Origin: Halomonas sp.
GTDB taxonomy: Bacteria; Pseudomonadota; Gammaproteobacteria; Pseudomonadales; Halomonadaceae
Assembly: GCF_014859505.1 (NCBI RefSeq)
Contig: NZ_JACUUD010000010.1
Location: forward strand, 1 to 47,712
DNA: 47,712 nt
Reading direction: 5' to 3'
Part shown: one piece after another, positions 1-47,712 of the stretch
How the letters are laid out: the number at the start of each line of letters is the position of its first letter
Position numbering within the stretch: position 1 is the stretch's first letter
Notes under the pieces: generated by a model
What the model was told of the DNA's origin: nothing
Database searches by the model: none
What the model saw: only the letters and a program-made list of their open reading frames with translations
Position numbers and translations under genes: made by a program

Positions 1-1
1 A

Positions 2-157
2 CACCGGGCACTCTATGAATCGTTCAATGGCAAGAATCGCGAACTCGACGATCCGGGCGAGTTCGAATTGGCATGGCGTGGCGCACCGGTTGGTGTGCGG
101 CGTCCGCCTCACAGCACCGCGGCGGTTGGCCGCAACTGCTCCCTGAACCTCCTTTAG
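2..157 (+). CDS. C-terminal end of a truncated hypothetical protein (starts before window)
   Basis: Open frame from base 2 (HRALYESFNGKNRELDDPGEFELAWRGAPVGVRRPPH...CSLNLL) to TAG at 155-157; no family recognised. Confidence 0.4.
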   Translation, partial: HRALYESFNGKNRELDDPGEFELAWRGAPVGVRRPPHSTAAVGRNCSLNLL

Positions 158-258
158 CAAGCATAGATACACCCCCGCGGTGCCTGAAGGTCGCCGGGGC
201 TGGCAACCGCGCGAGTTCTGGGTACAATCCCGCGATGATTGAAGTAGACGGAGATACG

Positions 259-609
259 ATGGAAACGGAACTGAACGAGTTCGAGCGCAAGATGCGCCGC
301 GACATCAACACTTTCATGGACAAGGCTCAGGACACCAGGCGCAAGGCGGCGACATCGCCCCCCGAATGGCCCAGGGAACCCGGCGAGGAGGCCAAGACCA
401 AGGCGCCGCGCAGCAAGGCGGCCGGCTCGCCCAAGACCGGCCACCTGGTGAAGCTGGCGGTGCGCACCAAACCGCTCGAGCTGGACACCGTCTTCGAGCA
501 CGTCTCCTCCAGCATCTCCAGGATCGAGGCTCAGTTCGAGGCCGAGAAGGCCGCCCGCAAGGCCGGCTATCCCATCATCGGCCATGTGATCGAGACCACT
601 CGACTGTAA
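259..609 (+). CDS. hypothetical protein, charged N-terminal region
   Basis: ORF METELNEFERKMRRDINTF...IGHVIETTRL; ATG at 259 preceded by GGAGATACG (SD-like). Confidence 0.6.
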   Translation: METELNEFERKMRRDINTFMDKAQDTRRKAATSPPEWPREPGEEAKTKAPRSKAAGSPKTGHLVKLAVRTKPLELDTVFEHVSSSISRIEAQFEAEKAARKAGYPIIGHVIETTRL

Positions 610-660
610 TGCCTTCCCGCCTGGGCCAGGCGTTGGGGGTTTCCAGCAAGGAGCCGCCCG

Positions 661-1514
661 TGAGAATCACCCAGCTCAATATCTACCCGGTCAAGTCGCT
701 GGGCGGTATCTCCCTGGATGAGGCGCGGCTGACCGCCGAGGGACTGGCCCATGATCGCCGCTGGATGGTGGTCGACGATGTCGGCCGTTTCGTCACCCAG
801 CGTCAGCTGCCGGCCATGGCGCGCATCCGCGTGGGCCTCGAGCCCGATGCCCTGGTGCTCACGCACCCCGGGGCATCGCCGCTGCGGGTGCCACTGGAGG
901 CGGGAGAGCTCTCCCGGCGCTCGGTCTACGTCTGGGAGGACCGCTGCGATGCCCTGGACGAGGGCGCCGAGGCCCGTGAGTGGCTGGGCGCGGTGCTGGG
1001 CGATCTGCGCGGCAGCGGCCTGGGCCTGGTGCGCTTCGCCCCCGACCACCACCGCCCGGTGGAACCGCACTACCTGGCGCCCGGCGAGCGGGCCCACACC
1101 GGCTTCGCCGACGGCTACCCGCTGCTGGTGGTGAGCGAGGGGTCGCTGGCCGAGGTCAACCGGCGCCTGGTCGCCAAGGGGCTCGCCCCGGTGCCCATGA
1201 GCCGCTTTCGCCCCAATATCGTGATCGAGGGTGCCGAGCCCTTCGCCGAGGATGGCTGGGACACCCTGGCCGCGGCCGATGGCGCCTGGCGGCTGGGGCT
1301 GCGCAAGCCCTGCCAGCGCTGCAAGGTCACCACCGTTGACCAGCAGAGCGGCGAGATCAGTGTGCCCGGCGAACCGCTGCGTACCCTGGTGGAGATGAAC
1401 ACCCGTCTGGCTCCCGGCGGCTACTTCGGCCAGAACGCCATCGTGCTGGCGGGGGAGGGCGCGCGCCTTGCCGTCGGCGATGCTCTGGTGGCGAACCCAG
1501 CGGCATCGTCCTGA
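661..1514 (+). CDS. MOSC domain-containing protein (YcbX-like)
   Basis: GTG start after AAGGAG; N-terminal MOSC beta-barrel pattern ITQLNIYPVKSLGGISLDEARLTAEGLAHDRRWMVVD; C-terminal FRPNIVIEG...KPCQRCKVTTVD. Confidence 0.85.
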
Positions 1515-1600
1515 ACAGAGCGTATTTCTGGAACGGTTTTTCACATACTTCCTGCTGGGCTTTGATGGCGGGCCCCATTCGTCTCCATCAGGAGCCCATC

Positions 1601-1657
1601 ATGATCTTTCATGTCTATCTGTCCGGCGAGATCCTGCGCTACGTGCTCGAGGCCTGA
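1601..1657 (+). pseudogene. 18-aa ORF MIFHVYLSGEILRYVLEA; possible internal-deletion remnant of a YtoQ-family gene
   Basis: AGGAG SD upstream of ATG; first residues resemble YtoQ N-terminus (VYLSGEI), tail plausibly its C-terminus. Family resemblance recalled from memory. Confidence 0.3.
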
Positions 1658-1745
1658 TTCAGCGGCCTGCCCCTCTTCCATGCTGCATTCTGGCGGTAAA
1701 GTTTTACGGACTTTTTAGCTGGCCTCGTGATTCCATCGCCGGGTA

Positions 1746-1772
1746 CTGCCTCGGCACGACATGCCGGGGCAG
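1746..1772 (+). promoter_or_regulatory. stem-loop in trkH 5' leader
   Basis: CTGCCTCGGCA-CGACA-TGCCGGGGCAG, 11-bp stem with one G-U pair, 5-nt loop, just upstream of trkH; not followed by a T tract. Confidence 0.45.
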
Positions 1773-1789
1773 GTGACTGAGCCGATGGG

Positions 1790-3292
1790 ATGGGCATGGG
1801 CATGGCCGCAGCAGAGATGATGCGTCGATGGGGGGGCAGCCGGGTGCAGGGCTGGGCACCTGTGCTCAAGGTGATGTCGGTGCTGTGGCTGGTCCTGGCG
1901 CTGTTCATGGCGATACCCTGGGTGGTCCTGCTGATCGAGCAGGAGCCCGACGCCCGGGCGTTCGGCCTGTCGATGGGTATCGTGCTGGGGGCCGTGGCGC
2001 TGACCTGGCTGGCGACACTGAGGGTCAGGATCGAGCTCAAGCCCTGGCAGATGTTCGTGCTCACCACCCTCAGCTGGGTCTCGATCAGCGGCTTTGCGAG
2101 CCTGCCCCTGGTGCTCGGGGCGCCGCAGCTCTCCTTCACCAATGCGGTGTTCGAGTCGGTCTCCGCGATCACCACCACCGGCTCGACGGTGCTGGTCGGC
2201 ATTGAATCGCTCTCCGACGGCCTCAAGCTGTGGCGCGGCATCATGCAGTGGCTGGGCGGCATCGGCATCATCGTGATGGGAATGGCCATCCTGCCGTTCC
2301 TCAAGGTGGGGGGCATGCGCCTCTTCCACACGGAATCCTCGGACTGGTCGGACAAGGTGATGCCGCGCACCGGCGGCATCGCCAAGGCAACGCTGGGGAT
2401 CTATTGCGGCTTCACGTTCACGGCGATGCTCGCCTACTGGCTGGGTGGCATGGCGCCGCTGGATGCCGTGGTACATGCCATGACCTCGCTGGCCACCGGG
2501 GGCTTCGCCAACTCCGACGCCTCCTTTGGCGCCTACGCCGGCCAGCCCCACCTGCTGTGGATGGCAAGCCTGTTCATGCTGGCCGGTGCCCTGCCCTTCG
2601 TGCTCTACATCCGCCTGCTGCGCGGTTCGCGCGGCTCGCTATGGCGCGACCAGCAGGTCCGGGGGCTGCTGCTGTTGCTGCTGGTCGTGATCCTGTTGCT
2701 CACCGGGTGGCGCATGTGGGAGGGCACGCCGCCCTTCGAGGCGCTGACCCATGTCACCTTCAACGTGATTTCGGTGGTGACCACCACCGGCTATGCCTCG
2801 GATGACTACACGACCTGGGGCGCGCTCGCCGTCGTCGCCTTCTTCTACCTGACCTTCGTGGGAGGCTGCAGCGGCTCCACCAGCGGCGGCATGAAGATCT
2901 TCCGCTTCCAGGTGGCCACGATCCTGCTGCGCAACCAGCTCCGCTACCTGATCCATGCCAGCGGGGTCTTCGCCTCACGCTACAATAATCAGCCGCTGAC
3001 CGACGATATCACCCGTGGCGTGGTGGCCTTCTCGTTCTTCTTCTTCCTGACCATTGCCGGCCTGGCCCTGGGCCTTTCGATGATGGGGCTGGATATCGTG
3101 ACGGCGCTCTCGGGGGCGGCCACGGCGGTGGCCAACGTCGGCCCGGGGCTCGGCGATACCATTGGCCCGGCCGGCAACTTCGTGTCGCTGCCGGACGCGG
3201 CGAAGTGGCTGTTGTGTGTCGGCATGCTGCTGGGGCGTCTCGAGATCCTTACCGTGCTGGTGCTGCTGACGCCGATGTTCTGGCGACAGTAG
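1790..3292 (+). CDS. trkH: TrkH/TrkI family potassium uptake protein
   Basis: Multi-TM protein with selectivity-filter-like repeats (ESVSAITTTGSTV, TSLATGGFANSD, NVISVVTTTGYASDDY, TAVANVGPGLG) and GGCSGSTSGGMKIFR. Exact start uncertain. Confidence 0.92.
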   Translation: MGMGMAAAEMMRRWGGSRVQGWAPVLKVMSVLWLVLALFMAIPWVVLLIEQEPDARAFGLSMGIVLGAVALTWLATLRVRIELKPWQMFVLTTLSWVSISGFASLPLVLGAPQLSFTNAVFESVSAITTTGSTVLVGIESLSDGLKLWRGIMQWLGGIGIIVMGMAILPFLKVGGMRLFHTESSDWSDKVMPRTGGIAKATLGIYCGFTFTAMLAYWLGGMAPLDAVVHAMTSLATGGFANSDASFGAYAGQPHLLWMASLFMLAGALPFVLYIRLLRGSRGSLWRDQQVRGLLLLLLVVILLLTGWRMWEGTPPFEALTHVTFNVISVVTTTGYASDDYTTWGALAVVAFFYLTFVGGCSGSTSGGMKIFRFQVATILLRNQLRYLIHASGVFASRYNNQPLTDDITRGVVAFSFFFFLTIAGLALGLSMMGLDIVTALSGAATAVANVGPGLGDTIGPAGNFVSLPDAAKWLLCVGMLLGRLEILTVLVLLTPMFWRQ

Positions 3293-3324
3293 GCTGCCAG
3301 CTGACCTGACCCGAGGAGGGCCGG

Positions 3325-5295
3325 ATGAGCATGACACCCGAAGGGCAAGACCAGGCGATGCCGTCGCGATCCGCCCGCCTGCTGGTGGCACTCAGCGGCG
3401 GCAGCGAGGATGCGACCCTGGTACGTGCCGCACACCGCCTGGCGGAGCGCGATGGCGTTCGCTGGCGGGCCATCCACTTGGACACCGGCCGCGACGATGC
3501 CGAGCGGCGTCTGGTACTGGAGCGCGATTTCGCCATGGTGCAGCGCCTGGGCGGCGAGACGCGCGTGCTGCAGGGCCAGGATCGCGCCTCGGAGCTGCTC
3601 GACCATGCCCGTGAGCACCAGGTGGCCACCCTGCTGGTGGGCTGCTCGCGCCCCTCCGGCTGGCGGGTGTGGCGCCGCACCCTGGCAGAGCAGCTGCTGC
3701 GCCGTGGCGGTACCTTCGACCTGGTGGTGGTGGCCGAGGCTCGCAAGCGGCCGCGCTTTCGCCCGCGTCGGCGGCAGCTGTCCCTGCGCCTGCACGAACC
3801 GCTGGTCGCGCTGGCGAGCACGCTGGCGGCCCTGGTGGCGGCCTGGGGGCTCGACTTCTGGCTGGACCTGGCCAACCTCTCGCTGGTGTTCCTTGCCGCC
3901 GTGCTGGCCAGCGCGGCCCTGGCCGGGACCCGCGCGGCGATGCTCAGCGCCGTGCTCGGCTTCCTGGCCTTCAACTTCTTCTTTACCCAGCCGCGCTTCT
4001 CCCTGGCGATGGTCGAGCACAGCCAGTTGGTCACCGTGGTCTTCTTCCTGCTGGTGGCCCTGGTGGTGGGGCAGCAGGCCGGCAGCGGGCGCCGCCGGCT
4101 GCTGGCCCTGCGTGCCAGCCGCGAGCAGACCCACCGCCTGCTGAGTTTCTCCCGGGCCCTGGCGGCGGCTACCGATCGCGCCCAGGTCACCGACATCGGC
4201 CTCTCGGCGCTCGAGCGCTGGCTGAGGGTGCCGGCCGTGTTTCTCGAGCGCGATGCGACCGAGCCGGGCCTGGCGGTGCGTGAGGCAGTGCCGCCCGGCT
4301 CGACGCCCGACGCCGGTGCGCTCTCGGCGGCCACCTGGAGCTGGCAGCACCGCCGCCCGAGCGGGCATGGCACCGGGGATCTCGCCGACCAGCGCTGGCG
4401 CCTGCTGCCGCTGGTGGAGCATGACACCGTGCTGGGCGTGCTCGGGCTGGAACTCGCCGTGCGCGACGCCGCCATCGGCCCCGACCACGAGGCGCTGATC
4501 GATGCCGTGGTCAGCCAGCTCGCCATGGCGCTGGAGCGGACCCGCCTGGTAAGCGAGCTGGGCGAGGCGCGCCTCTCGGAGGAGAACGAGCGGCTGCGCT
4601 CGGCCCTGCTGTCGTCGGTGTCCCACGACCTGCGCACCCCACTGGCCTCGATCATCGGCTCGGCCAGTTCGCTGCGCGACCTGGAGGCCCAGCTCGGCGC
4701 GGCGGATCGCCGCGAACTGCTCGATGGCATTCTCAGCGAGAGCGAGCGGCTGAACCGCTATATCCAGAACCTGCTGGACATGACCCGGCTGGGGCAGGGT
4801 GACATGAAGATCGAGCGGGACTGGGTCTCCCTCGACGACCTGGCGGCGTCGGCGCTCAAGCGTCTCGGTCCCTCGCTGTCCGGCCTGACGGTGGAGCGCG
4901 ACTGGCCCGACGACCTGCCGCTGCTCCACGTGCATCCGGCGCTGATCGAGCAGGCGCTGGTCAACGTCATCGACAACGCGGTGCGCTTCTCGCCCGAGGG
5001 CGGGACGCTGCGGCTGGAGGGCCGCTGGCGGGAGACGGAGCACCGGCTCGAGATCCGGGTAACGGACCAGGGGCCGGGGATCCCGCCGGAGCTCCGCGAG
5101 ACGGTGTTCGACATGTTCACCACCGGCGGCGACGGCGACCGCAGCCGCTATGGCAGCGGGCTCGGCCTGGCCATCTGCCGCGGCATGCTGGGCGCCCACG
5201 GCGGGACCATCGCCGCCAAGCCCGGCCCCCACGGGGAGGGCACGACCATCGTGATGCAGCTGCCGCTGCCCGAGGAGAGCCCCCATGACGAATGA
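3325..5295 (+). CDS. KdpD-like sensor histidine kinase lacking the N-terminal KdpD domain (USP-like, DUF4118-like TM, GAF-like, HisKA, HATPase)
   Basis: SHDLRTPLASIIGSASSLRDLE H-box; N-box VNVIDNAVRFSPEGG; G-boxes DQGPGIPPE, GSGLGLAICRGML; FNFFFTQPRFS typical of KdpD. Confidence 0.88.
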   Translation: MSMTPEGQDQAMPSRSARLLVALSGGSEDATLVRAAHRLAERDGVRWRAIHLDTGRDDAERRLVLERDFAMVQRLGGETRVLQGQDRASELLDHAREHQVATLLVGCSRPSGWRVWRRTLAEQLLRRGGTFDLVVVAEARKRPRFRPRRRQLSLRLHEPLVALASTLAALVAAWGLDFWLDLANLSLVFLAAVLASAALAGTRAAMLSAVLGFLAFNFFFTQPRFSLAMVEHSQLVTVVFFLLVALVVGQQAGSGRRRLLALRASREQTHRLLSFSRALAAATDRAQVTDIGLSALERWLRVPAVFLERDATEPGLAVREAVPPGSTPDAGALSAATWSWQHRRPSGHGTGDLADQRWRLLPLVEHDTVLGVLGLELAVRDAAIGPDHEALIDAVVSQLAMALERTRLVSELGEARLSEENERLRSALLSSVSHDLRTPLASIIGSASSLRDLEAQLGAADRRELLDGILSESERLNRYIQNLLDMTRLGQGDMKIERDWVSLDDLAASALKRLGPSLSGLTVERDWPDDLPLLHVHPALIEQALVNVIDNAVRFSPEGGTLRLEGRWRETEHRLEIRVTDQGPGIPPELRETVFDMFTTGGDGDRSRYGSGLGLAICRGMLGAHGGTIAAKPGPHGEGTTIVMQLPLPEESPHDE

Positions 5296-6022
5296 GCCGC
5301 AAAGGGTGCTGGTGGTGGACGACGAGCCGCAGATCCGTCGCTTCCTGCGGATCAGCCTGGCCTCCCAGGGCTTTCTGGTGAGCGAGGCGGCGACCGCTGG
5401 CGAGGGCCTGAGGAAGGCGCTGGAGGAGGCGCCGGATCTGGTGCTGCTCGACCTGGGCCTGCCGGACCTGGATGGCCAGCGCGTCCTCGAGACCCTGCGG
5501 GCCCGCAGCGCGGTGCCGGTCATCGTGGTTTCCGTGCGCGAGCAGGAGGGCGAGAAGGTCCGGGCGCTGGACAGCGGCGCCAGCGACTACGTCACCAAGC
5601 CGTTCGGCATCCAGGAGCTGCTGGCCCGGGTGCGCTCGCTGCTTCGCCGCCCGCTGCCTAGCGCCAGCGACCCGGCCAGGTTGCGCTACCGTTGCGGCGA
5701 GTTGCTGATCGACCTGGGGGCCCGGCGGGTCACCCTGCACGATGAGCCCGTGCATCTCACCCCCAAGGAGTACGCGGTGCTGGAGCGCCTGGCGCAACAG
5801 GCGGGCAGGGTGGTCACCCAGACGCAGCTGCTGCGCGACGTCTGGGGGCCCAGCCACGCGGACGACACCCACTACCTGCGCATCGTGGTCAGCAAGCTGC
5901 GCCACAAGCTGGGCGACGACCCCCAGGCGCCCGAGCTGCTGCAGACCGAGGCGGGCGTCGGCTATCGGCTGCTGGCGGAACCCGAGCCCCGAACGGGTAC
6001 ACGCGAGGAGATCGTGCCATGA
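5285..6022 (+). CDS. kdpE: KdpE-like OmpR-family response regulator
   Basis: RVLVVDDEPQIRRFLRISL receiver; LLDLGLPDLDG; C-terminal winged helix HLTPKEYAVLERLAQQAGRVVTQTQLLRDVWG...VVSKLRHKL. Overlaps upstream kinase. Confidence 0.9.
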   Translation: MTNEPQRVLVVDDEPQIRRFLRISLASQGFLVSEAATAGEGLRKALEEAPDLVLLDLGLPDLDGQRVLETLRARSAVPVIVVSVREQEGEKVRALDSGASDYVTKPFGIQELLARVRSLLRRPLPSASDPARLRYRCGELLIDLGARRVTLHDEPVHLTPKEYAVLERLAQQAGRVVTQTQLLRDVWGPSHADDTHYLRIVVSKLRHKLGDDPQAPELLQTEAGVGYRLLAEPEPRTGTREEIVP

Positions 6023-6069
6023 AGATCATCGTTCTCGGCGCCGGCCAGGTCGGCCTGACCTTCTTCTGA
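6019..6069 (+). pseudogene. trkA: 16-aa trkA remnant MKIIVLGAGQVGLTFF
   Basis: ATGA overlap with kdpE stop; first 12 residues match the TrkA Rossmann start; in-frame stop at 6067-6069. Confidence 0.6.
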
Positions 6070-6241
6070 CGGGGAGCCGGTCCTCGCCAACCGTATGGCT
6101 TTCCTGGTCTACGCTGATCAGGGAAACCCTACGGGCTCCAGGCAGGGGGGATGCGCATGGGGTCCGCCAACTGCTTGCCCGGCGACCCCCGCAGCGACTG
6201 GGCCCGCCCAGCGCGGGTCATGCCGGCAGAGGAGCGTCAGG

Positions 6242-7277
6242 ATGACCCTGGAGTGCTACCATCCGATCATCTACGTGCGCGGTTTCGCCATGCGTGACAG
6301 CGAGATCGAGGCGACCGTCAACACGCCCTATATGGGCTTCAACCTGGGGGCGACCCGGGTACGCCAGGGCCCCAGCGGGGAGTTCAACTCCCTGATCTTC
6401 GAGTCGCCGGTGATCCGCCTGATGAAGGACCACGGCTACCGGGACGTCTACGCCGAGGGGGCGGAGCGCGAGGACCGGCTGCCGCGCCGCACCCTGCTGA
6501 TCCACCGCTACTACGAGGGGGAGGGCGGTGAGGGGCAGCGCCCCTCGATCCCCGAGGCGGCCCGGGCACTCTCCGAGCGCATCCTGTGGCTGCGCGAGCG
6601 GATCTGCGGCGACGACGAGGAGGCGCTGGCGGCCTTCAAGGTCTATCTGGTCGCCCACTCCATGGGTGGGCTGGTCTGCCGCTGCCTGCTGCAGAACCCC
6701 GAGGCGGGCAGCGCCGAGGCGCGGGCCTGTGTGGACAAGGTCTTCACCTACGGCACCCCCCCACGATGGCATCGAGATGGCCGGGCTCAACGTGCCGCGC
6801 TTTCTGGGCCTGTGGGACATCAACAACTTCAACCGCAAGAGCATCGCCGGCTACCTCAAGCTTTCCCCGCGCGGGGGCCGGGTCAATCGCCTGGGGGGGC
6901 ACTTCCCGCCGGAACGCTTCTTCTGCCTGGTGGGCACCAACCACCGCGACTACAACGCCACCCGCCACGTGGTGGGCTCCCGCAGCGACGGCCTGGTGAA
7001 GATCGACTGTGCCTGGGTCGAGGACGCCCCGCGGGTGCATCTCTACCTGGCCCACAGCGGCCCCTTCGGCATGGTCAACTCCGAGGCCGGCTACCTCAAC
7101 CTGACGCGCTTCCTGTTCGGCGATGCCCGCATGCTGGGGCGCATGGTGGTCGAGCACCTGCCGCTGCCGCCCTCGCTGCAGCAGGCTCGTGACGAGGGGC
7201 GCGAGATCGAGGGCAGCTACCACTTCGAGTGCACGGTGATGCCGCGGCTCTACCTGCACATCGATCCCTGGCAGTGA
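6242..7277 (+). pseudogene. esterase/lipase-like alpha/beta hydrolase interrupted by one frameshift at a C7 tract
   Basis: Frame 1 from MTLECYHPIIYVRGFA through VAHSMGGLVCRCLL to FTYGTP; frame 2 continues HDGIEMAGLNVPRFLGLWDINNFN...YLHIDPWQ. Shift at about 6756-6762. Confidence 0.8.
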
Positions 7278-7300
7278 GGCATCGCCTGGGCATCAAGGAC

Positions 7301-7334
7301 AACGCCGCCCCCGGCCATGGCCGGGGGCGGCGTT
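7301..7334. terminator. bidirectional hairpin terminator between convergent genes
   Basis: Perfect inverted repeat AACGCCGCCCCCGGCC/GGCCGGGGGCGGCGTT followed by TTT. Confidence 0.75.
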
Positions 7335-7385
7335 TCTCGCGGTCGCGCCCTGTGTCAAGCGCGCCTGTCGGATCGAGAGAGAGGC

Positions 7386-7826
7386 TCAGAGGGTCATGAA
7401 GGGCGTGGCCTCGCCGTCGCGGAACTGGTAGACGTCCCAGTCGCCCTGCTTGGGCCCGGGCATGCCGGGGGTGCCGATGGGCATGCCGGCCAGGCCGATG
7501 CCGCGGGTGTCGGGGCGCTCCTCGAAGAGCTTCTCCAGCGCCTCGAAGGGCACGTGCCCCTCGATGGCGTAGCCGCCCATCTGGATGGTATGGCAGGAGC
7601 CCAGGCCATAGGGCAGCCCGACGCGCTGCTTTATCTTGCCCACCTCGATATCGTCGACGATCTTCACCGTGACCCCGCGGGCCTCGAGCTGGCGGGCGTA
7701 CTCGTCGCAGCAGCCACACTGGGGGTTCTTGTACATCGTCGCCTCGTCGGGCAGGGCGGCGTGGGCGGTGCCGGCGCCCAGCAGCAAGGCGGCGGAGAGC
7801 AGGAGAGTGGAGCCTGTGCGGTTCAT
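7386..7826 (-). CDS. DUF411 domain-containing metal-binding protein
   Basis: Signal peptide then MYKNPQCGCCDEYARQLEARG...GLGSCHTIQMGGYAIEGHVPFEALEKLF, typical DUF411. Confidence 0.9.
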   Translation of the reverse strand: MNRTGSTLLLSAALLLGAGTAHAALPDEATMYKNPQCGCCDEYARQLEARGVTVKIVDDIEVGKIKQRVGLPYGLGSCHTIQMGGYAIEGHVPFEALEKLFEERPDTRGIGLAGMPIGTPGMPGPKQGDWDVYQFRDGEATPFMTL

Positions 7827-7984
7827 GAGCGGGCCTCCGGAAGGTCGCGGGACGTGGGGCGGGAGGTGAACAGGTACTTGGTGAGCGCGGCGATGCCGAG
7901 GCCGAGCAGGGACAGCATGGCGACGGGCATCAGCCAGCCCAGCCAGGACAGGTTGCCCATCAGGGCGAGGCAGTTGTTGAGCAT
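7823..7984 (-). CDS. 53-aa small membrane protein
   Basis: Manual translation MLNNCLALMGNLSWLGWLMPVAMLSLLGLGIAALTKYLFTSRPTSRDLPEARS; SD AGGAGATACTCCC; stop overlaps the DUF411 start (TCATGA). Confidence 0.6.
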   Translation of the reverse strand: MLNNCLALMGNLSWLGWLMPVAMLSLLGLGIAALTKYLFTSRPTSRDLPEARS

Positions 7985-8066
7985 GGGAGTATCTCCTGAC
8001 GAACGGTTACGAATGGGTCGGGAAGGCGCACGGCCTTCGGGGCGGAGAGGTCCGCCGGGCGTTCGG

Positions 8067-8384
8067 TCAGGCCCTGGGAGGGCGGCGGGGGGGCAAGGTG
8101 CGGTGGGCGATCACAGCCAGCGCCGGGGCGAAGGCCGGGAAGCGGTGAGCGGCCGTGGCCAGGTCGATGGCGGGTGGCAGCGCCGCGCAGCTGGCGCAGC
8201 GAGGCTCGTCCGGCGTGTCGCCGTCGAGCAGCTGCGCCGGCGCGGCGAGCCCGCAGTCGGCCTGGTGGCTCTCCATGGCGCCATGGCTCGAGAGGCTGGT
8301 CACCGCCAGCAGCAGCGCGAGGAGCAGGGCCAGCAGGCGGCCTCCTCCTGCGCTGTGCCTTGATGCGATGACGGTGCGAGTCAT
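8067..8384 (-). CDS. small exported protein, DUF2946-like (CxxC, C-terminal RPPRA)
   Basis: Signal-peptide-like N-terminus, CASC motif, LPPRRPPRA tail. Confidence 0.55.
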   Translation of the reverse strand: MTRTVIASRHSAGGGRLLALLLALLLAVTSLSSHGAMESHQADCGLAAPAQLLDGDTPDEPRCASCAALPPAIDLATAAHRFPAFAPALAVIAHRTLPPRRPPRA

Positions 8385-8468
8385 GACGATGCCTCCTGGA
8401 TGATGGTGTCAGGATGCCGCGTCGGCAGCGCCTGCGTATTGACCCAGGGCAACTTCCCGGCGGGCCGC

Positions 8469-8648
8469 TCACTCCTCGTGGCGATGGCCGTGCCGGTGCA
8501 GGAAAAGATGCATGCCGAGGCAGAGCCCCATGGGGAGCAGCAGCCAGGTGCCAGCGCCAAAGGGGTTGCCGCGCCACAGCACGATGAGCATGGCCACCCC
8601 CATCAGCACCAGGCAGGCGGTCATCATTGCGTGGTGCAGGCGGTTCAT
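8469..8648 (-). CDS. 59-aa DUF2933-like small membrane protein with His-rich tail
   Basis: Manual translation MNRLHHAMMTACLVLMGVAMLIVLWRGNPFGAGTWLLLPMGLCLGMHLFLHRHGHRHEE; start overlaps copA stop (ATGA). Confidence 0.6.
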   Translation of the reverse strand: MNRLHHAMMTACLVLMGVAMLIVLWRGNPFGAGTWLLLPMGLCLGMHLFLHRHGHRHEE

Positions 8649-11155
8649 CGGGTATCTCCTTGCGGGTTCGTGCGGGTGAAGCCCCGCTTGAGCAGCAGCG
8701 AGTTGCCGATCACCGAGAGCGAGCTGGCGGTCATGGCGATCACGCCGATCATGGGGTGCAGCAGGCCGATGGCGGCGATGGGAATGGCCGCCACGTTGTA
8801 GGCGCTGGCCCAGATCAGGTTCTGGACGATCTTGCCGAAGGTGGCGCGGCTGAGGTGCATCGCCTCCACCACGCTGGTCAGCTCGCCGCGCACCAGGGTG
8901 ACGTCGGCGGCCTCGATGGCCACGTCGGCCCCGGCGCCGATGGCGATGCCGACGTTGGCCTGCTTCAGCGCCGCGGCGTCGTTGATGCCGTCGCCCACCA
9001 TGGCCACGTGGTTGCCGTGCTTCGCCTGCAGCGCGCGGATGGCATCGACCTTGCCCTCCGGCAGCACGCCGGCCTGGACCTCGTCGATGCCGACTTCCTC
9101 GGCCACGGCCCGGGCGGCGCGCTCGTTGTCGCCAGTGATCATCACCACGTGCAGGCCGAGGTCATGCATCCCGCGGATGGCCTCGATCGATTCCTGCTTG
9201 AGGGTATCGGCCACGGCCACCAGGCCGAGCGCCTGGCCGTCGGCGGCGACGATCACCACGGTGCGTCCCTTGGCCTCGAGCTCGTCCATGGCGTCATCCA
9301 GGGCCTCGAGGCCGGTCACGCCTTCTTCTTCCAGCAACCGGCGATTGCCGATCAGCACCGTTTCGTTGCCTACCTTGCCGGAAACGCCGCGTGCCCCGGT
9401 GGAGCGGAACTCGCTGACCTCACCGGGTTTCACGTCGCGCTCCCGGGCACCGTCGACGATGGCTCGGGCGATGGGGTGCTCCGAGGCGTTCTCCACGCTC
9501 GCCGCCAGCGTCAGCAGGCGGTTTTCGTCGACGCCCTCGGCGTTGACGGCCTCGGTGAGCGTCGGCTCGCCGCGGGTGATGGTGCCGGTCTTGTCCAGCA
9601 CCATGACCTTGATGTCCTTGAAGGTCTGGATGGCCTCGCCGGAGCGGATCAGGATGCCGCGCTCGGCGCCGATGCCGGAACCCACCATCAGCGCCGTGGG
9701 CGTAGCCAGGCCCAGGGCGCAGGGGCAGGCGATGACCAGCACGGCCACCGCGGCCAGTATCGCCAGCACCGGGGTGGCGGCCTCGGGGTTCACCCAGGGC
9801 AGGAAGGTCGCGCCCCAGTCGAGGACAGGGCGCAGGGCCTCCGGGAACAGCGCCCAGACGATCAGGCTGGCCAGGGCGATCAGCAGCACCGCCGGCACGA
9901 AGCGCCCGGTCATGCGGTCGGCAAACTCCTGGATCGGCACCCGGGACCCCTGGGCTTGGTCGATCAGGCGCACCACCTGGGAGAGGAAGGTATCGCCGCC
10001 GACCCGAGTCGCCTTGACCCGCAGGCGCCCCTCCTTGTTGATGGTGGCACCGATCACGCTGTCCCCGGTGCTCTTGTAGACCGGTATCGACTCACCCGTG
10101 GCGATGGACTCGTCGAGATGGCTCTCGCCCTCGACCACCTCGCCGTCGGTGGGGATCTTGTCGCCGGGGCGCACGATCATGATGTCTCCGGGCGCCAGCT
10201 CCTTCACCGGCACCTCGACCTCCTCGCCATCACGCTCGACGCGCGCCGTCTTGGCGCCCAGGGTCATCAGGCGGCGGATGGCCTGGGAGGCGCGCCCCTT
10301 GGCCAATGCCTCCAGGTATCGGCCCAGCAGGTGGAAGGTCATGATGGTGGCAGCCATCTCGATGAACGAGGTCATGGGGTAGACGAAGCCGACCAGGCCG
10401 ATCAGGTAGGGCGGCAGGCTGCCCATGGAGATCAGCACATCCATGTTGAAGGTGCCGTTCTTCAACGAGCGCCAGGTCGACCTGTGGGTGGCGATGCCGC
10501 CGTAGAGGAATACCACCGGGAAGGCCAGCACAGCGACGATGGCCAGGTAGCCGGGAATCGGCTGCCAGAACATGTGCGGTATCATCAGCAGCATGATCAG
10601 GATGGTGGGCACAGCGGCGATGATCAGCCGCTTGCGCGCCTGGGCGAGGTAGGCCTCCTCGATCTCGGCGTCGCCGTCGGCGTCCTCCGCCTCGTCGGCC
10701 TGCACGGCGGCCACGTCATAGCCGGCGCCTTCCACGGCGCGCTTCAGGTCGTCGCCGTCGGGGCCATCCGTGGCAACGGAGACCAAGACACGGTGACTGG
10801 CGATATTGGTCTCGATCTCGTTCACGCCATCGAGGCGTTCGAGCGTCTTGCGCACGATGCCAGCACAGTGGTCGCTGCCCATGCCGGGCACCGTCAGCCG
10901 CACCTGGCGCTTCTGGGAGCCGCCGCCGCTCACGGCGGCCACGTCATAGCCCGCCCCCTCGACGGCCTTCTTCAAGGCGTCGCCGTCGGGCCCACCTTCC
11001 TCGATGGTCACGCGCACATGGTGGTTGGCGATATTGGTCTTTATCTCGCCTACGCCATTGTGGCGTTCGAGCGTCTTGCGCACGATGCCGGCGCAGTGAT
11101 CGCTGCCCATGCCGGGCACCGTCAGGGTGATCGTTCTGGACCTGGTGTCACTCAT
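8645..11155 (-). CDS. copA: copper-translocating P1B-type ATPase with two N-terminal HMA domains
   Basis: CPC in AVLVIACPCALGLATPTALMVG, DKTGTITRGEPT, MVGDGINDAAALKQANVGIAIG, YN and MxxSS TM motifs of Cu(+)-ATPases; two GMGSDHCAGIV HMA domains. Confidence 0.93.
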   Translation of the reverse strand: MSDTRSRTITLTVPGMGSDHCAGIVRKTLERHNGVGEIKTNIANHHVRVTIEEGGPDGDALKKAVEGAGYDVAAVSGGGSQKRQVRLTVPGMGSDHCAGIVRKTLERLDGVNEIETNIASHRVLVSVATDGPDGDDLKRAVEGAGYDVAAVQADEAEDADGDAEIEEAYLAQARKRLIIAAVPTILIMLLMIPHMFWQPIPGYLAIVAVLAFPVVFLYGGIATHRSTWRSLKNGTFNMDVLISMGSLPPYLIGLVGFVYPMTSFIEMAATIMTFHLLGRYLEALAKGRASQAIRRLMTLGAKTARVERDGEEVEVPVKELAPGDIMIVRPGDKIPTDGEVVEGESHLDESIATGESIPVYKSTGDSVIGATINKEGRLRVKATRVGGDTFLSQVVRLIDQAQGSRVPIQEFADRMTGRFVPAVLLIALASLIVWALFPEALRPVLDWGATFLPWVNPEAATPVLAILAAVAVLVIACPCALGLATPTALMVGSGIGAERGILIRSGEAIQTFKDIKVMVLDKTGTITRGEPTLTEAVNAEGVDENRLLTLAASVENASEHPIARAIVDGARERDVKPGEVSEFRSTGARGVSGKVGNETVLIGNRRLLEEEGVTGLEALDDAMDELEAKGRTVVIVAADGQALGLVAVADTLKQESIEAIRGMHDLGLHVVMITGDNERAARAVAEEVGIDEVQAGVLPEGKVDAIRALQAKHGNHVAMVGDGINDAAALKQANVGIAIGAGADVAIEAADVTLVRGELTSVVEAMHLSRATFGKIVQNLIWASAYNVAAIPIAAIGLLHPMIGVIAMTASSLSVIGNSLLLKRGFTRTNPQGDTR
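10834..11126 (-). repeat. intragenic tandem duplication encoding the two HMA domains of CopA (228-bp period)
   Basis: Identical 28-mer GGCGTTCGAGCGTCTTGCGCACGATGCC at 10834-10861 and 11062-11089, plus shared CGCTGCCCATGCCGGGCACCGTCAG downstream. Confidence 0.8.
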
Positions 11156-11235
11156 CACGTGCCTCCTGCTGCTGTCGCCGAGTGGACGGCCAGGGTTGGC
11201 CGTCCTTGATGTTGCTTACTCAGTGACTCCGCCGC

Positions 11236-11814
11236 TCAGTGATGGGCATCGTGGTCCTCGGGATCCACCTCGGCGGGCGCCGCCTGGCGGAGCTGCTCGC
11301 GCTGCTCATCGGTCATGAGGTCGTGCATGGCGTTACGCATGCGCACCATCTCGGCCATCATCTCGCCGTGCAGCTCGGCCATGCGGCCATGCAGTGCCTG
11401 CACCTGCTCGGGATCCGGACGCTCGCCATGCATCTCGGCCATCAGGTCGTCGCGCAGGTTCATCAGGCGGCCCTTGCGCTCGAACTGGGCGGGGCGGTGT
11501 TCCTGCATCAGCTCGCGCATCTGGCTGCGCTGGTCGGGCTCGAGCATCGACATCATGCCCATGCCCTCGGCCATCATCGGGCAGGGCATCATGCCGCCGC
11601 CCATCATGCCGCCCTGGCCGCCGCCGCTCATCATTCCACCCATCATGCCGGGGCCCATGCCGCCCTGGCCGCCGCCGCCCATCATGCCACCCATCATGCC
11701 GCTGCCCTGGCCGGGCTGACTGTCCGGCATGCCCTGGGCGAGGGCGGCGCCGGCACTACCGGCACCGAGTGCCAGGGCGAGTCCGAGGGCGAGGGTATGC
11801 TTGCGAAAGTTCAT
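11236..11814 (-). CDS. Spy/CpxP-like periplasmic protein with Met/Gly-rich metal-binding-type N-terminal region
   Basis: Signal peptide; GSGMMGGMMGGGGQGGMGPGMMGGMMSGGGQGGMMGGGMMPCPMM; helical C-terminal half with LTDEQREQL-like motif. Confidence 0.75.
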   Translation of the reverse strand: MNFRKHTLALGLALALGAGSAGAALAQGMPDSQPGQGSGMMGGMMGGGGQGGMGPGMMGGMMSGGGQGGMMGGGMMPCPMMAEGMGMMSMLEPDQRSQMRELMQEHRPAQFERKGRLMNLRDDLMAEMHGERPDPEQVQALHGRMAELHGEMMAEMVRMRNAMHDLMTDEQREQLRQAAPAEVDPEDHDAHH

Positions 11815-12039
11815 GATCGTTCTCCTTGCGGTTATTGGGCCCTTTCATGGGCCTCTGGTTGAGTGTAGAAGGTATGTGTTACACAAAGGTCAATGCCGAG
11901 ACGGCAGGTCTTTTCCATTGAGCAAAATGAAAAGGTGTCAAACGGTTAACCTGCGTGCAGGACCCAGGTTGCGGTGCTCCGCATGGCCATGAAATACTCG
12001 CGCTTCCGCTTCCATTGCCTGACAAGGCCGTTTCACCCC

Positions 12040-12381
12040 ATGCGTAGACTCTCCTCTCACTGGCTGCTCTGTCTGATGATGGCCCTCGTTCTGGCCATCG
12101 CAGCGCCGGTGGCCACGGGAGGGCACCATGGCGATGCCGCCTGTGTCGAGAGCCTGGTCGAGCAGGATTCGGCGGTCGCATGGGAATTGTCTGCAATGGT
12201 CGACCCGGGTGAGTCCGATGCTCCCGCGGCTTCGTCCTGCGGCTCGCCCTGCGCCCAGTGCGTCGCCTCCATGGCTAGGCTGGCCGACGATGCGGTGGCA
12301 GCTTCCATTCCCCTGTCCGGGCCCGGCCTGGGCACTCCCTCTGGTCCTCCCGCTCCCTTCGAGCGGCCTCCTCGCGCCTGA
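12040..12381 (+). CDS. small exported protein, DUF2946-like (CxxC, C-terminal RPPRA)
   Basis: MRRLSSHWLLCLMMALVLAIAAPVATGGHHGDAACVES... CGSPCAQC ... PFERPPRA. Confidence 0.55.
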   Translation: MRRLSSHWLLCLMMALVLAIAAPVATGGHHGDAACVESLVEQDSAVAWELSAMVDPGESDAPAASSCGSPCAQCVASMARLADDAVAASIPLSGPGLGTPSGPPAPFERPPRA

Positions 12382-12453
12382 ACCTCTCTTTCCCTGATGG
12401 TGCCGCGGGTGATCGAACCGCGGTGTGAGTGTTCATGTCACGAGGACTACCTG

Positions 12454-14202
12454 ATGAATCGTCGCGATTTCCTGCGCTACTCGGCCCTGGGTGGCCTGGT
12501 CATCTCATCGGCGGGCTACATGGCCTTTGCCGCTACTCGTAATCAACTCAACGGCATGGCACTCGCCATGTTCCCCGAAGGCGGCCAGCCGCTTCAGCCG
12601 CTGCCGCGTATCAACAACCTGAGCGAGACGGCCGGCCGCTTTCACAGCGCGCTGACCCCGGGCCCTCATTCGGTGCCGCTCGGCGATGGGTTCGAGGCCA
12701 GGCTCTGGCTCTACAACGGCAAGGTGGCGCCGCTGATCGAGGTGCGCGAGGGGGATGAGCTGGATATCACCCTGATCAACGAGCTGGAGCAGGAGACCAC
12801 GGTGCACTGGCACGGCGTTCCGGTTCCCCAGGCCCAGGATGGTGCTCCCTGGGATGCCGTGGCGCCAGGCGAGTCACGCCGCTATCACTACACCTTCCCC
12901 GAGGGTAGCGCCGGCCTGCACTGGTTCCACCCCCACCCCCATCAGGGCACCGCCCGTCAGGTAGCCCATGGTCTGGCGGGGGCGCTGCTGGTGCGCCCGC
13001 CTCAGGATCTGCTGCCCGTGGAGGTGGAGGAGCACCTGCTGGTGGTCAGCGACCTGCGCCTGGCGGCCAACGGTGAGGTGGCGCCGCATACCGCCGAGGA
13101 CTGGATGAACGGCCGCGAGGGGGAGTTGCTGCTGGTCAATGGGCAGCGTGAACCGCGCCTGGACGTGGCGCCGGGCACCACCCTGCGCCTGCGGCTGATC
13201 AACGCCTGCGCCGGCCGCTACCTGCGCCTGCGCCTGGACGAGCACGAACTCACCCTGATCGGCACCGACGGCGGGTTGCTCGAACGGCCGCAGCCGCTCG
13301 AGGAGCTGCTGCTCACCCCGGGCGAGCGCGCCGACCTGCTGGTGCGGGTGAGCGAGCAGGCCGAGGGACGCTTCCAACTGGCCAGCCATCCCTACGCGCG
13401 GGGCTGGATGGGACCCCGGCCGCCCCATCTTGACGAGGTCGCGCCGCTGCTGGCCATCCATACCCTCGACTCGAGTGTACACCCCTCGGTCGCGCTACCC
13501 GAGCGGCTGGGCCGCGTCGAGCCCCTGGGCGAGCCGGCGGTGCAGCGTCGGGTGGAACTGACCGAGGAAATGCCGGGGCATGACGATAACGGCGCAGGAC
13601 ATGGCGACGCAGGCGGCATGCCGGAAGCGGGTCATGGCGACCATGGCGGGATGTCCGGCTCCTCGGGTGGCCACGGCGATCATGGCGGCATGTCGGCAGC
13701 GCCGGGCGGCCACGGAGCCCATGGCGGCGACGCGATGTCCGATAGCGACGCCACGATGTCCCACGGTCGTACCGGGATGGCCCATGGCGACGCCGGTCGC
13801 GAGGCGCCCCACGGGATGGACCATGGAAATGGCCAAGGCATGCCCGAGATGGCCGGCCGGCCTGCGGTGGACTTCCTGATCAACGGCCGTGCCTTCGCCA
13901 TGGACGAGGTGCTGTTCGAGGGGCAGGCCGGCGAGGTGGAGGAGTGGGAGGTCTTCAACAACTCCCACATGGACCACCCCTTCCACGTGCACGGCACCCA
14001 CTTCCAGGTGATCGCCACCCGCGATGCCGACGGCGAGTGGCGCGAGGCGCCCTGGCTGGCCTGGAAGGACACCGTCAACCTCGCGCCCTACCAGCGCCTC
14101 AAGCTGCGCATGGTGTTCCGCGAGCCCGGCGACTGGCTGTTCCACTGCCACATCATCGAGCACGAGGAGCTGGGCATGATGGCGACGATCCGCGTGAGCT
14201 GA
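12454..14202 (+). CDS. multicopper oxidase (CopA/PcoA/CumA-like) with Met/His/Gly-rich insertion
   Basis: Copper motifs TTVHWHGVPVPQ, GLHWFHPHPHQG, DHPFHVHGTHFQV, WLFHCHIIEHEELGMM; Tat-like MNRRDFLRYSALGG. Confidence 0.92.
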   Translation: MNRRDFLRYSALGGLVISSAGYMAFAATRNQLNGMALAMFPEGGQPLQPLPRINNLSETAGRFHSALTPGPHSVPLGDGFEARLWLYNGKVAPLIEVREGDELDITLINELEQETTVHWHGVPVPQAQDGAPWDAVAPGESRRYHYTFPEGSAGLHWFHPHPHQGTARQVAHGLAGALLVRPPQDLLPVEVEEHLLVVSDLRLAANGEVAPHTAEDWMNGREGELLLVNGQREPRLDVAPGTTLRLRLINACAGRYLRLRLDEHELTLIGTDGGLLERPQPLEELLLTPGERADLLVRVSEQAEGRFQLASHPYARGWMGPRPPHLDEVAPLLAIHTLDSSVHPSVALPERLGRVEPLGEPAVQRRVELTEEMPGHDDNGAGHGDAGGMPEAGHGDHGGMSGSSGGHGDHGGMSAAPGGHGAHGGDAMSDSDATMSHGRTGMAHGDAGREAPHGMDHGNGQGMPEMAGRPAVDFLINGRAFAMDEVLFEGQAGEVEEWEVFNNSHMDHPFHVHGTHFQVIATRDADGEWREAPWLAWKDTVNLAPYQRLKLRMVFREPGDWLFHCHIIEHEELGMMATIRVS

Positions 14203-14284
14203 TCCTGCCTTGGCCTGCTTCGGCGCCATGCGGCGGTTTCGCATGGCGCCGGCCACACCTGACGAAGGATAAGGAAATGACGTC

Positions 14285-15148
14285 ATGACCCGTTATCGAT
14301 GGCCACTTGTCATGGCCGTGCTGCTGACCCTGCTGGCGGGCTGTTCCCGCGAGCCGAGCGGCACCAGCCTCGAGCAGCTACGACAGCAGACTCACATTCA
14401 CGGCCTGGCCTTCGACCGAGCCGACAGCGACCGACTGTGGCTGGCGACCCACCATGGCTTCTATGCCGTGGGTAGCGATGGAATGGCCCGCCGGGTCTCG
14501 GAAGACACCCATGACTTCATGGGCTTCGCACCCCATCCCGAAGAGGCCGAGACCTTCTTCGCCAGCGGCCACCCGGCCAGGGGAGGCAATCTCGGGGTGG
14601 TGAAGTCCCGCGATGGAGGTCGCAGCTGGTCACGGCATGCGGCGGGCGTCGATGGCCCGGTGGACTTCCATCAGTTGACCATCAGCGCGGCCAGCCCCGG
14701 CGTGCTCTACGGGGCCCACGCCGGCCAGCTCCAGGTCAGCGAGGATGGCGGTGCCAGTTGGCGGGTTCATGGCAAGGCACCGGCCGGGCTGATTGCCCTG
14801 GCCGCCTCGAGCCGTGACCCCGAGCAGCTCTATGCCGCGACTCAGACCGGACTCCTGATGAGCCCGGACGGCGGCGAACGCTGGCGCCAGGTCCATGCCG
14901 AGCGCCGCCCCGCGAGCCTGGTGGTGGCCAACCAGGGGACGCTCTACGCCTTCATGCTGGACGTCGGCCTGCTGCGCGCCGAGGAAGCCAGCCGTGACTG
15001 GGAAGTGGTGAGGCGTGGTTGGGAAGAGCGCTATCTGATGCATCTGGCGGTGGATCCGAGTGACCCCCAGCGCCTGGTTGCGGCTGATGACCTGAACCAG
15101 CTGCTGATCAGCGAAAACGGTGGACGCGACTGGTCGCGCCTCGAGTGA
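14285..15148 (+). CDS. exported lipoprotein, F510_1955-like/Ycf48-like beta-propeller protein
   Basis: Lipobox [11 protein letters not shown]-like repeats ([49 protein letters not shown]). Confidence 0.75.
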
Positions 15149-15164
15149 ACCGGGAGGTACCCCC

Positions 15165-15953
15165 ATGCTGCAATACCCCAATATCGACCCGGTGGCCATC
15201 AGCCTCGGCCCCTTCGCGATCCACTGGTATGGCCTGATGTACGTGGTGGGCTTCGTCGCCGCCTGGTGGCTGGGGCGCCGACGGGCCCACCGCCTGGGCC
15301 TGACCCACGATGACATCGGCGACCTGATCTTCTACGCCGCCGTGGGCGTGGTGCTCGGCGGGCGGCTGGGCTATGCGCTCTTCTACGGCAGCGAGCAGTG
15401 GCTGGCCGACCCCCTGTGGCTGCTGCGTATCTGGGAGGGCGGCATGAGCTTCCACGGCGGCCTGATCGGGGTGCTGGTCGCGGCCCTGGTGTTCGCGCGC
15501 AAGCACCGCCTGGGCTTCTTCCGGCTTACCGACTTCATCGCCCCGTTGGTGCCGATCGGCCTCGGTGCCGGGCGGATCGGCAACTTCATCAACCACGAAT
15601 TGCCGGGCCGAGTCAGCGAGCTGCCCTGGGCGATGCCCTTCCCGCACATGGGCCCGGAGCCACGCCACCCCACGGCGCTCTACGAGTTCGCCCTGGAGGG
15701 GGTGGTGCTGTTCGCGGTGCTCTGGTGGCTGTCCCGCGAGCCACGCCGCACCGGGCTGATCTCCGGGCTCTTCCTGCTGCTCTATGGCGTCTTCCGCTTC
15801 GCCGTGGAGTTCGTGCGTCTGCCCGATCCCCACATCGGCTTCATCGCCTTCGGCTGGGTGACCATGGGCATGCTGCTGACCCTGCCGATGATCCTGGCCG
15901 GCGTGGCGCTGATCGGCTGGTCGCGTCGTCAAACCATGGAGGTAACCTCATGA
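15165..15953 (+). CDS. lgt: prolipoprotein diacylglyceryl transferase
   Basis: [59 protein letters not shown]: classic Lgt motifs. Confidence 0.95.
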
Positions 15954-16315
15954 GCCATCACGATCATCGTGTCGGTGTATCCGAGATCCACCTGGTGACC
16001 CGGCATCTGAAGCTCGAGCCCAACGATGAGGCGGCGATAGGCGCCGCAGTGGCCGATATCGATGCGCTCTACGGGCTGGATAGTGTCTCCTACGATGCCA
16101 GAAGGCACCGGCTGGACTTCGCCTATGACGCGACACGGCTGTGCATCGACTGCATCGAGGAGATACTCGAGAAACACGCCGTGACCATCAGCCAGGGGTG
16201 GTGGAACCGGTTCAAGGAAGATCACTATCGATTCGTCGATCAGAACGTGAAAGACAACGCCCGCCAGGAACCCTGGAGCTGCCATCAGTCGCCGCCTGGG
16301 GGAAGGAAGAAGTGA
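15950..16315 (+). CDS. small soluble protein with CIDC motif, possible HMA-like ferredoxin fold
   Basis: [42 protein letters not shown]...[23 protein letters not shown] overlaps lgt stop. Confidence 0.7.
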
Positions 16316-16791
16316 CTGGAAAGAGGCTCAGTCTCGCCACCCCAGAATTCAATGTGGCGCTCTTTGCCTTGCTGCTCAACTTCCCCTGGGAGTTCCTGCA
16401 GGTCCCGCTCTTCGCCGAGATGCCGACCATGGCGCACTGGGACGCCGTCCTGTTCTGCACCCGGGCGACCCTGGGTGACGTGCTCATCGCCCTTGTCGCC
16501 TACTGGGTCGTGGCGGGGGTGCGGCGACGGCGCGACTGGCTGCGCTGCCCTGACGTCAAGGCGATCGCCGGCTTCGTGGCGGTGGGCGTCGTGATCACGA
16601 TCGGCCTGGAGTGGCACGCTACGGTGCTGCAGGATCGCTGGCAGTATGGTGAGCTGATGCCCACCCTGCCGCTGCTGGGCACGGGGCTGGCCCCGCTGCT
16701 GCAGTGGCTTATCTTGCCGCCGCTGATCGTCTGGCTGGCGCGTCGCCAGCTGTTAGGCGTGAGCTATCTCCAGAGAGGGGGCAGCAGGTGA
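16312..16791 (+). CDS. hypothetical multi-TM membrane protein
   Basis: GTG overlapping upstream TGA; NVALFALLLNFPWEFLQVPLF ... VGVVITIGLEWHATVLQDRWQYGELMPTLPLLGTGLAPLLQWLILPPLIVWLARR. Confidence 0.7.
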   Translation: MTGKRLSLATPEFNVALFALLLNFPWEFLQVPLFAEMPTMAHWDAVLFCTRATLGDVLIALVAYWVVAGVRRRRDWLRCPDVKAIAGFVAVGVVITIGLEWHATVLQDRWQYGELMPTLPLLGTGLAPLLQWLILPPLIVWLARRQLLGVSYLQRGGSR

Positions 16792-18266
16792 GGGGGGCGC
16801 GAGAATCATCCGCCTCAGGCCAGCTGCCGGCCCGGCGACGTCGACCCTGGCGCCGGCTGCTGGTGGTGGTGGGCATCGCTCACCTGGTGGGCCTGGTCTC
16901 GTCGCTGGATGCGATGATGTCGAGCCGTACCTCCCAGGGGGCGGTGGCGTGGATCGTCTCCCTGAACACGGTGCCCTATGTGGCAGTGCCCGCCTACTGG
17001 GTGTTCGGGCGTGCCAGGTTCCAGGGCTATGTCTCGGCGCGGCGCGACGAGGACTCGGCGCTGGGGCAGGCGCTGGCCGACAAGCTGGCGGAGTTGCGCG
17101 CTCACGGCGTCTCCGTCGCTCACGCCGACAAGCACCTGGTGGGCGTCGAGCAGCTGGCCAAGCTGCCGTTCCTCGGTGGCAACCGGGTGGAGCTCTTGAT
17201 CGATGGCGAGCAGACCTTCGAGAGCCTGTTTGCCGGTATCGAGTCGGCCGAGCGCTATCTGCTGGTGCAGTTCTACATCGTGCGCGCCGACGAGGTGGGG
17301 CTGGCGCTGCAGGCGCGGCTGATCGAGAAGGCGCGGGCGGGGGTGGAGGTCTTTTTCCTCTACGACGAGATCGGCAGCTATGCGCTGCCGGGCCGCTATC
17401 TCCAGGAGATGGAAGAGGCCGGGGTCCGGGTGCACCGCTTCCACTCCACGCGGGGCACGGGCAATCGCTTCCAGCTCAATTTCCGCAACCATCGCAAGAT
17501 CGTGGTGGCCGACGGCGAGCGGGCCTGGGTGGGGGGCTTCAACATCGGCGACGAGTACCTGCATGGCCACCCGAGCATCGGTCCCTGGCGCGACACCCAT
17601 CTGATGATCGAGGGGCCGGCGGCGCTGGCGCTGCAGCTGGTGTTCCTCGAGGACTGGCACTGGGCCACGGAGGAGTTGCCCGAGCTGCCCTGGTCGCCGG
17701 TGGTGCCGAGCCACCATGGCACCCCGGTGCTGATCCTGCCGACCGGCCCCGCGGATCGCTTCGAGACCGCGAGCCTGATGATCCAGCAGGCGATTCATGC
17801 CGCCCAAGAGCGGATCTGGATCTCCAGCCCCTACTTCGTGCCCGACGAGGGGGTGCTCTCGATGCTCAAGCTGGCCGCCCTGAGCGGCGTGGACGTGCGG
17901 GTGCTGATCCCGGAGCGGCCGGACAACCCGCTGACCTACTTCGCCGCCTACGCCTTCCTCGATTCGCTGCTCGAGGCGGGGGTCAAGGTCTATCGCTACG
18001 AGGAGGGCTTCCTCCACGGCAAGGCCTTCCTGGTGGACGACATCGGCGCGGCGGTAGGCACCGTGAATCTCGACAATCGCTCCTTCCGCCTCAATTTCGA
18101 GGTCACGGCGCTGGTGCTGGACCCCGGCTTGGCCGCCGAGGTCCAAACCATGTTCGAGGTTGATTTTGCCGGATCGAGGCGGATGCGCCCTGGCGAGCTC
18201 GATGGGTATCCGCTCTGGCATCGGGTCGCTGCCCGCGCGTCATATCTGCTGGCGCCGGTCTTGTGA
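16788..18266 (+). CDS. cls: cardiolipin synthase (phospholipase D family)
   Basis: Two HKD motifs, NFRNHRKIVVADGERAWVGG and FLHGKAFLVDDIGAAVGTVNLDNRSF (second HGK-type); N-terminal TM segments. GTG start overlaps upstream stop. Confidence 0.9.
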   Translation: MRGARESSASGQLPARRRRPWRRLLVVVGIAHLVGLVSSLDAMMSSRTSQGAVAWIVSLNTVPYVAVPAYWVFGRARFQGYVSARRDEDSALGQALADKLAELRAHGVSVAHADKHLVGVEQLAKLPFLGGNRVELLIDGEQTFESLFAGIESAERYLLVQFYIVRADEVGLALQARLIEKARAGVEVFFLYDEIGSYALPGRYLQEMEEAGVRVHRFHSTRGTGNRFQLNFRNHRKIVVADGERAWVGGFNIGDEYLHGHPSIGPWRDTHLMIEGPAALALQLVFLEDWHWATEELPELPWSPVVPSHHGTPVLILPTGPADRFETASLMIQQAIHAAQERIWISSPYFVPDEGVLSMLKLAALSGVDVRVLIPERPDNPLTYFAAYAFLDSLLEAGVKVYRYEEGFLHGKAFLVDDIGAAVGTVNLDNRSFRLNFEVTALVLDPGLAAEVQTMFEVDFAGSRRMRPGELDGYPLWHRVAARASYLLAPVL

Positions 18267-18428
18267 ACCTCGGTTGCCACGACAACGGTCGGCGTAAGGT
18301 AGTGGGGTCCTCGGTGACAAATCTCAACACGCTTGCGGCTCATGACGGGGGCGATCCCCGTTACACTTGTAGACACGATAAACCTTCTTCGGCCGTTCAA
18401 GCCGAGGCTGCCTTGACGAGGTGAGTAG

Positions 18429-19481
18429 ATGGTAATGACAGGCTGCAGACCAGGTGCGTCGGGGGACTCCCCGAGGTGGTTGGCGCGAATTCAGGGTGGA
18501 CTTCTCGCCGGCGCGCTCCTCCTCTCGGGTGCCGCGCAGGCCGAAGAATCCGAGTGGCCTCGCGGTCACTATCCACTGCCCGATGAGGGCAATGTGATCG
18601 GCGAGACCTACGCCGTGACGGTGGAGAATCACGAGGACACCCTGATCGACATCGCGCGTCGGCACAACATCGGCTACGAGGAGATCGTACGCGCCAACCC
18701 GGAGGTGAGCATCTGGATCCCGGGCGAGGGCACCGAGGTGATGATTCCCGGTGGCTTCATCCTGCCCGATGCCGAGCGCACCGGGATCGTCATCAATATC
18801 GCCGAGCTGCGCCTCTACTACTACCCGGAGGTGGGCGAGGGCGAGACGCCGCGGGTAGAGACCTACCCCATCGGCATCGGCCGTGAGGGCTACGACACCC
18901 CGCTGGGAATCACCAAGACCACCATGCGCCTGGAGGATCCGGCCTGGTATCCGCCGCGCTCGATGCGTGAAGAGGCGGCTGCCCGAGGGGAACCGGCGCC
19001 TGCCGTGGTGCCGCCGGGCCCCGACAATCCGCTGGGTCGCCACGCCGTGCTGCTCGACATCCCCGGCTACCTGATCCACGGCACCAACGATCCCGACGGC
19101 ATCGGCATGCGCGCCAGCCGCGGCTGTATCCGCATGTTCCCGGAAGACATCGAGACGGTCTTCGACAACGTGTCGGTGGGCACCCAGGTCAATATCATCG
19201 ACCAGCCCATCAAGGTCGGCTGGCAGGACGGCCAGCCGCTGGTGCAAGTCTTCCAGCCTCTGGAGGAGCAGGAGCATGGCATGTCGGCGCTGATCGAGAC
19301 CATCGCCCGCCTCAACGAGGTCAACGCCAACGGCCAGGCCTTCGACTACGAGCAGCTGCGTGGCCTGCTCGAATCGCCCAGCGGCCAGCTGGTGGCCCTC
19401 GAGCCTCCCGCCGAGCCTGAGCCCGACGAGGCGCCGGCCCTGAACGGCCTCTTCGAGGAGCTGGCGCTCAGCGACGACTGA
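18429..19481 (+). CDS. L,D-transpeptidase (LysM-like + YkuD)
   Basis: YAVTVENHEDTLIDIARRHNIGYEEIVRANP LysM; YkuD catalytic HGTNDPDGIGMRASRGCIRMFPEDIE. Confidence 0.92.
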   Translation: MVMTGCRPGASGDSPRWLARIQGGLLAGALLLSGAAQAEESEWPRGHYPLPDEGNVIGETYAVTVENHEDTLIDIARRHNIGYEEIVRANPEVSIWIPGEGTEVMIPGGFILPDAERTGIVINIAELRLYYYPEVGEGETPRVETYPIGIGREGYDTPLGITKTTMRLEDPAWYPPRSMREEAAARGEPAPAVVPPGPDNPLGRHAVLLDIPGYLIHGTNDPDGIGMRASRGCIRMFPEDIETVFDNVSVGTQVNIIDQPIKVGWQDGQPLVQVFQPLEEQEHGMSALIETIARLNEVNANGQAFDYEQLRGLLESPSGQLVALEPPAEPEPDEAPALNGLFEELALSDD

Positions 19482-19498
19482 CGCGCGTCAGGCTCACG

Positions 19499-19523
19499 GA
19501 ACGGGCGCCCTTGGGCGCCCGTT
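19499..19523. terminator. hairpin terminator between convergent genes
   Basis: AACGGGCGCCC-TT-GGGCGCCCGTT. Confidence 0.65.
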
Positions 19524-19565
19524 GTCGTCAGTGGGCGTGCGCGCGGCAGGTCTGCCAGGGAAGGG

Positions 19566-20216
19566 TCACTCGTCGTCGAGGCAATTCCGGTCAGGCAGCG
19601 CCTGCACCAGCTCCAGCGCCACGCAGAGCCGCACCAGTTCGGCCAGGCTCGATGCCCCCAGCGCCTTCATGGCACGCAGCCGGTAGACCTCCACGGTCTT
19701 GGCGCTGATGCCCAGGTGCTCGGCGACCTCGCGGCTGGTCATCCCCTCCGCCACGTGCACCAGGATCTGCCGCTCCTTGGGGCGCAGCGCCGCATAGCGA
19801 GCCTGCAGGGCGTCGCGCTGCTCGCGGGACTGGCGGGCCCGCTGGTGCTCGCGCAGGGCCTGCTGCACGGTGTCGATCAGCTGCTGGTGGTTGAAGGGCT
19901 TCTCGATGAAGTCCAGGGCACCGGCCTTGAGGGCCGCCACCGCCATGGGCACGTCGCCGTGGCCGGTCATGAAGATCACCGGGAGCTCGTCGCCGCGCTC
20001 GTTGAGGCGCTGCTGGACCTGCAGGCCGGAGAGGCCCGGCATGCGCACATCCAGCAGCACGACGTCGAAGGCGTCGGGGTCGGCGGCCAGGAAGGCCTCG
20101 CCGTCGGCGAAGGCGCGGCTGGCCAGGCCCACGGAGTCGAGCAGCCAGGCCAGCGACTCGCGCAGGTCCTGGTCGTCGTCGACGACGGCGATGCAGGCGT
20201 CGGGAGTGTCGGTCAC
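19566..20216 (-). CDS. FixJ-family response regulator
   Basis: CIAVVDDDQDLRESLAWLL; MTGHGDVPMAVAALKAGALDFIEKPF; LuxR HTH LRPKERQILVHVAEGMTSREVAEHLGISAKTVEVYRLRAMKALG. Confidence 0.9.
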   Translation of the reverse strand: MTDTPDACIAVVDDDQDLRESLAWLLDSVGLASRAFADGEAFLAADPDAFDVVLLDVRMPGLSGLQVQQRLNERGDELPVIFMTGHGDVPMAVAALKAGALDFIEKPFNHQQLIDTVQQALREHQRARQSREQRDALQARYAALRPKERQILVHVAEGMTSREVAEHLGISAKTVEVYRLRAMKALGASSLAELVRLCVALELVQALPDRNCLDDE

Positions 20217-21796
20217 GGGTGTCTCGCGGCAGCCAGGGGAGCGGGTTCGGCCAGCAGTGTAGCGGCAAAGGTGGCTCCCCCGGAACCGTCGGCGGGCAAC
20301 AGGCGCAGGTCGCCCCCCATCGCTTCCATCAGCGAGTGGCTGATGGCGAGCCCCATGCCGAGCCCCTCCGAGCGCCCGGAGTGGAAGGGGGCGAAGATGC
20401 GCTCGGCTTCCCTGGCCGGCACCCCGGGGCCCTGGTCGCTGACCGTGAGAGTGACCTCGCGGCGCCCACTCTGGCGGGCACGCAGGCTGACCCGTCTGGC
20501 GCCGGGGTGGTCGCGGCTCGCCTCCAGGGCGTTGAGCAGCAGGTTGACGAGCACCTGCTCCAGGGCCACCGGGTCGGCGATCACCCGCGGCAGCGCCTCT
20601 GGCAGGTGGTGTTCCAGGCCGATGCCGGCCTGCTGGAACTGCCACTCGCAGAGCCGGCAGGCGGCGTCCACCACCTCCAGCAGAGGAACCGGCCGCGGCC
20701 GGGTCTGCCCCTTGCGCACGAAGGCGCGGATATGGCGCAGGCGCTCGGCCAGGCGGGCCACCTGGTCGCTGATCCGCGAGAGCGGCAGGCGCAGCGTCTC
20801 GGCCGGCAGGTCGGGGTCGGCGTCGAGCTTGAGCAGGGCGCCGCTGGCGTAGTTGGCGATGGCCCCCAGGGGCTGGTTAAGCTCGTGGGCGATGTTGGAG
20901 GCGAGCTCGCCGGTGGTGGCCAGGCGGTTGGCGTGGGCGATCTGCTCCTGGTGGCGGCGGGCCTGGGTCTCGGCGGCCTTGCGCAGGCCGATATCGCGGT
21001 TGAGCAGCGACACGTGGCCCGGCTCGCTCCCCGGGCCCCGGTGGGCCATCACCACGCTGAGCACCGGTACCGGCCCGTCGGGGCCGCGCATGGCAAGCTC
21101 GCCGCTCCAGGAGCCGTAACGGGCCACCGCGGGCAGCACGATATCGCGCAGCTCGGCCAGCGACCCTTCGCTGTAGGCATCGGCCAGGCGTGCCGCGCCG
21201 CCCTCCCGGGGCAGGCGCAGCAGGCGCCTGGCGGCCTCGTTGGCGTAGAAGAGCCGCTCGCGTTCATCCATGAACAGCACGTGGTCGGTGGTGGATTCCA
21301 CGACCCGGGCCAGGCGTTCGCGGTTGGCCTCGGCGCGCAGACGCCGGCTCACGTCGCGGGAGACGCTGAGGATGTCGAGCAGCTCTCCGGTGGCCGGGTC
21401 GCGGCGGGTGCGGCTGGTGGTCTCGAACCAGACGTAGTGGCCGTCCTTGGCGCGGAAGCGGTAGGTCTGCTGGTAGAAGCCGGCGTGGTAGTAGACCCGG
21501 GGCGACTTGTTGAGCAGGTCGGCGAGATCCGCCGGGTGGAAGAGGTCGTAGGCGGAGACGCCGATCAGCTCCTCGGGCTCATAGCCGAGCAGGTCCCGGG
21601 CGGCGCGGGAGGCGTAGAGGAAGGTGCCGTCCCGGGCGTGGCGGCTGATCAGGTCGGTGGTGCTCTCGGCCAGCCACTGGTAGTGGTCGCGCTCGCCCTG
21701 GAGCTGCTGCACCTGGCCGGTGAGCCGCCGGTTGTGTGCCTCCAGCTCGGCGCAGCGCGCCGCCAGCCCCTCGGGGCCTTCGCCTTGCCCTGCCAT
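20213..21796 (-). CDS. PAS-PAS sensor histidine kinase (FixL/DctB-like)
   Basis: Two PAS regions; H-box ELASNIAHELNQPLGAIANYASG; N-box LVNLLLNALEAS; G-boxes DQGPGVP, GLGMGLAISHSLME. Confidence 0.9.
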   Translation of the reverse strand: MAGQGEGPEGLAARCAELEAHNRRLTGQVQQLQGERDHYQWLAESTTDLISRHARDGTFLYASRAARDLLGYEPEELIGVSAYDLFHPADLADLLNKSPRVYYHAGFYQQTYRFRAKDGHYVWFETTSRTRRDPATGELLDILSVSRDVSRRLRAEANRERLARVVESTTDHVLFMDERERLFYANEAARRLLRLPREGGAARLADAYSEGSLAELRDIVLPAVARYGSWSGELAMRGPDGPVPVLSVVMAHRGPGSEPGHVSLLNRDIGLRKAAETQARRHQEQIAHANRLATTGELASNIAHELNQPLGAIANYASGALLKLDADPDLPAETLRLPLSRISDQVARLAERLRHIRAFVRKGQTRPRPVPLLEVVDAACRLCEWQFQQAGIGLEHHLPEALPRVIADPVALEQVLVNLLLNALEASRDHPGARRVSLRARQSGRREVTLTVSDQGPGVPAREAERIFAPFHSGRSEGLGMGLAISHSLMEAMGGDLRLLPADGSGGATFAATLLAEPAPLAAARHP

Positions 21797-22392
21797 CAGC
21801 GCGCCGGGTCCACTCGGCCGTCCAGGGAGGCGTTGCGCCGGAACCAGCCGGCGATGCTGGCCCGCGGCAGGCGGGTCGGCAGCACCTCGTGGGGCACGCT
21901 CTCGGCGAGAAAGCAGGCGAAGGTGCCGGCGCTGGGCGGCACCCGGGCCACCTCGCGCTCGGGCTCATCGGGGGCGTAGAGCACCATCTCGCCGCCGCCG
22001 TCCTCGGGCCAGTCGGGGTTGAGGTAGCCCACGGTGGAGACCACCCGGTTGGCGCGTCCGCGGAAGCTGTCCAGGTGCCGGCGGTAGAAGGCACCGGGCG
22101 GGTAGTGGGCGAAGTGGGCCTCGTACTCGAACAGCCCCAGGAACAGTGCCCGGTTGAGCGCCTGCTGCACCTCGGCCATGGCCGAAAGATAGCGGCGCTG
22201 GGCGAGGCTCTCGCGGTCGAGCCAGAGGATGGCGTCGCCGCGGATATCGCGACGCAGCTGCAGCTCGTGGCCGCGGCCGATGCCGGCGGCCTCCAGGGCG
22301 TCGCGTTCGGCCAGGGCGGTGAGTTCGGCATGAAGCTCGGCGCACAGGTCGGCATCCAGCACCCCCTCGCCCAGGTACCAGCCCTGCTCCAC
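21796..22392 (-). CDS. 2OG-Fe(II) oxygenase (prolyl-4-hydroxylase/SM-20-like)
   Basis: HYPPGAFYRRHLDSFRGRANRVVSTVGYLNPDWPEDGGGEMVLYAPDEPEREVARVPPSAGTFACFLAESVPHEVLPT: HxD...H and downstream R. Confidence 0.88.
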   Translation of the reverse strand: MEQGWYLGEGVLDADLCAELHAELTALAERDALEAAGIGRGHELQLRRDIRGDAILWLDRESLAQRRYLSAMAEVQQALNRALFLGLFEYEAHFAHYPPGAFYRRHLDSFRGRANRVVSTVGYLNPDWPEDGGGEMVLYAPDEPEREVARVPPSAGTFACFLAESVPHEVLPTRLPRASIAGWFRRNASLDGRVDPAR

Positions 22393-22493
22393 CAGGGCAT
22401 CGATCAGGCGTGGCAGGGCCTCGGAGGCCAGCGCGGGGGGCAGGGCGGAGGGGAGGGGCAGGCTCAGTGTCGTGGTCTCCTGGGGCGAACGGG

Positions 22494-23129
22494 TCAGCGG
22501 CTGGCCTGCTGCTGGATGCGCAGCAGGCGCTCGGGAAAATAGCAGAGCCGGCCGGGCGGCTTCTGGTCCAGGCTCACCGGGCAGCCGAAGCCCTCGGCCA
22601 GCAGCTCCACCAGCATCATTGCCGAGAGGCCCCAGATCACCTGGCCCCCCACATGGTAGTTGGGCACATAGAGGGGCCGGCCGTCCATGGGGATGACGTC
22701 GGTATGGTGGCGACGGTCCTCCAGGAAGTGGGCGAGGGGCACCTCGAAGATGGCGTCGAGCTCCGTGGGGTCGGGGGTCAGCGGCAGGTCCGGTGGAATC
22801 AGGCCCACGTAGGGGGTGACGCGCAGGCCGTGCAGTGAGACCACATCCGACAGCCGACCGAGCAGCTCCACCCGGTAGGGGGGCAGGGCGATCTCCTCAT
22901 GGGACTCGCGCAGGGCGGTGGTCAGCAGGTCAGGGTCGCCCGCCTCGCGCTTGCCGCCGGGGAAGGCCACCTGGCCACTGTGGGTGTTGAGGTGGGCGGC
23001 GCGGCGGGTGAGCAGCAGGGTGGGCTCGGGACGGTCGACGATGGGCATCAGCACCGCCGCCTCCGGCAGCTGCAGCACGGACCGCCGGGGATGGTGCGCT
23101 TGCAGGCGTTCGCGAAGATTCTCTAACAT
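22494..23129 (-). CDS. NUDIX hydrolase, CoA pyrophosphatase-like
   Basis: [33 protein letters not shown] (UPF0035 + Nudix box). Confidence 0.9.
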
Positions 23130-23207
23130 GGGGTTTCCATCGGGTTTGATTCCTTCTACCCGTCCCTCGAGAGCGGCGTCAAGCCCGCCAGCCTGCCCGG
23201 GAGCCCC

Positions 23208-23765
23208 ATGAACTTCTGCAGCCACTGCGGCCATACCGTGCGTTTCGCCATCCCCGAGGGGGACGACCGCCCCCGCTACCTGTGCGATGAGTGCAGCACC
23301 ATCCACTACCAGAACCCGCGCATCGTCGCCGGCACCCTGCCGGTCAGCGGCACCCGGGTGCTGCTCTGCCGCCGCGCCATCGCCCCGCGCAAGGGGTACT
23401 GGACCCTGCCGGCGGGCTATATGGAGAACGCCGAGACCACCGTGGAGGCGGCCGCCCGGGAGACCCGCGAGGAGGCCTGCGCCGAGGTCGATATCCATGG
23501 ACTCTACACCTTGATCAACCTGCCCCACATCAACCAGGTCTACATGATGTTCCGGGCCGATCTCACCGGCGGCTTCGGGCCCGGCCCCGAGAGCCTGGAG
23601 GTGGCGTTGTTCGAGGAGCACGAGATCCCCTGGGACGAGCTCGCCTTTCCCACCATCGAGCGCACCCTGCGACACTTCTACGCCGACCGCCGCGATCAGC
23701 TGTTTCCGCTGCACGTCAGCGACATCACCCCCGAGGACCGCGAGCGCTACTTCGGTTCCGCCTGA
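23208..23765 (+). CDS. NUDIX hydrolase with N-terminal zinc ribbon
   Basis: [13 protein letters not shown]...[15 protein letters not shown]; Nudix box [25 protein letters not shown]. Confidence 0.9.
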
Positions 23766-23816
23766 CCTTGGTTGTGCCTGACCTCGGTTGCGCCTGACAG
23801 GGGCTCGGCCTGAGCG

Positions 23817-24134
23817 TCAGTCGAAGGTCTCCAGCCTCCAGACATCGTAGGCCGGCTCCTCGTAGGGGTGGGCCTGCTTCAGCGCCGCCACCGCCGCGCG
23901 GATCAGGTGGTCCTCGCAGACCAGTTCCACCTTGAGCTCCTCGACGCGCTCCAGCTCGCCGACGCGGCCGATATGCGGGTTGGCGCCTGTCAGCGGGCGG
24001 AACTGCCCGGTGCCCGGCGTCTGGAAACAGCACGCCTCGTAGTCGCCGATGCGCCCCGCGCCGGTGGCGAACACGGCTTCCTTGACCGCCTCGGCATCCG
24101 CCACGGGCACGAAGAAGGCCAGCTTGTACATCAT
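23817..24134 (-). CDS. YqfO/NIF3 C-terminal-like domain protein
   Basis: [56 protein letters not shown]...[13 protein letters not shown]. Confidence 0.85.
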
Positions 24135-24362
24135 CGGTTCTCCTTGTCGGTGGTTGACGGCAGGGGACTCGAGTTCCCCACCGTTCCTTGTGCCATGGCT
24201 CCGTCTGTTGGGGCCAGGAAAAAAAATCCGCGACAGAATGAACTTCCTGTCCAAGACATGTACAAATGTGGTGTCGCGTACAAGGATGCCCTCTGGCAAC
24301 TCCGAGCGATTCAGGGCCTTAGACACACTTGCCCGCTGGACAACTTCCCGAGGAGTGACACC

Positions 24363-24875
24363 ATGACAAGCTTCAAGACAGCAACCCGTTGGATGGGCGT
24401 CGGCATGACCGGCCTGATGATGGCTGGCGCCGTACACGCCGGCAGCCACTCCCATGCCGAGCAATCCCATGACATCGTCGATACCGCCATCGCCGCCGGG
24501 CAGTTCGAGACCCTGGTGGCCGCCGTCGAGGCCGCCGGCCTGGTCGACACCCTGAAGGGCGAGGGTCCCTTCACCGTCTTCGCGCCCACCGATGATGCCT
24601 TTGCCGCCCTGCCCGAGGGCACCCTGGACGAGCTGCTGCTGCCCGAGAACCAGGAGACCCTGCAGGCGATCCTCACCTACCACGTGGTGGCCGGCAAGGT
24701 GATGGCCGAAGACGCCATGGGCCTGGACAGCGCCGAGACCGTTCAGGGTCAGGAGATCACCATCACCACCATGGATGGCAGCGTGTTGATCAACGATGCC
24801 ACCGTGATCCAGGCCGATATCGAGACCAGCAACGGCGTGATCCACGTCATCGACGGGGTGCTGCTGCCCGAGTGA
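24363..24875 (+). CDS. fasciclin domain-containing protein
   Basis: [45 protein letters not shown]...[10 protein letters not shown]...[13 protein letters not shown]. Confidence 0.93.
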
Positions 24876-24911
24876 TTTTCCCTCTTCGCGTTTCCTCCAG
24901 TCCCTTGCTCT

Positions 24912-24936
24912 TGCCGTCCTTCGGGGCGGCTTTTTT
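24912..24936 (+). terminator. rho-independent terminator
   Basis: GCCGTCC-TTCG-GGGCGGC followed by TTTTTT. Confidence 0.85.
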
Positions 24937-24992
24937 GTAGCGTGTTTCCGGCCGGTGACTCCGGCGCCTACGGCGAGGCCTTCTGGCACGAC

Positions 24993-25020
24993 AACGCCCC
25001 GGCCGATGGGCCGGGGCGTT
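24993..25020 (-). terminator. hairpin terminator downstream of cynS
   Basis: AACGCCCCGGCC-GATG-GGCCGGGGCGTT inverted repeat. Confidence 0.6.
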
Positions 25021-25038
25021 TGGCGGGCCAGATGCGTC

Positions 25039-25479
25039 TTACCAGGCCTTGTAGGGCAGGAACTTGCCGTTGAGGGTCAGCAGCACGCGGTCCCCCTTGG
25101 GGTCCTCGATCTTGTCGACCTCCATGGTGAAGTCGATGGCGCTCATGATGCCGTCGCCGAACCTCTCCTGGACCACGTCCTTGAGGGTCTCGCCGTAGAC
25201 GCCGACGACCTCGTAGAGGCGGTAGATGAAGGGGTCCTGGGGGATCGCCTCGTCCCAGGCCTTGGTGGGGAAATCGGTGAGCGCCTCGGCGACCTCGCCC
25301 TCGACCTCCAGCACGTCGCAGAGCTTGTGGGCCACCTCGTGGCTGGCGCTGTTCATGCCGTAGCAGGCGGAGGCCACCCAGACGGGTGACATGTTCACGG
25401 CGGTGGCGATGTCGTCCCAGCTCATCTTCTTGCGGGCCTTGGCGGCGAGCAGGGTGTGGCGCATCTCGAGCTTATCCAT
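25039..25479 (-). CDS. cynS: cyanase (cyanate hydratase)
   Basis: KKMSWDDIATAVNMSPVWVASACYGMNSAS...QDPFIYRLYEVVGVYGETLKDVVQERFGDGIMSAIDFTMEVDKIEDPKGDRVLLTLNGKFLPYKAW. Confidence 0.97.
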   Translation of the reverse strand: MDKLEMRHTLLAAKARKKMSWDDIATAVNMSPVWVASACYGMNSASHEVAHKLCDVLEVEGEVAEALTDFPTKAWDEAIPQDPFIYRLYEVVGVYGETLKDVVQERFGDGIMSAIDFTMEVDKIEDPKGDRVLLTLNGKFLPYKAW

Positions 25480-26419
25480 GGTGCGTCTCCTTGGGAGTGA
25501 ACTTGACCAGCTTCTGGATGGGGGAGGCGGATGACGGGGCATCCGCGCTGTCGGACTCTGTCGCCGATTCGGTGACCGGGTTGACCGGGCGCGGGTAGTG
25601 CAGCCCGAGGCGGTCGAGGTCGACGGTGCGCAGCTCGCCCGAGCGATTCACCAGGAAATCGACCAGGTAGTTGCGGATGATGTAGAAGTGTGGGTGCTTG
25701 ACGATCTCGGCCCGGGCGCGGGGCCGGGGCAGGTCGATCTCCACTGCCTCGGCGATGCGCGCCTGGGGGCCGTTGGTCATCAGGAAGATGCGGTCGGCCA
25801 GCAGGATCGCCTCGTCCACGTCGTGGGTGATCATGAACACCGTCTGGCGGTCCCGGCTCCAGATCTTCACCAGCTCGTCCTGGATGACGCCGCGGGTGAG
25901 GGCGTCCAGCGCCCCGAAGGGCTCGTCGAGCAGCAGCAGCTCCGGCCTGGTGGCAAAGGCCCGGGCGATGCTGACCCGCTGGCGCATGCCCCCGGAGAGC
26001 TGGGCCGGCTTGCGATCCTCGACGCCCTTCAGTCCCACCATCTCCAGGTACTCGAGGCTGTGCTCGGTGACCTGGGTCTCGTCCCAGGCCTTCCAGCGGG
26101 CACGGACCCCGAAACGCACGTTCTCCAGGGCGGTCAGCCACGGCAGCAGGCTGTAGTTCTGGAACACCACGCCGCGCTCGAGGCCCGGACCCTTGATCTC
26201 CCTGCCCTCCATCACCATGGCGCCATCGCTGAACTGATCGAGGCCGGCCAGGGCATTCATGATGGTGGACTTGCCACAGCCGGAGTGGCCGATGATGCAG
26301 ACGAACTCGCCCTTCTCGAGGCTGAAGCTGACGTTCTCGAAGACCGTCAGGCCCTCGCCGCCCTTGGCGCCGGGAAAGCGCTTGGCGGCCTGTTGAACTT
26401 CCACAAAGGCATGACTCAT
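25472..26419 (-). CDS. cynD: nitrate/cyanate-type ABC transporter ATP-binding protein
   Basis: Walker A GHSGCGKST, signature LSGGMRQRVSIARAFA, Walker B LLLLDEPFGALDALT, MITHDVDEAILLADRI; overlaps cynS. Confidence 0.9.
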   Translation of the reverse strand: MSHAFVEVQQAAKRFPGAKGGEGLTVFENVSFSLEKGEFVCIIGHSGCGKSTIMNALAGLDQFSDGAMVMEGREIKGPGLERGVVFQNYSLLPWLTALENVRFGVRARWKAWDETQVTEHSLEYLEMVGLKGVEDRKPAQLSGGMRQRVSIARAFATRPELLLLDEPFGALDALTRGVIQDELVKIWSRDRQTVFMITHDVDEAILLADRIFLMTNGPQARIAEAVEIDLPRPRARAEIVKHPHFYIIRNYLVDFLVNRSGELRTVDLDRLGLHYPRPVNPVTESATESDSADAPSSASPIQKLVKFTPKETHHG

Positions 26420-26451
26420 GGTTCTCTCCTGTGGGGGATGCGTGCGGGTGG

Positions 26452-27312
26452 TCATTCCTGGTAGGCGACCAGCCGGGCGACGGCGCCGAGGGCCAGGTCG
26501 AGCAGCATGCCCACCACGCCGATCAGCAGGATCGAGAAGATCACGCTGGTCAGGTCGAGGTTGTTCCACTCGTTCCACACGTAGTAGCCGATGCCGGTGC
26601 CGCCCACGAGCATCTCGGCGGCGACGATGACCAGCCAGGCGATGCCGATGGAGATGCGCATGCCGGTCAGGATGGTCGGGGCCGCGGCGGGCAGGATCAC
26701 CTGGAAGGCGGTCTTCATCGGCGACAGCTCATGAGTGCGGGCCACGTTGACCCAGTCCTGGCGCACGCCGGCCACGCCGAAGGCGGTGTTGAGCAGCATC
26801 GGCCAGATCGAGCAGATGAAGATCACGAAGATCGCCGAGGCCTGGGCATCGCGGATGATGAACAGCGCGAGCGGCATCCAGGCCAGCGGCGAGATGGGGC
26901 GCAGCACCTGGATGAAGGGGTTGAGCGCCTTGTAGGCCAGCGGCGACATGCCGATCAGAAAGCCGATGGGAATCGCGATCAGCGCCGCGGCGAAGTAGCC
27001 GGTAAGCACCCGGAACAGCGAGTAGCCGAGCTGGATGCCGATGCCCTTGTCGTTGGGGCCCGCGTCGTAGAAGGGGTCCGACAGCTGCTCCCAGGCGCGC
27101 ACCATGATGTCGGAGGGGGGCGGCACCCGGGCGGTCTCGTCGGCGCCACCCATCAGCAGCTCGTACTCGCTGAGCTCGGCGCCGCCTCCGCCGAGGACCG
27201 GGGCGCGGTCGAGCCCCTCCCAGAGGCCGAGAAGCAGCGCCAGGATCACCGCGGCGAGCAGGCCGGCGCGAAAATTGAGACTGAACTTCCACTCGGTGGT
27301 CGTGCGATCCAT
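26452..27312 (-). CDS. cynB: nitrate/cyanate-type ABC transporter permease
   Basis: Multi-TM with NPFIQVLRPISPLAWMPLALFIIRDAQASAIFVIFICSIWPMLLNTAFGV EAA-type loop. Confidence 0.9.
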   Translation of the reverse strand: MDRTTTEWKFSLNFRAGLLAAVILALLLGLWEGLDRAPVLGGGGAELSEYELLMGGADETARVPPPSDIMVRAWEQLSDPFYDAGPNDKGIGIQLGYSLFRVLTGYFAAALIAIPIGFLIGMSPLAYKALNPFIQVLRPISPLAWMPLALFIIRDAQASAIFVIFICSIWPMLLNTAFGVAGVRQDWVNVARTHELSPMKTAFQVILPAAAPTILTGMRISIGIAWLVIVAAEMLVGGTGIGYYVWNEWNNLDLTSVIFSILLIGVVGMLLDLALGAVARLVAYQE

Positions 27313-27315
27313 GGT

Positions 27316-28749
27316 TCAGCTCCTGCGGATAGCAAAGCTCTGCACATAGGCTTCGGGGTCGGTGTAGTCGAAGGTCTTGCCCATGATCTGGTAGTTGCGC
27401 GAGGTCTCCTCCGGAGCGTCGTAGCCCAGCTCGCGCATCACCTCGGCGGCCTCGGTGGCCAGGAAGACGTCGCGGGCGACCCGCTGGTAGTCCACGTCGC
27501 CATCGATGTAGCCCCAGCGCTTCATCTGGGTGAGAATCCACACCGCCATGGAGTGCCAGGGGAAGGGGTCGAAATCGATGCGGTCGGGCACGTTCTGCAC
27601 GTTGCCCAGACCGTCGGCGAAGCGCCCGGTGAGCACCTGCTCGATCACCGTCACCGGCTGGTTGAGGTAGTTGGTGGGGGCGATGGCCTCGGCGATCTCC
27701 GAGCGGTTGGCGGGGTCGGAGGAGTACTGGGTGGCATCGATGATCGCCCTCAGCAGGGCGCCGTAGGTGTTGGGGTTCTCCCGGGCGAAGGTGGCGCTGG
27801 TGGCGAAGGCGCAGCAAGGGTGGCCGTCCCAGATCTCCTTGGTGAGCAGGTGGATGAAGCCGATGCGCTCGAATACCGCGCGCTGGTTGAAGGGGTCCGG
27901 CGAGAGGAAGCCGTCGATGTTGCCGGCGCGCAGGTTGGCGACCATCTCGGGTGGCGGGATGACGCGGATCTGGATGTCCTGGTCGGGGTCGAGGCCGTGT
28001 TCGGCCACGTAGTAGCGCAGCAGGAAGTTGTGCATCGAGTACTCGAAGGGTACCCCGAAGGTAAAGCCCTTCCACTGCGTCGGGTCGCGCTTGTCCTGGT
28101 GGTCGTTGTGCAGCACGATCGCCTGGCCGTTGATGTTCTCGATGGCCGGGGTGATGAAGGCGCGGCGGCTGGAGCCGGCCCCCAGGCTCATGGCCAGCGG
28201 CATCGGCGAGAGCATGTGGGCGGCATCGTAGTTGTCGTTGAGAGAGTTGTCGCGGATCAGCGCCCAGCCGGCGGTCTTGATCACGTTGACGTCGAGGCCG
28301 TAGCGCTCGTAGAAGCCCATGGGGTGGGCCATGATGATCGGCGTGGCGCAGGTGATGGGGATGAAGCCCACGTCAAGGCGGGTCTTTTCCAGCGGGCCGA
28401 GGTCCTCCTTCACCGCCGCCTTGATGGCATCCATGGGGAAGAGGGTCGCGAGGGCCGCGGCCGCGGTGCCACCGCCCACCAGCTTCATGAACTGGCGACG
28501 GTGCATGTCGCTGTGGCCGAACATGCCGCGAACCAGGGCGCTCTCGACGACGCGGTCCATCATCGCCTCGCTGTCCCGCGGCGCGGCCGAGGCGGGCGAC
28601 TGTGCCTCTGCGGGGCGGGTGGCGCCGCTGGCGGCCTCGGAGGTGTAGGGGTGCGCATCCGTGCACGTCTTGCAGCCACAGTCGCGTCCATGGACCAGGG
28701 ATTGCCGGTGGTCGAAGGGGTTGCCCAGACTGTTGTGGTCGTTGTTCAT
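27316..28749 (-). CDS. cynA: CmpA/NrtA-family ABC transporter substrate-binding protein with buried Tat signal
   Basis: RRQFMKLVGGGTAAAALATLFP; LDVGFIPITCATPIIMAHPMGFYERYGLDVNVIKTAGW...HPCCAFATSATFARENPNTYGALLRAIIDA. Confidence 0.9.
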   Translation of the reverse strand: MNNDHNSLGNPFDHRQSLVHGRDCGCKTCTDAHPYTSEAASGATRPAEAQSPASAAPRDSEAMMDRVVESALVRGMFGHSDMHRRQFMKLVGGGTAAAALATLFPMDAIKAAVKEDLGPLEKTRLDVGFIPITCATPIIMAHPMGFYERYGLDVNVIKTAGWALIRDNSLNDNYDAAHMLSPMPLAMSLGAGSSRRAFITPAIENINGQAIVLHNDHQDKRDPTQWKGFTFGVPFEYSMHNFLLRYYVAEHGLDPDQDIQIRVIPPPEMVANLRAGNIDGFLSPDPFNQRAVFERIGFIHLLTKEIWDGHPCCAFATSATFARENPNTYGALLRAIIDATQYSSDPANRSEIAEAIAPTNYLNQPVTVIEQVLTGRFADGLGNVQNVPDRIDFDPFPWHSMAVWILTQMKRWGYIDGDVDYQRVARDVFLATEAAEVMRELGYDAPEETSRNYQIMGKTFDYTDPEAYVQSFAIRRS

Positions 28750-28838
28750 GGTCGTCTCGCTTCGCTAGTGCAGGGGAAGGCCTGTCATGCGCCAGCCTGG
28801 TGCAGATACGCTGCCCGCTGGCCGTTCACCCAGGATGC

Positions 28839-28854
28839 TGCGAAGCGCGTGCCA
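28839..28854 (-). promoter_or_regulatory. sigma-54 promoter of the cyn operon
   Basis: Minus strand TGGCACG-CGCT-TCGCA, GG-N10-GC spacing exact; ~90 bp before cynA ATG. Confidence 0.75.
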
Positions 28855-28936
28855 TCCTGGGCAATTCCCGAGATCCTTTAATTATTTCAGCTACTTGGCG
28901 AGATTTCCCTGCCTGCCCAACGGGCCTTCTGGGAGT

Positions 28937-28989
28937 GGCGAGATCTCGTCAATGACGAGATCTCGTTGAAAGATTGACGATTTCTCGTC
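28937..28989. promoter_or_regulatory. three palindromic candidate enhancer sites for the sigma-54 activator
   Basis: GGCGAGATCTCGTC (28937-28950), GACGAGATCTCGTT (28954-28967), GACGATTTCTCGTC (28976-28989). Confidence 0.65.
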
Positions 28990-29042
28990 TTTGGCGCGCG
29001 CCTTGTATGGAAGGGGGGATCCATTGCTGCGAGACCCTCGCC

Positions 29043-30959
<1,917 letters not shown>

Positions 30960-30968
30960 GCGCGCCGC

Positions 30969-31883
30969 CTATCCCCGAAGCCTTGCGAGCAGGCGTTGCC
31001 ACCAGCGGGGGGAGGGAGGCGCCGGCGGTGCCGGCATCAGTGTCTCTCTCGGCCGTTCGAGGAAATCGGCGATGGGGTCGACCTGGCTCGCCCGGTCGAG
31101 CATGGGGGCGTGGCCACAGCCGGGCACCTCCAGCGTGACCAGGCCCGGTTGGGCCTCGGCCATCTTCGCCACGCTGTCCCGGCGCAGCAGCGGGGAGTCG
31201 GCGCCGCGCACCACCATGAGCGGGCAGCGGATGGCGCGCCAGTCGGCCCAGGTGTCGCGGGGGGTGTCGTGGATGAATTGCTCGCCGATGCGGGGATCAA
31301 AGTGGTAGGTCCAGCTGCCGTCGGGCAGCCGGCGTGCGCTGCCCAGGGCCAGCCGCCGCCAGGCGTCGTCGCTGTCGATGCCGAACCCGACATAGTGCTG
31401 GCGCAGCTCGGCCTCAAGGTCGCCGAAGCGGGTGAAGCGGTGGGGGGCGGCGAAGTAGCGGCCCAGGTCGGCCAGCCCCTGGGGGTCCAGCTCCGGGCCC
31501 ACATCGTTGAGCACCAGCCGCTCGAGGCGCGGGGCCGTCTCGGAGTCCGCCGCCAGCAGCATGCCGATCAGCCCCCCCATGGATGTGCCTACCCAGGGCA
31601 CACTGTCGAGCCCGAAGTGGTCGAGCAGGGCGATGGCCAGTGTCGTGTAGCGCGAGTAGAGGTAGTCCTGGGCGGGAAAGAGCGGCCAGCCCGAGAGGCC
31701 TCGCCCCGGGGTGTCGGGAGCGAGCACTCGCCAGGTGGGGCCCAGCGCCCGGGCGAAGTCCTCAAAATCGCCGCCATGGCGGGCCAGGCCGTGCCAGGCC
31801 ATGACCGTTCTGGTCGCCTCGGGGTGCCAGATGCGCACCGCGACCTCCAGCTGCTCGACCCTTACCAGTTCCAGCGCATCCAT
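30969..31883 (-). CDS. alpha/beta hydrolase
   Basis: WHGLARHGGDFEDFARAL, VPWVGTSMGGLIGMLLA nucleophile elbow, CGHAPMLDRASQV catalytic His. Confidence 0.88.
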   Translation of the reverse strand: MDALELVRVEQLEVAVRIWHPEATRTVMAWHGLARHGGDFEDFARALGPTWRVLAPDTPGRGLSGWPLFPAQDYLYSRYTTLAIALLDHFGLDSVPWVGTSMGGLIGMLLAADSETAPRLERLVLNDVGPELDPQGLADLGRYFAAPHRFTRFGDLEAELRQHYVGFGIDSDDAWRRLALGSARRLPDGSWTYHFDPRIGEQFIHDTPRDTWADWRAIRCPLMVVRGADSPLLRRDSVAKMAEAQPGLVTLEVPGCGHAPMLDRASQVDPIADFLERPRETLMPAPPAPPSPRWWQRLLARLRG

Positions 31884-32011
31884 TCCCTTTGCTCCGTTTT
31901 CGGGGTTGTGTCGCCGCCTCGGAGCAGCTTAGCGGCGGACCGGGCTCGGGTCGAGATGGCAGGAATTCTATACAAGTCTTGATCAATACTTATTCTATGT
32001 ATAATATTCAG

Positions 32012-32110
32012 TGAGGGTTCGTTAACCCTGCTCTTGAAATGACCTGTCTCTCGTTTCAAGTCCCGTCTGTACCAACCCTGCTTGACCGCCCCGCCCCGGG
32101 CGGTTTTTTT
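32012..32110 (+). ncRNA. candidate sRNA with own promoter, two 5' hairpins and intrinsic terminator
   Basis: TATAAT at 32000-32005; AGGGTT-CGTT-AACCCT (32014-32029); CTTGAAA-N14-TTTCAAG (32033-32060); ACCGCCC-CGCCCC-GGGCGGT + T7 (32085-32110). Confidence 0.5.
32085..32110 (+). terminator. rho-independent terminator
   Basis: ACCGCCC/GGGCGGT stem, T7 tract. Confidence 0.85.
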
Positions 32111-32149
32111 CTGCCGTCCAGCGGATCGGAAGGGGAAAAGTGACTAGTA

Positions 32150-32173
32150 TACATACATGAATGTAGCTATAAT
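32150..32173 (+). promoter_or_regulatory. TetR-type operator overlapping promoter of RND operon
   Basis: TACATACATGAATGTA (32150-32165) directly upstream of a perfect TATAAT (32168-32173). Confidence 0.6.
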
Positions 32174-32261
32174 TCAGGCCTGTTTTCGACCCGCTCGACG
32201 GCGCTTTCCCCCGCCCCCGCCCCCGGGCCCACCGACGAGATCACCCAGAGTGGAGACTTCC

Positions 32262-33494
32262 ATGCGATTGGCACCCCTGAAGGGGCACAGGCCCCTGACA
32301 CTTCTGGCCCTGGCCGGCCTGATGGCCGTCGGACTGTCCGCCTGTGGGCAGGACAACGACGAGGCCGGAGGGCCCGGCGGCGGAGGTGACCGCCCGCCGC
32401 CCCCGGTCGTGGTGGTCGCCGTGGAGCCGCGCAGCGTGGAGGTGATCGTGGAGTATGCGGCCCGCGTGCGAGGGTCCCGCGAGGTGGAGGTGCGCGCCCG
32501 GGTCGAAGGCATCCTCGAGGAGCGCCTCTACACCGAGGGTCAGGTGGTCAGCGAGGGGGATGCGCTGTTCCGGATTGATCGCGAGCCCTACGAGATCGAA
32601 CTCAAGCGCGCCGAGGCGGAGCGCGCCAACGCCCGCGCCGAGCTGAACCAGGCCAACCGCGAGTGGCAGCGGATCTCCACCCTGTTCAACCAGAATGCGG
32701 TCAGCGAGCGCGAGCGTGACAGCTCGCTCTCCGCCCGGGAACTGGCCGAGGCGCGCCTGGCCCTTACCGAGGCCGGCGTGGCCAACGCCGAGCTCAACCT
32801 CAGCTACACCGAGGTTCAGGCGCCCCTTGCCGGGCTGACCGGGCTTGAGAGCTTCCCCGAGGGCAGCCTGATCGAGCGCGGCACCCTGCTGACCAGCGTG
32901 ACCCAGCAGGACCCGGTCCATGTGCGCTTCTCCCTGCCGGAGCAAGATGCCGCCCTGCAGCGTGCCGCGCGCCGCGCCATGACCGATGCCCAGGCGGAGG
33001 CGCCTCGCGAGGCCTGGCTGACCCTGCCCGACGGCAGCGAGTATGAGGAGATGGGTCAGATCGATTTCACCGACAGCACCATCGACCCCCGCACCGGCAG
33101 CGTCTCGGCTCGGGCCGTCTTCCCCAACCCGGAGGGCATGGTGGTGCCGGGCCAGTTCGTGCGGGTGCGCGTGCTGGTGCAGGAGCTCGACGATATCTTC
33201 CTGGTGCCCCAGGAGGCGGTGGGCCAGGGCGCCGAGGGGCCGCGGATCTTCGTGATCGTGGAGGACACCGCCTACGCTCGCAGCGTGGAGCTGGGCCCCA
33301 TCGTCGACAATCGCCAGGTGGTGCTCTCGGGCCTCGAGGCCGACGACCGCATCGTGGTCAGTGGCCAGGTGACCCTGCAGGACGGCATGCCGGTGCAGGT
33401 CAGCGTGGCGGACTCCGCCGAGGAGGTCGTTGACGACGAGACGGCCGGCGAGGTGTCGCTGGACGACGAGCTCGCCGCTGACGAGGAGGCGTGA
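32262..33494 (+). CDS. RND efflux periplasmic adaptor (AcrA/MexA family)
   Basis: Lipobox VGLSAC; EVEVRARVEGILEERLYTEGQVVSEGDALFRIDREPYEIEL; coiled-coil; VPGQFVRVRV. Confidence 0.93.
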   Translation: MRLAPLKGHRPLTLLALAGLMAVGLSACGQDNDEAGGPGGGGDRPPPPVVVVAVEPRSVEVIVEYAARVRGSREVEVRARVEGILEERLYTEGQVVSEGDALFRIDREPYEIELKRAEAERANARAELNQANREWQRISTLFNQNAVSERERDSSLSARELAEARLALTEAGVANAELNLSYTEVQAPLAGLTGLESFPEGSLIERGTLLTSVTQQDPVHVRFSLPEQDAALQRAARRAMTDAQAEAPREAWLTLPDGSEYEEMGQIDFTDSTIDPRTGSVSARAVFPNPEGMVVPGQFVRVRVLVQELDDIFLVPQEAVGQGAEGPRIFVIVEDTAYARSVELGPIVDNRQVVLSGLEADDRIVVSGQVTLQDGMPVQVSVADSAEEVVDDETAGEVSLDDELAADEEA

Positions 33495-36400
33495 TGCTCA
33501 GGTTCTTCATCGATCGACCGATCTTCTCGTCGGTCATCTCCATCATCATCGTGCTGGCCGGCCTCGCCGCGCTGCGCATGCTGCCCGTGGAGCAGTATCC
33601 CGACGTGGTGCCGCCCCAGGTGGTGGTGCAGGCCGCCTACCCCGGCGCCAGTGCCGAGGTGATCGCCGAGGCGGTGGCCGCTCCCCTGGAGCAGGAGATC
33701 AATGGCGTCGACAACATGCTCTACATGGAATCGGCCTCCACCGACTCCGGCAGCCTCCAGATCACCGTCTCCTTCGCGATGGGCACCGACCCCGACCAGG
33801 CCGCCATCAACGTCAACAACCGGGTCCAGGCCGCCACCGCTCGCCTTCCCCAGTCGGTGCGCGACCAGGGTGTGCGCGTCGAGGCGCGCTCCACCAACAT
33901 CCTGATGGTGCCGGTGCTCTTCTCGCCGGACGGCAGCCGCGATGTGCTGTTCATGTCCAACTATGCGCTGCTCAACGTGCTCGACGAGCTGGTGCGTATT
34001 CCGGGCGTGGGCGACGCCTCGCTGTTCGGCGCCCAGGACTACTCCATGCGCATCTGGCTCAGCCCCGACAAGCTGGCCCAGTATGACCTGACCCCCAACG
34101 ATGTGGCCTCGGCAATCCGCGAGCAGAACGCCCAGTTCGCCGCCGGCAGCCTGGGCGCCGAGCCCTCGCCCGAGGGCCAGGCCTATACCTTCACGGTGAC
34201 CACCCGCGGCCAGCTCTCCGATCCCGAAGAGTTCGAGGCCATCATCCTGCGCGCCGAGCAGGACGGCAGCACCCTGCGCCTGGGGGATGTGGCCCGCGCC
34301 GAGCTGGGCTCCCAGAACTACGCCTTCTCGGCCACCTACAACGGCCAGAACGCCGTGCCCATGGGCGTCTACCTGCAGCCGGGCGCCAACGCCCTGGAGA
34401 CCGCCGAGGCGGTGCACGAGGCGCTGGAAGACATGGCCGGGCGCTTTCCTGAGGGGCTCACCTACACGGTGCCCTACGACACCACCGAGTTCGTCGAGAT
34501 CTCCATCCGCGAGGTGTTCATCACCCTGCTGATTGCCGTGGCGCTAGTGGTGGTGGTGACCTTCCTGTTCCTGCAGCACCTGCGGGCTACCCTGATCCCG
34601 GTGGTGGCCATCCCGGTGTCGCTGATCGGTACCTTTGCCGGCATGCTGGCCTTCGGCTTCTCGGTCAACCTGCTGACGTTGTTCGGCCTGGTGCTGGCCA
34701 TCGGCATCGTGGTGGACAACGCCATCATCGTGCTGGAAAACGTCGACCGGCTGATCAACGAGCAGGGCATGAAGGCCCGCGAGGCCTCCATCGAGACCAT
34801 GAAGCAGGTGGCCGGCGCGGTGGTCTCCTCCACCCTGGTACTGGTGGCGGTCTTCGCCCCGGTGACCTTCCTGGGTGGCCTGACCGGCGAGCTCTATCGC
34901 CAGTTCGCGGTGACCATCGCGGTCTCGGTGGTGGTCTCCGGCGTGGTGGCCCTGACCCTGACCCCGGCCATGTGTGCGATGCTGCTGGACAAGCAGACAC
35001 ACAGGGTGGCCAGGCCCTTCCAGTGGTTCAACGCCGGCTTCGATCGGCTTACCAACGGCTTCAGTTGGCTGGTGAGCAAGCTGCTGCGCCACGCGGTGAT
35101 CGGCGTGGTGCTCTTCATCGGCGTGATCGCCGCGACGCTGTTCACCATGTCGCGCCTGCCCCCGGGGCTCGTGCCCCAGGAGGACCAGGGTGTGGCGCTG
35201 GTGGTCTACCAGCTGCCCCAGGTATCGGCGCTGCCGCGCACCGAGGCGGTGCGTGACGAGGTCTCGGCGATGCTGCTGGAGATGGACGAGGTCGACGAGT
35301 TCACCTCCTTCGCCGGCTTCGACATCATCGCCGGCGCCCTGCGCACCAATACCGGGGTGGGTTTCGCCAACCTCTCGGACTGGAGCGAACGGGAAGGCCC
35401 CGGGCAGGACGCCCAGTCGCTGGCCGGCCGGATCATGGGCATGGGCGGCGGCATTCCCGAGGCGCTGGTGATCGCCTTCACCCCGCCGCCGATCATGGGG
35501 CTGTCGCTGACCGGTGGCGTGGAGGGCTACCTGCAGGTGCGCGGCGACGCCACCACCCAGCAGATCGCCGACCTGGCCAACCGGCTTGCCGCCGCGGCCA
35601 ACGAGCGCCCGGAGCTGACCAACGCCCGCACCACCCTGGATACCACGATCCCGCGCTATCGCGCCGAGCTGGACCGGGAGAAGGCCCGCGCCATGGGGGT
35701 GCCTGTCAACGAGGTGTTTGCCGCCATGCAGAGCACCTTCGGCTCCATGTACGTGAACGACTTCACCCTCTCGGGGCGCAACTGGCAGGTGAACCTGCAG
35801 TCCGAGGGCGAGTTCCGCAGCCAGCCCGAGGATCTCAACAAGGTCTTCGTGCGCTCCCAGGGCGGCGAGATGATCCCGCTCTCCTCGGTGGTGACCCTGA
35901 CCCGCGAGTCGGGGGCGGACATCTTCAACCGCTACAACGTCTACTCGGCTGCCAAGTTCCTGGCCGACGCCGCGCCGGGCTTCACCACCGGCCAGGCCAA
36001 GGACGCCATGGACCAGGTCGCCGCAGAGGTGCTGGAGGGCGGTAACGTCCAGCTGGGCTGGACCGGCGAGGCCTTTCAGCTCGACGCCGCAGCCGGTGCC
36101 GGCGCCCTGGCCTTCGGGCTGGGCCTGCTGATGGTGTTCCTGATCCTGTCCGCCCAGTACGAGCGCTGGACGCTGCCCCTGGCGGTGGCCACCGCGGTGC
36201 CCTTCGGGGTGCTGGGGGCGGCGCTGGCCGCCATGCTCCGCGGCTTCCCCAATGACATCTACTTCCAGGTGGGCCTGCTGGTGCTGATCGGCCTGGCGGC
36301 CAAGAACGCCATCCTGATAGTGGAATTCGCCGCCCAGAACCGCCGCACCGGGATGAGCTCCACCGAGGCCGCCCTGGGCGCGGCGAGGCAGCGCTTTCGT

Positions 36401-36637
36401 GCCATCCTGATGACGGCGCTGACCTTCATCATCGGCACCCTGCCGCTGGTGTTCGCCACCGGTGCCGGTGCCAACAGCCGCCAGGAGATCGGCACCGTGG
36501 TGGTAGGCGGCATGATCCTTGCCAGCTCGCTCGCGCTGATCTTCGTGCCGCTGGCCTACAAGGTGCTGGAGGACCTGGTGACCTGGCGCCGCGAGCGCAA
36601 GGCCAGCCGCCTGGACAAGGAGGTTCCCCATGCATAA
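33494..36637 (+). CDS. HAE1-family RND efflux permease (AcrB/MexB family)
   Basis: MLRFFIDRPIFSSVISIIIVLAGLAALRMLPVEQYPDVVPPQVVVQAAYPGAS; VVDNAIIVLENVDR in TM4; QVGLLVLIGLAAKNAILIVEFA. Confidence 0.96.
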   Translation: MLRFFIDRPIFSSVISIIIVLAGLAALRMLPVEQYPDVVPPQVVVQAAYPGASAEVIAEAVAAPLEQEINGVDNMLYMESASTDSGSLQITVSFAMGTDPDQAAINVNNRVQAATARLPQSVRDQGVRVEARSTNILMVPVLFSPDGSRDVLFMSNYALLNVLDELVRIPGVGDASLFGAQDYSMRIWLSPDKLAQYDLTPNDVASAIREQNAQFAAGSLGAEPSPEGQAYTFTVTTRGQLSDPEEFEAIILRAEQDGSTLRLGDVARAELGSQNYAFSATYNGQNAVPMGVYLQPGANALETAEAVHEALEDMAGRFPEGLTYTVPYDTTEFVEISIREVFITLLIAVALVVVVTFLFLQHLRATLIPVVAIPVSLIGTFAGMLAFGFSVNLLTLFGLVLAIGIVVDNAIIVLENVDRLINEQGMKAREASIETMKQVAGAVVSSTLVLVAVFAPVTFLGGLTGELYRQFAVTIAVSVVVSGVVALTLTPAMCAMLLDKQTHRVARPFQWFNAGFDRLTNGFSWLVSKLLRHAVIGVVLFIGVIAATLFTMSRLPPGLVPQEDQGVALVVYQLPQVSALPRTEAVRDEVSAMLLEMDEVDEFTSFAGFDIIAGALRTNTGVGFANLSDWSEREGPGQDAQSLAGRIMGMGGGIPEALVIAFTPPPIMGLSLTGGVEGYLQVRGDATTQQIADLANRLAAAANERPELTNARTTLDTTIPRYRAELDREKARAMGVPVNEVFAAMQSTFGSMYVNDFTLSGRNWQVNLQSEGEFRSQPEDLNKVFVRSQGGEMIPLSSVVTLTRESGADIFNRYNVYSAAKFLADAAPGFTTGQAKDAMDQVAAEVLEGGNVQLGWTGEAFQLDAAAGAGALAFGLGLLMVFLILSAQYERWTLPLAVATAVPFGVLGAALAAMLRGFPNDIYFQVGLLVLIGLAAKNAILIVEFAAQNRRTGMSSTEAALGAARQRFRAILMTALTFIIGTLPLVFATGAGANSRQEIGTVVVGGMILASSLALIFVPLAYKVLEDLVTWRRERKASRLDKEVPHA

Positions 36638-38039
36638 GGCACTGCCTGTGCTGCTGCTCTCCACCGCCCTGCTGGCCGGCTGTGCCGTGGGGCCCGACTA
36701 CCGGGCCCCCGCGCTGGACCTGCCCGAGGAGTGGCCCGAGCATGTGCTGCTCTCCGCCGAGGCCCGCGCCGACTGGCAGCAGTGGTGGCGCCAGTTCGAG
36801 GATCCCTATCTGGACGGCCTGGTGGCGCGGGCGGTGGAGGATAACCTGGAACTGCGCCTGCAGCTGGCGCGGATCCAGGAGGCCCGGGCGAGGCTGGGGC
36901 TCACTCGCGCTGAGCAGCTCCCCTCGGTGAGCGCCCAGGCCGAGGCGGCTCGGGAGCGCACCCCGGGAACCCTGTCGCCCTTCGGCGAGAGTACCGACAA
37001 CACCTTCTCCCTGGCCGGCGTGCTCGACTACGAGATCGATCTCTGGGGGCGCCTGGCCCGTGAGCGAGAGGCCTCGGAGGCGCTGCTCGAACAGAGTGTC
37101 TTTGCCCACGACGCGGTGCGCCTGAACGTGATCGCCGACGTGGCGACCACCTACTTCGACCTGCGCAGCGCCGAGCGCCAGCTGCGCATCACCCGGGCCA
37201 CCGCGCAGTCCCGCGAGGAGACCTTCCGCCTCGAGCAGCTGCGTTTCGACGTGGGTGAGAGCGACGAACTGGCGTTGCGCCAGGCGCAGTCGGAGCTGGA
37301 GTCGACCCTGGCCCAGCTGCCGGGTCAGCGGGAGCGGGTGCGGGTGCTGGAAGGCGCCCTGGCGTTGCTGGTGGGCATGAGTCCCGCGGAGCTGATGAGC
37401 GAGCTGGACTTCGGCGATAACGATCTGGAGGCGATCTCCCTGCCCGACGGCATGCCGGCGGTGCTGCCCTCGGAGCTGCTCGCGCGTCGCCCCGATATCC
37501 GCTCCGCCGAGGCGGGGCTGGTCGCCGTCAATGCCGGCATCGGCGTGGCCGAGGCGAGCCGCCTGCCGCGCTTCAACCTGGGGGGGCTGCTGGGCAGCGC
37601 CGCCGGGGATGCCGGGGATCTCTTCACCTCGGCGGCCGGCACCTGGGGGCTCTCTGCCACGGTGATGGGCCCGCTGTTCGACTTCGGCCGCAGCGCTTCG
37701 CGCATCGAGACCGCCGAGGCCCTGGCCGAGCAGGCCGAGGTGCAGTACCGCGCCACCGTTGACCAGGCCTTCAATGAGGTACGCAACGCCCTGGTCACCT
37801 TCGAGGCCAGCGGCGAGCGCGTCGAGGCGATCCGCCGCCAGTTGACGGCCTTCGAGCGCACCCTGGAGCTGGCGGAGGTGCGCTACCGGGAGGGCTTCGT
37901 CGGCTTCATCGAGCTGCTCGATGCCCAGCGCGCCACCCTCGCCGCCGAATTGGCGCTCTCCGAGGCGATGCGCGACCGCCTGACCGCCACCGCCACGCTG
38001 TTCAAGGCGCTGGGCGGCGGCTGGCAGGTCGACGGCTGA
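36630..38039 (+). CDS. outer-membrane efflux lipoprotein (OprM/NodT family)
   Basis: Lipobox LLAGCAVGPDYRAPAL; LLARRPDIRSAEAGLVAVNAGIGVAEASRLPRFNL. Confidence 0.95.
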   Translation: MHKALPVLLLSTALLAGCAVGPDYRAPALDLPEEWPEHVLLSAEARADWQQWWRQFEDPYLDGLVARAVEDNLELRLQLARIQEARARLGLTRAEQLPSVSAQAEAARERTPGTLSPFGESTDNTFSLAGVLDYEIDLWGRLAREREASEALLEQSVFAHDAVRLNVIADVATTYFDLRSAERQLRITRATAQSREETFRLEQLRFDVGESDELALRQAQSELESTLAQLPGQRERVRVLEGALALLVGMSPAELMSELDFGDNDLEAISLPDGMPAVLPSELLARRPDIRSAEAGLVAVNAGIGVAEASRLPRFNLGGLLGSAAGDAGDLFTSAAGTWGLSATVMGPLFDFGRSASRIETAEALAEQAEVQYRATVDQAFNEVRNALVTFEASGERVEAIRRQLTAFERTLELAEVRYREGFVGFIELLDAQRATLAAELALSEAMRDRLTATATLFKALGGGWQVDG

Positions 38040-38115
38040 AGGCCGAAAGGCCCTGGGAGCGAGGGCGGCCCCCCGACAGGCCGGGCCGCCCGATCCAACA
38101 CAAGGGAGACATGTC

Positions 38116-38871
38116 ATGGCGACCCGAATCACCGCTTACCGCCGGGGCGACGGCATCATGGTGCTCAAGATCAGCTGCCCGGAGCGGCGCAATATCCTCG
38201 ACGAGGCGAGCTACATGCAACTGATCGAGGGCCTTGCCGCGGCCGAGGCCGACGACAGTGTCAGGGTGCTGATCATCACCGGCGCGGAGAACTGCTTCAC
38301 GGCGGGCAACGACCTGGCCAACTACCAGGCTCTGGCCGATGCCGAGAGCGTCACGGCGATCACCTTCCTGCGTCGCCTGCACGCCTTTCCTAAGCCGGCC
38401 ATCGCCGCGGCGGAAGGCATCGCCCTGGGGCTTGGGGTATCGATCCTGCTGCACTGCGATTTCGCCTACGGGGGCCACTCCACCCGCTTCCAGCTGCCCT
38501 TCACCCACTTCGCCCTGAGCCCGCTGGGGGGCACCACCTGGCTGCTGCCGCAGCTGGCGGGCCACAAGGCGGCGGCGCAGATGCTGCTGCTGGGGCAGGC
38601 CTTCTCGGCCAACGAGGCGAGAGAGATCGGCCTGCTGACGGATGCGACCCCCGACGGCCGGGCGCTGGAGCAGGCCTTCGACTGCGCTACCCGCCTGCTG
38701 GCCAAGCCCTTCGATGCGCTGCTGGCCACCAAGGCGCTGATGCGCGAGGGGCAGGCCGAGGCAATCGGTGCGGCGCTGGACCGCGAGGAGCAGGCGCTGC
38801 TGGCGCGTTGTCGGACGCCCGAGGCCCAGGGGGCCATCGATGCCTTCTACGCCAGAAGGCGCCATCCGTGA
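38116..38871 (+). CDS. enoyl-CoA hydratase/isomerase family protein
   Basis: CFTAGNDLANYQ; KPAIAAAEGIALGLGVSILLHCDFAYGGHSTRFQLPFTHFALSPLGGTTWLLPQLAG. Confidence 0.92.
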   Translation: MATRITAYRRGDGIMVLKISCPERRNILDEASYMQLIEGLAAAEADDSVRVLIITGAENCFTAGNDLANYQALADAESVTAITFLRRLHAFPKPAIAAAEGIALGLGVSILLHCDFAYGGHSTRFQLPFTHFALSPLGGTTWLLPQLAGHKAAAQMLLLGQAFSANEAREIGLLTDATPDGRALEQAFDCATRLLAKPFDALLATKALMREGQAEAIGAALDREEQALLARCRTPEAQGAIDAFYARRRHP

Positions 38872-38896
38872 CATGACGGAAGGCCTTCGGGCCGGA

Positions 38897-39514
38897 TCAG
38901 GCCTGGCGCCTGAACAGCCTGAGCTGGGTCTCCACCAGCAGGTTGCCCTGTTCCGCGATGGAGAACTGCTCGTGATTGCGCAGCCAGTCGTGGAAGAGCC
39001 CTCCCAGCATCGACTGCAGCAGGTTGGCGGCGAGCTCCGGTGAGAGGTCCTCGCGCAGCTGGCCCAGCCGGGCCGCGCACTGCAGGTAGTCGCGCAGGGC
39101 TCCGCAGGACTCCTCGGCCATCTCGTTCTGCATGGCCAGCGGGTCGATATCGCCGAACACCTCGCAATGGTGGATCAGGATGGCGTGCACGCGGCGGTAG
39201 CGCGGCCGCTCCAGGCGCTCGAAGCCGCTGAGGCAGGCCAGGCGGATCGCCTCCAGTGGGGCGTCGGCAAGGCTCGGGTCGCCGATCTCCTCCACCAGTT
39301 CCTGAAAGGGCATGCGCACCCGGTTGAGCATGGCATGGAAGAGGTCCGCCTTGTTCCTGAAGTGCCAGTAGACGGCCCCCCGTGTCATGCCGGCATGGCG
39401 GGCGATCTGCTCCAGGGAGGTGCGGGCCACGCCCCTCTCCAGGAAGACCTCCTCGGCGGCGTCGAGCAGGGCCTCGCGGGTCGCGGCGGCCTCGGCCTTG
39501 GTCTTTCGCGCCAT
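38897..39514 (-). CDS. TetR/AcrR family repressor (AcrR/TtgR-like)
   Basis: AATREALLDAAEEVFLERGVARTSLEQIARHAGMTRGAVYWHFRNKADLFHAML plus AcrR-type C-terminal domain. Confidence 0.93.
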   Translation of the reverse strand: MARKTKAEAAATREALLDAAEEVFLERGVARTSLEQIARHAGMTRGAVYWHFRNKADLFHAMLNRVRMPFQELVEEIGDPSLADAPLEAIRLACLSGFERLERPRYRRVHAILIHHCEVFGDIDPLAMQNEMAEESCGALRDYLQCAARLGQLREDLSPELAANLLQSMLGGLFHDWLRNHEQFSIAEQGNLLVETQLRLFRRQA

Positions 39515-39571
39515 GGGGGGCGGACTCCATCAAGCGGTGGGGCAGTGATTCTACCCGATCGCCATCACTTT

Positions 39572-39587
39572 TACATTCGTCAATGTA
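39572..39587. promoter_or_regulatory. putative autoregulatory operator of the TetR gene
   Basis: TACATTCGTCAATGTA; matches reverse complement of the 32150-32165 site at 13/16 positions. Confidence 0.6.
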
Positions 39588-39676
39588 TGGTTGGCGGGGT
39601 GGCGCTTGCCGCCCTCGCCAACGCCCTGATGACACGGGTATAAAGGGAACCTCGCCCCGTCACAGGATGACCCGAC

Positions 39677-40708
39677 ATGGCCCGAGCGCCCTTCGACCTC
39701 GCCGGCATACGGATTGCCCCCGGCAGTCGCACCCAGATCGATGTGCCGGTGGCGCGGCTCTACACCCATGCGCCGCTCTACATCCCGGTGGAGGTGGTGC
39801 ACGGTCGCCAGGCGGGGCCGACGCTGCTGGTGTGCGGGGGTATCCATGGCGACGAGATCAACGGCGTGGAGATCGTGCGCCGTCTGCTGCGGTCCAGGCA
39901 GATCCAGGGCCTGCGCGGCACCCTGATCGCTGCGCCCATCGTCAACGTGTTCGGCTTCGTGCAGCACAGCCGCTACCTGCCCGACCGGCGCGACCTCAAC
40001 CGCTGCTTCCCGGGCAGCGAGTCGGGCTCGCTGGGCGGCCGGGTGGCGGCGCTGTTCCGGGAGCAGATCGTCGATCATGCCACTCATATCATCGATCTGC
40101 ACACCGGTGCGATTCACCGCACCAACCTGCCGCAGATCCGTGCCCAGCTGGAGACCGGCAGCGAGACCGAGCGCATGGCCAATGCCTTCGGTGCGCCGGT
40201 GATCCTCAATGCCGAGCTGCGCGAGGGTAGCCTGCGCCACTATGCCCAGAATCGGGGGATCCCGGTGCTCACCTACGAGGCGGGCGAGGCGCTACGTTTC
40301 GATGAATGGGCGATTGCCCCGGGCGTGCGCGGCGTGCTGCGGGTGATGCGCCGGCTCGGTATGCTGACCGGCGAGCACCGCCGTCGTGCGCCGCCGGCGG
40401 CGGAGATCGCCAACGGCTCGAGCTGGGCGCGGGCGCCCATCGACGGCATCCTTCGGCCCCAGGTGCGTCTCGGTGCCCGGGTAGCAAAGGGTGAGCTTCT
40501 GGGGCGGGTCGCCGACCCCTTCGGCAATGCGGAAGGGGAGGTGCGCTCCATGGCCGATGGCATCGTGATCGGCATGAGCCGGCTGCCGCTGGCCAACGAG
40601 GGGGAGGCGCTCTTCCATATCGCCCGCTTCGATGCCATCGAGGAGGCCGAGAGCGCCGTCGAGGACTTCCACTCCAGCCTGGTCCCCCCGCCCGATTCGC
40701 TCTATTGA
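39677..40708 (+). CDS. succinylglutamate desuccinylase/aspartoacylase family protein
   Basis: VCGGIHGDEINGVEIVRRLL; RYLPDRRDLNRCFPGS; IIDLHTGAIHRTNLPQIRA; C-terminal barrel. Confidence 0.92.
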   Translation: MARAPFDLAGIRIAPGSRTQIDVPVARLYTHAPLYIPVEVVHGRQAGPTLLVCGGIHGDEINGVEIVRRLLRSRQIQGLRGTLIAAPIVNVFGFVQHSRYLPDRRDLNRCFPGSESGSLGGRVAALFREQIVDHATHIIDLHTGAIHRTNLPQIRAQLETGSETERMANAFGAPVILNAELREGSLRHYAQNRGIPVLTYEAGEALRFDEWAIAPGVRGVLRVMRRLGMLTGEHRRRAPPAAEIANGSSWARAPIDGILRPQVRLGARVAKGELLGRVADPFGNAEGEVRSMADGIVIGMSRLPLANEGEALFHIARFDAIEEAESAVEDFHSSLVPPPDSLY

Positions 40709-40734
40709 GGCAGCACGCCCGCCGGGGCGCGTCG

Positions 40735-41730
40735 TCAGGCCGCGGCGGCGGGTTCGCGCTCGGGGACCAGGCTCAGGGCGTCGTCGAAGACGCGCAGGCA
40801 GGCGCCCTCGAGGTGGCCGTTCTCGGAGAGGTGGCGGCGGAAGCGCCGTCCCCCCGGCTGGCCCTGGAAGAGCCCCAGCAGGTGGCGAGTGATGTGGTTG
40901 AGCTTGGCGCCCTCCTCGAGGCGCTGAGCGATGTAGGGGCGAAAGGCCTGCGCTGCCGCATGACGGCTGGTCGCCGGCCCCGGCTCGCCGTAGAAGGCCT
41001 CGTCCACGCCGGCCAGCAGCCAGGGGTTCTGGTAGGCCTCGCGCCCCACCATGACGCTGTCTAACTGCTCGAGCTGCGCCCGACACTCGTCGAGGGTCCT
41101 GATGCCGCCGTTGATGCCGATATGCAGTTCGGGGCGGCTCGCCTTGAGGCGGTGCACCCGGGGGTAGTTGAGGGGCGGGATGTCGCGGTTCTCCTTGGGG
41201 GAGAGGCCCTGCAGCCAGGCCTTGCGGGCGTGCACGATGAACACCTCGCAGCCGGCGTCGGCCACCGTGGCGATAAAGCGCTCGAGATCGGCGTCCTCAT
41301 CCTGATCGTCGATGCCGATGCGGCACTTCACCGTGACCGGGATCGACACCGCGTCGCGCATGGCGCGCACCCCGGCGGCCACCGTCTCGGGATGGCCCAT
41401 CAGGCAGGCGCCGATCAGGTTGTTCTGCACCCGGTCGCTCGGGCAGCCCACGTTGAGGTTGACCTCGTCATAGCCCCAGGCCTCGGCAATGGCCGCGCAC
41501 TCGGCGAGCTCGCTCGGGTCGCTGCCGCCCAGCTGCAGGGCCAGCGGGTGCTCCACGGCGTCGAAGCCCAGGAAGCGCTCCCGCGGGCTGCCGTGCAGGA
41601 TGGCGCCGGTGGTGACCATCTCGGTGTAGAACAGCGCGTGGCGGGTCAGGGTGCGGGCGAACGCGCGGTAGTCGCGGGTCGTCCAGTCCATCATCGGCGC
41701 GACGGAGAAGGTGCGGTCGAGCTGGGGCAT
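40735..41730 (-). CDS. dusA: tRNA-dihydrouridine(20/20a) synthase
   Basis: FSVAPMMDWTTRDYRAFARTLTRHALFYTEMVTT; LQLGGSDPSELAECA; NLNVGCPSDRVQNNLIGACLM; KCRIGIDDQD. Confidence 0.94.
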   Translation of the reverse strand: MPQLDRTFSVAPMMDWTTRDYRAFARTLTRHALFYTEMVTTGAILHGSPRERFLGFDAVEHPLALQLGGSDPSELAECAAIAEAWGYDEVNLNVGCPSDRVQNNLIGACLMGHPETVAAGVRAMRDAVSIPVTVKCRIGIDDQDEDADLERFIATVADAGCEVFIVHARKAWLQGLSPKENRDIPPLNYPRVHRLKASRPELHIGINGGIRTLDECRAQLEQLDSVMVGREAYQNPWLLAGVDEAFYGEPGPATSRHAAAQAFRPYIAQRLEEGAKLNHITRHLLGLFQGQPGGRRFRRHLSENGHLEGACLRVFDDALSLVPEREPAAAA

Positions 41731-41819
41731 CGGGCATCACGGGGTTGTTCGGTAAGGCCAGCATTCTACCAGCCCCCAGCGCGGGTTGCCCATGTCGGTG
41801 ATGCTGCTGCCTGGCTCGC

Positions 41820-42035
41820 CTAGCCGGCCCGGAAGAAGGCGATCGGGTCCAGTTCGTGGAGCCCGATGGTGACGGCGGCCTGGCAGTTCAGGCAGCGCAG
41901 GGTGCCGGTGTCGCGGGAGAGTCCCTCGACCCGGAACCGCGTGAGGTTGAGGGTGACCGGCTCTTCGGTGTTGCCGCACTGGCGGCAGATGAGGGTCAGG
42001 CCATGTACCTTGTGGGTGAGGGTGATGGTGTCCAT
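41820..42035 (-). CDS. small zinc-ribbon-like hypothetical protein
   Basis: MDTITLTHKVHGLTLICRQCGNTEEPVTLNL...LRCLNCQAAVTIGLHELDPIAFFRAG; two CxxC; SD AGGAGGTCGGC. Confidence 0.65.
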   Translation of the reverse strand: MDTITLTHKVHGLTLICRQCGNTEEPVTLNLTRFRVEGLSRDTGTLRCLNCQAAVTIGLHELDPIAFFRAG

Positions 42036-42197
42036 GCCGACCTCCTGCTTCGTGATGGGAGAGTACCACCGGGATTCTGGAAGGCAGGACGAGGTGCCCC
42101 GACATCTCATTCTGGAACCCTATGCCATCTCCGTCGCGAGTGCCCGTGAAAACGCTTCAAGCGCGACCGGCGATAACCTTGGAACCCTTTCTGCGAG

Positions 42198-42446
42198 ATG
42201 ACGGCCATGTCCCACGAACTGACGGACCACCAGTTGGAGATCCTGGCGCGGGTGCTGCAGCATGGCGGGGTGCTCTCCTCGCCCTTCGGCTACTCCGACG
42301 AGGATGCCCTGCTGCCGGCGCTGCGCGAGAATATCGCGGCACTCGAGGCACGGGGGCTGATCACGGTGACAGCACATGAAGCCCCCGGCCAGGGCGAGAC
42401 CCTGACGCTGACCGAGGAGGGCTATGCGGCCCTCGGCATGACCTGA
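42198..42446 (+). CDS. hypothetical protein (82 aa)
   Basis: MTAMSHELTDHQLEILARVLQHGGVLSSPFGYSDEDALLPALRENIAALEARGLITVTAHE...; resembles a small winged-helix-like fold. Confidence 0.55.
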   Translation: MTAMSHELTDHQLEILARVLQHGGVLSSPFGYSDEDALLPALRENIAALEARGLITVTAHEAPGQGETLTLTEEGYAALGMT

Positions 42447-42471
42447 CGAGCCGCCATCGCCCGGCTGGGCC

Positions 42472-43299
42472 TCAGGCGGTGAACACCGTGTAGAGCATCT
42501 GCAGCGCCAGGATCATCAGCATGACCGCGAACACCCGCCTGAGGAGCGCCACCGGCAGGCGGTGGGCGAGCCTCGCGCCGAGGGGGGCGGTGAGGATGCT
42601 GAACGGTGCCATGAGCAGCAGGGCGGGCAGGTAGACATAGCCCCAGGCGGCATCCGGCAGGCCGGCGGTGTCCCAGCCGTTGATGACGTAGCCCAGCGCC
42701 CCGGCCAGGGCGATGGGCAGGCCCACCGCGGCCGAGGTGCCGATGGCCTGGGGCAGCCGCACGTTGCACCAGGTCAGGAAGGGCACGGTGAGCGAGCCGC
42801 CGCCGATGGCCACCAGCGCCGAGATGCCGCCGATGCCGAGCCCCGCCCCGGAGAGGCCGACGGGGCCCGGCAGGGTGCGGGTCGGCTTGGGCTTCAGGTT
42901 GACAAGCATCTGCAGCGACATCAGCACCATGAAGGCGGCGAAGAAGATCGCCAGACCGCGGGTCGGCATCAGGGCGGCGATGAAGGTGGCCAGGAAGGTG
43001 CCGGCGAGGATGGCCGGGGTGATGTGGCGCACGATGTGCCAGCGCACCGCGCCGTGCCGGTGGTGCGACCATAGGCTGGCCGAGGCCGACGGCACGATGG
43101 CCGCCATGGCGGTGCCCAGCGCCAGGTGGGCGATATGCTCGTGGGGGACCCCCTGGATCACGAACAGCGAGGTCAGGATCGGCACCATGATGCCGCCGCC
43201 GCCGATGCCGAGCAGGCCGGCCATCAGGCCGACAAAGCTTCCCAGGGCCAGGTAGGCCAGCCACCACAGGGGATCCACGGGCGTCTCCTCGATCGTCAT
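42472..43299 (-). CDS. sulfite exporter TauE/SafE family protein (TSUP)
   Basis: LGSFVGLMAGLLGIGGGGIMVPIL; VPHEHIAHLALGTAMAAIVPSA; GGISALVAIGGGSLTVPFL. Confidence 0.93.
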   Translation of the reverse strand: MTIEETPVDPLWWLAYLALGSFVGLMAGLLGIGGGGIMVPILTSLFVIQGVPHEHIAHLALGTAMAAIVPSASASLWSHHRHGAVRWHIVRHITPAILAGTFLATFIAALMPTRGLAIFFAAFMVLMSLQMLVNLKPKPTRTLPGPVGLSGAGLGIGGISALVAIGGGSLTVPFLTWCNVRLPQAIGTSAAVGLPIALAGALGYVINGWDTAGLPDAAWGYVYLPALLLMAPFSILTAPLGARLAHRLPVALLRRVFAVMLMILALQMLYTVFTA

Positions 43300-43430
43300 G
43301 GGTTGTCGTGAAGGGGGCATTCTAGTGGAAAACCCGTGCCGACAGGCAATTGCCGGGCCGTGGTACGGTCGGCATGTGCTATGAAGAAGGACAGGGCGTT
43401 GCCACTCCGGCACGCCTGGCGACGGGAGGC

Positions 43431-43760
43431 ATGACGATGATGGAGCGCAAGCAGCGGCTCGAGACCCTGCGGGACGAGCTGGTCGAGCGAATCGAACGCT
43501 ACCGGGACCACAAGGAGCAGCGCGCAGGTCCGCTGGACAAGGACATGGAGGAGCAGGCCATCGAGTTGCAGAATGACGAGGTGGTCGACGCCCTGGAGCG
43601 GGAGGCCGAGGAGGAGCTGCGCCAGGTGATGCACGCCCTCGCGCGCGTCGCTGCCGGGGAGGGTGATCTCTGCGAGGTGTGTGAGGAGCCGATCGCGCCC
43701 GGGCGTCTCGACGCCGTCCCCTTCACCACGCTTTGCCGGCAGTGCGCCGAGCCTCGTTGA
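43431..43760 (+). CDS. DksA/TraR-type zinc-finger protein
   Basis: N-terminal coiled coil; GDLCEVCEEPIAPGRLDAVPFTTLCRQCAE; SD GGGAGGC. Confidence 0.88.
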   Translation: MTMMERKQRLETLRDELVERIERYRDHKEQRAGPLDKDMEEQAIELQNDEVVDALEREAEEELRQVMHALARVAAGEGDLCEVCEEPIAPGRLDAVPFTTLCRQCAEPR

Positions 43761-43831
43761 GTGACCGACGGGACGGGCAGCCCGGGGCGGTGATAGCCTT
43801 GAGGCAGGAATCATCGCTTCGGAGGTCATGC

Positions 43832-44413
43832 ATGAACGTGTGGTATCGATGGTGCGGCCTGGGCGTGATGCTGGTGCTGCTTGCGGGGTGCGGCGGGAAC
43901 GGTAATGAGACCGGAGAGGCGCCGGACGAGCCGGAGCAGGTTGCCCAGCCATCTCCCCCCGCTGAGCCCGAGGCCGAGGTGGAGCCCTTTGCCGAGCCGG
44001 TAGCGATCGAGTTTGCGGTCAGCCTCGGCAGTGACCGGCGCCTGCTGGTGGAAGGGGAGAGCAACCTGCCGGATAACACCCGCCTGCAGGTGGTGGTGGA
44101 GCGAGAGCTCAGCGGCGTCCGCTGGCAGGAGCGTACGACGTTGACGGGCGGTCGCTTCCAGGCCGGCCCCTTTGGATCGGGCAGCGGCCTTCCGGACGGG
44201 GGCTACACCATCACCGTCAATCTCTCCGAAGCCACCGTGCAGCCCACGGACGTTCGCGCACGGATCGGCGAGCGGGGCGAGCACCTGAGTGGCCCGCTGG
44301 TGAGCACCTCGCGTCACGGCCTGGGGCAGGTCGCGAGCGACTCGCGGCGGTTCCTGATCGGAAGCGAACCCCGTCGTACCCACGATAACGTCGAAGTGCT
44401 CGGCGTCGAATAG
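43832..44413 (+). CDS. hypothetical lipoprotein
   Basis: MNVWYRWCGLGVMLVLLAGCGGNGNE lipobox; Pro/Glu-rich linker; beta-rich domain. Confidence 0.75.
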   Translation: MNVWYRWCGLGVMLVLLAGCGGNGNETGEAPDEPEQVAQPSPPAEPEAEVEPFAEPVAIEFAVSLGSDRRLLVEGESNLPDNTRLQVVVERELSGVRWQERTTLTGGRFQAGPFGSGSGLPDGGYTITVNLSEATVQPTDVRARIGERGEHLSGPLVSTSRHGLGQVASDSRRFLIGSEPRRTHDNVEVLGVE

Positions 44414-44452
44414 CACTGGGCGTTGAATAGCACCGGGTGTCGAATAGCATGG
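44402..44452 (+). repeat. three imperfect tandem copies of a 17-bp unit
   Basis: GGCGTCGAATAGCACTG / GGCGTTGAATAGCACCG / GGTGTCGAATAGCATGG. Confidence 0.8.
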
Positions 44453-44505
44453 AAGCGCGAACGGCGCTCGGGATCGAGTCGCGAGGGCGGGGTGCCAGCG
44501 CTACG

Positions 44506-45111
44506 TCAGAGCGGCGAGGCCTGCCAGCGGGCCAGGAGCATGCCCAGCAAGCGGGTGTCATGGGCAGCTGGGTGGGCAGTGGCGTCGCCCTCCCCGCAGA
44601 ACTGCAGTCCTCCATCCTCCCGCTGGGAAACCCGGCGGACCCAAAGCTGGCCGTCCTCCTCCACCAGGTAGAGGCCCGGCTCGCGAAAGTCCTCCGTGGG
44701 GGCCAAGGCAACGAGGTCGTGATCGCCCAGGAAATCGAAGGTATCGCCCGGCGCTGGGGTCAGCAGGTAGCACTCCTTGTGCCATCGCTGGCCTTGCCCT
44801 TGCGGTATGGGTAGCAGGTCATCGGGCACTTCGATGCGGCCGGCAACAGGGTCCTGCCAGGGCGCGGGAGGCTGACGACGCAGGTAGAGGGGCGCTGGCC
44901 GGTCCCCTCTGTTGCCTTCGAGCAGCCTCGACAGCGGGCAATCCAGTGCCTGGGCCAGGGCTACCAGCCGCTCATGGCCTATCTGGCGAATGGCACCGGA
45001 CTCCCAGTAGGAGATGGTCACATCGGAGACGCCAACCCGACGGGCCAGGGCTGCCTTGTTGAGGTTAGCCTCCAGCCGGAGTTCCTTGATGCGCGGGCCT
45101 AGTGAATCCAT
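44506..45111 (-). CDS. XRE-family HTH regulator with S24-like C-terminal domain
   Basis: IKELRLEANLNKAALARRVGVSDVTISYWESGAIRQIGHERLVALAQALDCPLSRLL; LexA/S24-like C-terminal. Confidence 0.8.
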   Translation of the reverse strand: MDSLGPRIKELRLEANLNKAALARRVGVSDVTISYWESGAIRQIGHERLVALAQALDCPLSRLLEGNRGDRPAPLYLRRQPPAPWQDPVAGRIEVPDDLLPIPQGQGQRWHKECYLLTPAPGDTFDFLGDHDLVALAPTEDFREPGLYLVEEDGQLWVRRVSQREDGGLQFCGEGDATAHPAAHDTRLLGMLLARWQASPL

Positions 45112-45233
45112 CTATCCATCCTGTCGTTGCATGGGTTGTCTTATCTGAACGTAGAAAGGGCCGGTGCGATCATCGGGGATCCCGTGAGGCTGTGCAATAT
45201 CTCCCATCAACGCTGAGCCACCGCTGATGCCGG

Positions 45234-45977
45234 TCACCAGGCCACGGTTTCGCCGGCCCAGTCGTGGAAGCTGGCGGCCCCCCCGAGCGGGCGCTCGCCC
45301 AGCACCGCGAGAAGTCGCTCGGCCACGAAGGCCGGCGTGAACAGCTTGCCTTCCGGCACGCGGGCCTGGAAGGGGCGTGAGAGTCCGGTATCTGTGGTAC
45401 CGGGATGCAGGCAGACCACGGCGAGGCTCCTGTTGAGCCGTCGGAGTTCCACCGCGGCGGTTCTCATCAGCATGTTGTGGGCCGCCTTGCTGGCGCGATA
45501 GGCGTACCAGCCGCCCAGGCGATTGTCCTCGATGGAGCCGACCCGGGCAGAGAGGCTTGCCACCAGCGCCGGGTGCTGACCCTTCAGGCTGGGCTGCAGG
45601 GCCTGCAGCAGCAGGGCCGGGGTCGCGGCATTGACGTGGAACAGGTGCGCCATGGCCTCGGCGTCGAGGTCGTCGAGCTTCTTTTCGGGGTGAATGCCGA
45701 GCGCCTCGTCATGGAGCATGCCGAGGGTATTGAAGACCAGATGGAGCGGCGTGCCGTTCAGGTGGGCGGCCAGGCGCTCGCGCCCCTCGGGCGTGGTGAG
45801 GTCGGCAGTCAGCGACTCGAAGCGGGTATCGTCAACCTGGGCCCCTGGCTGTCGGCTGACGCCGATCACTCGCCCCGGCCTGAGGCTGGCCAGCAGGGCA
45901 TCCACTATCGCGCCGCCGATGCCGCCGCCGGCGCCGGTCACCAGCGTGGTAAAACCCTCGGGAAGTTGCACAAGCAT
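45234..45977 (-). CDS. SDR family oxidoreductase
   Basis: TLVTGAGGGIGGAIVDALL; Ser-rich beta5; YAYRASKAAHNMLMRT YxxxK. Confidence 0.9.
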   Translation of the reverse strand: MLVQLPEGFTTLVTGAGGGIGGAIVDALLASLRPGRVIGVSRQPGAQVDDTRFESLTADLTTPEGRERLAAHLNGTPLHLVFNTLGMLHDEALGIHPEKKLDDLDAEAMAHLFHVNAATPALLLQALQPSLKGQHPALVASLSARVGSIEDNRLGGWYAYRASKAAHNMLMRTAAVELRRLNRSLAVVCLHPGTTDTGLSRPFQARVPEGKLFTPAFVAERLLAVLGERPLGGAASFHDWAGETVAW

Positions 45978-46073
45978 GGTGCTCTCCAGGTTATCCGGAT
46001 CGAATGCCGAGACATTGACCGCGATCCTGTCGGATGATTCCCCGCGACGGCTGCTGACGCGGCGGCAGGTGCG

Positions 46074-46079
46074 TATAAT
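46074..46079 (+). promoter_or_regulatory. -10 element upstream of gltX
   Basis: Perfect TATAAT 43 bp before the ATG; no convincing -35. Confidence 0.4.
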
Positions 46080-46121
46080 GTCTTCGTTCATCCACCCTCG
46101 GATCCGGGACACCGCAACGAC

Positions 46122-47603
46122 ATGACCGTACGCACGCGTATCGCGCCGTCACCGACCGGCGATCCCCACGTCGGCACCGCCTACATCGCCCTGTTCAACC
46201 TCTGCTTCGCCCGCCAGCACGGCGGCCAGTTCATCCTGCGCATCGAGGATACCGACCGGGTGCGCTCGACACCCGAGTCGGAGCAGATGATTCTCGACTC
46301 GCTGCGCTGGCTGGGTCTCGACTGGGACGAGGGCCCCGACGTGGGAGGTCCCCATGGTCCCTACCGGCAGAGCGAGCGCGGCGACATCTACGCAGAGTAC
46401 GCTCGCCAGCTGATCGAGGCGGGGCACGCCTTCAAGTGCTACCGCACCAGCGAGGAGCTCGACGAGCTGCGTGAGGCGCGCAAGGCCGCCGGCATGCAGC
46501 TGGCGCTCAAGCCCGCCGACCTGGCCCTGCCCGCCGATGAGCAGGCGCGCCGCGAGACGGAGGGCTGGCCCCATGTGGTGCGCATGGCGGTGCCTGCCAG
46601 CGGCACCTGCGTGATCCGGGACATGCTGCGGGGCACCATCGAAGTGGACTGGGCCCAGGTGGATGCCCAGATCCTGCTCAAGTCCGACGGCATGCCCACC
46701 TATCACCTGGCCAATGTGGTCGACGACCACCTGATGGGCATCACCCATGTGCTGCGCGGCGAGGAGTGGATCAACTCGGCGCCCAAGCACCAGCTCCTCT
46801 ATGAGTATTTCGGCTGGGAGATGCCCGAGCTCTGCCACATGCCGCTGCTGCGCAACCCCGACAAGTCGAAGCTTTCCAAGCGCAAGAACCCGACCTCGAT
46901 CAACTACTACCGGCGCATGGGCTTCCTGCCCCAGGCGGTGATCAACTATCTGGGCCGCATGGGCTGGTCGATGCCTGACGAGCGCGAGAAGTTCAGCCTC
47001 GACGAGATGATGGCCCACTTCGATATCCAGCGGGTTTCCCTGGGTGGCCCGGTGTTCGACCTGGAGAAGCTGACCTGGCTCAATGGCCTCTATATCCGCG
47101 AGGAGCTCGACGACGAGGGCTTCCTCAAGGTGCTGATGGAGTGGGCCTTCAACGAGCGCTACGTGAAGGAGATCCTGCCCCAGGTGCGTCCACGGGTGGA
47201 GACCCTCTCCGAGGTGGTGCCCCTGGCCGGCCACTTCTTCTCTGGCCTGCCGCGCATCACCGAGGAGAGCTTCGACGGCGTCAAGCTGGGCCGAGAGGAC
47301 CTGCTCAGACTGCTGCAGTTCCTGGTGTGGCGCTTCGAGGTCGTGCCAGCGTGGGACAAGGAGGCCCTGCTGGGCGAGGTGAAGGCGCTGGCCGGCCATT
47401 TCGATCTGAAGATGAAGGAGTTCCTGGCGCCGGTGTTCATCGCCATTACCGGCTCCGCCGCCAGCACCTCGGTGATGGACGCCATGGCGATTATCGGCTC
47501 CGACATGACCCGGGCGCGCCTGCGCCACGCCATCGAGGTGCTCGGTGGCGTCTCCAAGAAGCAGGCCAAGCGGTTCGAGAAGGAGTTCCGCGAACTCGCT
47601 TGA
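46122..47603 (+). CDS. gltX: glutamyl-tRNA synthetase
   Basis: [49 protein letters not shown]. Confidence 0.97.
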
Positions 47604-47610
47604 TTTCCTG

Positions 47611-47639
47611 TTGACGAAGACGAGTCGAATCAGTACTAT
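47611..47639 (+). promoter_or_regulatory. sigma-70-like promoter of tRNA-Ala
   Basis: TTGACG-N17-TACTAT followed by GC-rich GCGACTCG. Confidence 0.75.
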
Positions 47640-47659
47640 GCGACTCGTCTTCAGGGCAC

Positions 47660-47712
47660 GGGGCCTTAGCTCAGCTGGGAGAGCGCAACACTGGCAGTGT
47701 TGAGGTCAGCGG
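47660..47712 (+). tRNA. tRNA-Ala(GGC), truncated at window end
   Basis: GGGGCCTTAGCTCAGCTGGGAGAGC; anticodon arm CAACA-CTGGCAG-TGTTG gives GGC; GAGGTCAGCGG. Confidence 0.93.

Follow-up and report, generated by a model that had tools for sequence, protein, structure and literature searches.

A candidate small RNA gene of narrow distribution between a hydrolase gene and a tripartite-efflux operon in Halomonas

The trans-encoded, Hfq-associated small RNAs (sRNAs) of Gammaproteobacteria, among them PrrF, RyhB and Spot 42, have promoters of their own, are about 100 nt long, and combine stem-loops and an open region with an intrinsic terminator that carries a long U-tail. The candidate sRNA gene of Halomonas described here, which is intergenic between a hydrolase gene and an RND efflux pump operon (Table 1), is like this class in promoter, size, stem-loops, open region and terminator, and its genome encodes Hfq (TIGR02383, 99.9 bits against a cut-off of 61.7); it is unlike the class in having no sequence relation to its Rfam families. 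The window, i.e., the whole stretch of 47,712 nucleotides analysed (Halomonas sp., contig NZ_JACUUD010000010.1), holds no Rfam 15 family at the gathering score and likewise none at a relaxed threshold, which agrees with a first-pass annotation of the sequence that had recognised no known family. The best sub-threshold match to the sRNA, Hrs13 (RF02631), scores 17.3 bits, far under its gathering score of 52 bits, lies mainly in the terminator and leaves the upstream hairpin unmatched. A possible parallel, in function only, is SdsR, an sRNA of E. coli and Shigella that represses tolC (PMC6385377). As there, an sRNA is linked with tripartite efflux, in Halomonas by gene position alone; SdsR has no sequence match to the Halomonas sRNA. 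Text searches of the literature turned up no catalogue of Halomonas sRNAs, and the gene very probably represents a narrowly distributed, previously undescribed sRNA family of a well-known kind.

Table 1. Features of the sRNA locus and its neighbours, in window coordinates
Feature	Position	Strand	Basis or remark
Divergent alpha/beta-hydrolase gene	30969-31883	-	Pfam PF00561/PF12697; adjoins the sRNA in 9/9 carriers
TATACA (CTWTACA) element	31969-31974	not assigned	Ahead of the -35 box in aligned homologues
-35 box TTGATC, sRNA promoter	31979-31984	+	TTGAT in five aligned loci; TTGAA/TTGCA in other homologues
-10 box TAATAT, sRNA promoter	32002-32007	+	17 bp after the -35 box; spacing kept in homologues
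Predicted sRNA transcript, ~98 nt	32013-32110 (ends +/- a few bases)	+	Anatomy and conservation
Hairpin 1, AGGGTT-CGTT-AACCCT	32014-32029	+	Local hairpin possible in 9/9 homologues
Hairpin 2, CTTGAAATG...CGTTTCAAG	32033-32060	+	CTTGAAA 32033-32039, loop TGACCTGTCTCTCG, TTTCAAG 32054-32060; stem paired in 7/7 close homologues
Open region TCCCGTCTGTACCAACCCTGCT, proposed seed	32061-32082	+	Highest identity within the transcript
Intrinsic terminator, 7-bp G+C stem, 6-nt loop, seven T	32085-32110	+	ACCGCCC-CGCCCC-GGGCGGT 32085-32104, seven T 32104-32110; conserved
Pump promoter/operator CTAGTATACATACATGAATGTAGCTATAAT	32144-32176	+	Identity 0.92; outside the sRNA
RND membrane-fusion protein (HlyD-type), first pump operon gene	32262-33494	+	Pfam HlyD_D23
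Pump (AcrB-type), pump operon	33491-36637		Pfam ACR_tran
Outer membrane factor, pump operon	36630-38039		Pfam OEP

All the elements listed in the first-pass annotation are present in the sequence, at positions that were right to within a base or two. It had offered two readings of the -10 box, and both exist, with TATAAT (32000-32005, 15-bp spacer) overlapping TAATAT (17-bp spacer); because the TTGAT-17 bp-TAATAT-like arrangement is kept in homologues, we favour the latter over the 15-bp alternative. The promoter is weak by consensus and was not returned by a 9-of-12 consensus scan, so its support is comparative: the two boxes and their 17-bp spacing are retained in homologues, and the upstream gene is divergent, which, on sequence and comparative grounds, gives this intergenic sRNA the promoter of its own that had been claimed for it. 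Ahead of the -35 box, the TATACA element, which takes the form CTTTACA in two diverged homologues (G108 and G068), is possibly an upstream promoter element or, read in reverse as TGTATA, the -10 box of the hydrolase gene.

The predicted transcript ends in the sole terminator-like place between 30 and 34 kb (two overlapping forms against 0.9 expected), and since the adjacent upstream hydrolase gene lies on the minus strand and points away, this terminator, as proposed at first pass, ends no plus-strand coding gene. The layout of two hairpins and a strong terminator is borne out as well. Folding is stronger than chance would give, with a predicted energy of -35.0 kcal/mol for the 102-nt strand and of -21.3 +/- 2.9 kcal/mol for its shuffles (z = -4.65; 0/200 shuffles as low); the folds of the homologues also lie below their shuffles (z from -2.6 to -6.8), and the anatomy is common to all of them; the covariance-model match in the window copy covers 32010-32111. 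In the window copy, the fold of lowest predicted energy pairs the 5' AGGGTT with a distal AACCCT (32074-32079) instead of forming hairpin 1, and the same alternative is possible in G031, G003 and G062 (with both sides changed in G062). Since G008, G092 and G108 have it weakly or not at all, it is no feature of the family; a long-range pairing suggested by RNAalifold as the general fold was dropped, as it fails in the same three copies.

In favour of a gene, nine genomes keep the stretch from promoter to terminator as a unit, whereas its flanks are not conserved. Mean pairwise identity over five intact loci is 0.90 in the open core, 0.89 in the terminator, 0.82 in hairpin 2 and 0.80 in the -10 region, as against 0.41 in the promoter spacer, 0.50 in the gap to the pump promoter and 0.54 in the hydrolase leader. 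The homologues share the -35 box, the 17-bp spacer, the -10 box, hairpins 1 and 2, an open region of ~22 nt, and a terminator whose T-run is seven or longer. Hairpins are retained even where sequence is not: the arms of hairpin 1 are unrelated yet fold in the diverged G108 (GAAGCG/CGCTTC) and G068 (GGGAGG/CCTCCC), the latter of which also keeps the lower stem of hairpin 2 (CTTGAA/TTTCAAG). The seven closest copies are too alike for formal covariation to be measured or claimed, and the case for selection on sequence and structure in the relatives stands on the difference between the core and terminator (~0.9) and the flanks (0.41-0.54), together with the anatomy kept in G108 and G068. A stand-alone sRNA gene, as first proposed, is the best reading of these data, and we consider it very likely that the gene is real. 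It is, by comparison, very unlikely that the locus is a relic in which a terminator and promoter-like DNA persist without a functional transcript; the negative consensus scan and the lack of the sRNA in most of the genus would suit such a relic, but conservation as a unit in nine genomes, with the same anatomy in two very diverged copies, would not.

The same conservation would account for an open frame that might be taken for the coding sequence of a small protein. An ATG at 32039 opens the frame MTCLSFQVPSVPTL..., which reads MxxxSFQV[PL]SVPTL in eight copies and survives a 3-nt insertion in the loop of G062. Against an mRNA for this peptide stand the absence of a Shine-Dalgarno sequence, the position of the ATG inside hairpin 2, the lack of a stop codon before the end of the T-run in 7/8 copies, the absence of the ATG from G068, and the pattern of change itself, in which 7/9 third codon positions within the core never vary while residues one to five of the peptide are not conserved. 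We rejected this reading, which is improbable in the extreme; the best account of the frame is that it comes along with conservation at the nucleotide level.

The sRNA is present in 9/90 species genomes of the genus (Halomonas, including Billgrantia), as established by searching all 90 with the core pattern and by inspecting the region upstream of the hydrolase gene in the 76 that have a close hydrolase homologue; a first nucleotide search had given four strong matches beyond the window. The carriers are the window genome (G000), Billgrantia desiderata FB2 (G008), Halomonas sp. Y3 (G007), H. urumqiensis (G108), G003, G031, G062, G092 and the very diverged G068, and in all nine the sRNA has an alpha/beta-hydrolase gene on one side and tripartite-efflux genes on the other. 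Covariance-model scans of 275 family and 392 order genomes, run with Infernal's stricter filters so that very diverged copies could be missed, found no convincing copy beyond the carriers, only weak matches. The ones inspected comprised ordinary terminators, PrrF-like sRNAs with a Fur box and the 3' end of a fasciclin-domain gene, and were left uncounted, as were two further core-pattern matches in the genus (G076 and contig 18 of G092), which lie in unrelated sequence without hairpins. A scan of genome contigs returned six Halomonas or Billgrantia records and one of Paenibacillus, the last within chance expectation, and a search of the plasmid collection found no copy. This narrow spread, with nothing convincing outside the genus, counts against the sRNA reading.

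Two kinds of weak match deserve mention in their own right. In other Halomonadaceae genera, L136, L142, L147, L148 and L154 contain PrrF/RyhB-like candidates (from about 1501 on the match strand) that have the core CTCCTCATCATCAAGCGAGTC and a Fur-box-like promoter; they match the covariance model mostly through the terminator and are not homologous to the Halomonas sRNA. The 3' end of the fasciclin-domain gene (L158 330-560 in G007; L138, L139, L149) has a short CTGTACCAGTCCCTTGC or CTGTCCCTGCTTGC before a CCGCCC terminator, and its resemblance to the 3' end of the sRNA may reflect either common origin or chance.

The history of the locus appears to be partly one of movement. When 30 genomes are placed in a gyrB tree, six of the carriers (G000, G003, G007, G031, G062 and G092) form one clade with a support of 0.975, while G008, G068 and G108 lie elsewhere, adjoining non-carriers. 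The hydrolase protein of G008 is 94% identical to that of the window, as against 83% for gyrB DNA, which is no closer than that of non-carriers; this discrepancy makes lateral movement of the locus probable, and we conclude that it has probably occurred at least once. The copy in G068 (L052 2571-2685) is very diverged, with the core CCGTCTGCAATCCCCTGC, yet sits beside a hydrolase gene whose product is 93% identical to that of the window, a mismatch that would be explained either by recombination next to the sRNA or by fast change of the sRNA core.

The hydrolase side of the locus differs between carriers and non-carriers. In most genomes without the sRNA, a palindrome that is perfect or nearly so, GCTATGCTGC-NNN-GCAGCATAGC, stands ahead of the hydrolase gene, and it occurs with at most five mismatches in 54/67 upstream regions (the regions examined being window 31884-31945 and the hydrolase upstream regions in L031 and L051-L122); the nine carriers have it in eroded form, mostly as one half-site. 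When the sRNA and its divergent promoter arrived, the way in which the hydrolase gene is controlled may have changed. The distance from the hydrolase start to the pump operator is 265-381 bp in carriers and 76-247 bp in non-carriers. The window also carries, tail to tail with the hydrolase gene, a gene for a PAS-domain, sigma-54-dependent activator (28974-30959), and the same kind of protein is encoded at the corresponding place in G092 and G003.

On the other side, the sRNA is INDEPENDENCE from the pump, which has a conserved operator/promoter of its own behind the terminator. Comparable sites precede efflux genes in genomes without the sRNA. The pump operator/promoter is strongly conserved and palindromic, TATACATACATGAATGTAGCTATAAT, with a related AACATGCGACAATGTATGTA preceding tolC in other species, and resembles AcrR-type operators. 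These observations bear on whether the RNA might act in cis on the efflux operon, as a leader or attenuator, with read-through into the pump genes set by the pairing of AGGGTT with the proximal or the distal AACCCT. Such a leader would agree with the position of the sRNA upstream of tripartite-efflux genes in every case and with the choice between two pairings, each excluding the other, that the 5' arm of the window copy has. It is nonetheless quite unlikely: a promoter intervenes between the sRNA and the pump and is used also where the sRNA is lacking, the distal pairing fails in three copies (G008, G092 and G108), and the downstream gene varies from the RND fusion protein to a fusion protein of another type in G003 and to tolC in G108. 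In G007, moreover, a group II intron of ~2 kb with a reverse transcriptase (L123, about 7570-9500; Rfam group-II-D1D4-3) separates the two, starting shortly after the T-run of the sRNA and ending just before the pump promoter. Bacterial-C type introns go in immediately behind rho-independent terminators (PMC8919778, citing Robart et al. 2007), and, to judge by the Rfam model and the position, the G007 intron is probably of this type.

We return to the stand-alone gene, which most likely specifies a trans-acting sRNA with the open GUCUGUACCAACCCU as its seed, probably working with Hfq; transcription, Hfq binding, base pairing and the location of the seed are points that we infer rather than compute. 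The ~98-nt transcript would start at about 32013, from a sigma-70-type promoter that is directed away from the hydrolase gene, and the intrinsic terminator would end it at about 32110. Hairpins 1 and 2 would cap and protect the 5' part, while the conserved open stretch UCCCGUCUGUACCAACCCUGCU, which follows hairpin 2 and precedes the terminator, would base-pair with target mRNAs and so alter their translation or stability. Hfq would probably assist this pairing by binding the terminator stem and the U-tail, which has the length of Hfq-dependent sRNAs (about seven or more), with seven T here and at least seven in all homologues.

Base pairing is the mechanism that we consider likely. The core varies from C to U at two positions (CCC, CCU, CUU), changes through which pairing to a G in the target would persist and which fit base pairing, though they are only suggestive; on the other side, the proposed seed is partly paired by prediction in some copies. 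Pattern searches for targets gave nothing above control and hence name none: neither the reverse complement of the core nor GGTACAGR ahead of ATG yielded a shared extended site or an excess. That outcome, together with the conserved hairpins, would also suit an sRNA that acts on a protein rather than by mRNA pairing, such as an RNA-binding regulator that it might sequester as a decoy. We regard action on a protein as unlikely, as conservation peaks in the open region (0.90) and not in the loop of hairpin 2 (0.61), and the repeated GGA loops of the CsrA-decoy kind are absent from the homologue sequences.

If base pairing is the mechanism, the adjoining efflux genes make efflux or envelope mRNAs plausible targets, and we name these as a guess. 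A more elaborate proposal, which we put forward as unlikely, is that a lineage-restricted sRNA moves together with a partly mobile hydrolase-efflux locus and coordinates it, being co-regulated with the divergent hydrolase, whose upstream palindrome is eroded wherever the sRNA occurs. The two AACCCU copies would then compete for the 5' AGGGUU and so switch exposure of the seed, through which the sRNA would link efflux with envelope mRNAs elsewhere.

Without targets, the Halomonas sRNA would be one more orphan sRNA. For a genus that serves as an industrial chassis, it nevertheless offers an sRNA family that is defined and testable and whose candidate seed is clear; related species that have or lack the gene allow comparison, and a post-transcriptional link to tripartite efflux is possible.
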